A stretch of 44,124 bases of DNA from a virus. Where the stretch lies: positions 1 through 44,124 of the IMG/VR virus record IMGVR_UViG_3300028197_000033; one strand, given 5' to 3'. This document shows positions 1-44,124 of this stretch, one piece after another; within the stretch, counting starts at the first letter, position 1, and each line of letters opens with the position of its first letter. The position numbers and the translations under genes are program-made. The notes under the pieces are model-generated. The model was given only the letters and a program-made list of their open reading frames with translations. It ran no database searches and had not been told where the DNA came from.

Positions 1-623
1 GTTACTGTAGTTCCAGATCCATATCCAGTGCCACCAGATGTAACAATAAAATCTTTGATACCATCTGTAATTTTGAACGTTGTAGTATAACCAGTAATTC
101 TTGCAAGATTATCAATCTCTGCAATACCAGTATCTAATCTCTCATTAGAGAATTCCATCAATTCAGCAACTAGACCATAGGTCTGAATTCCATCTAATTG
201 TCTAAATGGTTTTTCATGTTCAACAAATTTAATTTGAAACAATTGATCTGTTAGTGGTAGATAAATTGCATCACCTTCATTGGGTCTGAAAGCTGATACT
301 AAATTATTTGAAGATGAAATTAAATCTTCCCATCGTCGTTTAGCAATTATAAAAGTTGCTTCATCAGCAATCCTCACACCAAATTTTGATAATAGAGATC
401 CATCTCCCTCAAATCCTTCATAATTGGAAATGTACGTCTCAATCATGTAATTTTCATCAAACTTAGAAAGAACGTCTTCTGTAAAGAGGTCATCCTCCTT
501 TACAATTTCTCTTGGTAGATAGTAAACGTCATGACCATAAATTTTCAAAGATTCTATAATTAAATCTTCGTATAGTCTTTGTTCTGATCTGGTTCCACCA
601 GAGAAGTAAACATTTTTTGCCAT
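1..623 (-). CDS. 14: Neck protein gp14, 3' part beyond window edge
   Basis: The visible 207 codons begin MAKNVYFSGGTRSEQRLYEDLI and run off the left edge. This start, followed by an IYGHDVYYLPREIV segment, is characteristic of T4-like neck protein gp14, which with gp13 closes the portal after DNA packaging and forms the head-tail connector. The ATG lies one base after the gp13 stop (TGATATG), so the two are probably translationally coupled. A Gly-rich VTSGGTGYGSG stretch close to the edge resembles loops in the large baseplate proteins nearby. Family and position agree well; the C-terminus cannot be seen. Confidence 0.88.
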   Translation of the reverse strand, partial: MAKNVYFSGGTRSEQRLYEDLIIESLKIYGHDVYYLPREIVKEDDLFTEDVLSKFDENYMIETYISNYEGFEGDGSLLSKFGVRIADEATFIIAKRRWEDLISSSNNLVSAFRPNEGDAIYLPLTDQLFQIKFVEHEKPFRQLDGIQTYGLVAELMEFSNERLDTGIAEIDNLARITGYTTTFKITDGIKDFIVTSGGTGYGSGTTV

Positions 624-624
624 A

Positions 625-1452
625 TCATCCTACAAAGTCAAGAGGTGGAAGTTCGTATGTACTCAGCATTTTACCTTCGAGTTTTTCCAACTCAGCAGCT
701 GCATCATCATAAAGTTGTCGTCCATTAAATTCAACTCCCCCCGGCATTTTAATGCCAGAAAATTTAATTAAATTTTGACCCCATTGTTTTTTAATTAATG
801 ATGTTAGATATTCTTTTACAAACCTTTCATTATAGAGTTTAGTAAAAGTTACTGGATCTAATGCTCTATAACAATCGATTACAATATATTCATTTACATA
901 AATTCTACTCCAGTCAATATCCAAATATAATCTATTTTGTACTTTATTATACCTAATAGGTTTTTGACCTTCAAGCAAAAACTCCAATGTTTGGATATGC
1001 TGCATAGTCATCTCTAAAGTTAAGATGTCATATGAGTTAAAATTATAAAAATCATTTAAAAAGAATTGATATCTAAATCCAAACATGTTTCCAACATATG
1101 TGTTGGAAATTGGTAGAACACCTTGGACACCAATAATATGATCTGGTACGGTCAAATACCCTCTACCTTCATCAAAATCTAAAGTTCTGGAAGCAGGAGT
1201 GGCACCAGCATTAGTGTCGGTTTTTTGAGTAGTTACGTTTCTACCCCTACCAGTATCAATATCATCTTGAGTAATTTTATACTTTAAGTATACACGCTCA
1301 ACTCCATCATAAACCCTTTCATTGAAAAGTTGAATCGTATCATCAATTAGATCTTCTATTTGATCGTCATCAACATTTATTTCAATAACTGGTTTACCCA
1401 ATTTACGGAGAGAGTACTCCTTTAATTCAGTCCTGCTGTTTGGTTTTGCCAT
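625..1452 (-). CDS. 13: Neck protein gp13
   Basis: 275 aa. The N-terminus (MAKPNSRTELKEYSLRKLGKPVIEINVDDDQIEDLIDD) is the usual gp13 opening, followed by a helical segment with FNERVYDG and a C-terminal half with LIKKQWGQNLIKFSGIKMPGGV. gp13 joins gp14 in the neck and connects the filled head to the tail. T4 gp13 is about 309 aa, so the length fits. The gene starts inside the end of the upstream 69-aa gene (26-base overlap) and is followed at once by gp14, the T4 order 13-14. Confidence 0.9.
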   Translation of the reverse strand: MAKPNSRTELKEYSLRKLGKPVIEINVDDDQIEDLIDDTIQLFNERVYDGVERVYLKYKITQDDIDTGRGRNVTTQKTDTNAGATPASRTLDFDEGRGYLTVPDHIIGVQGVLPISNTYVGNMFGFRYQFFLNDFYNFNSYDILTLEMTMQHIQTLEFLLEGQKPIRYNKVQNRLYLDIDWSRIYVNEYIVIDCYRALDPVTFTKLYNERFVKEYLTSLIKKQWGQNLIKFSGIKMPGGVEFNGRQLYDDAAAELEKLEGKMLSTYELPPLDFVG

Positions 1453-1636
1453 TATTTTGCTTTACTGGTGGTTTTTCATCATAATTTCCACCATCACTTG
1501 GTTCATCTTGTTTCATACTCTCAATCACGGCGGTTAATGTCATCACACGAGATTCAAGAATTATGTTCTGTTGTGTCAATTGAGTAATTTTAGTGCTCAT
1601 TACTTGCATTAAATTATTCGCTTCTTCAGGGGACAT
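1427..1636 (-). CDS. Small coiled-coil protein before gp13
   Basis: 69 aa, not recognised by name. The first 40 residues have heptad-like spacing of hydrophobics (NLMQVMSTKITQLTQQNIIL) and should form a coiled coil. The last 25 are polar and disordered (KPPVKQNNGKTKQQD). A late-promoter octamer lies about 20 bases upstream of the ATG and the 3' end overlaps gp13, so it is probably co-expressed with the neck genes. Being tiny, coiled-coil and inside the virion cassette, it could be a minor structural or assembly protein, but that is inference from context. Confidence 0.7.
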   Translation of the reverse strand: MSPEEANNLMQVMSTKITQLTQQNIILESRVMTLTAVIESMKQDEPSDGGNYDEKPPVKQNNGKTKQQD

Positions 1637-1656
1637 AATTACCTCATAATTTTAAT

Positions 1657-1664
1657 TATTTATC
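1657..1664 (-). promoter_or_regulatory. T4-type late promoter octamer
   Basis: Reads GATAAATA on the minus strand, one mismatch from the T4 late promoter TATAAATA recognised by the gp55 sigma factor. It overlaps the stop codon of the 681-aa gene and precedes the next ATG by about 20 bases. Octamers of this kind recur in the short gaps of the virion cassette. Confidence 0.6.
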
Positions 1665-3708
1665 AGTATGTGCCACCGTCCAAAGTAGTAGTCCATACAG
1701 GAACACCAGTTGCACCATTAGTAGTCAGAATTTTATCTGATGTAGTAATATCAGCAGAACCTGGAGTAGCAGTTGTGGTTAGTCTCTTATACTGATCGAA
1801 GAATGGAACACCACTAGTATTACCAATTTCTAGTTTTACAGTATCGAAGTATGCTTTACCAACTGTACCAGAGAATACTTGTGAAGTATTTGTTGCATCT
1901 GGAATATATGTGAAGTAGTAAGTTGTTGAAGCACCTTCTGAAGTTCCAGACTCATCATATCCAAAGAAACCTTGCTTTAGACTACCGTTATAGTACTTGA
2001 ATTCAATACCACGATCTTGGTTATCGTCAGCACCTTGAGTGAATGTTAGTGCGACAATTGCTTCATTTGCACTTGCTGCAAGACCACCGGTTAGGTTTGC
2101 ACTAAGGGTAATAGTCTTAGTTCCTGTGTTAATAGAACTAATAGTAGTTCCACTAGGAACTGCTGCATTTCCAGAAACAACATCACCTGCGTTTAGACCA
2201 TCTACACTGTCAAGAACAACATTTGCTTGACCACTGTTTGCTGCAGTCTTAACAGTCTTTTCACTGATACTATCTCCTAAAGTGAAGACAGGATCATTAA
2301 TGGTCATCTGAGTGGAGTTGACCGTTGTAGTTGTACCAGCAACTTGCAGGTTACCACGAACAACAACGTTACCACCAGCATCACCACCTGCTGGGAAAGG
2401 GTCAATAGTAATCGTTTGAGCACTATTGTTATCACTATAAATTGTTGATCCAATAATTCTTAGATCACCAAAGTCAACTTCCGTAGATGCATTACCAATG
2501 TTTAGTGTATTTGCTGCAGCAAATGCATTGACGGTAGTAGCAGTTGTATTGAATACATTTTGAGTTGTCTCAGTACCAACTAAAGTACCAGAACGTAGTG
2601 TAGTTGTTCCAGCAGCTGCACCAATGTTTAATGCAGAAGCAGCACCAAATGCGTTTACCGTTGTAGCGGTAGAGTTGAATACATTCTGTGTTGTCTGTGT
2701 ACCAACTAAAGTTGGGTTGTTTAAAGTAAACGTACCAGAAGTAGCACCAACGTCAATCGCGGTAGCAGTACCGAATGCATTGACGGTAGTAGCGTTAGTT
2801 TCTAGTAAGTTAAATGTGGTTTGGTTTGTGGTTAGATCTCCACCATCGATGTTTAGATCGTTATCAATATCAACATTACCAGTTCCAAATGTAATTAACT
2901 CAGAACCATTTGTTGTATCAATATCAACGTACTTATTAGCACCTTCTTTGATTGTAAATGCGTCTGCAGTGTTATCCTGAAGAGAGAAACTAGTAGCATT
3001 TTGGAAATTAAGATTTCCAGCAATACTAACATTACCAATCAAATCAACATTGAATTTGTCAGCACCACCTACAGATAGATTAAGAAGTCTTGATGCAGCT
3101 GCAGAAGCACTGTTAGTTACATCAACGTCAATACCATAAAATGTTGCACCAGAATTATTCCATGTTGCACCAATGTTTAGTGCTGTATCTGCAGTACTCA
3201 ACGATGGAGTTGTAATATCCAAAGCACCAGAGAATGAGTCAACTACAAATCTGTCAGTTGAACCATCGGTGATTTTGAATGTGTTAGTTCCTAGAGTAGC
3301 AGCGCCGGCAATAACTACATCACCAGTACCATTAGTATCTACCGTAAGGTCACCGTTACTGTTTGTTGTGGAAATAGTATTTCCATTTAAAGTAATATTA
3401 TCTACATTCCATTCATCGACCTTTTTAGCAGAGTCAACAATCGCTGAAGAGTTTGCAGTTATTGTTCCATGACCATGATCTAAAAGATCGGTAAAATATT
3501 TACCACCAATAATATCAATATTTGCAGCATCGCCAGCTGTTTCAGTTCCTCTACCAACAAACAGTTTACCGAAAGAAGTTACCGAAGCACTTTGTGCGTC
3601 TGTATACGTACTAGTACCTTCACCGTAGGCAAGTTCACCTTGCCCAAGCGCTCCTGGGGTTGCTGTTGGGTTAGTACTAGATCTTTTGATCTTTAAGATA
3701 GTTGCCAT
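1663..3708 (-). CDS. Tail-fibre-like virion structural protein
   Basis: 681 aa. The N-terminal block (MATILKIKRSSTNPTATPG, GELAYGEG, LFVGRGTE, IGGKYFTDLLDHGHG) is the attachment-type N-terminus I know from many cyanophage fibre-like structural proteins. The middle is Thr/Asn/Gly-rich with short beta repeats (ITLNGNTISTTNSNGDLTVDTNGTGDV) as in trimeric beta-helical fibres, and includes a 42-residue tandem repeat. The C-terminal third has QTITIDP, GGNVVVRGNLQVAGTTTTVNS and a YYNGSLKQGFFGYDES domain. It lies between baseplate and neck genes, where T4 has fibre and whisker genes. Exact role (short fibre, whisker-like or accessory fibre) is not determined. Confidence 0.78.
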   Translation of the reverse strand: MATILKIKRSSTNPTATPGALGQGELAYGEGTSTYTDAQSASVTSFGKLFVGRGTETAGDAANIDIIGGKYFTDLLDHGHGTITANSSAIVDSAKKVDEWNVDNITLNGNTISTTNSNGDLTVDTNGTGDVVIAGAATLGTNTFKITDGSTDRFVVDSFSGALDITTPSLSTADTALNIGATWNNSGATFYGIDVDVTNSASAAASRLLNLSVGGADKFNVDLIGNVSIAGNLNFQNATSFSLQDNTADAFTIKEGANKYVDIDTTNGSELITFGTGNVDIDNDLNIDGGDLTTNQTTFNLLETNATTVNAFGTATAIDVGATSGTFTLNNPTLVGTQTTQNVFNSTATTVNAFGAASALNIGAAAGTTTLRSGTLVGTETTQNVFNTTATTVNAFAAANTLNIGNASTEVDFGDLRIIGSTIYSDNNSAQTITIDPFPAGGDAGGNVVVRGNLQVAGTTTTVNSTQMTINDPVFTLGDSISEKTVKTAANSGQANVVLDSVDGLNAGDVVSGNAAVPSGTTISSINTGTKTITLSANLTGGLAASANEAIVALTFTQGADDNQDRGIEFKYYNGSLKQGFFGYDESGTSEGASTTYYFTYIPDATNTSQVFSGTVGKAYFDTVKLEIGNTSGVPFFDQYKRLTTTATPGSADITTSDKILTTNGATGVPVWTTTLDGGTY
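2480..2793. repeat. 126-bp tandem coding repeat in the fibre-like gene
   Basis: The unit TTVNAFG...LNIG...TLVGTxTTQNVFNxTA recurs every 42 codons. On the plus strand its anchor (an aatgc(a/g)tt-type segment) appears near 2521, 2647 and 2773, exactly 126 bp apart. The copies are diverged at synonymous and some amino-acid positions, so this is an old protein repeat rather than a recent slippage product. Confidence 0.75.
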
Positions 3709-3729
3709 TTTTTGATACCTATTGGGGAA

Positions 3730-3936
3730 TTAGAAGTTGCCGCCGTTTATTTTAAGACCGCTTTTTTCAATAACATTTTCAGCAATCCACGTATTACTTG
3801 CTGCATCATATTGTAAAAGAGCGCCATCAGTTGCATTATTAAAATTTACGTCAGATAAATTTGAAAGAGTATTAACTCCTCCAGATGTGACTTTGATTAC
3901 TTGCGGTTGATTGGATACTGTAACTTTCGTGTTCAT
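3730..3936 (-). CDS. Small virion-cassette protein, unknown role
   Basis: 68 aa. Contains VNTLSNLSDVNFNNATDGALLQYDAASNTWIAENVIEKSGLKINGGNF, a pattern (LSDV...DGxxLxYdaaxxxWxae) seen in short tail-fibre or tail-tip segments of marine phages. The ATG follows the preceding gene's stop by one base, so translation is probably coupled. It sits between the 108-aa beta protein and the large fibre-like protein and may be a fibre accessory or adaptor; I cannot name a specific function. Confidence 0.7.
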   Translation of the reverse strand: MNTKVTVSNQPQVIKVTSGGVNTLSNLSDVNFNNATDGALLQYDAASNTWIAENVIEKSGLKINGGNF

Positions 3937-3937
3937 G

Positions 3938-4264
3938 TTACGTTGTTACTCCTGGGTTTATAGTTACTAAACCTTCTATGACTCTGGTTTTATTTCCAGC
4001 AGCTGATGTAATCACAACATCATACAAATATCTTCCCTCATCGAGAGATGATGTATTGGTTGCTGTTAGAGCTAATGTTACAGTTCCGGCAGCATTTACA
4101 GAAACTGTAAATGGAGTTGATGTAGAACTGTAATATGACTTTTTAATTTTAGCCGCGCCTGAATATCCAGTCAAATCCCAAGCCGTATTAAAATCATCGA
4201 AGATTCCAATATCTGCAGAAAAATCTGCTCCTTGGTCAATATAAAGATTGTGAACAGCCGCCAT
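3938..4264 (-). CDS. Small beta-sandwich tail protein
   Basis: 108 aa. Sequence such as NLYIDQGADFSADIGIFDDF, DLTGYSGAAKIKKSYYSST, TVTLALTATNTSSLDEGRYLYDVVITSAAG and RVIEGLVTINPGVTT gives alternating beta strands typical of the small BppU-like/Ig-like tail proteins found in this cassette of cyanophages. Preceded by GGAG (6 bases before ATG) and a perfect late promoter TATAAATA, it probably heads the transcript for the next fibre-associated genes. Role as a baseplate or fibre component is inferred from family resemblance and position. Confidence 0.72.
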   Translation of the reverse strand: MAAVHNLYIDQGADFSADIGIFDDFNTAWDLTGYSGAAKIKKSYYSSTSTPFTVSVNAAGTVTLALTATNTSSLDEGRYLYDVVITSAAGNKTRVIEGLVTINPGVTT

Positions 4265-4284
4265 AGGAGTTTACCACTTGTTTT

Positions 4285-4292
4285 TATTTATA
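4285..4292 (-). promoter_or_regulatory. T4-type late promoter, perfect octamer
   Basis: TATAAATA on the minus strand, about 20 bases upstream of the 108-aa gene. A second near-match, GATAAATA, lies at 4305-4312 across the stop of the 73-aa gene. Tandem late promoters may raise fibre gene expression. Confidence 0.65.
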
Positions 4293-4307
4293 TGATTTCT
4301 CTAATAT

Positions 4308-4529
4308 TTATCTATTAGTTAAACTTAACAGGAGAGATTTTATCTCATCTAATTCATTCTTGATGTTTTTCATGTCAGATTCCATCGAATCTACACGATT
4401 ATTTTTCATCTTACGAATTTTATAATTATTCATATAATCTTCATAGTCCTGTCTACTGTTGTTTATTACAGCAGTAGACTTTGGATCTCTTACTAGGTCT
4501 AAGTGACCTTCAACTTTTAATTTATCCAT
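4308..4529 (-). CDS. Small conserved virion-cassette protein with coiled coil
   Basis: 73 aa. The N-terminal half (KLKVEGHLDLVRDPKSTAVINNSRQDYEDYMNNYKIRK) matches a pattern I know from small conserved proteins in T4-like cyanophage baseplate regions. The C-terminal half (MESDMKNIKNELDEIKSLLLSLTNR) is a clear coiled coil. Its ATG overlaps the stop of the 2155-aa gene by one base (TAATG), so it is coupled to that protein and may help its trimerisation or assembly. No function is known to me. Confidence 0.75.
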   Translation of the reverse strand: MDKLKVEGHLDLVRDPKSTAVINNSRQDYEDYMNNYKIRKMKNNRVDSMESDMKNIKNELDEIKSLLLSLTNR

Positions 4530-7500
4530 TAAATTGCTAATGCCATTGCCCTAAAGTTTTTAATTTTAGGAACATTACTCTGATCAGGTCCTATCATAAC
4601 TACTTTAATACTAAATTCTTGAAACTCTTCCATATTTTTAAGTTCGTAATCAAACGCACGATATTGATTAATTGTTTCAGAAGCTGGATATGAAAGTGAA
4701 GGTATTTCAATATAGTTCATATCATCAAACGAACCTGGTTGACCAACTCCCTTTACTTTAGCAAAGACTTTAATGTCATTTCCCCCAGTTTTAACACCAT
4801 CAAATAATACTTTTATAGAAGTTGATTCATTTTCTAATACAACTTTTTTAGTAATATAAGCAGAATGTTTTCCTCCCGATGGTAATAACTCAGATGTAGT
4901 ATCAAGATCACCATTAGAATCTACTTCTTTACTTAATCTATTTGAGATAGTAGTAATAGAAGATCCTTGAAGATCTAATACCGGACTTAAGAAATCATTT
5001 GTAGTTGACAAATTAATTACTGTATCTAAAGTACTTATAGCACCAGATTTATACGTAGAGTTGTTTATTGGAGATAACACAAGTCTTGGATCTGATAGTA
5101 TATTTTCAACACCATTTTCAATAGACTCTGTTTCTTTTGTTATAAAAGATGGTTGTAAAATTGAATTATTAAGACTCGAACCAGTAATAGATTTTATAGT
5201 AACTTGAGAAGTAGTATCCTGTGGTACTAATGAAGAAATATTTGGTGTGATGGATTCATATGGAATATTTCTTGATGCACGAATATCATTACCACCAGAT
5301 CTTTTAGCTGAATTAGCTGAAGAAATAACATTTACTTCATACTCATCTAAACTAATTACATTTGAAATTGACAAGACAGTATTAATTTCATTCAAAGGGA
5401 TACCATTTAATTGGAAACATTGAACAATAGTATCAACAATATGAATTGAGGGAGTAGTACCAAAAGCACCTCGTGTAAGACCAGAAAGTATGTTAGTCCC
5501 AACAAAAGAAGTATAAGCAATAATTTCATCGTCAATTTTTATATAACCAGGATTACTTCCACTTACTGCACTATTGTTTATATTCGACCACCCTTCTGTA
5601 GTAGAAAGATTAATACTATTTGTTGTAATATCATTCAATTCAATTTGAGTTGATGATGTTGTTAACTGTTGAACTAAAAGAGCAGAAGTCGTATCAGATT
5701 GAACACCGGTTATGGTAACTTTATTTGTAGGCTGAAGCATGCCATGATTTGGTTGAGTAACTTTTATAGTAGTTGAACCTTTAGTCATGTACAATGCATT
5801 AGTACCTAATATTTGAGCAGGAATTTTTTTATTTTGTAAAATTGCAGAATAAGTTACTCCAGTATTAAATTTTGCTCTATTTAAATTAAATTTAATATCT
5901 TCATATTGATCAGAAATCCAAGTGGATTGATTAGCTGATTTAAATACTACACCAACATGAGGTTGTCTATCAATAGTTACACCAGAAGAAATATCTTGTT
6001 CCCCAACTCTAGACACCCATAAATTATATTTTTGCGAACTACTTTTTACAACAAAAGCATATTGATTATCATCAGAAAGATATAAAGGATTATCAAATAT
6101 AAATTTAGTAGCTGCTGATGCATCATTTGATAATAGAACTTGGAATGCAGCGATAGTTTTTATAGATCCAGGTACTACATTAGCAGTTGGCCTGCCATTA
6201 ACAACTGTTCTTAGTTCAACTGTAACTGGTTCACTGACATCTTTAGTTAAGAAATAAAGTTCTAGAGATGTAATGAACACACCACCAGTTTCTTCAATCA
6301 TAAAAGATTGAGCAAGTGGGTCACCGCCTCCGCCACCTGCAGGAGCTGGAGGTGGTGGTGGAGGATCTGGTATAAATCTAGTTCTTTCATCCTGCACAGA
6401 AGTAATAGATAATTCAGGTGTTTCCAGAGTAGTTATAGTAGAAGTTACATCTAATTGTGTTCCTTGTGAATAATAAACTCCGGTAGCATAAGATCCCGTT
6501 AAATTTTTAACTTGTATATTAGTTGGATCATCCGATAATTTAAATTGTAAATTTCCAGTTTCAAATTTTTCTGGAGGAAGAATTACAAATGCTTCTAGTG
6601 TTCCCTCTGCATTAGACATTAGTCTATTTTTTTGTTGACCACCTAATAATAATTCGGATGATAGTCTGGTTTTAGCTTTAGAAGTTTGACCACTAATTAT
6701 AAAATCATTACTTATATTTAAAACTTGACTATCACCATCCCAGTTTTCAATATTATCAATTACTAACATAGATGTATTAGCAGTATATCCATTTAAAGAT
6801 GAATTAGTTTGATTACTAAGAAAATCTGTTGTTTTAATTTCTGATGATGAAAGGAAAGTTCTTGGATCTTGTACGGTTGCCTCAAGATAACGATCTTCAT
6901 AGAGAAGATCTATCTGATTGCAATACCTAGTACCAGTAACGGTTATTGGTTTTGCTTTATACATTCTTACTTTTTCACCAACAGCAAATCGATTTGAATT
7001 TTGACTTACTAAATTTGTAATTACTTTAGGATATACAAATCTTTTTGCATTTGTATCTCCAATAAACAAACCATGTTCTGTTTTTGGTTTTAATGCTTTT
7101 GCAGTCAAATTAATAATTTTAGATCTAGTGTATCTTAAATCAGTTACTTCATTAATAGTATCACCAGACTCAAGATCAACATCTAAATTACCAACTTCAT
7201 ATTGAGTTCCGCCTCTAGTATCTGTTATAGATGTTCCACCTCCACCTCGAACACTTCCACCACCACCAGTATTCCAAGAATCCCATACAGTTCCACCTGG
7301 AACAACTAAATCAAATAATGTAGAAATACTATCGGTTAAATTAATATTTTGTCCTTCTACTATTTCTCGTTTTGTATCATACCAGATATCTTTTTTTGGT
7401 TCTAATTCTATTTCTCCAATATAGGAAAATGATTCAAATGGAGTTACATTTTCAACTCTACTAGCATAAGGTTGTTTTGCATATGAAACTTCTGTATATG

Positions 7501-10500
7501 GAATTGTTACATAACTACCAGTTTTTTGAGATGTACTTGCAGATACACTAAAATTAAATCCAACGTTATTAACATATGGATATGGTCTCACACAACCAAT
7601 ATTTGTATCTATAGATGCGCTATAATCATAGTTTGCAGTATCAGCTACACTGACAGTTTTAAAATTATCTACAACAAAACCATTTTTGAATCTATTTTTA
7701 CCATCCTCATCAAGAACATTTAAATTATTTGTGTTTGATTCTAGTAACGTTAATGTAGTATAATCTTCGACGTTAGATAATCTTTTGTCTAACTTTCCAA
7801 TATCTCTCATTGTATATTGTCTATTGTCCTGAACGATTATTTTAGCATCAAGGACAGATTTTAAATATGGCGGTAATTGAATAGAACCTAATAACATTCC
7901 TACTGATGTATCCAATGTTGGTTTTGGATCTATAGAATTAGCACCCTCAACAATTTTTAAATCACCATTTTTAGTAATGTAGATACTATCATTTCTACCA
8001 AGATAACTAGTTAAATCACAAGAAAATACTGTTCCTGGAGAAGGGACAGGTTGAGATGTATAAGAATGACCATACACATTAAATACACTCAATCCAGTTG
8101 TAGATTCTGTATATGGATTTGCGATGCTTCCAGACTGACCTGCAGAAATAGCTGAATTTGGGGTATAGAATCTAAAGTCTACTATATTTGCCATAGATAT
8201 GGCATTAGAAGTTTTTGGAATATCTTTATAGGTAAGGTTGCCATAGGATTCAACTGAATAAAACCCATTTGATAAACTACTATGTTTAAAGTAATCAAAA
8301 ATAACGATCAATCTATTTCTTGGTACTGCTGCACCAGACTTTCTAATTAATTTTGACGGTTTATAAAAATCACTATCATCATTTCTTGAAAAAATAAAAT
8401 CATCAGTAATATCAATATATCTGCCGTGTAAAGATTGTTTTATAAACAAATCTGTTACAGAAATATTTGTTGTACACTTAATTGGGATTGCTAAATTGTT
8501 TCCTATTTGAAATTTAGAATCTTTATATAGTACAAAAACTTTAGACAATCCAGTGTCTATTGATACTATAGTTGCTTTAATATTTAACCCTTCTAAAACA
8601 TCACCAACTTTTAAATTTAATGATGAATTTAAAATTAATGAATCTAATAGTGGCGCTGCAGTATTTCCACTCTCAACTTTTGTTGATTCACGAATACTAT
8701 GAATTTTAATTACATCTGAAAATTTTAAAGAAATTTCCTTATCTTGAATTCTTGTTCCATATATTCCACTGTCATTTGCAGTACCATCTTTTATCTTATC
8801 AACATTCAAGAAAACAAAAGACTCCTTTTCTTTTATTCTTGGTTTTACCGATCCATCTCTTGTAGAATAATAAACATATACTGAAGTTGATACTTCAGGA
8901 ACAGTTATTTGGACAACGTTGCCAGTTATTGTAGTTAGGGTGGTGGGTATTGTAACACCAACTGCAGTGGTAATAATTATTGAATTAGTATCAATAATTT
9001 CCTCTGGAGCTCCCTGTAAAGTAAACTGACCACTACTATTTGTAGTATATGATGCAGAACTAACTAAAGTATTCAGAATATAATCTTCAGCAAATTTTAC
9101 TGGTTTATTTGAAAGTCTACTTGTAAATCCACTAGGAGGTGTATATAATTTTGTAACTAATTTTTTAATGTCATAATAAACACCATTGGCAATAGTTGAT
9201 GCTAAAACAACCGTGTTATCGATGGAACTAGTTATTTCTACATCATTTGTACCAATTCTGAGCTTTGAATCTGCAGAAACTTCATCTGAAAATAATGTTG
9301 AAATACCAGTTAGAGTATTACCACCAGATACATTAAATGAAGATCCACTTATCTTAACCGAATCTAATAAAGTATCAACCTCAAAATTACCACCACTTCC
9401 GGTATTTTTAATTTTCCTTACATTTTCTAATTTAGTTTTTGAAATAGAAAATATAGTTGGAGATACTGTAGTAAATGTGCTATTTGATATAGACTCTCCC
9501 GTGATAAAAGTACCAGTAACTTGTTCCAAAACAAGTGCTACATTACTATTCAATGATTTGACAAAACCAGTTGCCCCAGAAGTATTTCCAGTTACAAAAG
9601 ATCCAGTTGCAAAATTTGCAGCCTGACTTATTACTATAGTTTGATATAAATTAACTTCAGTAACATATAATTTGCCACTAGTTAATCCAACTGTAATTGC
9701 TCTACCGATAGGAGTTACATTATTTACATCATATAAATCTACTTTATTAGGATATTTAACAGATCCTTTTGGAGATCCAATTTTAAAATATGTTCCTATA
9801 TTTAAAACGGTTCCATTATTATTAATAATATTTGTTGCTCTTGGTTTTGGTACAATTTTAATCTGTGGTCTTTGATTTGTTACTTCAAACCCTTTAACAT
9901 ATGATTTTCCTGCAGACACTTCAACAGCATAATAATCATCACCTAAAATTGAATTTTCTGGAGAATCAGCAGTGTTAGTTTGTATAATAGTTCGTCCATC
10001 AAATATTTTATCCCCGTCTGAATAAACACCATTATTTTCACCATCATCCAAAGCTTCTCTCACTTTAAATGTATATGGTCTTACTACGTAATCTCCAGAT
10101 TCATCAAAAGTTCTTCTTGCTAAATTCTTTTCAAGTTCATTATAAACAGAGTCTTCTGAAAGAGCTGTTAAAGTTGCTTTTCCATTTTCTATACGAAGCA
10201 ATTCAATAAAATCAGATCCAGTTGAAAAAGTTAAATTTTGTTTTACTAACTTTGGTTCGATTTTTAATCGATCAGCACCTGGGGAAGAGAAATTGCTTTG
10301 TCCTAGAGCATTATCAAATAATGTTGAATCATCATCAGAGGTAACTAAACTTTCATTAATTTGTAAACCAATTTTATATGATGGTCTGTTTGTATACTGA
10401 TCTAGAATAATTTTTTGTGGATTTACTTCCATAAAAAATCCACGAATAAAATAAACTCCAGATGCAATTGTAGCAGAAGATCCAGTATATGAAGTTGCGT

Positions 10501-10996
10501 TTTGTACAGATGTTACTGCGACAGGAGTTCCAGTCTCATCAGAAAGCACTTCATTATTTTTAAATACATCTAACTGAATACCATTCTCAGTATTTCCTGA
10601 TGTTTTATATTTTACATATAATGTAATAATTTCTTTTTCAGATTCAATTGCACTTATAGTATCTAAAACTTCTGCTTGAACTCCTGAAGATGCACCAGTA
10701 AGAACTTTACCTTTTAAATTAGTTCTGTAATTTTCTACCGATATGCCGTTAATAAGTCCCTGTATAAGAACGGCTTTAAAACTTAAATTATAGCTAATAT
10801 TCCCTGGGATTACTACAGAACCCTCTTTGAATATATGTTGACCAAACCTTTCAATTTGATTTTGCAGAGTACTCTGCATCGAGTTTAGTTCTCGTGTTTG
10901 TACAGAGTATCCTGGTTTAAAGAGAATTTTTTGATAGTTTTTTGAACGATCAAAATCATCAAAGTATGGTGATATTTTGAGATTTGTATCTTGCAT
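4529..10996 (-). CDS. 10: gp10-like giant baseplate protein (DUF4815)
   Basis: 2155 aa. The N-terminus MQDTNLKISPYFDDFDRSKNYQKI, GYSVQTRELNSMQSTLQNQIERFGQHIFKEGSVVIPG, is the hallmark of the DUF4815 family of cyanophage baseplate/tail proteins. A long beta-rich middle follows with SGATG-type modules. About two thirds in comes a glycine-rich linker (GGGGSVRGGGG), then a Pro6/Gly5 hinge, then a conserved domain starting DPLAQSFMIEETGGVFITSLELYF. Near residue 1830 there is a GYIKIDDEIIAY...LTRGAFGTT module shared with gp7 and the 1269-aa protein. Position after gp8 matches T4 gene 10; T4 gp10 is only about 600 aa, so the number rests mainly on gene order. Confidence 0.8.
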   Translation of the reverse strand: MQDTNLKISPYFDDFDRSKNYQKILFKPGYSVQTRELNSMQSTLQNQIERFGQHIFKEGSVVIPGNISYNLSFKAVLIQGLINGISVENYRTNLKGKVLTGASSGVQAEVLDTISAIESEKEIITLYVKYKTSGNTENGIQLDVFKNNEVLSDETGTPVAVTSVQNATSYTGSSATIASGVYFIRGFFMEVNPQKIILDQYTNRPSYKIGLQINESLVTSDDDSTLFDNALGQSNFSSPGADRLKIEPKLVKQNLTFSTGSDFIELLRIENGKATLTALSEDSVYNELEKNLARRTFDESGDYVVRPYTFKVREALDDGENNGVYSDGDKIFDGRTIIQTNTADSPENSILGDDYYAVEVSAGKSYVKGFEVTNQRPQIKIVPKPRATNIINNNGTVLNIGTYFKIGSPKGSVKYPNKVDLYDVNNVTPIGRAITVGLTSGKLYVTEVNLYQTIVISQAANFATGSFVTGNTSGATGFVKSLNSNVALVLEQVTGTFITGESISNSTFTTVSPTIFSISKTKLENVRKIKNTGSGGNFEVDTLLDSVKISGSSFNVSGGNTLTGISTLFSDEVSADSKLRIGTNDVEITSSIDNTVVLASTIANGVYYDIKKLVTKLYTPPSGFTSRLSNKPVKFAEDYILNTLVSSASYTTNSSGQFTLQGAPEEIIDTNSIIITTAVGVTIPTTLTTITGNVVQITVPEVSTSVYVYYSTRDGSVKPRIKEKESFVFLNVDKIKDGTANDSGIYGTRIQDKEISLKFSDVIKIHSIRESTKVESGNTAAPLLDSLILNSSLNLKVGDVLEGLNIKATIVSIDTGLSKVFVLYKDSKFQIGNNLAIPIKCTTNISVTDLFIKQSLHGRYIDITDDFIFSRNDDSDFYKPSKLIRKSGAAVPRNRLIVIFDYFKHSSLSNGFYSVESYGNLTYKDIPKTSNAISMANIVDFRFYTPNSAISAGQSGSIANPYTESTTGLSVFNVYGHSYTSQPVPSPGTVFSCDLTSYLGRNDSIYITKNGDLKIVEGANSIDPKPTLDTSVGMLLGSIQLPPYLKSVLDAKIIVQDNRQYTMRDIGKLDKRLSNVEDYTTLTLLESNTNNLNVLDEDGKNRFKNGFVVDNFKTVSVADTANYDYSASIDTNIGCVRPYPYVNNVGFNFSVSASTSQKTGSYVTIPYTEVSYAKQPYASRVENVTPFESFSYIGEIELEPKKDIWYDTKREIVEGQNINLTDSISTLFDLVVPGGTVWDSWNTGGGGSVRGGGGTSITDTRGGTQYEVGNLDVDLESGDTINEVTDLRYTRSKIINLTAKALKPKTEHGLFIGDTNAKRFVYPKVITNLVSQNSNRFAVGEKVRMYKAKPITVTGTRYCNQIDLLYEDRYLEATVQDPRTFLSSSEIKTTDFLSNQTNSSLNGYTANTSMLVIDNIENWDGDSQVLNISNDFIISGQTSKAKTRLSSELLLGGQQKNRLMSNAEGTLEAFVILPPEKFETGNLQFKLSDDPTNIQVKNLTGSYATGVYYSQGTQLDVTSTITTLETPELSITSVQDERTRFIPDPPPPPPAPAGGGGGDPLAQSFMIEETGGVFITSLELYFLTKDVSEPVTVELRTVVNGRPTANVVPGSIKTIAAFQVLLSNDASAATKFIFDNPLYLSDDNQYAFVVKSSSQKYNLWVSRVGEQDISSGVTIDRQPHVGVVFKSANQSTWISDQYEDIKFNLNRAKFNTGVTYSAILQNKKIPAQILGTNALYMTKGSTTIKVTQPNHGMLQPTNKVTITGVQSDTTSALLVQQLTTSSTQIELNDITTNSINLSTTEGWSNINNSAVSGSNPGYIKIDDEIIAYTSFVGTNILSGLTRGAFGTTPSIHIVDTIVQCFQLNGIPLNEINTVLSISNVISLDEYEVNVISSANSAKRSGGNDIRASRNIPYESITPNISSLVPQDTTSQVTIKSITGSSLNNSILQPSFITKETESIENGVENILSDPRLVLSPINNSTYKSGAISTLDTVINLSTTNDFLSPVLDLQGSSITTISNRLSKEVDSNGDLDTTSELLPSGGKHSAYITKKVVLENESTSIKVLFDGVKTGGNDIKVFAKVKGVGQPGSFDDMNYIEIPSLSYPASETINQYRAFDYELKNMEEFQEFSIKVVMIGPDQSNVPKIKNFRAMALAI

Positions 10997-11025
10997 TTAT
11001 AAGACCTTCAGGGATTTCTTTTGAT

Positions 11026-11033
11026 TATTTATT
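11026..11033 (-). promoter_or_regulatory. Late-promoter-like octamer before gp10
   Basis: AATAAATA on the minus strand, about 30 bases upstream of the gp10-like ATG. It fits the degenerate late motif used elsewhere in this cassette. Confidence 0.45.
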
Positions 11034-12599
11034 TTAAAATTCTATGACTAATTTAATATCTTCTGTTTGATCAGTAGATCTGTTAACTGGTTTTCTGTTT
11101 TCAACGTAAATAATGTTTCCACTATTTTTTTTAATTTCTGGTACAGCATAACCATCGGTAAATGCAACACCAAAAACTGGAGAGTCAGCAGTAACATCGG
11201 GTGTTGCCGAAATTAAATTTGATCCACTTCCCTGACTTATCACACGATTTCCACTAAATGGAATTAATTTATACTGAGCAGACAGAGGAGTGGTTTGTAA
11301 TTTATCAATATATTCATTCTGATAATATCGTAAAACTTTTGTGACAGAATCCCAATGAATTACTCTACCTTTAGCACCAGTAGCAGCCTCTGTAATAATT
11401 TCACCAAGTGTAAAATTAACATTAGTTGTAGAAGGAAATTTAATAGCAAAACAAGCAGTAGCTGTATCACTAATTAAATCTGTTGAACCAGAAGCAACTT
11501 TTGGATCTGAAATTAATCCAAATCTTCTAAATTGTGAATTTACTGGAATATCACCATCTCCATCTAGAAACTCCAAACTCTTGTTAACCATAACTCTATA
11601 TCCACCAAGTTCTAATGGTGGATTTGCACCATGTCCACCTGGCGGCGAAATTATTGCAGTAGCAGTTCCGGAAATTGATGTTGGTGATTCTCCTGTTCTT
11701 GCAGATGCAAAAGCAGATGTGGTATATGCTTCGTTTAACATAATTTTTGCTCTGGTATAACCAGCACCAATAATTTCTGATATAATTGAACTTATTTCTC
11801 CAGAAGAATTAATTGTAACCTTTGCAATAGCATTTGTAGTGCCATCCCCAAGTACTGGACAATACTTTACAGTATTAACAGCATTTCCAGATCCTTTTAC
11901 ATCTACAATATATTGTTCAACTGCACCATCTACTGCAGCTGCAGAAATAGTACTATCTACCTTTACAGGCATAAAGTCACTAGAAACAAATTTAATATAA
12001 TCAGAAATATTAATTGTATAGAGATATTTCCATCTATAACCATCAGAAAGAGTTTGAATGGAGGTTGCTATACCTGTTGGTTCAACAGTAGATGCTTTAG
12101 CCTGTGGGAAATCTTCACTAAAACCATTAAAGATACATTTAAAAACTTGAAAATTGCTATTTACAACATATGATTGTGAATCATACAAATTTGAATGAGC
12201 ATTTAATGATGGGTTTGAACTAGTATAGTCATTCCTATACATATCATATTTTACATTTGGTACATAAGTAATCCTTTTAATCACTTTAGAAACATCAGTA
12301 CTATTAATTCTTTTAACAGCAATCATATCATCATATATTTCATTAGAATCATTAAAAGAATCCTGAACATCAGGAGGTGCTTGGTCAGTAGTACCAGGAG
12401 ACCATGGAGACTGACTATATTTTTCTAATGGCCAACTTTGAGATCTACCTATAAATAAATAAATTTTACTTCTATATGCTTGAGCTGCAGCAGAAGAATC
12501 TGCTTCTGCATTATTACTATTATTAAAAGGTTCTGCAAGAGATTCAATAAATTGCTCTGCAGCAAAAACCCTAAAATTATCAGTGACTAGTGAAGGCAT
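11034..12599 (-). CDS. 8: Baseplate wedge subunit gp8
   Basis: 521 aa. The N-terminus MPSLVTDNFRVFAAEQFIESL, then YLFIGRSQSWP, DDMIAVKRI, VIKRITYVPNVKYDMYRNDY and YVVNSNFQVFKCI, is typical of gp8 of T4-like cyanophages. gp8 dimerises within each wedge and binds gp7 and gp10. T4 gp8 is about 334 aa; the surplus here is a beta-rich C-terminal half with a FTLGEIITEAATGAKGRVI module also found in the gp10-like protein. It lies between gp7 and gp10 as in T4, behind a late-promoter octamer. Confidence 0.88.
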   Translation of the reverse strand: MPSLVTDNFRVFAAEQFIESLAEPFNNSNNAEADSSAAAQAYRSKIYLFIGRSQSWPLEKYSQSPWSPGTTDQAPPDVQDSFNDSNEIYDDMIAVKRINSTDVSKVIKRITYVPNVKYDMYRNDYTSSNPSLNAHSNLYDSQSYVVNSNFQVFKCIFNGFSEDFPQAKASTVEPTGIATSIQTLSDGYRWKYLYTINISDYIKFVSSDFMPVKVDSTISAAAVDGAVEQYIVDVKGSGNAVNTVKYCPVLGDGTTNAIAKVTINSSGEISSIISEIIGAGYTRAKIMLNEAYTTSAFASARTGESPTSISGTATAIISPPGGHGANPPLELGGYRVMVNKSLEFLDGDGDIPVNSQFRRFGLISDPKVASGSTDLISDTATACFAIKFPSTTNVNFTLGEIITEAATGAKGRVIHWDSVTKVLRYYQNEYIDKLQTTPLSAQYKLIPFSGNRVISQGSGSNLISATPDVTADSPVFGVAFTDGYAVPEIKKNSGNIIYVENRKPVNRSTDQTEDIKLVIEF

Positions 12600-12628
12600 T
12601 ATTCTTCCGCTTTTTTATTTTATACTTT

Positions 12629-12636
12629 TATTTATC
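12629..12636 (-). promoter_or_regulatory. Late-promoter-like octamer before gp8
   Basis: GATAAATA on the minus strand, about 30 bases upstream of the gp8 ATG and overlapping the gp7 stop codon. Confidence 0.5.
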
Positions 12637-15600
12637 AGAGATAATTGTCAAAATATACGAGAGTATATGTCGATGCATTATCCGGAGACTCAATTTGGGC
12701 ACTATGAGAAACTGCAGTAGTACCCGATGCACCTCTTGTACAACCAAGAAGGTTTGCAGTTCCTGTGGTATCAGATAATTCGGTATATTCAATAATTTCT
12801 GATGTTACAACTCCACCAGAAGTATGATATAAAATCACTCTATTTGTATCATAACCAGTACCACTATTTACAACATCAACTGCAGTTATTGTGCCGCTAC
12901 CATTTATTGTACCTCGTAAGATACATCCGGTACCACCACCTCCAGTTAATGTAATACTAAAGTCCTTATCCTGATAATTTGCGCCACCACTAATAATTTC
13001 AACCTTTCTTATCTCTCCATTGGAAATATGAGGTCTTAATACTGCTTCTGACCCACCACCGTTATAACCAGCAACTGTAATCGTTGGCGTATTTGCAGTT
13101 AAACCGGAAACATTATCAAGTGCAACTGTTTCCACTGATGCATTTATATCAGCGTCAAGTTTAGTTGCACGTCTAAGTTCTGTACTATGTAGTGGCAATT
13201 CTTTATAAACAGAAGCTTGTACAGTTGCATAAACATCATGTTGATTTTGAATATTTTCACCTGGATATATTACATCTGATGGAGTAACAATACCTCCTTG
13301 AACCACATTAGTTGTGGCATTAAATGATGCAGTATTTCCAGTACCAACTGTTCTTAAAATAACTGAATCTGTATAATTTAAACCATTAGATGCGACTGTA
13401 ACTGTAGAAAGTCTCCCGTTAGAAGGAGTTGATGTACCAACAAACCCGCTTGGTGTTGTATCTGTGTAACTATTGGTAATCAATAGATCTGGGGATTTGA
13501 TAGATGTCACTGTTCTTGGTGAAATTTCTCCATCAATGTATATTTTGTCCCCTACAGAAACTTCGTATAATCTAGAAGTAGTCTTAATGTCATTAGCATT
13601 ACCACGGAAATCTAACAACACAAGTTTAGTAAATGACACACTACTTTCAAAGATAATTTTATCATGTCTAATAATGTAGTCATATAAAGGACTTTGTACA
13701 TTTCCGTCCATAATCACCATAATTTGATTTTCTAGTTTCCTTGGACGATCTATATCATTATTTGCATAATATACTGCAGATCCTTTAGTGATACTAAATG
13801 TAGTTCCACTTCCACTTGAAATTGTATCAAGTTTATCAAACATACCAACAACCCTTACAGATATAATATCAGAAGATGATGGAGCAGTTGTGAGTGATAT
13901 CTGACTCTTAATACTACCAGTTAATGTATAATCAACTCCCGGATCTAATATACTACCATTTTTAACAACAATTATTCCAGTTTCGTGTGGAATATTATCA
14001 TTACTTGTAGTTCCAATTGGAACAAAGTTTTCTTGTACGTTTCCAATAATTACAGATCTTGATTTAGCAGAAACAAACGTGTGTATGTAATTACCACCAG
14101 TAATAATAGAATTAGCAAGTCCACTAACAAAAGTATGTGGCGCTTTTTCTGATGATGGTCCTACATTTATTGTTATTGTACCAGCAGTGGTGTCAATATC
14201 AGTAATATTTAATGGGGTGTCATGTCTATCACGTTTTTTCTTTAATGAATTTGTAACTGCACTTACAAAATTATGTGTATATTGTTCTCCAGCTGGTGAT
14301 ATACCAACATTCATATCAAATGTATTTGTAGTTACATTACTTATTTGAATAAATTTACCACTTATAGGATCTGTTGAACGAGGGTAGGAATGATTAGTAG
14401 CATTACTATCTTTTGTACAAGTAAATGTAAGTGCATTGTCTTCTAACTTGACCCAATCATCATTAATCCAACCATGTTCAGATAGATCTATAGTTAAAAT
14501 GCCGGTAGATGAATCATAGGATGCACTTTCTGGTGTACGACTATCAATAATTGCTCTTGGATGAGAAAGTTGTGTTCCCGAATATTTTCCTGGTGCAGAC
14601 GTACATGAAAATGTAACTGCACCAGTTGCCAACTTAATTTTAGTACCGACTGTCAGAGCGGCCGCGCCACTCGTCCCAATGTCTAATACTAGATTGCCAG
14701 TTGTTGTATTATACGTGGTATTAACACCAGGAGTATAATTTACTATTGGAGAAGCTCCAATCGGCAATGTTAATGTATTAGTGGTAACAGAAGATATTGT
14801 AATGTTATTATCATAACTTGGATCACTAGTTCTCGGATAAGATTTAGTTCTATAGTTATTGTCCATAGAACAAGTAAAGTTTAATGAATTTGCCGCAATT
14901 TTTACGGTAGTTCCTTGTGTCAATCCATGATTTGGTATTGTCAGTACAAGATTACCTGAAGATGCAGTATAAGTTGCACTGGTAGGGGTCAAGAACTTTT
15001 GACCATCCATTAAGTTAAACTTGGTATTAGATCCGTTGAAGATATTGTTAATTGGATCTAGTAGTTTAAATAATCCATCAAATTTAATTGCAAATAGATT
15101 TCCCGTTGTATGAGCACTACTTAATGTAATAGATGAATTGCTGTTCCAGGTAAAATCTCCAAGTTCTTCAAATTTAAATTCATTATTGGAGAAGACAACT
15201 ACATTTGATTTTTCTGTGGTTTCTGAATTACTAATAGTATATGTGTTTCCAGAAGTATTGGTAAGTGTACTATGTACCATACCATCAGATCTAATTAATA
15301 AAATATTATCAGTGTGTAATGGTGCAGTTACAAACGTTATGTCTGAAATACCAGCAACTGTATAATCAGCAGTTTTTTGAAGTACAATACCATTTTTAAC
15401 AACCAATATGTCATCTGGTTGAATTATAGGATCAACTACATCTTGACCATTTTCAAGAACTCTAAATGTAGTTTTAGTTCCATCCTGACACTCCTCTAAA
15501 TCATTAATTAGAGTTGTATTAGCATGTTTCATGACAAACACATTTTGTGGATTATAACCATCGCTATGTGTTAAAATTATTGCTCTATATGCATTAGCAG

Positions 15601-18600
15601 TACCGGTTTCAAATACCCAATCACCCCTCTGGGCAAATCTAGGAACACCATCTGCATAAACTACGTAATCATTAATATCGAGTGGATCAGCAGTTGCACT
15701 TCCAGATGCCCAACCTATTCTGGTTGTACTACTAGTTTCTAGTATAATAGAATCGATAGTTACAACTGAAGAATTATGAGTGTAAAGAATCCATATATCA
15801 TCACCGGCATTTGGGGCAGTTTGAAAAGATATTGTGTTTCCAGGACTTGATGGAATATTATAATCCTCAAATGCTGTTGTTCCGGGACTTTGTATAGCAC
15901 CGTTTCTAACTACAAATATATCATCGATATCTGGAGGAGTGAATGCAGTTCCGCCACTGTGCGTTAAATTAAATGTCGAAGTGGATCCATTAAATCCAGT
16001 TAGGTCATCTAACAATAGATTTTGAGTTGCGCCAGCCTGAGACACATATGCAAAGATTAAACCAGATTCTTCTTTAGTTGGCGCCGTTGTAAATCTAATA
16101 ATTTTATTATTAACTAGAGTAAAATCTGTACCTGGTTTTTGATATACACCGTTTCTAACAATAAAGATATGATTTATGTTATTCCAAATAACTGACCCTC
16201 TTGAGGCGCCAGGAAGAGTTATTGGGAAGTCTGTTATAACTCCATCAGCGCACACAAAATCGTCTAGAACAACGTTGTTTGAGTAGTCAGGTAACAATTG
16301 TCTATTGAAGTGGGTTAAAACTATAGAATCGGAGGAAGTTGGTGCATCTACAAAAGTAATTTTGTTATCAGTTATACTATGTTGTGAAGAATCTGGAGTT
16401 AGTAGTTTTCCATTCTTGATAGTAAAGATATCACCAACATTTTTTGAGTAGATTGGAACACCAGCGTCAGAAACACTAAATGTTCTTCTAGAACCATCCT
16501 GTTTCGTAAAGAGTCTATCTAATACACTTCCGTTTTCATTAGATACATTTGAGATATAAGTACTTTCATAATCAAGAATAGTACACTTAACGGATGCAGC
16601 ATAAGCAGTATTGAATGTTATTGTAGAACCAGAAACTGCATATTCTGTATAGTCTAAAACATGTTTAGTACCACTAATATTACTTTGAATAATAAGACTC
16701 TCTTCTCCATTTTGAGGAGTATAAGTTTGACCATTTCTTTTTAAAATAAATGATTTAGTGGATCCATCAAATGTTAATGGATCTAATATCTCAACATAAC
16801 TTTTAGAGTATCTTGGTGTTGTAGATGTAAATTTACTATCAAAACCCGTTACAGTAGTGCTATTTTCCGGTACAACTGTTCCAGTAATTTGCTTCTTTCT
16901 TATTTCATAGATAGAATCTGGTTTTTTGACTCCATTAGATTCTATATCTTGGGTAAATCTTTTGGTTATGCAATCCATAACCGCAAATGGTCTAGTAGAA
17001 GACAAAGTTGAAGAATCTATTTTCGAACAAGTAACTGTTTCATTAATTTCCCAACCAAATATACTTTCATTACCAGATAAATTAACAGGTTCTGAAAATG
17101 TTATGGTATTACCAGAAAGATTAAAATCTGTTAGTAACTGAGTTTGACCAACAGTATTTGCAAATATAAGTAAGTTGCAATGGTCTGATGGAGTATAATT
17201 TAATGTATAAACAGTTCCAGCTGTAACTTCCGTAAATGTTAGCTTGCGTAAATTATCATGTTGAAGTGCAACTATGCTACCTTCGTAACCAACTGCAGAA
17301 GTTAACGTAATACTATTATCTGATATAGTACCGTAACTGGATGGATTTTGAACTGCACCACCAATAGAAATTATAAATTGCTCAGAATTAACATCATTTA
17401 ATACAACACCAACTTCATTATTTGTAAACGAAAAAGTTGTACTAGTTGAAGAAAGACTTTGTGTATTTAATTTTATAAATTTACTTTGTAATTTATACCA
17501 GGCAATTTCATCATTAGCAGAAATATCAAATCTTGGAATAAAACTTTGGTCACCAGCAAAATTAGTTGATATTTCATATGATTCAAATGGTTCTTGTAAA
17601 ATACCATTTACAGTAACTATAGATTTAAATGTTCCCTCATTAAAACCTTTAAGGTATTGTAATGAAACATCTACAACAGCTTCATTCACCACAAATTTTA
17701 TGGCGTTTCTTAATAATATTTCTACAAACGTTTCACTAACACTAATAACCTCACCAATAGCTGTAGAATTAACACCAAAATAATAATTTCCAACTGTGAA
17801 GACACTAGTGTCAATAAATGCAAGTTTTTGTTTTTGACAATTAGCTAAATTTACAGATAAATCAATTTTATTAAAAAATTTAGTTCCAAAGTTAACATTA
17901 CTTTTAAAAATATTTTGTTGGTTTTTAAATACTGATTTTCTTCTGCGTATTTGTTTTTTACCAAACTGTTTAAATCCAGCTGGGTGGGTAAGAATATTTT
18001 GATCTTTTTTCCATTCACTAGTATCTCTAGATGATGTAATTGAATATGACCAATCTTGATAATAATTACTATCTGTTAATTTTTGCAATACCTCACTAGT
18101 GTTACCACTAATATCAGATCTAGTTGTATTCATTGTTGTAGATGGACTTACTTTTGCATAGGCTTTAGTTCGTCTAATACTTATAATTTTTCCGTATGGT
18201 TTTCCCTTTAAATATACAATTTGATTTTCTTTAAATTGACCAGTAACTTCATCATATTCTAATACTGATGTAAAATCATCATAGTATTTTACACTCCCCG
18301 TCACTCCAATCGGGAAAAGAATAGAATTTACATCTCCAGTTAATTCTTGACCCTCTGGTACATGTTTTCTTCTAATTTTTGCTTTGAATGTAGCACCAGA
18401 ACCATTTAAAGAAGAAACAGTTATAGTAGGCAACTTACTAAAATTCATACCTCCGTCAATAACTTTTAATGAGGTTATATTTCCAACGCTTACAGTTGCT
18501 TTTATTTTTGCTTTAGTAGAAGATCCATCAACTAAAATTGTTACAACATTATCATAATTTTTACCACCATTTAAAATTTCTACATCATAAATTTCAAAGT

Positions 18601-21600
18601 TATTAATTATTTTAGCAGTAGCTGGTATATTCAGATAATAGTTTACATTATTATTAGATGTAAATGAGGTTCCGATAGAATCATAATGAATCCTCTTTAT
18701 TTTACCAATAGTACTAGAATTAGTTTGTATTATTGCAGTTCCATCTCCAGCTTCATCCGAAGTGGTTCCTTTTTTAATAATACCACTAATTGTTGGTAGT
18801 TTTCTATAATTATTACCAGTATTAGTAATAATCACTTCTTCAATTGGGCCAGAAGGTCCAAATGACTGAGAAGCATATTTTAGATTTCTATTTTCATATA
18901 ATTTAGTGCTTTCTAGATATTGTACAGTAAATTGTTTTTTTGATTTGTCTATATCAATTACATTATAAGAACCACTATAACCATTAATTTTATCAATTTG
19001 ATAAATGGTTTCAACAGTTCCTTTTGTTGCATGAACATATGTTATATGTAAATAAATTCTATTAGGAACTTTATTCATATCAAGCCTAACAGTGTCTGTA
19101 GGTGAAGAAATTAATGTAAAATATTCATTTATAGATTCAATGTCATATGTTAATTTAGTTGTACTACCTACCGGAAGTTTTAATTCATATTTAAATTTTG
19201 AATTTAGAGTAATTGAATAAATTAGTTTATCTTTTAGAGATTCAATTGTTGGACCTCTCCTATTTGCAAAAGATCGCCCGTTAGCTACTTGAGAATTGAT
19301 TACAGATCCAACTTTAACAGTACCTATAGAAACTTCTACATTATCTAGTTTTTTTATGTTTGAACTTGGATCAGTTCCACTATCAGGTAAGAAAATTGGT
19401 GAACTAACATAATCTAACTCGGTAGTATCATAATTAAATTCTATTAAGTCTCCGATACTTAGTTCATTTTGAGTAATTGTCTCAAACGTAACTGTTTTAA
19501 AATCACTTGTTTTTTTAATCGCTGGACCCAAGACCAGAAATTTACCGCCAACTTTAGATATAAATCCAGAAAATCCAGATCCAAAAGTTTTTGAATTATT
19601 TACATCTAATGTGTCACCAACTTTATAACCATTTCCTTTATTTTCTATAATTATAGCATCAATCGTTCCACCAGAAACAGATGAAGTTCCTGCTACAGAT
19701 ATAATTTTATCAGTATTTTCTTTTGGATAATTTATATTTTCATCTAATCCATCAAACCATTTTTCTCCAGATGGAATCGTTCCAAAATATTTTGTATCAC
19801 CAGTAGATACAACTTCAGGAACTTTTTTCTCAAATGCTCTAACAAATGATTTTGGAATTGTATCATTCGTTCTACATCTATTATTCATATAATCATCATA
19901 CTCAGATGCAAATGTATCACCAATAAAATATGGGAATCCATTAAAATCAATATTTTGGGATGTATCGATTATAGTATTTGTAATTGGATCATATGATTTT
20001 TTAGTTGTGATATAAATGTATCTTCCCTCTGGAAATTCTGGTGTGATACAGAATCTACCATTATGAGTATCTAAAGCATCGTCATCACCCTCAACATATT
20101 CATAATCTTCTATGAAAGATCCAATTGGATAATCTATAATAGAAGGGCCACCAACCCTACTAACATAATATGTTGTACTACCAATAAGGTATGATGTTTC
20201 ATTAATACTATTTGAACTTGTAGAGTACTTTAACTTGTATTGAGACACTGCCTCAACTAAAGGATTATTTGCACCCACTGGTTCATTCCTATTAGTTAAT
20301 ACTTTAGTACCATCAAATATAGGAATTCCATCATAAGAAACTGCATATGCTAAGGAATGAAGTGATTCATTATCAATGGCGTCAACTCCAGTAATTCCCA
20401 AAAGTTGTGCATCAGTTAAATTTGGTACAGTTACTCCTATAGCAGTTGCAAGTTTATTTAAAAGATAATCCGGCGCAGAATTTCTAATTTGACGAGCTGC
20501 TAATTTATAAGATGGTTTTAATAAGAAATATTGTTTTTGTTCTAAATCTTTTGGAAAATCATTTTTATAGTCAATTAGTTTAAACGACTGAGGATTAGAT
20601 GTAGTTGGAGTTGCATCAGCAGAATCAAACACATACCCACCATAATTATCAATACGATCAAGATTTTTTAATTGACGAACTAAATTAAATGTCCATTCTT
20701 TTAAAAGAGTTGTAATTACACCACCACCTCCAGATGGAATAATTTTAATCTCAGGATTCGAAGTATATCCGCTACCAGAATTAATAACATCAAACTTTTG
20801 TATTTCACCATTCGTTGTTACTATTGCTCTAATAACAGCATCTTTACCGTCTCCTATAACTTCTATTGTAGGTGACGAATAATAATATTCTCCAGGATTA
20901 GATACTACAACTGAGGATACTTTTCCATCATCAATGAAAGCAACTCCCTCGCCATTTCTACCATCAATTATATCTACTGTAGGAGATTTTTGGAATGTAT
21001 TAGTTGTTAATGAAGGATAATTATCAGTATTTGCATATGAAATATTATAATTTTCATTATCATAGTCATAGTATGAAACAAGCGGTCCACTCATTTCAAT
21101 AAATTTAGTTAAATTTTTACTAAAAGGAACTTCAAAATCTGACTTCCCCCCACCCTTTATTATAATTTTTGGAAGGTTTATATATCCCTTTCCAAATTTT
21201 CTTATAATAATATTATCAATATTTCCATCACTATAACTTAACTCTAGCAAAGATTCTTCAAATCCAGTAAAAGGATTTTTAATTGGTGATTCAAATCTAA
21301 AAGTTACATTTGTAAGGGAAACAGGTATTTCCGAAGTTGTATTAGTATAATTTGGTTTTAATGATACTTTACCATCATTTAACAATGCCTGTGATTTTGT
21401 TTTATATAAAGAAAATTTATTATTTGCAAATACTCTGACAAAATATTCAGTATTTGATATTAATGATTGGAAATAATTACTATCACTAATAAATTTAACT
21501 TTGTCTAAAGTTTTTAGACCATGAGAATTTTTAGTTATAACATTATCTGTAATATTAAATCCTGGATAAGTATTACCTGTTGAAGAAATATTTGTATAAT

Positions 21601-24415
21601 TAATTACTAGTTGTGGATTTTGATTAACAACTTCAATTGTAGGTTGTTCTGTAAATCCAATTAAGTCTGATTGATATTCAGAAAATAATTCGGCAAAATT
21701 AATTTTTGTTATACTACCAGAAATTCTAGTTAAATTATTTGAATTGTTAATGAGTTGTGTGGTAGTACCTTCTGTTAACAGAAGAAGTGGATTCTTGGAA
21801 GTATCTATAGAAGTTGCAATTCCACCAGTTTGAGAATACGAAATACCATACTGACCACCAATAATAGAAAATGCATTGATGTAACCATAATTTACAGTAT
21901 TGCCTTTATAAGAATTTAATTGAATAGCATCTACTTGCAATCCAAGAGTTTTTTTAGTTTTTCTATTTGAAGATAACTGTCTTGGTGGACTGTAAAGAAT
22001 AGCTTCTTTTAACCATCTACAAACATTTTTTTGATTTTTAAAACTTACCTTTTTTAAATCATTTGCTGGAATATCCTGTCCTATAGTTGGATATGAAATA
22101 ATATCTTGCCACCAAGGAGGTATACATGATGTAGCAATATAGACATACTCATTATAATCATAATGAGTATTAAATCCACTCAATGATAGATATGATGGCA
22201 ATCTAGTATCATCTACAATATTTCTATTTCTATTATAATTTGAACTTAAAACTAAAGCAAGTCGGTCAGATCTGTCTGCTGCTAGCTCATTATCTAATTT
22301 AAAATTGTAAACATTAATATTTGGATCATCAAGTTTAGCAAATTGATATTTTGTTAAACTATTTAAAGATCCACTTTGTTCGATAATAACATCACCAGGT
22401 AATCCAAATAACCTAAATTTTGGATTTACAATTGATGAGTCATTAAAATTAATATAGAAAGAATGATCATATCTATTAGTATCATAATATCTCCACAAAA
22501 CTCCACCATCAGAAACTACTCCCGTTGTATGAGATGGAGCAGTTGTACCAGTTGTGCCACCAAGAGTAGAAATATAAAGATTATCATTGTAAAATTTATA
22601 TTGATTTGCAACAATTTCTACATTAGATGCCCACTCATCTTGAGTATCTATTAACTTATATCTACCAAATGAAATAACTTCATCTTCAATATTAAGTGAA
22701 AGTGGGTTGAGTGAACTATCAGAAAGTTTACACCCATAAAATTGCTGAGCAGTTCTTGTTTTGTATGTTATTTCAGATCCAGAAATTGATAAGATTCCAT
22801 TAGTTACAGGAAATCCAGAAGCTTCATCAACTGTAATCACAGTTTCTGTGTTACTATTAACACTAACTGATCTTGTAACTATAGTAGATGGTTGTAAGTA
22901 AATATCATTTATATCACTATTTGAACTAATCTCAAACTCAAACATATCATCCGATAAAGGAGTTCTGTTATCAATTTCAATACTTACTCCTTTTACACCA
23001 AATAATTTATCACTATTTTGAGTCAGCGAAAAAGCATCTGGTAAAGTATCTCCTGGCAGTAATTGTCCTTCGAATAATTTTGATCTAATAATCCTTCTAG
23101 TAAAAGATTGTGTATTTGAAGTTTTAAAAGTATATTCTCTAGGAAATTCAATTTCCTGATTCTCACTAAGAATTTCTACACCTTGTCTAGTCTTAAATTC
23201 TATACTAGGGATAGCAGAAATAAAAGCTCTAGGTTTTTCTCCGCTGGTAGAATATATTTCTTGCCCTTGTCTAAAAGTACCGATTATATCATATAAAATT
23301 ATAGTTTCTTGTTTAGGGTCATAATACTCAACTCTACCAACTCCTGTAGCATCAATATTTGTTACAATTTGATCTTCATCAAATTTTCTTGGTCTTATAA
23401 GTGTAGTGATTGGACCAATATAACCTATACCAACATCTTCCACATTAACATCAAGTATACCGTTTTTAATGGTATCACTACCATCTACATAATTACCAAT
23501 TGATGATACTTTAACAACTGCTGTTTTATTTTTTCTTAATTTCGTATTTATATCTACACTACCAGTTCCTGTTCCATAAACTTCAATAATAGGACTATTA
23601 ATTAATTCTCCATTAACTATTCTATTATCGTATCCATTACCTTTACTTTTAATGAATCCTGAACCAGATCCATCAAAAAAATCTGATGGATCTGGAATTT
23701 CACCATTAAAATTTGGTATATCTAATTTGGCTCCAGAACCTCGATTATTTAGTTTTACATCAAATCTTCTATCATTAAATAAAATTCGAAATAATACTCT
23801 ATGAGAATTTAAACTACCTTTTGAAGAATAAAAAGATTTAATTTTTTTTAAAAATTCACCAACATCCAAAGATTCATCAAGAACTTCTGGTATCAATACA
23901 CCTAGTTCAGATTTAATTCTACTAAAAAATTCATTAGAATAATTAAAAGCAATATTATAAACTTTTGATCTTACTACATGATTTATTTTTGTAGATTTTT
24001 GTAATGAAATATATGATTTAGGAACATTACTTAATACTAAAGCGCTAGTTCCTCTAACACAATCAACAAAACTATTGATAGTTTTTGATTTGTAAAAAAT
24101 TATCTCATCATCAATTTTAATATATCCTCTATTTGGATATCCTATTGTACTTTTAACATTGATTGTAGTGTCACTATCACTAATTAAAGAAGTTAACTCT
24201 ACACTTTCAACTAACCTATTTGGTCTGTAATACGTTACATTATAGTAATCTAATAAATTTGCAGCAATATCAAACGGACCATATTTACCTTCTTGTGACT
24301 CGTAATAAGAAGATAAAAAATTTATAAATTCAGGATTGTTTTCCTGAACATGTTGAGGGAATTGATTCTTAATTAATGTAGAAACAATTGAACTTTTTTC
24401 TTCTAAGTATCTCAT
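12635..24415 (-). CDS. 7: Giant baseplate wedge protein gp7 with fibre-like repeats
   Basis: About 3926 aa, nearly four times T4 gp7 (about 1030 aa). The first 250 residues (RYLEEKSSIVSTLIKNQFPQHVQENNPEFINFLSSYYE, then GEFLKKIKSFYSSKGSLNS) are the conserved gp7 start of T4-like cyanophages. gp7 initiates wedge assembly with gp10 and gp8. Many VxxxGxGY beta-loop motifs follow, then (about residues 2350-3600) tandem hNGxxQxPxxDY...APxxxD repeats and three YPR-type repeats, then a Gly-rich C-terminus. I chose the ATG that overlaps the gp6 stop (ATGA); a GTG two codons earlier is less likely. The repeats suggest an extended, possibly surface-exposed wedge arm. Confidence 0.85.
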   Translation of the reverse strand: MRYLEEKSSIVSTLIKNQFPQHVQENNPEFINFLSSYYESQEGKYGPFDIAANLLDYYNVTYYRPNRLVESVELTSLISDSDTTINVKSTIGYPNRGYIKIDDEIIFYKSKTINSFVDCVRGTSALVLSNVPKSYISLQKSTKINHVVRSKVYNIAFNYSNEFFSRIKSELGVLIPEVLDESLDVGEFLKKIKSFYSSKGSLNSHRVLFRILFNDRRFDVKLNNRGSGAKLDIPNFNGEIPDPSDFFDGSGSGFIKSKGNGYDNRIVNGELINSPIIEVYGTGTGSVDINTKLRKNKTAVVKVSSIGNYVDGSDTIKNGILDVNVEDVGIGYIGPITTLIRPRKFDEDQIVTNIDATGVGRVEYYDPKQETIILYDIIGTFRQGQEIYSTSGEKPRAFISAIPSIEFKTRQGVEILSENQEIEFPREYTFKTSNTQSFTRRIIRSKLFEGQLLPGDTLPDAFSLTQNSDKLFGVKGVSIEIDNRTPLSDDMFEFEISSNSDINDIYLQPSTIVTRSVSVNSNTETVITVDEASGFPVTNGILSISGSEITYKTRTAQQFYGCKLSDSSLNPLSLNIEDEVISFGRYKLIDTQDEWASNVEIVANQYKFYNDNLYISTLGGTTGTTAPSHTTGVVSDGGVLWRYYDTNRYDHSFYINFNDSSIVNPKFRLFGLPGDVIIEQSGSLNSLTKYQFAKLDDPNINVYNFKLDNELAADRSDRLALVLSSNYNRNRNIVDDTRLPSYLSLSGFNTHYDYNEYVYIATSCIPPWWQDIISYPTIGQDIPANDLKKVSFKNQKNVCRWLKEAILYSPPRQLSSNRKTKKTLGLQVDAIQLNSYKGNTVNYGYINAFSIIGGQYGISYSQTGGIATSIDTSKNPLLLLTEGTTTQLINNSNNLTRISGSITKINFAELFSEYQSDLIGFTEQPTIEVVNQNPQLVINYTNISSTGNTYPGFNITDNVITKNSHGLKTLDKVKFISDSNYFQSLISNTEYFVRVFANNKFSLYKTKSQALLNDGKVSLKPNYTNTTSEIPVSLTNVTFRFESPIKNPFTGFEESLLELSYSDGNIDNIIIRKFGKGYINLPKIIIKGGGKSDFEVPFSKNLTKFIEMSGPLVSYYDYDNENYNISYANTDNYPSLTTNTFQKSPTVDIIDGRNGEGVAFIDDGKVSSVVVSNPGEYYYSSPTIEVIGDGKDAVIRAIVTTNGEIQKFDVINSGSGYTSNPEIKIIPSGGGGVITTLLKEWTFNLVRQLKNLDRIDNYGGYVFDSADATPTTSNPQSFKLIDYKNDFPKDLEQKQYFLLKPSYKLAARQIRNSAPDYLLNKLATAIGVTVPNLTDAQLLGITGVDAIDNESLHSLAYAVSYDGIPIFDGTKVLTNRNEPVGANNPLVEAVSQYKLKYSTSSNSINETSYLIGSTTYYVSRVGGPSIIDYPIGSFIEDYEYVEGDDDALDTHNGRFCITPEFPEGRYIYITTKKSYDPITNTIIDTSQNIDFNGFPYFIGDTFASEYDDYMNNRCRTNDTIPKSFVRAFEKKVPEVVSTGDTKYFGTIPSGEKWFDGLDENINYPKENTDKIISVAGTSSVSGGTIDAIIIENKGNGYKVGDTLDVNNSKTFGSGFSGFISKVGGKFLVLGPAIKKTSDFKTVTFETITQNELSIGDLIEFNYDTTELDYVSSPIFLPDSGTDPSSNIKKLDNVEVSIGTVKVGSVINSQVANGRSFANRRGPTIESLKDKLIYSITLNSKFKYELKLPVGSTTKLTYDIESINEYFTLISSPTDTVRLDMNKVPNRIYLHITYVHATKGTVETIYQIDKINGYSGSYNVIDIDKSKKQFTVQYLESTKLYENRNLKYASQSFGPSGPIEEVIITNTGNNYRKLPTISGIIKKGTTSDEAGDGTAIIQTNSSTIGKIKRIHYDSIGTSFTSNNNVNYYLNIPATAKIINNFEIYDVEILNGGKNYDNVVTILVDGSSTKAKIKATVSVGNITSLKVIDGGMNFSKLPTITVSSLNGSGATFKAKIRRKHVPEGQELTGDVNSILFPIGVTGSVKYYDDFTSVLEYDEVTGQFKENQIVYLKGKPYGKIISIRRTKAYAKVSPSTTMNTTRSDISGNTSEVLQKLTDSNYYQDWSYSITSSRDTSEWKKDQNILTHPAGFKQFGKKQIRRRKSVFKNQQNIFKSNVNFGTKFFNKIDLSVNLANCQKQKLAFIDTSVFTVGNYYFGVNSTAIGEVISVSETFVEILLRNAIKFVVNEAVVDVSLQYLKGFNEGTFKSIVTVNGILQEPFESYEISTNFAGDQSFIPRFDISANDEIAWYKLQSKFIKLNTQSLSSTSTTFSFTNNEVGVVLNDVNSEQFIISIGGAVQNPSSYGTISDNSITLTSAVGYEGSIVALQHDNLRKLTFTEVTAGTVYTLNYTPSDHCNLLIFANTVGQTQLLTDFNLSGNTITFSEPVNLSGNESIFGWEINETVTCSKIDSSTLSSTRPFAVMDCITKRFTQDIESNGVKKPDSIYEIRKKQITGTVVPENSTTVTGFDSKFTSTTPRYSKSYVEILDPLTFDGSTKSFILKRNGQTYTPQNGEESLIIQSNISGTKHVLDYTEYAVSGSTITFNTAYAASVKCTILDYESTYISNVSNENGSVLDRLFTKQDGSRRTFSVSDAGVPIYSKNVGDIFTIKNGKLLTPDSSQHSITDNKITFVDAPTSSDSIVLTHFNRQLLPDYSNNVVLDDFVCADGVITDFPITLPGASRGSVIWNNINHIFIVRNGVYQKPGTDFTLVNNKIIRFTTAPTKEESGLIFAYVSQAGATQNLLLDDLTGFNGSTSTFNLTHSGGTAFTPPDIDDIFVVRNGAIQSPGTTAFEDYNIPSSPGNTISFQTAPNAGDDIWILYTHNSSVVTIDSIILETSSTTRIGWASGSATADPLDINDYVVYADGVPRFAQRGDWVFETGTANAYRAIILTHSDGYNPQNVFVMKHANTTLINDLEECQDGTKTTFRVLENGQDVVDPIIQPDDILVVKNGIVLQKTADYTVAGISDITFVTAPLHTDNILLIRSDGMVHSTLTNTSGNTYTISNSETTEKSNVVVFSNNEFKFEELGDFTWNSNSSITLSSAHTTGNLFAIKFDGLFKLLDPINNIFNGSNTKFNLMDGQKFLTPTSATYTASSGNLVLTIPNHGLTQGTTVKIAANSLNFTCSMDNNYRTKSYPRTSDPSYDNNITISSVTTNTLTLPIGASPIVNYTPGVNTTYNTTTGNLVLDIGTSGAAALTVGTKIKLATGAVTFSCTSAPGKYSGTQLSHPRAIIDSRTPESASYDSSTGILTIDLSEHGWINDDWVKLEDNALTFTCTKDSNATNHSYPRSTDPISGKFIQISNVTTNTFDMNVGISPAGEQYTHNFVSAVTNSLKKKRDRHDTPLNITDIDTTAGTITINVGPSSEKAPHTFVSGLANSIITGGNYIHTFVSAKSRSVIIGNVQENFVPIGTTSNDNIPHETGIIVVKNGSILDPGVDYTLTGSIKSQISLTTAPSSSDIISVRVVGMFDKLDTISSGSGTTFSITKGSAVYYANNDIDRPRKLENQIMVIMDGNVQSPLYDYIIRHDKIIFESSVSFTKLVLLDFRGNANDIKTTSRLYEVSVGDKIYIDGEISPRTVTSIKSPDLLITNSYTDTTPSGFVGTSTPSNGRLSTVTVASNGLNYTDSVILRTVGTGNTASFNATTNVVQGGIVTPSDVIYPGENIQNQHDVYATVQASVYKELPLHSTELRRATKLDADINASVETVALDNVSGLTANTPTITVAGYNGGGSEAVLRPHISNGEIRKVEIISGGANYQDKDFSITLTGGGGTGCILRGTINGSGTITAVDVVNSGTGYDTNRVILYHTSGGVVTSEIIEYTELSDTTGTANLLGCTRGASGTTAVSHSAQIESPDNASTYTLVYFDNYL
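13600..17350. repeat. Tandem beta-module repeats inside gp7
   Basis: Degenerate protein repeats of roughly 70-110 residues. Each has a (F/I)xVxNGxxQxPGxDYT segment followed by IxFxTAPxxxDxIxxxY, for example VVRNGAIQSPG, VVKNGIVLQ, VVKNGSILDPG and VIMDGNVQSPL. Between them, three copies of a YxxxxGxLxLxxxxHG...FTCxxD...YPR element occur at about 14270-15000. Copies are too diverged for strong DNA identity; spacing is estimated from the translation. Confidence 0.65.
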
Positions 24416-26541
24416 GAGCACAAGAATGGATTTGTTTCTGGAGTATAATCTTCGATATCACCAATATCATTAGGATCCTTGATAATAGGATCGTCAGAAT
24501 CTTCGCCGCCTGGATCCCCTGGTGTAATTCCTGGTATAGTTGGTATTACTACTGTTCCACCCCCTGGACCTTCAGTTATTAATGGTGGTGGGTCACTAAC
24601 AACGTTTGGATCACCAGTAGTGGTAGTATCAGAAATATCTGGTAAAGATCCGCCTCCTGGATCTAAAATACCCGTAATATCATCTGGATTAGGATTAGGA
24701 TATATTAATATATCTTCAATTTCAATGTCTGGGACTACATCTTCATCGACGACAATATCTAGAACTTCAGGGACTACTAGTATATTTATGTCTTGTGGTG
24801 AGCCATCACATGCTTCTACTGTATAATTTAAAACACCAGTTTCTATATCTATAGACCCAATAACATCAAGGACAACTCCATCACTAGTAATTAAATATAA
24901 ATTTAGGTCAACAGAACAATCAGCAATTAGTTCACTTGTTTTTGCACCTATAAAAACTGGACTTGCAATACCTTTATGACAGAAAAATTCCGATATTGCA
25001 TAATACTCACCTGCAATATCTGATTTTAATTTTGTATAAAAATCTGTTATATAATTTTTTAATTGACCAGGTAGTAATTGAACCGCTTGTTTTAGATACA
25101 ATTCAGAACCAACAAACAAAATTGCAGGATCTAAAGATTTTATACCACACCTCATTGTTAAATCTGAAAAAGACCCGCCAAATTTGTTGAAATCTGCAGT
25201 TTTTAAATATTCAGTAATAAAGTTATTTACTAATGTTTTTAATTCATTTTCTCTATTTCTAGTCTTTGACGTATCATATACTATTTTAGGTGTTATTACA
25301 AAAGTAATTCCCCTAGCATCTTTTATTTCTACTGCAATTGATCCAACTTTATATTTTATTAATTCTCTACCAATTCTAGATTTTTCACTTTCACTAACTT
25401 TTTCACCAATAGTTGGTTTTATTATAATAACTACTTTACCAAATTGCGGTTGGTTTAAAGATTCTCCAGAAATAACTTTTACTAAACCTGTATTTGCATA
25501 AATTTTAGTAATTAATGATTCATAATCTGATAAAGTAACTGCTCTATCTTGTGCAGCATAAGCTCGTGGAGCTCTATATTTTATAGATCTAGCTGTTTCA
25601 AAAGAAGAACCACCATCTGATTTTGGTGTTGTATTAGAAATAGAAAATGTTATTAGGTTATATGGTAGAGTTACAGCTGTATTAACACCAGCATCAGAAT
25701 TAATACCCTCTAATCTACCAACAAATTTAAAACTACTCCCAGATATTGCATTTGCTTCACCACCATTTGTTATAATGTATTTAATTTTTACTATCTCACC
25801 ATTTCTTAATTTTCTACCTAGTACATCATCTCCAAAAACAACTTCATATTTTTGGTCTTGTACTTCTTCAACAAAAAATACAGTATCAGAATTTGAAACA
25901 TCGACAATGGTATCTTTTCTAGTATAGAATACTTCTTGACTATTTTCTGGATCCGAAATTACTGATACTTTAATAGTTTCTGAGTCTATAAAGTTATTTG
26001 GTATAAAAAATCTTTGATGCTCATTAGATTCGTCTACAGTATAAGAAATAACAAATTCTGTACCTTCAAATAGTTCGATTTCATTAAATTGAACAGATGT
26101 TCTATTTTTTACACTCACATCTAAATCATCAGTGGCAACAAACGTATAATTTTTGTTGTTTGAAGATGCATTTAAAACAGATCCTTTTTTTAATCTAATA
26201 ATATCATACTTACTAATTCCATTGTTACTTGCAGAAGAATCAGAAGCGGTTATATTTAATTTTATTTTTGATGATGTATATGAAGATGGAGTATAACCTA
26301 ATCTTTTTGATATAGAAACTATATTATCACGCAATACAGCTGTATCTAAATTTAATTCATTAGAAGCCATATTTACATTATATGTTGTATATAATGTGTT
26401 ATACGACAAGATGTCAACTAACATTGACATGTTAGATCCCTCAAAGTCGTAACCTTGAAAATCTGTATTATTTTTTATGAAATTTTTTATAGAGTCTCTT
26501 ATTTCCTCAAACTCTAAAGCTGATACTACTGGTAATTCCAT
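24412..26541 (-). CDS. 6: Baseplate wedge subunit gp6 with acidic Pro/Gly tail
   Basis: 709 aa. MELPVVSALEFEEIRDSIKNFIKN, DFEGSNMSMLVDILSYNTLYTTYNVNMASNEL and RLGYTPSS are hallmark gp6 segments, as is the later PRAYAAQDRAVTLSDYESLI region of the baseplate J-like fold. gp6 dimers form the inner ring that holds the six wedges together and relays sheath contraction. T4 gp6 is about 660 aa. The last 120 residues here are odd: strongly acidic and Pro/Gly/Asp-rich (IEDILIYPNPNPDD, GGGTVVIPTIPGITPG). The gene is followed by gp7 with an ATGA overlap and preceded by gp25. Confidence 0.92.
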   Translation of the reverse strand: MELPVVSALEFEEIRDSIKNFIKNNTDFQGYDFEGSNMSMLVDILSYNTLYTTYNVNMASNELNLDTAVLRDNIVSISKRLGYTPSSYTSSKIKLNITASDSSASNNGISKYDIIRLKKGSVLNASSNNKNYTFVATDDLDVSVKNRTSVQFNEIELFEGTEFVISYTVDESNEHQRFFIPNNFIDSETIKVSVISDPENSQEVFYTRKDTIVDVSNSDTVFFVEEVQDQKYEVVFGDDVLGRKLRNGEIVKIKYIITNGGEANAISGSSFKFVGRLEGINSDAGVNTAVTLPYNLITFSISNTTPKSDGGSSFETARSIKYRAPRAYAAQDRAVTLSDYESLITKIYANTGLVKVISGESLNQPQFGKVVIIIKPTIGEKVSESEKSRIGRELIKYKVGSIAVEIKDARGITFVITPKIVYDTSKTRNRENELKTLVNNFITEYLKTADFNKFGGSFSDLTMRCGIKSLDPAILFVGSELYLKQAVQLLPGQLKNYITDFYTKLKSDIAGEYYAISEFFCHKGIASPVFIGAKTSELIADCSVDLNLYLITSDGVVLDVIGSIDIETGVLNYTVEACDGSPQDINILVVPEVLDIVVDEDVVPDIEIEDILIYPNPNPDDITGILDPGGGSLPDISDTTTTGDPNVVSDPPPLITEGPGGGTVVIPTIPGITPGDPGGEDSDDPIIKDPNDIGDIEDYTPETNPFLCS

Positions 26542-26545
26542 TTAT

Positions 26546-26995
26546 TTAACTTTCTCTAACTAGGATAAAAGATAAGTTTTGAACTTCTGGTGGAAGTCCT
26601 ACGATTAAATATTCAATGTTAACATCAAAAAAATGATTAGAATCATTAACATCTACATTAATTTCTTCTAAAATTATTCTAGATTCATATAAACCTAAAA
26701 CTTGTTCAATTTGTTCGATTAATTCATTTGCGGCAACACTTGTATTTAGCTCAAATAGATATGAAGTTATGTCAGTACCAAGGTCTGGGTTAAAAAGTCT
26801 CTCATTTAGTTTTGTTAAAACTAAATTTTTTACTGACTGTTTTATTGCCTCCTCATTTTTTAATACGACAATGTCCCCAGTAATAGGGTGTTTAGTGAAG
26901 TTAAAACTAAGATCTTTGAAAGATCTAGATACTTTACCTAAAAACTCATTACTTAGGGACCTTTTATTGGCTATAGAACCAAGGTACTGAGACAT
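26546..26995 (-). CDS. 25: Baseplate wedge protein gp25 (lysozyme-like fold)
   Basis: 149 aa. The opening SQYLGSIANKRSLSNEFLGKVSRSFKDLSFNFTKHPITGDIVVLKNEEAIKQSVKNLVLT, then LNERLFNPDLGTDITSYLFE, is classic gp25/gpW. gp25 lacks lysozyme activity and links the wedge to the first sheath ring through its EPR-like core loop. Here the corresponding loop reads LNERLFNPDLG, with an NER where most gp25 proteins have EPR or ERP. Length equals the family norm (about 130-150 aa). gp6 starts four bases after its stop. Confidence 0.93.
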   Translation of the reverse strand: MSQYLGSIANKRSLSNEFLGKVSRSFKDLSFNFTKHPITGDIVVLKNEEAIKQSVKNLVLTKLNERLFNPDLGTDITSYLFELNTSVAANELIEQIEQVLGLYESRIILEEINVDVNDSNHFFDVNIEYLIVGLPPEVQNLSFILVRES

Positions 26996-27028
26996 TATAG
27001 CATAAATTTTACCGTTATACTATGTATA

Positions 27029-27190
27029 TCAGTTATTGGCCAATTTTTTACGAAAATCATCTTCCCGCATAATTGATGTTTTGACACTCTTTAAATATTT
27101 GTCTGATTTAGGATTCGTAATTAAAACTACAGTACCAAATTGATCACTCATTATAGATGGGATATAATCTGGATTTGGAGAATTTGCCAT
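27029..27190 (-). CDS. Small conserved protein upstream of gp25
   Basis: 53 aa (MANSPNPDYIPSIMSDQFGTV ... KSVKTSIMREDDFRKKLANN). Not recognised by function. The ATG lies about 31 bases downstream of an AATAAATA late-promoter octamer, and the composition matches the virion genes. No membrane segment or known motif. Likely a small virion or assembly protein, from its position between the PAAR tip and gp25. Confidence 0.65.
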   Translation of the reverse strand: MANSPNPDYIPSIMSDQFGTVVLITNPKSDKYLKSVKTSIMREDDFRKKLANN

Positions 27191-27221
27191 GTTAGGTACG
27201 ATAGTGTTTAAATTTTACAAT

Positions 27222-27229
27222 TATTTATT
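27222..27229 (-). promoter_or_regulatory. Late-promoter-like octamer before the gp25-gp7 genes
   Basis: AATAAATA on the minus strand, covering the stop codon of the 48-aa basic protein gene and about 30 bases upstream of the 53-aa gene. It could drive the 53-aa gene, gp25, gp6 and gp7 as one transcript. Confidence 0.45.
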
Positions 27230-27371
27230 TTCCTTGTCCTCTATATGCTTTTTTAGCGTTATTACGAGATGTAGAAGCATATTTGGTGTTTTTACCCTGA
27301 CCCTGGCGAGTCAGTTTAGGTTTGGCTTCGATAAAGAGACCACCAGACAGTCCAGTTTTTGATTTTGCCAT
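27225..27371 (-). CDS. Very basic small conserved protein
   Basis: 48 aa, begins MAKSKTGLSGGLFIEAKPKLT and ends KKAYRGQGK. It is rich in Lys, Arg, Gly and Gln with almost no acidic residues, a pattern I recognise from a small conserved protein in T4-like cyanophage tail regions. Strong positive charge suggests nucleic-acid or negatively charged surface binding, but no function is known to me. It is flanked by the PAAR spike-tip gene and a late-promoter octamer. Confidence 0.7.
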   Translation of the reverse strand: MAKSKTGLSGGLFIEAKPKLTRQGQGKNTKYASTSRNNAKKAYRGQGK

Positions 27372-27417
27372 ATAAGTTAGATAACTTTTAGTATTTTAAA
27401 CGAAAAAGGGTCAAATG

Positions 27418-27687
27418 TCAATGTAAAACGTTGGGAGTTCCGCCTAATCTTATGTGAAAACACGTATCAAAGTTTCCAACAGCGTTAGTTGGACCACCAT
27501 TACTTAAATTTCTAAAATTTCCAGGACCCGTAACAGCAAAGTGAATGGGTTTAGAGTCATGAGGGGACACAACGTCTCCTGTAGTCGCTACTGCGCGTCC
27601 TCCAGCGAGTATATTGGGACACTTGGTACTGATAATAAAACCACCACCGCTATTAGGATCTCCAATATTTGAAATTGGTCTTGCCAT
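27418..27687 (-). CDS. PAAR-repeat spike tip protein (gp5.4-like)
   Basis: 89 aa. MARPISNIGDPNSGGGFIISTKCPNILAGGRAVATTGDVVSPH is a PAAR-type motif with evenly spaced Gly/Pro turns; His (SPH, IHFA, FHIR) and Cys (TKCP, DTCF) residues could bind the metal usual in these tips. PAAR proteins are conical caps on the central spike that pierces the host outer membrane; T4 gp5.4 is the counterpart. The C-terminus differs from the family (NAVGNFDTCFHIRLGGTPN) but is Gly-rich as expected. It follows the 1269-aa gene after one base. Confidence 0.88.
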   Translation of the reverse strand: MARPISNIGDPNSGGGFIISTKCPNILAGGRAVATTGDVVSPHDSKPIHFAVTGPGNFRNLSNGGPTNAVGNFDTCFHIRLGGTPNVLH

Positions 27688-27688
27688 G

Positions 27689-30600
27689 TTAGTATTTTAG
27701 TGAAAAAGCTGAATGTTGAGCGATACTAAATCCTTTGTCATAACTACTTATAACAGCTTCTTTAGGAATTTTTATCAGTCCTCTTAGTGTAGGTTCATCT
27801 GGTGTTTCATCAGGACACGTACCAAACACAATAACAGTACCAGTTCCAACACCGTCATTGGTTGCAGTAAATATATCTCCTACAGATGGATTTCTTCCAG
27901 CACCAATCCTTCTCCAATTACTAGATCCTAAGGTTGCAATCTTATATCTAACACCTGATTCAATAGATTCTATAGATATAGTATCTTCAAACGTAGAAGT
28001 TGTACCAAACCTACCTCTCTCAATGTTATCAAATGATGTTTCTGTTTTTGAACCGTAGTAAATAATTTCTTCTCCACTGTAAGTGTAGTATCCATTATTA
28101 TTACCAGATTCTAAAGAAACAATTTTTTTAATGTATTTTGGAATAATTAGATAACCCGATGATAAAAATTCTGATGTTGATTGTACAAATATAGAACTAT
28201 TATCGGTTCCTACATTTTTAGTGAGTGTTGTTGTTATTGGGATGTCAACATAAGGATTACCTTTGTTCTCAATAGTTTCACCAATAAGTTCTGAATGTTC
28301 TTGTAGTCTAAACTCAAGAATTTTATGAAAATCTTGTTGATAATTTATCGCTGGTTCCCAAATAATTGCTGGATATATTACATTAGTAGGTGCAGTTAAC
28401 ATATTAGTTTTATAATTTTCATCAGCATCTTTTGGTCTCTCCAAATAAAGTAGATCTCTCAGGTCAGTTTTAGCGTAAGCATCAGCATGATTACCACCCG
28501 GAGGTAAAGAAACATTTGTAGATATTGTATATACGTTTGGAAAAGCATCTCTAGTAAAGAACTGTGCGTTTCGTTTAGCATTTGGATCCGATAAAGCTAC
28601 CCATTGAATAGAATATGTTGTTGTTGTGGTATTATCACCACCACCAGTATTAACAGTAACCGGTGCTGAGACAGCACCAGCACTAGTTGTGATATTACCT
28701 ACATGACCACCAGAATTATTTACAGTTACACTCATACTGGTTGTTAAAGCACCTCCAGGAGTAGAAATACTAATCGGCCATGTCTGTCCGTTATTACTTG
28801 CAGTCCATGTTGGTTTAGATCTAATAATTATCTTTGGTTGATTAATAGTTGTTTGTGGATCTAAATCTAAGACAGGATTTAGATACTTATCATCAGTAAC
28901 AAGCAAATCATTACAAAAATATCCTACCCTGTCGGTTTTTGGTGGAAGATCTCTAAAACTTGTTGATGTAAACATTCTACCTGATTGATCTTCTCCTACA
29001 ATTTGTGGAGGTAGATCTTGAATTCTAACAGTTGGTCTTGCATCTTCTACAAGTTTATATCCATCACGAAGATCACCTATTAATTTGTCAAATTTTTCTT
29101 TATATAATTGTGGTAAAACATAACTACTATCAATACTTTGTTGTGTTAAAATTTCATTCTGTACACTACAAACATCTGTAATAGTTTCTGACAAAGTATT
29201 GGTATTAGTTTGTAAAGCTTTTTGTTCCTCAATAGGATCATACATGCTATAGTAATTTGGTTTAATATCATCTCTACAAATATCATCAAATACAGCTAAT
29301 GCTTTTTTATTAAGTGTTTTTACGATATTAGAAATAATTATAAAAATTTTATATCTATCTTCAGCATTTGCTGTTTGATCTGAAACTAATTTATTAAATT
29401 CCTGTTGTACTAAATGTATAGTAGTTTGATCAATCGGTGAATATGTAAATGAATAATAAATTGAACTAACAGCATATGCAAAATTTGTTGCAGGACTTGT
29501 AAGAAAATACTGACTTTCTGTTCTAGAATTATCATCCCATATAACAGTTCCTAATGTATATTCACCATACTGATCACTATCAATTTCCTTTTCGCAGGCA
29601 AAATTAGAACCATAGAAAACAGGTTGGTATTCAATCTCATGTTTTACTTCACTAAACCATGTTCCAACAACAGCAGATCTGTTTGTAATTCCTCTACCTG
29701 CTTTTACTTCAATTTCACATTCATTTATACCGTTTCTTGTAACAGTATACTTAGTATCTACTGAAAAATTACTACTACCTGATAGAGTAGCATAACATAG
29801 TGTATGTTTACTTACACGATTACACTGATCATCAATAAATCTTACATTTTTTAGTTTCTTATTTTTTAATGTATCTGAGATATAAACAATATTTTTAATG
29901 TAATCTACACCAGTTACAGTTGTAGTTTTATTCTTAATAGCGTTGCCTTGGACACTCATTCCTTTAATAATATCTGTGGCATCACTAAGTCTTAACCATG
30001 ATCTAGTTCTTTTATAATCTAACTCATCTAAGTTTTGCGATGTTCCATTTGCATTATTTAATGCAAGAAAATTTAATTGAGTGATTTCAGGATTTTCTAC
30101 ACCCTTTTTTGGTTGTTTAGAAACAGTTCTACTAAGTGCTACTTCTTCAACATAGTTAATAACATTAGTTACTTCCGCCCCATTAACAGTATCACCAATA
30201 CTAATAACATCAACTGCGCCAGTCTCACTACCACCAGTAGATACAGTCCAGTTACGTGCAAAGGTATTAGAACCATCTTCAGTATCAAACCATACTTTAA
30301 CTCTTCTATTTCCAATTTGTTCTAATTTGGATAAAAACATTCTCTCCCGAGTAACGCCTGAAGCAGTTTTTTTCTCGTTAAAATTAATTTTTATGTGTGA
30401 TGTGTTAATAATGGTTTTGGGAAAAGTTATAACGTAATGTTTTCTATTTCGTGAATTATCCGATCCACCTTTATCATTTCTATTTCTTGCCTCAACTGTA
30501 ATATCACTCCCGGATTCATTAAAACTATTATCTTCATTAGTATTATCATTAAAGTTATGAGTAATAGTAGAAGTATAAATTGCTATATCTGGTACGTAAT

Positions 30601-31498
30601 TAAAGAAGATCGCGTTTGAATTACCATCGCCATAATAAATGATTGGATCACCAAGTTTATCTCTGATACCTTGATCTTTATTTTGTAACTTACCTGTAGT
30701 AGGATCAAATGTTAATTGATTGTAATTCCAAACCTTATCACCTTTTATACTACCAGCTTCTGGATTTGGTTGATATATTTTAGCAATTACATCAGCTAGT
30801 GTAAAATTAACATTATAATATTGTTCTTGAGGCAACAACGTATAAGTTGTTTTTGTTTTACTACAAGATGATCCATCACCTGCTCCTGGTTCGCTTTCTG
30901 CAGTACCAGTACTTGCAGTTTCTACTTCAGTTAATTGAAGAAATCCCCCAACTTTTCGAGTTCTTAACGTATGACTTGTAGGCCAATTAAAAATATGTTG
31001 AAAATATTGCTCATCATGCGTATTAAAAAGAACCGTTTGATCTTCGTCTTTACGAATTAAAATATTTTGAAATGATCCACTTGTTTGTTGTCTTTCGACT
31101 GTAGGATTATCATACACATACTGACGTAATATTACATCAGTATCATCAACAGGAAATCCTTCTTGATCAATTAATCCATTCTCTACGAGTCCTTCAATTA
31201 AATCATATCTATGATACTGCTTTTCTCTTTGAGCGAAGGTCGCTCCCTCTATGGGATTACCATATGAGTCTGTACCAGGAAAAGAACTGCCGTTCTGTCC
31301 AACTTCATGTATGGAATGTTTTACAATTTGATTAATTTCTGCGGTATCGGCACCAGGATTACTATCTGCTGTACAATCACTATCATTAACAGCTGTTGCA
31401 CTAGGCGCCGGAGGAACAACTGTGACACTAAGTATATCAGGATCAAAATTATGTCTTGGCCTAGAATTGTTAATACGTACTCTTTGTTTCTTTGACAT
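27689..31498 (-). CDS. Giant tail/baseplate structural protein
   Basis: 1269 aa, not confidently named. The N-terminus is basic (KKQRVRINNSRPRHN) followed by a Pro/Ala-rich linker. A beta-rich body includes LADVIAKIYQPNPEAGS, NYNQLTFDPTTGKLQNKDQGIRDKLGDP and an EYTLGTVIWDD segment. The C-terminus has GYLIIPKYIKKI...GEEIIYYG...ERGRFGTT, the module shared with gp7 and gp10, and YKIATLGSSNWRRIGAGRNPS, a motif common in marine phage structural proteins. It sits directly upstream of the PAAR tip, where T4-like phages carry hub and wedge genes (gp5, gp53). I see no lysozyme domain, so a gp5 assignment is not supported. Confidence 0.78.
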   Translation of the reverse strand: MSKKQRVRINNSRPRHNFDPDILSVTVVPPAPSATAVNDSDCTADSNPGADTAEINQIVKHSIHEVGQNGSSFPGTDSYGNPIEGATFAQREKQYHRYDLIEGLVENGLIDQEGFPVDDTDVILRQYVYDNPTVERQQTSGSFQNILIRKDEDQTVLFNTHDEQYFQHIFNWPTSHTLRTRKVGGFLQLTEVETASTGTAESEPGAGDGSSCSKTKTTYTLLPQEQYYNVNFTLADVIAKIYQPNPEAGSIKGDKVWNYNQLTFDPTTGKLQNKDQGIRDKLGDPIIYYGDGNSNAIFFNYVPDIAIYTSTITHNFNDNTNEDNSFNESGSDITVEARNRNDKGGSDNSRNRKHYVITFPKTIINTSHIKINFNEKKTASGVTRERMFLSKLEQIGNRRVKVWFDTEDGSNTFARNWTVSTGGSETGAVDVISIGDTVNGAEVTNVINYVEEVALSRTVSKQPKKGVENPEITQLNFLALNNANGTSQNLDELDYKRTRSWLRLSDATDIIKGMSVQGNAIKNKTTTVTGVDYIKNIVYISDTLKNKKLKNVRFIDDQCNRVSKHTLCYATLSGSSNFSVDTKYTVTRNGINECEIEVKAGRGITNRSAVVGTWFSEVKHEIEYQPVFYGSNFACEKEIDSDQYGEYTLGTVIWDDNSRTESQYFLTSPATNFAYAVSSIYYSFTYSPIDQTTIHLVQQEFNKLVSDQTANAEDRYKIFIIISNIVKTLNKKALAVFDDICRDDIKPNYYSMYDPIEEQKALQTNTNTLSETITDVCSVQNEILTQQSIDSSYVLPQLYKEKFDKLIGDLRDGYKLVEDARPTVRIQDLPPQIVGEDQSGRMFTSTSFRDLPPKTDRVGYFCNDLLVTDDKYLNPVLDLDPQTTINQPKIIIRSKPTWTASNNGQTWPISISTPGGALTTSMSVTVNNSGGHVGNITTSAGAVSAPVTVNTGGGDNTTTTTYSIQWVALSDPNAKRNAQFFTRDAFPNVYTISTNVSLPPGGNHADAYAKTDLRDLLYLERPKDADENYKTNMLTAPTNVIYPAIIWEPAINYQQDFHKILEFRLQEHSELIGETIENKGNPYVDIPITTTLTKNVGTDNSSIFVQSTSEFLSSGYLIIPKYIKKIVSLESGNNNGYYTYSGEEIIYYGSKTETSFDNIERGRFGTTSTFEDTISIESIESGVRYKIATLGSSNWRRIGAGRNPSVGDIFTATNDGVGTGTVIVFGTCPDETPDEPTLRGLIKIPKEAVISSYDKGFSIAQHSAFSLKY

Positions 31499-31517
31499 CT
31501 CTTATAGAAAATCGAGC

Positions 31518-31697
31518 TTATTCACCTACCTTATGTAGGCGCAGGCCTGGAAGGTTATCATAGTCCCAGAACTGCCATTCAAGTGTATCTCCCTGTTTCC
31601 AATCTAATTCTTCCAAGATATCCTGGGGAATTTTTACAACATACTCTTCCGAGTTTTCGTCGAATTCTACCTCTGTGGTAGTTATATTATATGACAT
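31518..31697 (-). CDS. AbrB-like small protein
   Basis: 59 aa. The core EEYVVKIPQDILEELDWKQGDTLEWQFWD closely follows the SpoVT-AbrB/MazE swapped-hairpin pattern (IPxxilxxLgwkxGDxLewe). Such proteins bind DNA as dimers, either as antitoxins or as transition-state regulators. No toxin gene is adjacent: upstream lies a 54-aa gene and downstream the tail genes. The C-terminus (NLPGLRLHKVGE) is short. It may be a phage regulator at the junction of late virion genes and accessory genes; DNA binding itself is unproven. Confidence 0.7.
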   Translation of the reverse strand: MSYNITTTEVEFDENSEEYVVKIPQDILEELDWKQGDTLEWQFWDYDNLPGLRLHKVGE

Positions 31698-31727
31698 GTG
31701 TCTGTATTAATACTATCTCAGTATATA

Positions 31728-31892
31728 TCATTCGACCCAGTTCGGAGGATTATATTTGAGAAACTCCCAAAATGTCATCTTCATTTCTTTCTCTGTCATT
31801 CCACAATGCTTTGCAGCCTCTGGTAAATTCATTGATGAATAAAATAATCCTTCGTGTGCTTCCCTCACATTGTCTGGTGTAGTCTTAGTCAT
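31728..31892 (-). CDS. Small conserved protein with HTH-like segment
   Basis: 54 aa (begins MTKTTPDNVREAHEGLFYSS, ends FLKYNPPNWVE). The stretch MNLPEAAKHCGMTEKEMKMTFWEFL reads like a short helix-turn-helix: two helices around a CGM turn, as in minimal phage regulators. I recognise the pattern from small cyanophage proteins of unknown function. Its ATG overlaps the stop of the preceding 42-aa gene (ATGA). Function as DNA binder is inference. Confidence 0.7.
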   Translation of the reverse strand: MTKTTPDNVREAHEGLFYSSMNLPEAAKHCGMTEKEMKMTFWEFLKYNPPNWVE

Positions 31893-32017
31893 ATTGTCGT
31901 CATACGTAGTCGATAGTCCTCTAACCGCTTTACCAGTTCGGTGCTTTCTTTTGTGGTCTTTGGTGTCTCTTGCAGAATACTTAATAATTCGTCGAGTTCC
32001 TTTAAGGTTAAATTCAT
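31889..32017 (-). CDS. Small helical protein
   Basis: 42 aa (MNLTLKELDELLSILQETPK ... KRLEDYRLRMTTI), predicted almost entirely helical with a Leu pattern. A longer in-frame extension to 32146 would include the hairpin-rich gap and lacks phage-like character, so I chose this internal ATG. The 3' end overlaps the next gene by four bases. Unknown function; similar small LKELDELL proteins occur in cyanophages. Confidence 0.62.
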   Translation of the reverse strand: MNLTLKELDELLSILQETPKTTKESTELVKRLEDYRLRMTTI

Positions 32018-32142
32018 CGTTTTTTCTTGGCGAATTTTTTTTATATATGAGGGATACTTAGAGGTCGAATCCGGTCCGTTATAGATTAGGGTAGTTAGGG
32101 GTTTTCGCCCCCATACCATAGGGCTAGTGCCCCGTTGACATG
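32018..32142 (-). other. Intergenic gap with two GC hairpins
   Basis: 125 bases with no gene I would defend. The minus strand can form GGGC-ACTA-GCCC (32121-32132) and GGGG-(7)-CCCC (32098-32112). Neither is followed by a T-run, so they are not simple rho-independent terminators. A TATATAA-like element lies near 32040, shortly before the 42-aa gene. Confidence 0.45.
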
Positions 32143-32364
32143 TCACATAGCCTTAGAGCACTTGTTGCCTGACTTGACTGAAGCAGCACCAGGGACACTG
32201 CCGTGCTGGAACGAACCCTTAGGAGCAGCGTTTGCCCAACCACGCTTGCCGGTGAGTGCCTTGACGCCACGACGTGAGGGGCGGAGCACTGTGACCTTGA
32301 CGGTCTTGCCTTCTGCCTGTAGGGCAGTGGCGATGTCGAGCAGGTTCTGAGTGGCGGATGTCAT
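32143..32364 (-). CDS. Basic small protein of the GC-richer block
   Basis: 73 aa. N-terminal helix (TSATQNLLDIATALQAEGKTVKVTVLRPSRRG) then a basic Gly/Ala/Ser-rich tail (ALTGKRGWANAAPKGSFQHGSVPGAAS...SGNKCSKAM). I chose the ATG downstream of a consensus promoter; an upstream TTG is the -35 box itself. Base composition is visibly more GC-rich than the virion genes. No function recognised; the charge suggests nucleic-acid contact. Confidence 0.68.
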   Translation of the reverse strand: MTSATQNLLDIATALQAEGKTVKVTVLRPSRRGVKALTGKRGWANAAPKGSFQHGSVPGAASVKSGNKCSKAM

Positions 32365-32386
32365 GTGAGTTTGTTTGTATGTGGCT

Positions 32387-32415
32387 ATTGTACAGGGTCG
32401 GCGGTCAGTTGTCAA
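32387..32415 (-). promoter_or_regulatory. Consensus sigma70 promoter
   Basis: Minus strand TTGACA, 17-bp spacer, TACAAT, then AGCCACAT. Six of six -35 and five of six -10 bases match. It gives a leader of about 17 bases before the 73-aa gene's ATG. It lacks the upstream TGTC motif found at promoters with poor -35 boxes. Confidence 0.85.
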
Positions 32416-32420
32416 GCAAC

Positions 32421-32681
32421 TCAGTACTTGTCAATCGTGAGCAGATCAAGTTCCTGTTCTGACAGCGACATGACATCAACTGACTCATCGGCATAGACTC
32501 TCACCCAGCGGAGCGGTTCGCCTGTTGTCAAGCGCCAGATCATCATGTCGCCATCCTCTCCCCCTAGTCTCCACTGCCGGCAGATCTCGTAAGCGTGTGA
32601 GATGCTGATAGCATAGTCAGCACCTGCCTCATCGAAGCATCCCCAGTTGTTAGGTTGTACAGCGAAGGTTGGCAGAGTCAT
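32421..32681 (-). CDS. Small protein, unknown
   Basis: 86 aa, begins MTLPTFAVQPNNWGCFDEAG and contains DYAISISHAYEICRQWRLGGEDGDMMIWRLTTGEPLRWVRVYAD. It is Trp-rich with an acidic C-terminus (SLSEQELDLLTIDKY). Probably a small alpha/beta fold; not recognised. It has its own promoter element (TACAATAGCCACAT) with the upstream GACAGTTC motif. Higher GC than the virion genes. Confidence 0.7.
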   Translation of the reverse strand: MTLPTFAVQPNNWGCFDEAGADYAISISHAYEICRQWRLGGEDGDMMIWRLTTGEPLRWVRVYADESVDVMSLSEQELDLLTIDKY

Positions 32682-32704
32682 GTGGAGTTGTTTCGTATGT
32701 GGCT

Positions 32705-32751
32705 ATTGTAGTCTCTAGCCCCCTCCTCTGAGAGGGCCGGTGTGACAGTTC
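32705..32751 (-). promoter_or_regulatory. Accessory-gene promoter with upstream TGTC motif
   Basis: -10 TACAAT followed by AGCCACAT at 32705-32710. No recognisable -35 at 16-18 bp. The motif GAACTGTCAC (32742-32751) lies just upstream, with its GACAG core 34 bp from the -10, and overlaps the stop of the upstream gene. A GCCCTC-(6)-GAGGGC hairpin sits between them. Confidence 0.6.
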
Positions 32752-32908
32752 AGAAATCGATCTCGTCTGAGCGTCCATAAGCAGCAACCGCACGCTTGAG
32801 AGTGCCATCACCTAGTTGCTGCAGCATGCTGAGGTCCTCCAAACGTGTCAGCAGTTCGCTGGTGTTGGTGGCGTCACGAAGCAGGGCGATGAGTTGATCT
32901 TTGTTCAT
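32750..32908 (-). CDS. Small helical protein
   Basis: 52 aa, begins MNKDQLIALLRDATNTSELL and ends AVAAYGRSDEIDF. Predicted all-helical (LIALLRD..., LLTRLEDLSMLQQL). Stop codon overlaps the regulatory motif of the next promoter. Not recognised. GC-rich codons compared with the structural genes. Confidence 0.65.
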   Translation of the reverse strand: MNKDQLIALLRDATNTSELLTRLEDLSMLQQLGDGTLKRAVAAYGRSDEIDF

Positions 32909-32943
32909 GGTGTTGTGTGAGTGAGTGGGTGAGCAGGTAGGGG

Positions 32944-33072
32944 TCAGAGGAAAGCAGGGTCGATGATATCATCCTCAGCGGGTTTGGCAGGTTCATCGTC
33001 CCAGCGAGGTTCCTCTTGTAGGAACACATCGGCGCAGTCTAAGTAAGCGATCTCGTTGATTTCGTCGTTCAT
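32944..33072 (-). CDS. Very acidic small protein
   Basis: 42 aa (MNDEINEIAYLDCADVFLQE ... AEDDIIDPAFL), strongly acidic. The frame stays open upstream to 33201 but that part lies in the 108-aa gene and includes a -10-like element (CACAAT at 33107-33112), so I chose this ATG. Acidic small phage proteins are often inhibitors of host factors or DNA mimics, but nothing in the sequence proves that. Confidence 0.6.
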   Translation of the reverse strand: MNDEINEIAYLDCADVFLQEEPRWDDEPAKPAEDDIIDPAFL

Positions 33073-33128
33073 GATTTCTAAGAGTTGTTTGTCTGTTTGG
33101 AGAGCGATTGTGCAGGGGTCAGTATACA

Positions 33129-33455
33129 TCAACCGAGACGCATTGAGGAGAAGAAAGGAACAGTCGAGAGACCTTGTGCAGTGTTCATGCGAACATACCA
33201 AGTAAAATCTTTTTGAAAGACGTTATCTCCCTGTTCTCCATGAACATTTAGGATTGCGTTTAAACGTGATTTAGTGGTCGTAGTCTGCCAACCACCATCA
33301 AATAGACGGATGAATGCATCACCAATCTCAGCAATCTTGTTACCATGGAGAAACACTGTGGAGACATCATCGATGGTCTCAACGCGAGTGTTTGCAGATT
33401 TCCAGTCTGTACCCTCTGAGATTGCGTTGTTCATCTGGGTTTCGATCTTACGCAT
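33129..33455 (-). CDS. Conserved cyanophage hypothetical protein
   Basis: 108 aa. MRKIETQMNNAISEGTDWKSANTRVETIDDVSTVFLHGNKIAEIGDAFIRLFDGGWQTTTTKSRLNAIL is a pattern I know from many phages (short helix, LHGxxIA strand, then the GWQTxTTKSRLNA signature). The tail contains FTWYVRM. A small alpha/beta fold is likely. A GGAG ribosome-binding site lies about 10 bases before the ATG. Function is unknown; the family is common among marine phage accessory genes. Confidence 0.75.
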   Translation of the reverse strand: MRKIETQMNNAISEGTDWKSANTRVETIDDVSTVFLHGNKIAEIGDAFIRLFDGGWQTTTTKSRLNAILNVHGEQGDNVFQKDFTWYVRMNTAQGLSTVPFFSSMRLG

Positions 33456-33483
33456 GGTTGGTCTCCGTTTGGTTGATGTAGCT

Positions 33484-33545
33484 ACAATACACGGTTTTGA
33501 GGTCTGTGACGAAACCGTGTGACACTAGTCTGACTGTCACAGACC
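33484..33545 (-). promoter_or_regulatory. Accessory-gene promoter with 10-bp inverted repeat
   Basis: -10 TATTGT followed by AGCTACAT (33484-33489), with a weak -35 TCGTCA at 17 bp. Upstream, AGTGTCACAC has its core 32 bp from the -10. The arms GGTCTGTGAC (33501-33510) and GTCACAGACC (33536-33545) form a perfect 10-bp inverted repeat with a 25-base centre and include the end of the upstream gene. It drives the 108-aa gene. Confidence 0.6.
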
Positions 33546-33716
33546 GTTCAGGTAGTCTGCGAGTTCCTCATCATACTGTTCCTTGGTGTCAAAGGTCCTC
33601 CCATAGATGACACAAGGGAACGTCTTGTCGAGACCTGCAGACGCGACCATCTCACAGTCTTGTCGATCGTATCCCATCTCGACAAGGTTGTTCACGTAGG
33701 GGTTGTTTGATTTCAT
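33537..33716 (-). CDS. Small protein, unknown
   Basis: 59 aa, begins MKSNNPYVNNLVEMGYDRQD, with CEMVASAGLDKTFPCVIYGRTFDTKEQYDEELADYLNGL. The first 28 residues look like a UBA/EF-like pair of helices (NNLVEMGYDRQDCEMVASAG); the rest is a short beta-alpha segment. Two Cys. ATG overlaps the stop of the preceding gene (ATGA), so coupled translation is likely. Function not recognised. Confidence 0.68.
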   Translation of the reverse strand: MKSNNPYVNNLVEMGYDRQDCEMVASAGLDKTFPCVIYGRTFDTKEQYDEELADYLNGL

Positions 33717-33862
33717 GAGAACAATTCAGTGATTTTTGATTGAGCAGAGTATGATAACTCGGTTTCAGTCTCTCCATGATCTTGATAGTCTGCAAGTGCA
33801 TCGTAGATTGCATTCCACTCATCTTCGGTGAAAAACTCTTTGACGTTGTTGTACATTGACAT
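33713..33862 (-). CDS. Small acidic protein
   Basis: 49 aa: MSMYNNVKEFFTEDEWNAIY then DALADYQDHGETETELSYSAQSKITELFS. Helical N-terminus with aromatic residues, acidic overall. The first ATG after the preceding gene's stop was chosen; extending to 33916 would overlap that gene. Function unknown. Confidence 0.68.
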   Translation of the reverse strand: MSMYNNVKEFFTEDEWNAIYDALADYQDHGETETELSYSAQSKITELFS

Positions 33863-33872
33863 TTTGTTTAAA

Positions 33873-34067
33873 TCAATCAAGGGTGAATGTTTTCTCAGTG
33901 ATGACATTGAAATCATCGTCCATTTTTACATAATTCCACTCGTTCTCGTCCTCTCCCTCCTGGTAGAGGTGCAGAACACCCTCTGAATCGGTTTTGACGT
34001 AACAGTCATCAAAGTTCTCAGTGTCCAAGACGTAACCCGATGCGATGAGTCCTTGAGTGAAAGTCAT
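33873..34067 (-). CDS. Small acidic protein
   Basis: 64 aa: MTFTQGLIASGYVLDTENFD, then CYVKTDSEGVLHLYQEGEDENEWNYVKMDDDFNVITEKTFTLD. It reads as a small meander of beta strands with acidic loops. It starts a four-gene-long run of small coding regions behind the promoter at about 34090. Not recognised; overall net charge strongly negative. Confidence 0.7.
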   Translation of the reverse strand: MTFTQGLIASGYVLDTENFDDCYVKTDSEGVLHLYQEGEDENEWNYVKMDDDFNVITEKTFTLD

Positions 34068-34088
34068 GTGTTTGTTTGATCTTTAATA

Positions 34089-34133
34089 AGAATACATCAT
34101 TTCGGACCCTTTGGGGGAAATAGTGGACAGTTC
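34089..34133 (-). promoter_or_regulatory. Accessory-gene promoter with upstream TGTC motif
   Basis: -10-like TATTCT at 34089-34094. The -35 position reads CCCCCA, a poor match. GAACTGTCCAC lies at 34123-34133 with its core 32 bp from the -10 and just after the stop of the SH3-like gene. It drives the 64-aa acidic gene. Confidence 0.5.
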
Positions 34134-34338
34134 AAGAATTGGTTTCGGCCGCAGGGTCAATCTCTAAACTGTCACTTACTAACTTGACTTTATCCCACTC
34201 GTAGGGGTAGACAACAACTCGGGTCTGATGTCGTTTCGGAAACTCATCACCGACGAGAATACTTAACGACAACTCACAGATGAATACAATCGGTCCTCTG
34301 ACTGTTTTGTATTCTACTAGATCTCCTTCTTTGAACAT
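34132..34338 (-). CDS. Small SH3-like conserved protein
   Basis: 68 aa. MFKEGDLVEYKTVRGPIVFICELSLSIL...VVVYPYEWDKVKLV is a compact barrel pattern (FKxGDxVxYkt.rGxivfI) seen in many small cyanophage proteins. Such SH3-like barrels often bind RNA or protein partners. The start codon overlaps the stop of the upstream basic gene by one base (TAATG), so both are translated together from the consensus promoter at 34610-34638. Confidence 0.72.
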   Translation of the reverse strand: MFKEGDLVEYKTVRGPIVFICELSLSILVGDEFPKRHQTRVVVYPYEWDKVKLVSDSLEIDPAAETNS

Positions 34339-34580
34339 TAGTGTGACCTCTTATTATAATAGTTACGAATCATTTCCATTAATGATTGTTGTAACTTAGG
34401 ATCACATGTTTCATTGTATGCTTGTATATACAACGCCACGGCATCTGCTGGGCGTGGGATATACATCTCTTTCTTAGTAAGACTATACTTACTAATATTA
34501 TATGTGCCTGGTCTAGACTTAATCTTCTGTCTACCAAAGTTGCCTGTGACGGCACCTTTCATCCTGGGCATCTTAGCCAT
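34338..34580 (-). CDS. Small basic protein next to the origin-like region
   Basis: 80 aa. A basic, Gly-rich N-terminus (AKMPRMKGAVTGNFGRQKIKSRPGTYNISKYSL) is followed by a helical tail (ADAVALYIQAYNETCDPKLQQSLMEMIRNYYNKRSH). It is the first gene left of the long origin-like intergenic region and has a perfect consensus sigma70 promoter, so it should be transcribed early and strongly. The basic N-terminus suggests nucleic-acid binding, which is inference. Confidence 0.72.
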   Translation of the reverse strand: MAKMPRMKGAVTGNFGRQKIKSRPGTYNISKYSLTKKEMYIPRPADAVALYIQAYNETCDPKLQQSLMEMIRNYYNKRSH

Positions 34581-34609
34581 AGAGCGTCCTTTGAACGACT
34601 GACAGTGTT

Positions 34610-34638
34610 ATTATACAGGGATTGCTGTCAGCTGTCAA
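34610..34638 (-). promoter_or_regulatory. Perfect consensus sigma70 promoter
   Basis: Minus strand TTGACA (34633-34638), 17-bp spacer, TATAAT (34610-34615). Twelve of twelve consensus bases match. It points at the 80-aa and SH3-like genes, giving a leader of about 25 bases. Such a promoter needs no phage factor and should fire as soon as DNA enters the host. Confidence 0.92.
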
Positions 34639-34664
34639 GAGGCCTCTCAGCCATATGCATACCT

Positions 34665-34954
34665 TATATGATAATAATTTCATATGCCACGCATATATGT
34701 TAATAATTATGCATTATATGTTAATAATTGCTGTTGCCACCCTGGTATACTCAAAATGCCTCGGAGGGATGTTGCTGGGTCGCCTGGGGGATTCTCAGAG
34801 CGCTTGCGATCTTCTTAGCGATCGGGTAAAGGTAACAACAACTCAGAGGGTAACAAAGGATAACAGAGGGTATACACACGTTATATGATAATAATCGAAG
34901 ATACACACACATATATGATAATAATCCCTTCTTACATACACATATGATAATAAT
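34665..34954 (+). repeat. Six AT-rich iterons (TATATGATAATAAT)
   Basis: Copies start at 34665, 34694, 34715, 34882, 34912 and 34941, all in the same orientation. Four read (T/C)ATATGATAATAAT and two TATATGTTAATAAT. Steps inside the two clusters are 29, 21, 30 and 29 bp, close to two or three helical turns, so proteins bound to successive copies would lie on about the same face. Each copy also contains GATAAT or TTAATA, resembling a -10 box, but there is no plus-strand gene downstream. Confidence 0.8.
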
Positions 34955-34991
34955 TACAAAACTCTAAGCCACATTTAATTAGCCATTTAAT

Positions 34992-35034
34992 TTATCCACA
35001 GGTTTTCCACAAAATATACGGAACTTGTGGAAAA
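34992..35034. promoter_or_regulatory. Three DnaA-box-like 9-mers
   Basis: TTATCCACA (34992-35000) equals the E. coli high-affinity consensus. TTTTCCACA (35003-35011) is the form reported for cyanobacterial origins. TGTGGAAAA (35026-35034) is its reverse complement. Two direct boxes start 11 bp apart and the third is inverted. They sit in an AT-rich setting directly beside the iterons. Confidence 0.65.
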
Positions 35035-35229
35035 CTATACTCTAACCTGTAACTTATACTGTACTTTCGTTAACTGATATCTTATAATATACTTCTCAAC
35101 ATGTTCGTAACACTGGAACCAGCATAACTTCTTCTCTCTCCTATCCTCTAGTCTCCATATCATTGTCTCATGTGGAAAAAGTTCTTTATCCTTTGACTTA
35201 CTATACTTAATTGGTTCTTGCTTCTTCAT
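35035..35229 (-). CDS. Small basic protein
   Basis: 64 aa, begins MKKQEPIKYSKSKDKELFPH with ETMIWRLEDRREKKLCWFQCYEHVEKYIIRYQL. It is rich in Lys, Arg and aromatics, with a CWFQC pair that might bind metal together with nearby His, though spacing is too short for a classic zinc finger. It is the third gene of an overlapping trio; its stop abuts the inverted DnaA-like box. Function unknown. Confidence 0.65.
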   Translation of the reverse strand: MKKQEPIKYSKSKDKELFPHETMIWRLEDRREKKLCWFQCYEHVEKYIIRYQLTKVQYKLQVRV

Positions 35230-35411
35230 TCAAATACCGGCATGACATTGTTTAGAAGTTGTTCAGGATCATTACCATAGTATCCCATGTTCATGTATAC
35301 ACAATCAATATATCTGAGATCATCACGTGGCGTATAGAATGTGTATTCATCACAGTACTTTACTATCTCTTGTGGCACTTGGATTGATTGATAGTCATAG
35401 TCAATGTACAT
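35226..35411 (-). CDS. Small Tyr-rich acidic protein
   Basis: 61 aa: MYIDYDYQSIQVPQEIVKYC, DEYTFYTPRDDLRYIDCVYMNMGYYGNDPEQLL. Ten or more Tyr and many Asp. Starts inside the end of the 116-aa gene and overlaps the following gene by four bases, so all three are coupled. Not recognised. Confidence 0.66.
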   Translation of the reverse strand: MYIDYDYQSIQVPQEIVKYCDEYTFYTPRDDLRYIDCVYMNMGYYGNDPEQLLNNVMPVFE

Positions 35412-35751
35412 ACAGGAGTTTACCTTCTACGATAGTGATTGTTTTACGTGGGAATGGGGCATAGTGGGCATTCCATTTTGCCGGATAGACTTCAATCTCT
35501 CTTGTCAGATTTGTAGCACGGACCTTACCATGGCATCCATTCTTTTCCCATGTGAGTTTTTCATACGGGAAGATGTCATCCTTCTGTAATACCCAAGACT
35601 GTGTACCAGCAAAGTCTAACTCATACAATTGTCCTGATGGTGATAACCAATACTCCATCATTTGATTGTGTAGATCTTTTGTTTGTAGTGATCTATTGTG
35701 AAAACTTGGTCCCAAATCATAAGAGCAATGAATACTATCAAACATACCCAT
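35401..35751 (-). CDS. Conserved phage hypothetical protein (MGMFD family)
   Basis: 116 aa. MGMFDSIHCSYDLGPSFHNRSLQTKDLHNQMMEYWLSPSGQLYELDF is a pattern widely seen in phages (MGMFDxxxC...LQTKd...g..YxiD), with a later GKVRATNLTREIEVYPAKW segment. The fold is probably a small beta barrel; the Cys/His at the front may bind metal. No function is established to my knowledge. It is the first of three overlapping genes; its ATG is embedded in a 9-bp inverted repeat. Confidence 0.75.
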   Translation of the reverse strand: MGMFDSIHCSYDLGPSFHNRSLQTKDLHNQMMEYWLSPSGQLYELDFAGTQSWVLQKDDIFPYEKLTWEKNGCHGKVRATNLTREIEVYPAKWNAHYAPFPRKTITIVEGKLLYVH

Positions 35752-35891
35752 GAATACATTAAGCGGTTATCTTATGTATTCAAGTGTATTCAGGGTTTTT
35801 CTTGCATTTCTAGCCGGGAACAGGGTAGAATGTCCGTCTGAAGGAAAAATATGGAAAAACCACGTCTTTCCTTCAGTGGTGGACTGGGTTC
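35752..35891. other. Intergenic gap with two inverted repeats
   Basis: 140 bases between the nuclease-like gene and the small-gene trio. TGAATACAT (35751-35759) pairs with ATGTATTCA (35774-35782) and a further TGTATTCA follows at 35785. CTGAAGGAAA (35838-35847) pairs with TTTCCTTCAG (35867-35876) and encloses a TGG-TTTTT-CCA inner stem. No T-run follows on the minus strand. No clear promoter was identified. Confidence 0.6.
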
Positions 35892-37127
35892 TTAGTCCTG
35901 ATCAGGGGTGTCCCACATGTCCATCTCAATGAAGTGGAATTCATACTGTGACATTGTGAAACGCAACTGTTTCATCCATTGTGGTTGGATGTTCTCTTTC
36001 CATTTCTTCTCTTGTGTCACACTTGGGTGGTGCATGACAACATAGCATTTCTTGATGTTTTCATCGCGGTTTGCATACAATGAATCAACAATGCGTTCGA
36101 GACTGAACTTTGCAGATGACATATACAATGAAATTGTATTGTCTTGGGCCATCAATCGTTGAGTCTTTTGTACCATCTCTTGGAGATACTTACCAGACTT
36201 ATAGTTCTTGAATGTAGAACCATCCTGTTGTTTCATGTTCTCTTCTTTCAGTTTTTGTTCTGAACCATCCAAAATACGATTGGTTTCACTATTAGTGAAT
36301 CCCATCATCTTCAGAGCTTTGGTGAGTTCTGCATCACGAAGTTCTGCACCATTACACACCCAACTCATCACATGTTTGATACCATCTTCAACATTACATG
36401 GTTTCTTGACAACATCAGGTCGTGCATTTAGAAGATCCGCAATCGTCTTCATCTCCAAATCAGTAAGGTGCAAACCCTCCTGATATGAGATACGCATGAT
36501 CTTAATTTCAACCGTATGTTTTGACGCTAATGCACCATAGAACGTGTGGTTTCCATCAATGCGAATATCTTCACCGTTCTTTCCGCGTCCTTCAAATATA
36601 ACAATCGGATTGCATTTATTAACTGATCCACCAGCATCATCTAGTTTCTGTGTGATCAATTTTTGCAGTTTGTCGTCATCCTGATAACGAACCTGCAAAC
36701 GTTCCATATCAACATGTTCGTTCTTATCTTCACGAGTGATAGGAAACTTTTCCGATTGGATCATTTCAACCATAGAATTACAAGATTCTAGGTCTGGTGT
36801 CATATACTGTTGTACACCATTAGTTTTATTGAAATATTCAGGATTATCCTTGGCGTTGACACTTTTCAACAATTTGTGTTCAACATTTAACATCTCACGA
36901 TATGGTCCATATGAAAGAACTTCGTACTTCAAACGAGATGTGGGATCTTGGAAGATTTTGTTAAATTCAACATTCCTAGATGAATGCTTGTATGAATCAG
37001 TGACACAACCTTTGTGGACACCAATATATTTGCAACCAGATTCTAAGTCAGTATATTTGTATGTGTACCCTTGATATTGTTTCGGTGATTTTGCAAAGAC
37101 TTCTTCGACGATGTTTGTTTGAGTCAT
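35892..37127 (-). CDS. GIY-YIG nuclease-like plus ParB/Srx-like fusion protein
   Basis: 411 aa from the ATG; a TTG 42 bases upstream is less likely. Residues 20-105 match phage GIY-YIG endonucleases: YTYKY for GIY, KYIGVHKG for YIG, Glu83 in NVEHKLL as candidate metal ligand, and the closing YFNKTNG. Residues 125-215 resemble ParB/sulfiredoxin folds: LQVRYQ, then NPIVIFEGRG...IRIDGNHTFYGAL. Residues 220-340 are helical (ParB-like HTH region possible), followed by an alpha/beta tail rich in Trp and Met. Family knowledge suggests site-specific DNA cleavage combined with nucleotide-dependent DNA binding. It lies just downstream of the SF2 helicase with its own promoter. Partner relationship is inference. 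Confidence 0.78.
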   Translation of the reverse strand: MTQTNIVEEVFAKSPKQYQGYTYKYTDLESGCKYIGVHKGCVTDSYKHSSRNVEFNKIFQDPTSRLKYEVLSYGPYREMLNVEHKLLKSVNAKDNPEYFNKTNGVQQYMTPDLESCNSMVEMIQSEKFPITREDKNEHVDMERLQVRYQDDDKLQKLITQKLDDAGGSVNKCNPIVIFEGRGKNGEDIRIDGNHTFYGALASKHTVEIKIMRISYQEGLHLTDLEMKTIADLLNARPDVVKKPCNVEDGIKHVMSWVCNGAELRDAELTKALKMMGFTNSETNRILDGSEQKLKEENMKQQDGSTFKNYKSGKYLQEMVQKTQRLMAQDNTISLYMSSAKFSLERIVDSLYANRDENIKKCYVVMHHPSVTQEKKWKENIQPQWMKQLRFTMSQYEFHFIEMDMWDTPDQD

Positions 37128-37228
37128 GATAGTATGTGAATAAGGAAAATCAATCAATCCTGGAATCAACCAAAATTAACTGAATGATCTTTGTGAATTG
37201 TGTGAAAGGTGAACCTCTCAACATAGCC

Positions 37229-37257
37229 AATATACCCTGACTAGGGGTGGAAGTCAA
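37229..37257 (-). promoter_or_regulatory. Sigma70 promoter for the nuclease-like gene
   Basis: Minus strand TTGACT (37252-37257), 17 bp, TATATT (37229-37234), then GGCTATGTTGAGAGG, a diverged copy of the repeated promoter-leader cassette. The leader of about 100 bases before the ATG is longer than at other copies. Confidence 0.8.
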
Positions 37258-37284
37258 GTGGTTGTAACCAGTTTGCAAAGTGGA

Positions 37285-38523
37285 CTAAACAAACTGTTCA
37301 ACCGTCCTACCTTCCTTAAAGATAGAGTCAACCACATACTGGAGACGTTTTGCAACAGCACCACCGTGATTCTTGTGAACTGGGACAGTCACAAACCCAG
37401 TGGATTTGCGATAGAGTTGACACTGACCTGCAGGGATCTTACCAGATTGAATATCTTTGATATCGTCAATATGCAGACGGATAACACGACCGATAGTCTG
37501 TGCCATCTCAATCAGTGGAAGATTACGCAGCAAAATGCAGTGAGTCAAACCAGGTACGTTGATACCCTCAGACAGAATGGAATAGTGAAACAACAGAAAT
37601 TTCTTGTTGTCATCTTTACCATAACGAGTCAGAGTGTCAAAGAATACCTCACGACTCACTTTTGTTTTGTTGACATATGCACCGTGTTTAGAGGTGATAT
37701 GCATGATCTCAAAACCACGGTCTGTGAGTTGTTGAATCACATCAGATTGTGTCAACATGTTCCACATCACACGAGTAGATGGTGCAGCAACCAATACTTT
37801 GGATGCATTAGTTTCATCAAGTGTGTCAAGAATACTCAGGACAGTCTCACTATCAACCTGTGCAGCAGTATCTTTCTGACGTACAATGTCAGTCTCGTGA
37901 GTATGAATAGTGGGAGGAATGATCGAACCAGACTCAATCAGTTCTTGAGCAGGTACTTTTTCAATCACATCTCCGTATACAAAAGTATTATTCATACCGT
38001 TTGCATGTGGGTCGCGATTGTTACGCGGAGTCGCAGTGAAGTAATACGAACGACGCGCAATCAAGGATGCAGCTGCAACAGACTTGAAGAAATCTCTGCG
38101 GGTAGAGTTGTGTGCTTCATCACAATACATGATGTCAATGTCAATACCTGCACTCACAACCTTGTTCAAAGAGTTGTAAGTAGTGAAGATGATGCAAGAT
38201 TCAGATGCAGCACGCGCAACGTTGTTAAACATTGCGATCTTATCAGATTTAGTGGTAGAGAAATACTCAGTCTCACCACTGTGAACATGACAAACATGCG
38301 TCCATGTGTGAGAGATTTGTTCCATGAACTCACTGCAAAGTTGGTTTGCAAGGAGAATACGTGGAGAAACAACTACGATGGTTTTAGGACCACTCTTGAG
38401 AGCGTTGATTGCATCGACAATCATGCAGAGAGTCTTACCACCACCGGTTGGAACAAGGATGCGACCCTTGTTGGTTTCCTGCATCTTGGTTACGATGCGG
38501 GTTTGGTGGGATCGAAGAATCAT
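37285..38523 (-). CDS. SF2 DEAH-box helicase
   Basis: 412 aa. Motif I PTGGGKT (25-31), motif Ia VVSPRILLANQL, motif II DEAH (135-138), motif III TATP (163-166), motif V SEGINVPG and motif VI QTIGRVIR (342-349) are all intact, so this should be an active ATP-dependent nucleic-acid translocase. It resembles UvsW-like and restriction-subunit-like helicases of T4-like marine phages; T4 UvsW unwinds R-loops and branched DNA. No extra nuclease domain is visible. It is preceded by a TTGACC-17-TATATT promoter and a GAGAG ribosome-binding site, and followed by the GIY-YIG/ParB gene. Confidence 0.88.
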   Translation of the reverse strand: MILRSHQTRIVTKMQETNKGRILVPTGGGKTLCMIVDAINALKSGPKTIVVVSPRILLANQLCSEFMEQISHTWTHVCHVHSGETEYFSTTKSDKIAMFNNVARAASESCIIFTTYNSLNKVVSAGIDIDIMYCDEAHNSTRRDFFKSVAAASLIARRSYYFTATPRNNRDPHANGMNNTFVYGDVIEKVPAQELIESGSIIPPTIHTHETDIVRQKDTAAQVDSETVLSILDTLDETNASKVLVAAPSTRVMWNMLTQSDVIQQLTDRGFEIMHITSKHGAYVNKTKVSREVFFDTLTRYGKDDNKKFLLFHYSILSEGINVPGLTHCILLRNLPLIEMAQTIGRVIRLHIDDIKDIQSGKIPAGQCQLYRKSTGFVTVPVHKNHGGAVAKRLQYVVDSIFKEGRTVEQFV

Positions 38524-38546
38524 GCAGTACGTCTCTCAATGTAGCT

Positions 38547-38592
38547 AATATACACGAAAACCCCCATGGGGTCAAGGGGGTGTGGACAGTTC
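38547..38592 (-). promoter_or_regulatory. Promoter overlapping a terminator
   Basis: Minus strand TTGACC (38570-38575), 17 bp, TATATT (38547-38552), with GAACTGTCCAC (38582-38592) upstream. The same bases contain CCCCC-(10)-GGGGG-TTTT, a rho-independent terminator for the upstream gene, so the -35 box is in the terminator loop. Confidence 0.75.
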
Positions 38593-38596
38593 GTCA

Positions 38597-38830
38597 TCAG
38601 TCCATCAGGTGTTTGTAATTGTTTAAGTTTTCTAACCACATCATATTGTAGTCTTCTCCCTGTTCAGTTTGTCCCCATTCTCGATACTCTTGTACAAGAG
38701 CAAGTATATCACGCCAACGTTCTTTCTTCTCTAGTTTCTCAATACGTACCTCAATAGTGTCAAGATGATTGTCAATCACTACACCTGCATTTTCTTTCAG
38801 GTTGGAGAATAGTTTCTTGTTACTTGCCAT
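38597..38830 (-). CDS. Small helical protein
   Basis: 77 aa: MASNKKLFSNLKENAGVVID, NHLDTIEVRIEKLEKKERWRDILALVQEYREWGQTEQGEDYNMMWLENLNNYKHLMD. Helix-rich with coiled-coil character (IEVRIEKLEKKERW). Its ATG overlaps the end of the preceding membrane protein gene by 11 bases. It ends at the terminator-promoter element. Function unknown. Confidence 0.68.
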   Translation of the reverse strand: MASNKKLFSNLKENAGVVIDNHLDTIEVRIEKLEKKERWRDILALVQEYREWGQTEQGEDYNMMWLENLNNYKHLMD

Positions 38831-39146
38831 TTTTGTAGATTTTGTAAAGACCGTAGATGATACCACCAATCAGGAAGATCGGCCACATGGAGATAACTAG
38901 GATTAAACCTGCACCAGCAGCAAGTAAGACAAGACCACCGAATGCACTAGAAAGTCCTCCACCTCCATCGTCATCATCGTTTTCGTCATCATAGTCTACA
39001 CCACTAAATCTGGTTTGTAGGATATTACCATCGTACATCTCCTCACCCTGAGAACGTGCCTCAGAATGTGTGATGCATCCAGGTACTGGCATCCATTGGA
39101 TTCGTCCGTTCTTTTGTAGTAGAACTTCAAAGTTTTTAGTAGACAT
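38820..39146 (-). CDS. Membrane protein with acidic soluble N-terminus
   Basis: 108 aa. The first 50 residues are soluble (LQKNGRIQWMPVPGCITHSEARSQGEEMYDG), followed by an acidic/Gly linker (DDENDDDDGGGG) and two hydrophobic segments (GLVLLAAGAGLILVISMW, IFLIGGIIYGLYKIY). It probably sits in the inner membrane with two spans. Start overlaps the stop of the upstream gene by one base. May be a host-takeover or holin-like protein; no direct evidence. Confidence 0.7.
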   Translation of the reverse strand: MSTKNFEVLLQKNGRIQWMPVPGCITHSEARSQGEEMYDGNILQTRFSGVDYDDENDDDDGGGGLSSAFGGLVLLAAGAGLILVISMWPIFLIGGIIYGLYKIYKNGK

Positions 39147-39388
39147 CAGAGAGTACCTGCGTTGTTAATGAACTCTTTAGCATCACTTACAGTATCGAAA
39201 TTGCCAATAAAGATATACTCAGGTCCACCATCGGTTTCAACTTCCTTTTTAATCGAGAAACCACCATTCTCTTTGTCCTCGTAAATAGCACCGATGATTT
39301 CACCATTGTTGTAGACCACTTCATTGTAAAGGACAAAGTTGAGATTACGACGGTATTTGATACCAGTCGTGTCTTGGATGTGCATCAT
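39146..39388 (-). CDS. Small soluble protein
   Basis: 80 aa from MMHIQDTTGIKYRRNLNFVL, ending GNFDTVSDAKEFINNAGTL. A four-strand beta pattern with Gly turns (YNEVVYNNGEIIGAIYEDKENGGFSIKKE) and a C-terminal helix. I chose the ATG pair downstream of the -10 and GAGAG leader; the frame is open further upstream but that includes the promoter itself. Function unknown. Confidence 0.66.
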   Translation of the reverse strand: MMHIQDTTGIKYRRNLNFVLYNEVVYNNGEIIGAIYEDKENGGFSIKKEVETDGGPEYIFIGNFDTVSDAKEFINNAGTL

Positions 39389-39419
39389 AGCAAAAAAGTT
39401 GGTGTTTCTCTCAACATGG

Positions 39420-39590
39420 CTAATATACATCAGATTGGTGTCTTGTGGAGGAATGGTGGACAGTTCCTGAACTGTCATATGAATTGTAGTTTTTAAACAG
39501 TTTGGAGTCACGCTCTGCTAAAAATAACAGATAGCATGTGAGAGCAACAACAGTACAGATACCACTCAAAAAATACTGAGTAAATTTCAT
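39420..39590 (-). CDS. Tiny single-span membrane protein
   Basis: 56 aa. MKFTQYFLSGICTVVALTCY then LLFLAERDSKLFKNY: one N-terminal transmembrane span, then a polar tail. The ATG overlaps the stop of the upstream gene (ATGA), which supports it. The reading frame closes exactly in the next promoter's -10 (TATATTAG), and the tail contains the palindromic regulatory motif, so the C-terminus may be more constrained by regulation than by protein function. Confidence 0.5.
   Translation of the reverse strand: MKFTQYFLSGICTVVALTCYLLFLAERDSKLFKNYNSYDSSGTVHHSSTRHQSDVY
39422..39476 (-). promoter_or_regulatory. Promoter with palindromic upstream motif
   Basis: -10 TATATT (39422-39427) followed by AGCCATGTTGAGAG. 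Weak -35 TCCACA at 17 bp. Upstream, the TGTC motif is duplicated as an inverted repeat, GACAGTTC-CT-GAACTGTC (39459-39476), the only copy in the window that forms a full palindrome. It drives the 80-aa soluble protein. Confidence 0.65.
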
Positions 39591-39805
39591 TGTAGTGGTA
39601 GCAGTTTAGTAGATGAGATGATTAACAAGAACGTGAGCATGATTACCACGTCCCATGATTTTGTTCTGATGAAGAATGGCACAGAGATAGCATCGCCGAT
39701 GAACTGCATAATCACTCCTAATGATAGATTTACATGTAGGATGATGAAATATGCAGTGACCACAAGAAATGATCCTACAATTCTACCGGCGGTGTCAATC
39801 TTCAA
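39587..39805 (-). CDS. Small two-span membrane protein, TTG start
   Basis: 72 aa. Two hydrophobic spans (IVGSFLVVTAYFIILHVNLSL, VVIMLTFLLIISSTKLL) around a loop with GVIMQFIGDAISVPFFIRTKSWD. The pattern resembles a half PQ-loop/SWEET-like unit seen in small cyanophage membrane proteins. It starts with TTG overlapping the preceding TGA stop, which argues for translational coupling; no in-frame ATG would keep the first span. Transport substrate or role is unknown. Confidence 0.65.
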   Translation of the reverse strand: MKIDTAGRIVGSFLVVTAYFIILHVNLSLGVIMQFIGDAISVPFFIRTKSWDVVIMLTFLLIISSTKLLPLQ

Positions 39806-40056
39806 AGTTCCTCCAACATCTCATCCATTTCATCAGTGTCAACATCATCAGACAACCATGCAATACCGTCTCCAGTGATATACTCACCGAACTCATCAAT
39901 GAAACGTTTTGCCCACTTGCGATAACCGAGGTTCTTATTCTCTTTAGCGTGGCGGTAGATCATCTCCTCATTGCTGATCCAAAGAGCAACATTCCAGGTG
40001 GCGTGATTTGCCCAACCGTTGTATGTTTCTGTGTCAGTCATGGTGGATGTGGTCAT
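39802..40056 (-). CDS. DUF7249-like small protein
   Basis: 84 aa. ETYNGWANHATWNVALWISNEEMIYRHA is the signature of a small conserved phage family (YNGWxNxxTWNVALWIxNDExLY), which I associate with DUF7249. C-terminus is acidic (DDVDTDEMDEMLEEL). Family function is unknown. I chose the first ATG after the GAGAGG ribosome-binding site of the repeated cassette; an internal ATG 15 bases later is also possible. Confidence 0.75.
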   Translation of the reverse strand: MTTSTMTDTETYNGWANHATWNVALWISNEEMIYRHAKENKNLGYRKWAKRFIDEFGEYITGDGIAWLSDDVDTDEMDEMLEEL

Positions 40057-40081
40057 CAGTGGTGTTCCTCTCAACATGGCT

Positions 40082-40125
40082 AATATACACGAAAATGGAC
40101 CCCATACAACTAGCCTTGTGACACT
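40082..40125 (-). promoter_or_regulatory. Promoter, cassette copy
   Basis: -10 TATATT then AGCCATGTTGAGAGGAACACC, identical over 27 bp to the copy at 41579-41605. TTGTAT is a weak -35 at 16 bp. AGTGTCAC lies at 40118-40125 with its core 33 bp from the -10, inside the last codons of the upstream gene. Confidence 0.7.
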
Positions 40126-40367
40126 TCGTTAACTGGCATGGTGGTATAGGGCGTAACTAATGATTTATCTACAACTTTACCAGGTTTCTTTGCATTAACT
40201 GGTGCATGAATATTACCAGTCTTCTTGTTGATGAAACCCCACACAGTTTGTACCTCTTTGCCCTCTGCATACACATACTTAGTATGATGTATGAGCATCA
40301 CTCGTTTGTACTTAGTGTTGAAGTCCTCGGTGAGATAACTAAAACCCTTCGGCGCATTGAATTTCAT
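40110..40367 (-). CDS. Conserved small basic protein
   Basis: 85 aa. MKFNAPKGFSYLTEDFNTKYKRVMLIHHTKYVY...VWGFINKKTGNIHAPVNAKKPGKVV. The WGFINxKTGxIHAPxNxKxPGK pattern is familiar from small phage proteins of unknown role; a small beta barrel is likely. Its start overlaps the 3' end of the oxygenase-like gene by 29 bases. It carries the regulatory motif of the next promoter in its last codons. Confidence 0.7.
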   Translation of the reverse strand: MKFNAPKGFSYLTEDFNTKYKRVMLIHHTKYVYAEGKEVQTVWGFINKKTGNIHAPVNAKKPGKVVDKSLVTPYTTMPVNEVSQG

Positions 40368-40905
40368 GATGTGGATTGTTTATGTTGTGGGGTACATCAA
40401 AGACTAAAGATATTCTATCAACATCTCCTATGTTTATAGCACCGTGTTTTATTTTGTTATTGAACCAGAAGAATGTGCCTGGTTCAACAATCATAGTCTC
40501 ATCACCAACATAATACTGATAACGAGATTGTAGTGATAAATGATATCTATCTTTCTGCAAATAGTATGTTCCCTCATCAATATGCATATTAACAGAATCA
40601 CCTGGTTTTAATCTAAAGAATGCTGCACGACCTGTAGCATTGATATGGTTTTCCTTCAGAAACTTTCTCACCTCACTATAGTGTGAATATAGAGGAGTTT
40701 CTTGTTGTTTGTCTATATTCTTTGGATTATCTCCACGTCCTACTTTTGCCCATACCAGTGGCAAAAATCCATATGGGTCTTTATCACCACCAACACGATT
40801 AGGATTAAGCGATGATACCCAATCCCAATCATTATAGTTATCATAAACCTGATCTAAGATTGGTTTAGGATCTATTCCAGTTTTTATGATAACTATGTTC
40901 TTCAT
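40339..40905 (-). CDS. Aspartyl/asparaginyl beta-hydroxylase-like oxygenase
   Basis: 188 aa. The C-terminal half has the double-stranded beta-helix marks of this 2-oxoglutarate/Fe(II) family: HID (His108, Asp110), RYHLSLQ, PGTFFWFNNKIKHGAINIG with His154 as third metal ligand, and DRISLVFDV with Arg164 as likely 2-oxoglutarate contact. The N-terminal half is more divergent. The family hydroxylates protein or small-molecule side chains; cyanophages often carry members but substrates are unknown. Its 5' end overlaps the upstream 53-aa gene by four bases. Confidence 0.78.
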   Translation of the reverse strand: MKNIVIIKTGIDPKPILDQVYDNYNDWDWVSSLNPNRVGGDKDPYGFLPLVWAKVGRGDNPKNIDKQQETPLYSHYSEVRKFLKENHINATGRAAFFRLKPGDSVNMHIDEGTYYLQKDRYHLSLQSRYQYYVGDETMIVEPGTFFWFNNKIKHGAINIGDVDRISLVFDVPHNINNPHHEIQCAEGF

Positions 40906-41063
40906 GAACTTAAAACTTTATCATACAATTTATCAAATATTTCTTTGTCATAGTCAGCATGACCAGAATCAATACCGTGTTCCCACACATCAATCATAAT
41001 TTCTTGAAGAAGAACAAGTTCTTCATAGTCAAGATTGGAAACAGAAAGTGTAGTTGTCATCAT
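40902..41063 (-). CDS. Small acidic helical protein
   Basis: 53 aa: MMTTTLSVSNLDYEELVLLQ then EIMIDVWEHGIDSGHADYDKEIFDKLYDKVLSS. Helix-rich and acidic, like other small cyanophage proteins. The ATG pair begins just after the preceding stop (TAACATGATG). An upstream in-frame start would lie within the previous gene. Function unknown. Confidence 0.66.
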   Translation of the reverse strand: MMTTTLSVSNLDYEELVLLQEIMIDVWEHGIDSGHADYDKEIFDKLYDKVLSS

Positions 41064-41064
41064 G

Positions 41065-41244
41065 TTAGTTAGTGGCGTAGGTTTGTGCGATTGCATCAGA
41101 CTTGAAGCGTCTGCATAACTTAAACAAGAGTTTCAAATCATCCTTAATAACATAACGGAACGAATCTGATTCGATCACAAAGTTACCATCTTCTAACCAT
41201 ACTTGTGGAAGTTGTTTCTTGTAGATTGGGAAGTCAGTTGGCAT
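41065..41244 (-). CDS. Small protein, unknown
   Basis: 59 aa: MPTDFPIYKKQLPQVWLEDG, NFVIESDSFRYVIKDDLKLLFKLCRRFKSDAIAQTYATN. Beta hairpin followed by a basic helix. It lies downstream of a region able to form alternative hairpins, so expression may be controlled at the RNA level. Its stop is followed directly by the next ATG. Confidence 0.64.
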   Translation of the reverse strand: MPTDFPIYKKQLPQVWLEDGNFVIESDSFRYVIKDDLKLLFKLCRRFKSDAIAQTYATN

Positions 41245-41268
41245 AATGATAGTTAGAAGAATGAATAA

Positions 41269-41317
41269 TGAAGTGATTAGAAGGTCTTAATCACTTCATT
41301 CAGTGAGGTGATTAAGA
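41269..41317 (-). promoter_or_regulatory. Alternative-hairpin leader (attenuator-like)
   Basis: One segment, TCTTAATCAC/TAATCACTTCA (41285-41298), can pair with GTGATTAAGA on one side (41308-41317, 10 bp) or TGAAGTGATTA on the other (41269-41279, 11 bp, 8-base loop), but not both. It sits between the stop of the 82-aa gene and the ATG of the 59-aa gene. There is no T-run after either stem. Confidence 0.55.
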
Positions 41318-41325
41318 TGTCTTTA

Positions 41326-41574
41326 TCAACCAACACATGCCATGGGAGCATACTCAGAGCGTGGCATCTGATCAAGGTTAAGGTCAGTTACTTCTGCACC
41401 GTTAGCAATGCGTGACTCCCACTCATTACGTGCTGTGAGCATAGTCACAGTGCTGTAAGACTTAGCACCGTTATCAATGAATGTGACACGTTTGTTGAAA
41501 CGTTTGACACCCTCGTCAGCGATAAATGCTTCAGGGAAGAAATCAACGATGGTTGCGTTTGTGGTGACTTGCAT
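41326..41574 (-). CDS. Conserved small protein
   Basis: 82 aa: MQVTTNATIVDFFPEAFIAD, then KRFNKRVTFIDNGAKSYSTVTMLTARNEWESRIANGAEVTDLNLDQM. Beta strands early, helical middle. Start chosen 10 bases after the GAGAGG of the repeated cassette. The motif VTFIDNGAKSYSTVTMLTARNEWE is not one I can name. Function unknown. Confidence 0.68.
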   Translation of the reverse strand: MQVTTNATIVDFFPEAFIADEGVKRFNKRVTFIDNGAKSYSTVTMLTARNEWESRIANGAEVTDLNLDQMPRSEYAPMACVG

Positions 41575-41599
41575 GGGTGGTGTTCCTCTCAACATGGCT

Positions 41600-41643
41600 A
41601 ATATACCACCGCCTAAGGGGTCTGGGAGCGTCTGTGTGACACT
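41600..41643 (-). promoter_or_regulatory. Promoter, cassette copy
   Basis: -10 TATATT then AGCCATGTTGAGAGGAACACC, identical to the copy at 40061-40087. The -35 position reads CTCCCA, a poor match. AGTGTCAC lies at 41636-41643, core 33 bp from the -10. It drives the 82-aa gene. Confidence 0.7.
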
Positions 41644-41655
41644 TTATTCACTGGT

Positions 41656-41865
41656 CTAGTCTAGACTAAGAGAATCCTCATCAATAACGGAATTCAATGT
41701 GTTATCTTTTAATACACTATTAGCATGATCACTAATAATTTTTGTGATCTCTTCTTCTGATAATGTATTCAACCAAGACCACATAGGATCTTCACGATCC
41801 CACTCCATTGTAAATGTTCCGTCTTTGTTTTCTTTAACTTTCAGACTATCCGTGGGAACTGTCAT
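41656..41865 (-). CDS. Conserved small acidic protein
   Basis: 69 aa. MTVPTDSLKVKENKDGTFTMEWDREDPMWSWLNTLSEEEITKIISDHA is a pattern I recall from cyanophage small proteins: two beta strands (KENxDGTFTxEWD), then a Trp-containing loop and an acidic helix. Start overlaps the end of the upstream gene by four bases. Last gene of a seven-gene overlapping operon. Function unknown. Confidence 0.72.
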   Translation of the reverse strand: MTVPTDSLKVKENKDGTFTMEWDREDPMWSWLNTLSEEEITKIISDHANSVLKDNTLNSVIDEDSLSLD

Positions 41866-42122
41866 AGTTTTACTCCCATGGTAGCACCATTAACAACTGT
41901 AGTATAGAGATGTAATGTGCCCTCTTGTTCACACTTAAGATGCCATCGAGTCATAACAACAACACCGTCTTTAGTTGCACCAGTCATCATCTTACGTCCT
42001 AATTTAGTCATAGTAGAGAATAATCCATATCTACTCTTCCAAACATAGAAAACGTCGTCAATAAGTTCTGCACCTTCAGGTACAATAACTTCTGGATCAA
42101 TAGGTTCAATTGGGGATGTCAT
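41862..42122 (-). CDS. Small beta-rich protein
   Basis: 86 aa from MTSPIEPIDPEVIVPEGAEL, with DDVFYVWKSRYGLFSTMTKLGRKMMTGATKDGVVVMTRWHLKCEQEG. Start at the internal ATG; a TTG 30 bases earlier is possible but lies in the upstream gene. Predicted beta barrel with a basic patch (KLGRKM). Not recognised. Confidence 0.68.
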   Translation of the reverse strand: MTSPIEPIDPEVIVPEGAELIDDVFYVWKSRYGLFSTMTKLGRKMMTGATKDGVVVMTRWHLKCEQEGTLHLYTTVVNGATMGVKL

Positions 42123-42333
42123 TGTCTTCAGGCGGTTTTTTATTAAATCCAAAAGGTCCTACTTTAGTTTCAGATCTTTTCTTCATAACAACACCAGCAA
42201 GAGACTCCATAATTTTAAGGACATCTTTAGCTTCCGCACCTTCACCAAGTTCTTTGGCAACATAAAAATACTTATCAAAGAACTCTTGACCATGTTCTTT
42301 ATAGTCTTCAACTGTAATTGGCTTATCTTTCAT
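42106..42333 (-). CDS. Small helical protein
   Basis: 75 aa: MKDKPITVEDYKEHGQEFFD, KYFYVAKELGEGAEAKDVLKIMESLAGVVMKKRSETKVGPFGFNKKPPEDN. Three helices, ending in a basic/proline tail. Overlaps its upstream neighbour by 11 bases and its downstream neighbour by 17. Resembles conserved small cyanophage proteins of unknown role. Confidence 0.7.
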   Translation of the reverse strand: MKDKPITVEDYKEHGQEFFDKYFYVAKELGEGAEAKDVLKIMESLAGVVMKKRSETKVGPFGFNKKPPEDNDIPN

Positions 42334-42460
42334 TGTTTTGTTTAGAATTTAGTTTAATTTGTGGTTTAGCATGAAGTTGCTTGAGTGCTTCAATAGTTTC
42401 AGGAGTTTCTTCCCACTCCCATTGTTGATCATGTTTATTTTTAAATGATTTCTTACCCAT
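42323..42460 (-). CDS. Tiny basic protein
   Basis: 45 aa: MGKKSFKNKHDQQWEWEETP, ETIEALKQLHAKPQIKLNSKQNNER. Basic ends with an acidic/Trp middle. Overlaps the preceding gene by eight bases and the following by 11, the tight packing typical of this operon, which supports it despite its size. Confidence 0.6.
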   Translation of the reverse strand: MGKKSFKNKHDQQWEWEETPETIEALKQLHAKPQIKLNSKQNNER

Positions 42461-42605
42461 TTAATAAATCCAGTTGTCTTTCTAATTCTACACGAATACT
42501 GTGTAAATGTCCATAGATATATGTTTTCCATTCATTATCACCAGTCAAGTCCATAATATTATCTACATCTTCTATTGCAAGTAACAATTTAGTTATCTGA
42601 TCCAT
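42453..42605 (-). CDS. Tiny helical protein
   Basis: 50 aa: MDQITKLLLAIEDVDNIMDL, TGDNEWKTYIYGHLHSIRVELERQLDLLNG. Two amphipathic helices with an NEWKTYIYGHLHSIR middle. Starts 17 bases before the end of the membrane-protein gene. A longer reading frame in another register covers this place but has no codon overlap logic and no ribosome-binding site. Function unknown. Confidence 0.62.
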   Translation of the reverse strand: MDQITKLLLAIEDVDNIMDLTGDNEWKTYIYGHLHSIRVELERQLDLLNG

Positions 42606-42816
42606 AATTGTTTCCCTGATGTTTTTTTAAATCTTGGTTGATTTTCCATTGTGAATACATCAATATTGGATATAATGTAATCATCAGTTTAAATCTTTTT
42701 AGATTGATTACAAATAATTTATATTGTAAATCAATGTACATACCTACGTTAGGATCAATAATTATTAGTGCGATTAACAAAACAAATAGCGTTGTCCCCA
42801 CATAATAAAATTTCAT
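42589..42816 (-). CDS. Small membrane protein
   Basis: 75 aa: MKFYYVGTTLFVLLIALIII, then DPNVGMYIDLQYKLFVINLKRFKLMITLYPILMYSQWKINQDL. One strong N-terminal span and a weaker second hydrophobic segment, with basic residues between. ATG overlaps the upstream stop (ATGA). Probably inner-membrane; function unknown. Confidence 0.68.
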   Translation of the reverse strand: MKFYYVGTTLFVLLIALIIIDPNVGMYIDLQYKLFVINLKRFKLMITLYPILMYSQWKINQDLKKHQGNNYGSDN

Positions 42817-42998
42817 GAATGAAACTCCTTATTTCTTAGCGAATCTAAGTAAGATAAAACCTCAGTTCTCCACTCCATAAGTTCATGATAACACTGTTGA
42901 TTATGGGCGCATTGTCTAAGTTGATGATCTGGTTTTAATACACTTTCATAAAACAAATTAAATGCATCACGTCGCTTTAAGTTCTTAGTCTCATCCAT
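42813..42998 (-). CDS. Small helical protein, operon start
   Basis: 61 aa: MDETKNLKRRDAFNLFYESV, LKPDHQLRQCAHNQQCYHELMEWRTEVLSYLDSLRNKEFHS. Helical with a CAHNQQC motif that could bind a metal or form a disulfide. First gene after a terminator, so it should begin the seven-gene operon running to 41656. Function unknown. Confidence 0.66.
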   Translation of the reverse strand: MDETKNLKRRDAFNLFYESVLKPDHQLRQCAHNQQCYHELMEWRTEVLSYLDSLRNKEFHS

Positions 42999-43030
42999 GA
43001 TTTTTATTTCTAATTCTTTTTAGCTATAAT

Positions 43031-43055
43031 AAAAAACCCCCTATTGGGGGGTTTA
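43031..43055 (-). terminator. Rho-independent terminator
   Basis: Minus strand CCCCC-AATA-GGGGG followed by TTTTTTATT. Strong GC stem and U-run. It should end transcripts from the two genes to its right and insulates the 42998-41656 operon. Confidence 0.88.
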
Positions 43056-43071
43056 AAGACTATGTAATTTA

Positions 43072-43157
43072 TGGTAAAGTTTTTAATCTCAAAACTTCCA
43101 ATGAATAATTGTGTTCAGTGAACACCGGGTAATTAAACCTCTCGCTGGACTTTACCA
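43072..43157 (-). ncRNA. Structured RNA element before a terminator
   Basis: Nine-base arms TGGTAAAGT and ACTTTACCA enclose 68 bases that hold a 15-base palindrome GTGTTCAGTGAACAC (43111-43125). A second stem AAGTTTT/AAAACTT (43077-43083 with 43091-43097) competes with the outer stem. It begins within the stop of the 60-aa gene and ends 17 bases before the terminator. It does not have tRNA arms. Could be a regulatory leader, 3'-derived small RNA, or attenuator. Confidence 0.45.
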
Positions 43158-43334
43158 CTCTTCTGTGTCAAAATCAGGGGAATGATGACGATTCCACCTT
43201 TTCTTCCCAGAAATCTTGTATCCCGTCATTTGTTCTTCAAATTCACATTCTGCATTAATTGCTTCATTGATTTTGTCACTTCGATCACTGTCACGGTTTC
43301 GGATACTGGAATACTTACGATGTGTTCTAGCCAT
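43152..43334 (-). CDS. Small basic/acidic hypothetical protein
   Basis: 60 aa: MARTHRKYSSIRNRDSDRSD, then KINEAINAECEFEEQMTGYKISGKKRWNRHHSPDFDTEEW. Arg-rich N-terminus, basic HH patch near the end, acidic tail. A GGAGG ribosome-binding site precedes the ATG by about 12 bases. Its stop codon is part of the structured element downstream. Function unknown. Confidence 0.68.
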   Translation of the reverse strand: MARTHRKYSSIRNRDSDRSDKINEAINAECEFEEQMTGYKISGKKRWNRHHSPDFDTEEW

Positions 43335-43356
43335 CTCTACTAATTTTCCTCCTTAG

Positions 43357-43518
43357 TTATTCGTAAAAAGATTCAAAAACATAGTCATGTTCATGTTGTA
43401 CATCATCTTGGAGATCAACATCATTATTTATTTTGTTTTTTTCAAATCGACGATAGTAGTCATCAAGTTGGATCTCAGATCTTATTTCGTCAATAATAGA
43501 ACGTTTACTAGAGATCAT
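43357..43518 (-). CDS. Small acidic protein
   Basis: 53 aa: MISSKRSIIDEIRSEIQLDD, YYRRFEKNKINNDVDLQDDVQHEHDYVFESFYE. Acidic and Tyr-rich. The frame is open upstream to 43584 but that part contains a consensus-like promoter, so I chose this ATG. Leader of about 20 bases. Not recognised. Confidence 0.66.
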   Translation of the reverse strand: MISSKRSIIDEIRSEIQLDDYYRRFEKNKINNDVDLQDDVQHEHDYVFESFYE

Positions 43519-43543
43519 TGTGATTTCTCTGATGTACATGTAT

Positions 43544-43572
43544 ATAGTACAACACCCCATGACTTTTGTCAA
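43544..43572 (-). promoter_or_regulatory. Consensus-like sigma70 promoter
   Basis: Minus strand TTGACA (43567-43572), 17 bp, TACTAT (43544-43549). Six of six and five of six bases match. It precedes the 53-aa acidic gene by about 25 bases. Confidence 0.82.
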
Positions 43573-43584
43573 GTGGCTCGTCAT

Positions 43585-43728
43585 TTATTCAACCATCAGA
43601 GATCTAATCCACTCATCAAATTCTTCCCCAATAGAAATAGCGTCTTCAAATCTTCCCTCATCAATAAGGAATTCTAATCTTTCTGTTCTCTCTTTGAGGA
43701 TTTGTTCGATGAATTGTTTATCAGCCAT
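43585..43728 (-). CDS. Tiny acidic helical protein
   Basis: 47 aa: MADKQFIEQILKERTERLEF, LIDEGRFEDAISIGEEFDEWIRSLMVE. Two or three acidic helices, like small host-factor binders. Overlaps the end of the zinc-ribbon-like gene by eight bases. Function unknown. Confidence 0.66.
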   Translation of the reverse strand: MADKQFIEQILKERTERLEFLIDEGRFEDAISIGEEFDEWIRSLMVE

Positions 43729-43990
43729 TATATGGTGTCCATTTTCCTATCGGACAAGATGCTTTTTTTAATCTAGTTTTAGCAGACATAAAGCATCCAC
43801 ATTGCCTGCATTGAGTCGTAGATCTAACAAAATCCGGACATGTATTGCATGTAGATAATCTTTCATTAACAATATTACTAGGGCAAAATATATTTTTACC
43901 TTTTGACATGTCACCAACTGAGTCTACAATAGTATTAGATAATCCTTGCAACTGTTGTAGAACTCTGTTTTTGAGATCTTGTTCGTTCAT
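43721..43990 (-). CDS. Zinc-ribbon-like small protein
   Basis: 89 aa. The C-terminal half has CNTCPDF, then CRQCGCF and a final CPIGKW: four or more Cys in CxxC pairs as in small zinc ribbons of T4-like cyanophages. The N-terminal half is helical (DLKNRVLQQLQGLSNTIVDSV). It probably binds zinc and mediates protein or nucleic-acid contact. ATG overlaps the upstream stop by one base (TAATG), so both are translated together. Confidence 0.75.
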   Translation of the reverse strand: MNEQDLKNRVLQQLQGLSNTIVDSVGDMSKGKNIFCPSNIVNERLSTCNTCPDFVRSTTQCRQCGCFMSAKTRLKKASCPIGKWTPYNG

Positions 43991-44124
43991 TAACTAAGTA
44001 CTTCAGCAACTGCTTCTGCTGATGCTTCAGGTTCTGCTGGTGTTTCTTCTTCAGTCGTTTCAGGTTCTGGTGCGAGAATACCAATACCCTCGATTGCACC
44101 TTGGAGTTTAACGTAAAGTTCTTT
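43990..44124 (-). CDS. C-terminal end of a protein, start beyond window
   Basis: 44 visible residues: KELYVKLQGAIEGIGILAPE then an acidic Glu/Pro/Ala-rich tail (PETTEEETPAEPEASAEAVAEVLS). The tail is disordered. The family cannot be judged from this part. The reading frame is open to the right edge and ends at the ATG of the zinc-ribbon-like gene. Confidence 0.7.
   Translation of the reverse strand, partial: KELYVKLQGAIEGIGILAPEPETTEEETPAEPEASAEAVAEVLS

What the first reader, a model, noticed from the sequence alone, without database searches (positions are those of the whole stretch)
34640..35034. Origin-like region in a T4-like phage: phased AT-rich repeats next to DnaA boxes
The only gap of about 400 bases in the accessory region holds six TATATGATAATAAT-like repeats, a GC-rich repeat segment, and three 9-mers matching DnaA boxes (TTATCCACA, TTTTCCACA and an inverted TTTTCCACA). 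Bacterial oriC and iteron plasmid origins have this architecture: an AT-rich unwinding element beside initiator sites. T4-like phages are known to start replication from R-loops and recombination and not from DnaA, so a DnaA-dependent start in this lineage would be new. The layout is seen directly; the function is inference.
Basis: partly seen in the sequence, partly recalled or inferred. Interest (0 to 1): 0.78.

Follow-up and report, generated by a model that had tools for sequence, protein, structure and literature searches.

The report
Conserved DnaA-box origin-like element in cyanophages
A short non-coding stretch in a virus of cyanobacteria carries the host's own replication-start signals (DnaA boxes) beside easily melted DNA, and the same arrangement is conserved across much of this large T4-like virus family, which suggests that these viruses start copying their DNA with help from a host protein that phage T4 itself is not known to use.

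Summary
Six direct TATATGNTAATAAT repeats and three DnaA boxes (TTATCCACA, TTTTCCACA, inverted TTTTCCACA) lie in the 454-bp gap between two small genes. TTTTCCACA is the published cyanobacterial DnaA box. Relatives support the idea strongly. In 92 non-redundant viral loci fetched only by neighbouring proteins, TTTTCCACA occurs 138 times and 40 loci hold a cluster; 300 permuted 9-mers average 7 copies and 0.007 cluster loci. Spacings are quantised (12, 21, 23, 31, 42 bp). In gene direction the order is boxes, AT-rich stretch, a 16-bp block TTGTNGTCTTAGCACG, then usually a near-consensus sigma-70 promoter. Fetching loci by the block alone gave boxes upstream in 43 of 44 and no box pair downstream in any. 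The element is in Syn9, S-PM2, S-RIM8, P-SSM7 and others; not in T4, P-SSM2, S-CAM9, a pelagiphage or three other cyanophages; P-SSM4 keeps the block without boxes. Most likely it is a host-DnaA-assisted replication origin. Function is inferred: GC skew does not support a classical origin there, no initiator gene was identified, and the window-clade repeats are neither strictly phased nor family-wide.

The parts
35026..35034 (-). DnaA box TTTTCCACA, one arm of the inverted pair (14 nt between arms)
   Evidence: conserved in Kyanoviridae isolates
35003..35011 (+). DnaA box TTTTCCACA, other arm of the inverted pair
   Evidence: model R1 hit 35003-35073, E=3.3e-5
34992..35000 (+). DnaA box TTATCCACA, direct, 11 bp from the next box
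   Evidence: L008, L009, L012 and L016 have a direct box 12 bp away
34955..34991 (.). AT-rich stretch beside the boxes, candidate unwinding element (tacaaaactctaagccacatttaattagccatttaat)
   Evidence: sequence; conserved in L008, L016 and L009; family-wide AT excess beside clusters
34882..34954 (+). three direct repeats TATATGATAATAAT (34882, 34912, 34941)
34823..34838 (-). diverged counterpart of the conserved 16-bp block (TTGTTACCTTTACCCG; family TTGTNGTCTTAGCACG)
   Evidence: the reverse-strand form CGGGTAAAGGTAACAA is invariant in the four aligned relatives. Homology to the family block is inferred from sequence and order; the R1 model does not reach it in the window
34665..34728 (+). three direct repeats TATATGATAATAAT / TATATGTTAATAAT (34665, 34694, 34715)
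34610..34638 (-). consensus sigma-70 promoter TTGACA-17-TATAAT, reading away from the element into the 80-aa gene
   Evidence: 12/12; same position in L008, L012 and L016; 18 of 21 other relatives have an 11-12/12 promoter downstream
34338..34580 (-). 80-aa ORF downstream of the element, unknown function
35035..35229 (-). 64-aa ORF abutting the box cluster; contains a fourth box at 35171-35179

Best explanation
The element is a replication origin (or the initiation core of one) of a Kyanoviridae phage that recruits the host initiator DnaA. Proposed steps: cyanobacterial DnaA binds the box cluster (inverted pair about two helical turns apart plus a direct box 11-12 bp away) and melts the adjacent AT-rich stretch; the single-stranded DNA receives a helicase, either host DnaB or phage gp41 through gp59, and the phage replisome takes over. 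The 16-bp block TTGTNGTCTTAGCACG is a second fixed site; read on the other strand it often forms an extended -10 promoter-like sequence (TTGACA-N17, then TGC-TAAGAC) aimed through the AT-rich stretch at the boxes, which suggests transcriptional activation or priming. In the window's clade iteron-like repeats flank this block, which suggests an additional site-specific binding protein. Shown: sequence, conservation, order, spacing, restriction among the phages tested. Inferred: DnaA binding, melting, replication start.
For: Box enrichment and clustering in loci chosen without looking at boxes: 138 copies and 40 cluster loci against permuted 9-mers with mean 7.2 (max 38) and 0.007 (max 1). Quantised spacings 12, 21, 23, 31, 42. 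Reciprocal fetch by the 16-bp block: 43/44 have at least 2 boxes upstream, 0/48 have 2 downstream. AT-rich flank 0.739 against 0.629 at random places. One inverted pair per genome in 10 of 19 complete records, two in S-CREM1; reversed control 0. TTTTCCACA is the cyanobacterial DnaA box with published binding tests (PMC4674748). Conserved order with boxes, AT-rich, block, promoter in Syn9, S-RIM8 and others.
Against: Third-position and cumulative GC skew do not show an origin-type minimum at the element in five genomes. P-SSM4 keeps AT-rich stretch and block without recognisable boxes, and P-SSM2 and S-CAM9 lack clusters, so boxes are not indispensable in the family. No initiator gene identified. 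A strong early promoter directly downstream fits a regulatory role too. Syn9 encodes a gp59-like helicase loader, so T4-type initiation is also possible.
Confidence: 0.6

Rival explanations
1. Transcriptional control: host DnaA, or a phage protein, binds the boxes and block as an operator for the strong early promoter downstream (34638-34610 in the window) and for a possible divergent promoter inside the block.
For: A near-consensus sigma-70 promoter follows at 11-12/12 in 18 of 21 relatives and is perfect in the window. Order and orientation relative to the genes are constant. The block reads backwards as TTGACA-N17-TAAGAC in most relatives.
Against: The box clusters lie well upstream of the forward promoter (about 350 bp in the window), far for a simple operator; the constant AT-rich stretch beside the boxes is not needed for it; in L281, L316 and L340 the element is kept while the forward promoter is weak, 8-9/12.
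Confidence: 0.18
2. The boxes are a decoy that titrates DnaA, to stop host replication initiation or free the replication machinery for the phage.
For: Clusters of strong boxes in a lytic phage; other DnaA-titrating loci are known from bacteria (own knowledge).
Against: Usually only 2-3 boxes per genome in the cluster; titration needs neither a fixed AT-rich neighbour nor the directional 16-bp block.
Confidence: 0.07
3. The 9-mers are sites of a phage-encoded DNA-binding protein and only resemble DnaA boxes; the element may still be an origin.
For: The block and the window-clade repeats need a binder that is unknown; box arrangement differs between clades.
Against: The 9-mer is exactly the host DnaA consensus, TTATCCACA variants (another DnaA box form) also occur, and clusters were not found in T4 or the pelagiphage HTVC008M.
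Confidence: 0.1
4. RNA hairpin or transcription terminator formed by the inverted pair.
For: 11-bp perfect stem, folding z-score -4.7 to -5.0; it follows a stop codon.
Against: No T-tract and no terminator call. 14 of 48 clusters have boxes in one orientation only and cannot form the hairpin, for example Sf-CH3 with three direct boxes.
Confidence: 0.03

Closest known systems
Bacterial oriC, cyanobacterial type (S. elongatus, Anabaena 7120, Cyanothece 51142)
   Same: TTTTCCACA boxes in both orientations, several within tens of bases, beside AT-rich DNA (PMC4674748)
   Different: Not next to dnaN or dnaA; carries a 16-bp phage-specific block; the exact three-box layout was found in no cyanobacterial genome; no skew minimum
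Iteron plasmid / phage-plasmid origins (P1 oriR, pSC101, RK2; own knowledge)
   Same: Window clade: direct 14-bp repeats, AT-rich DNA and DnaA boxes together
   Different: No Rep gene identified; repeats are absent from most of the family; repeat phasing not kept
T4 R-loop origins (ori uvsY, ori 34; own knowledge)
   Same: T4-like phage; the reverse strand of the block gives a promoter-like sequence followed by AT-rich DNA
   Different: T4 has no box cluster; no MotA dependence known; DnaA boxes at the end of the AT-rich stretch
Predicted theta origin of cyanophage Syn9 (cited in PMC2984593)
   Same: A single defined origin in a cyanomyovirus; Syn9 carries the element once, at 52.55-52.70 kb
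   Different: The review gives no sequence element or position; the original paper is not held, so whether the sites coincide is unknown
Putative Ori-Finder origin of Pseudomonas phage PseuGes_254 (PMC11512268)
   Same: DnaA boxes predicted beside an AT-rich region in a lytic phage
   Different: Single-genome prediction in an unrelated phage; no conservation test seen in the passages read

Membership tests
DnaA-dependent (oriC-type) replication origin | Cluster of DnaA boxes matching the host consensus | tested here: met
DnaA-dependent (oriC-type) replication origin | Adjacent AT-rich unwinding element | tested here: met
   AT excess and conserved sequence beside the boxes; actual unwinding not tested
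DnaA-dependent (oriC-type) replication origin | Conserved across relatives in a fixed order | tested here: met
DnaA-dependent (oriC-type) replication origin | Compositional skew switches at the site (minimum of cumulative GC skew) | tested here: not met
   Five genomes: no minimum at the element, in most it is nearer a maximum. Nearly all genes lie on one strand, so the test is weak. This lowers the membership claim
DnaA-dependent (oriC-type) replication origin | Replication initiates there and depends on DnaA | not testable with these tools
   needs infection time course, footprinting, mutants
Iteron (Rep-dependent) origin | Direct repeats of about 14-22 bp in one orientation | tested here: met
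   six in the window, 5-10 in close relatives; spacing loose
Iteron (Rep-dependent) origin | Cognate Rep initiator gene nearby | tested here: inconclusive
   425-aa GIY-YIG/ParB-like protein co-occurs in the clade but is found elsewhere without the repeats; no Rep family match
T4-type R-loop origin | Promoter whose transcript enters an adjacent unwinding element | tested here: inconclusive
   Reverse-strand promoter-like sequence in most relatives, 33/44 with at least 5/6 in the -35, but the -10 is weak and the window's copy is degraded; transcription not tested
Intrinsic terminator | GC-rich hairpin followed by a T-tract | tested here: not met
   none found; direct-only box clusters in 14 of 48

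The most novel reading that the evidence does not exclude
T4-like cyanophages (Kyanoviridae) start replication at a single conserved oriC mimic that recruits host DnaA, with a lineage-specific 16-bp site and, in some clades, iterons: an initiation mode different from T4's R-loop origins although the rest of the replisome is T4-like.
Probability: 0.5. Interest if true: 0.9.

Novelty: new variant of a known kind. Interest (0 to 1): 0.8.

Why it matters
How the abundant T4-like cyanophages begin DNA replication is not established; a review mentions only a predicted single theta origin in one phage. A precise, conserved element of about 150 bp that is present in cultured phages (Syn9, S-PM2, S-RIM8, P-SSM7) makes the question directly testable. 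If it works through DnaA, it ties phage replication to the host cell-cycle initiator and separates this branch from T4 in the first step of replication. The 16-bp block is, as far as the held literature shows, an undescribed conserved non-coding signature and can mark the site in metagenomic genomes.

Tried and rejected
(1) Chance: rejected by permuted 9-mers, random positions and the reciprocal fetch. (2) Hairpin or terminator: rejected. (3) Capture of a host oriC: the exact three-box layout was found in no cyanobacterial genome, only in two Firmicutes MAGs. (4) The 425-aa GIY-YIG/ParB-like protein as repeat-binding initiator: co-occurs in the clade but is found elsewhere without repeats; AF2 model poor (pTM 0.33) and fold search without significant match (KorB and sulfiredoxin only at E>0.01). 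(6) Rfam: nothing. (7) GC skew: no support. (8) Box or block hits in P-SSM2 and P-SSM4 at 160 kb: inspected, isolated single sites without the element. (9) Literature: no paper in the held library links cyanophages with DnaA boxes; the Syn9 genome paper is not held.

Full report
WHAT IS THERE. The gap 34581-35034 lies between two small minus-strand ORFs of unknown function. Read in gene direction (minus strand, falling coordinates) it holds, in order: an inverted pair of TTTTCCACA boxes with 14 nt between them (35034-35026 and 35011-35003); a third box TTATCCACA (35000-34992); an AT-rich stretch (34991-34955); three TATATGATAATAAT repeats; a conserved GC-richer segment with TTGTTACCTTTACCCG (34838-34823); three more repeats; and a 12/12 sigma-70 promoter (34638-34610) before the 80-aa gene. 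The repeats are far above chance. Four TTWTCCACA in 44 kb is not unusual in itself, but three within 43 bp is expected about 3e-6 times.

WHERE IT IS. The window is a 44-kb linear virus record, collinear (reversed) with cyanophage Syn9 (Kyanoviridae): helicase gp75 = 37285-38523, gp90 = 33129-33455, then gp25/gp6 baseplate wedge and fibre genes. The element lies between helicase gp75 and gp90, and Syn9 has its only cluster of three boxes (one mismatch allowed) in the same interval (52553-52597).

RELATIVES, REPEATS. A scan of 2.9 million viral contigs for paired repeats gave 11 loci; 8 of them also have two or three TTWTCCACA next to the repeats, and these share flanking genes with the window. 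Segments such as CGGGTAAAGGTAACAA are conserved even in the divergent L009. The repeats are a clade feature: isolates such as S-RIM8 lack them, and their spacing is not kept.

RELATIVES, BOXES. A permissive blastn of the gap against phage records returned 227 records of cyanophages, and nearly all listed rows match the 36-nt inverted pair (E-value limit 10, best 2e-4, so this was a lead and not a test). Complete genomes S-H25, S-RIM50, Syn30, S-RIM8, P-SSM7, S-RIM12, S-P4, S-8S29, Syn9 and S-PM2 have one inverted pair each, S-CREM1 two; the reversed control pattern is 0 in all 19 records. To remove ascertainment bias I fetched 160 viral loci by the neighbouring proteins gp90 and gp91. In 92 non-redundant loci (557 kb) TTTTCCACA occurs 138 times and clusters within 60 bp in 40 loci (45 with TTATCCACA included). 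300 permuted 9-mers average 7.2 copies (maximum 38) and 0.007 cluster loci (maximum 1). Spacings are quantised: opposite strands 23 (20 times) and 31 (7), same strand 12 (10), 21 (5), 42 (4). Not every locus spans the place, so 40-45 of 92 is a lower bound.

A COMPOSITE ELEMENT. Beside the clusters AT content is raised (0.739 against 0.629 for the same statistic at random places). A 16-bp block TTGTNGTCTTAGCACG follows: 30 of 47 clusters have it within 170 bp at up to 3 mismatches, against 1.35% of random places, on the downstream side in gene direction in all 30. In a 20-sequence alignment CTTAGC is invariant and the following TGTCAA nearly so. Fetching viral loci by the block alone gave 48 distinct places: of 44 with enough upstream DNA, 43 have at least two boxes upstream; none of 48 has two downstream. 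A sequence-only model R1 built from this alignment finds genomes outside or inside it: P-SSM7 1.5e-25, S-RIM50 1.1e-29, Sf-CH3 4e-12, S-BM3 2e-6, and the window at 35003-35073 with E=3.3e-5, through the box part only. S-RIM8, Syn9 and S-PM2 hits are partly by construction, because those sequences or near-identical ones are in the alignment. The window's block is a diverged form; L013 (TTGTTGTCTTTACCCG) is intermediate, so its homology to the family block is an inference.

LIMITS OF DISTRIBUTION. No clusters in T4, pelagiphage HTVC008M, P-SSM2, S-CAM9 or S-TIM5, nor in P-SSP7, Syn5 or Ma-LMM01 from other cyanophage groups. P-SSM4 keeps the AT-rich stretch and block (50987-51093) but no recognisable box.

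WHAT IT DOES. TTTTCCACA is reported as the DnaA box of most cyanobacteria, with experimental support in Cyanothece and Anabaena (PMC4674748). Boxes of variable number with quantised spacing, next to AT-rich DNA, usually at one place per genome, are the anatomy of a DnaA-dependent origin; I give that 0.6. The downstream promoter (18 of 21 relatives at 11-12/12) keeps transcriptional control alive (0.18). The block read backwards is TTGACA-N17 and then TGC-TAAGAN in most relatives (33 of 44 with at least 5/6 in the -35), a promoter-like sequence aimed through the AT-rich stretch at the boxes. If real, this would combine a T4-like promoter plus unwinding element with DnaA boxes. Counter-evidence: third-position GC skew shows no minimum at the element in five genomes, and boxes are dispensable in P-SSM4.

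KNOWN OR NEW. A review reports a predicted single theta origin for Syn9 (PMC2984593); its position could not be read. The held library has no paper linking cyanophages and DnaA boxes; subscription papers are mostly not held, so novelty is provisional.

Noticed in passing
Viral-contig loci L150-L229: The reversed control pattern ACACCTTTT-N-AAAAGGTGT, meant as a null, is itself a recurrent element: most of more than 100 matches have exactly 10 nt between the arms (28 bp in all), in contigs of prophage-like size. Identity unknown.
   Followed up: no
window 35892-37169 (-): 425-aa protein with a GIY-YIG-like N-terminus (weak SegE match) and a ParB/sulfiredoxin-like middle (RIDGNHT). It co-occurs with the TATATGNTAATAAT repeats in the window's clade but also exists in other phages without them; AF2 model poor, no significant fold match.
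   Followed up: partly
P-SSM4 AY940168 50987-51093 (L485 4988-5094): The AT-rich stretch and 16-bp block persist without recognisable DnaA boxes, a natural variant for testing which part is essential.
   Followed up: partly
window 35035-35229 (-); Sf-CH3 PV340851 near 57.9 kb: The 64-aa ORF beside the boxes has conserved homologues in S-PM2 and Sf-CH3; in Sf-CH3 the matching DNA carries no annotated gene.
   Followed up: partly
window about 31000-35000: G+C rises from about 30% over the structural genes to 45-49% over the small-gene region before falling again.
   Followed up: no
window 27689-31498 (-): 1269-aa protein without any PHROGs or Pfam match, at the position of the large structural protein gp94 of Syn9.
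   Followed up: no
L061, L062, L068, L080, L087, L096, L097 and L088, L108, L123, L144: Other families of inverted TTTTCCACA pairs with 18-nt or 20-nt spacers in contigs that do not look like cyanomyoviruses; the 20-nt spacers are themselves palindromic.
   Followed up: no
L516 about 2040-2180: A run of 69-bp spaced repeats (TTTTATTGATAA three times) just downstream of a homologue of the 425-aa protein.
   Followed up: no
Kyanoviridae genomes Syn9, S-PM2, S-CREM1 rotated to the element: Third-position GC skew is more negative to the right of the element (structural genes) than to the left in several genomes; cause may be gene expression class and not replication.
   Followed up: partly
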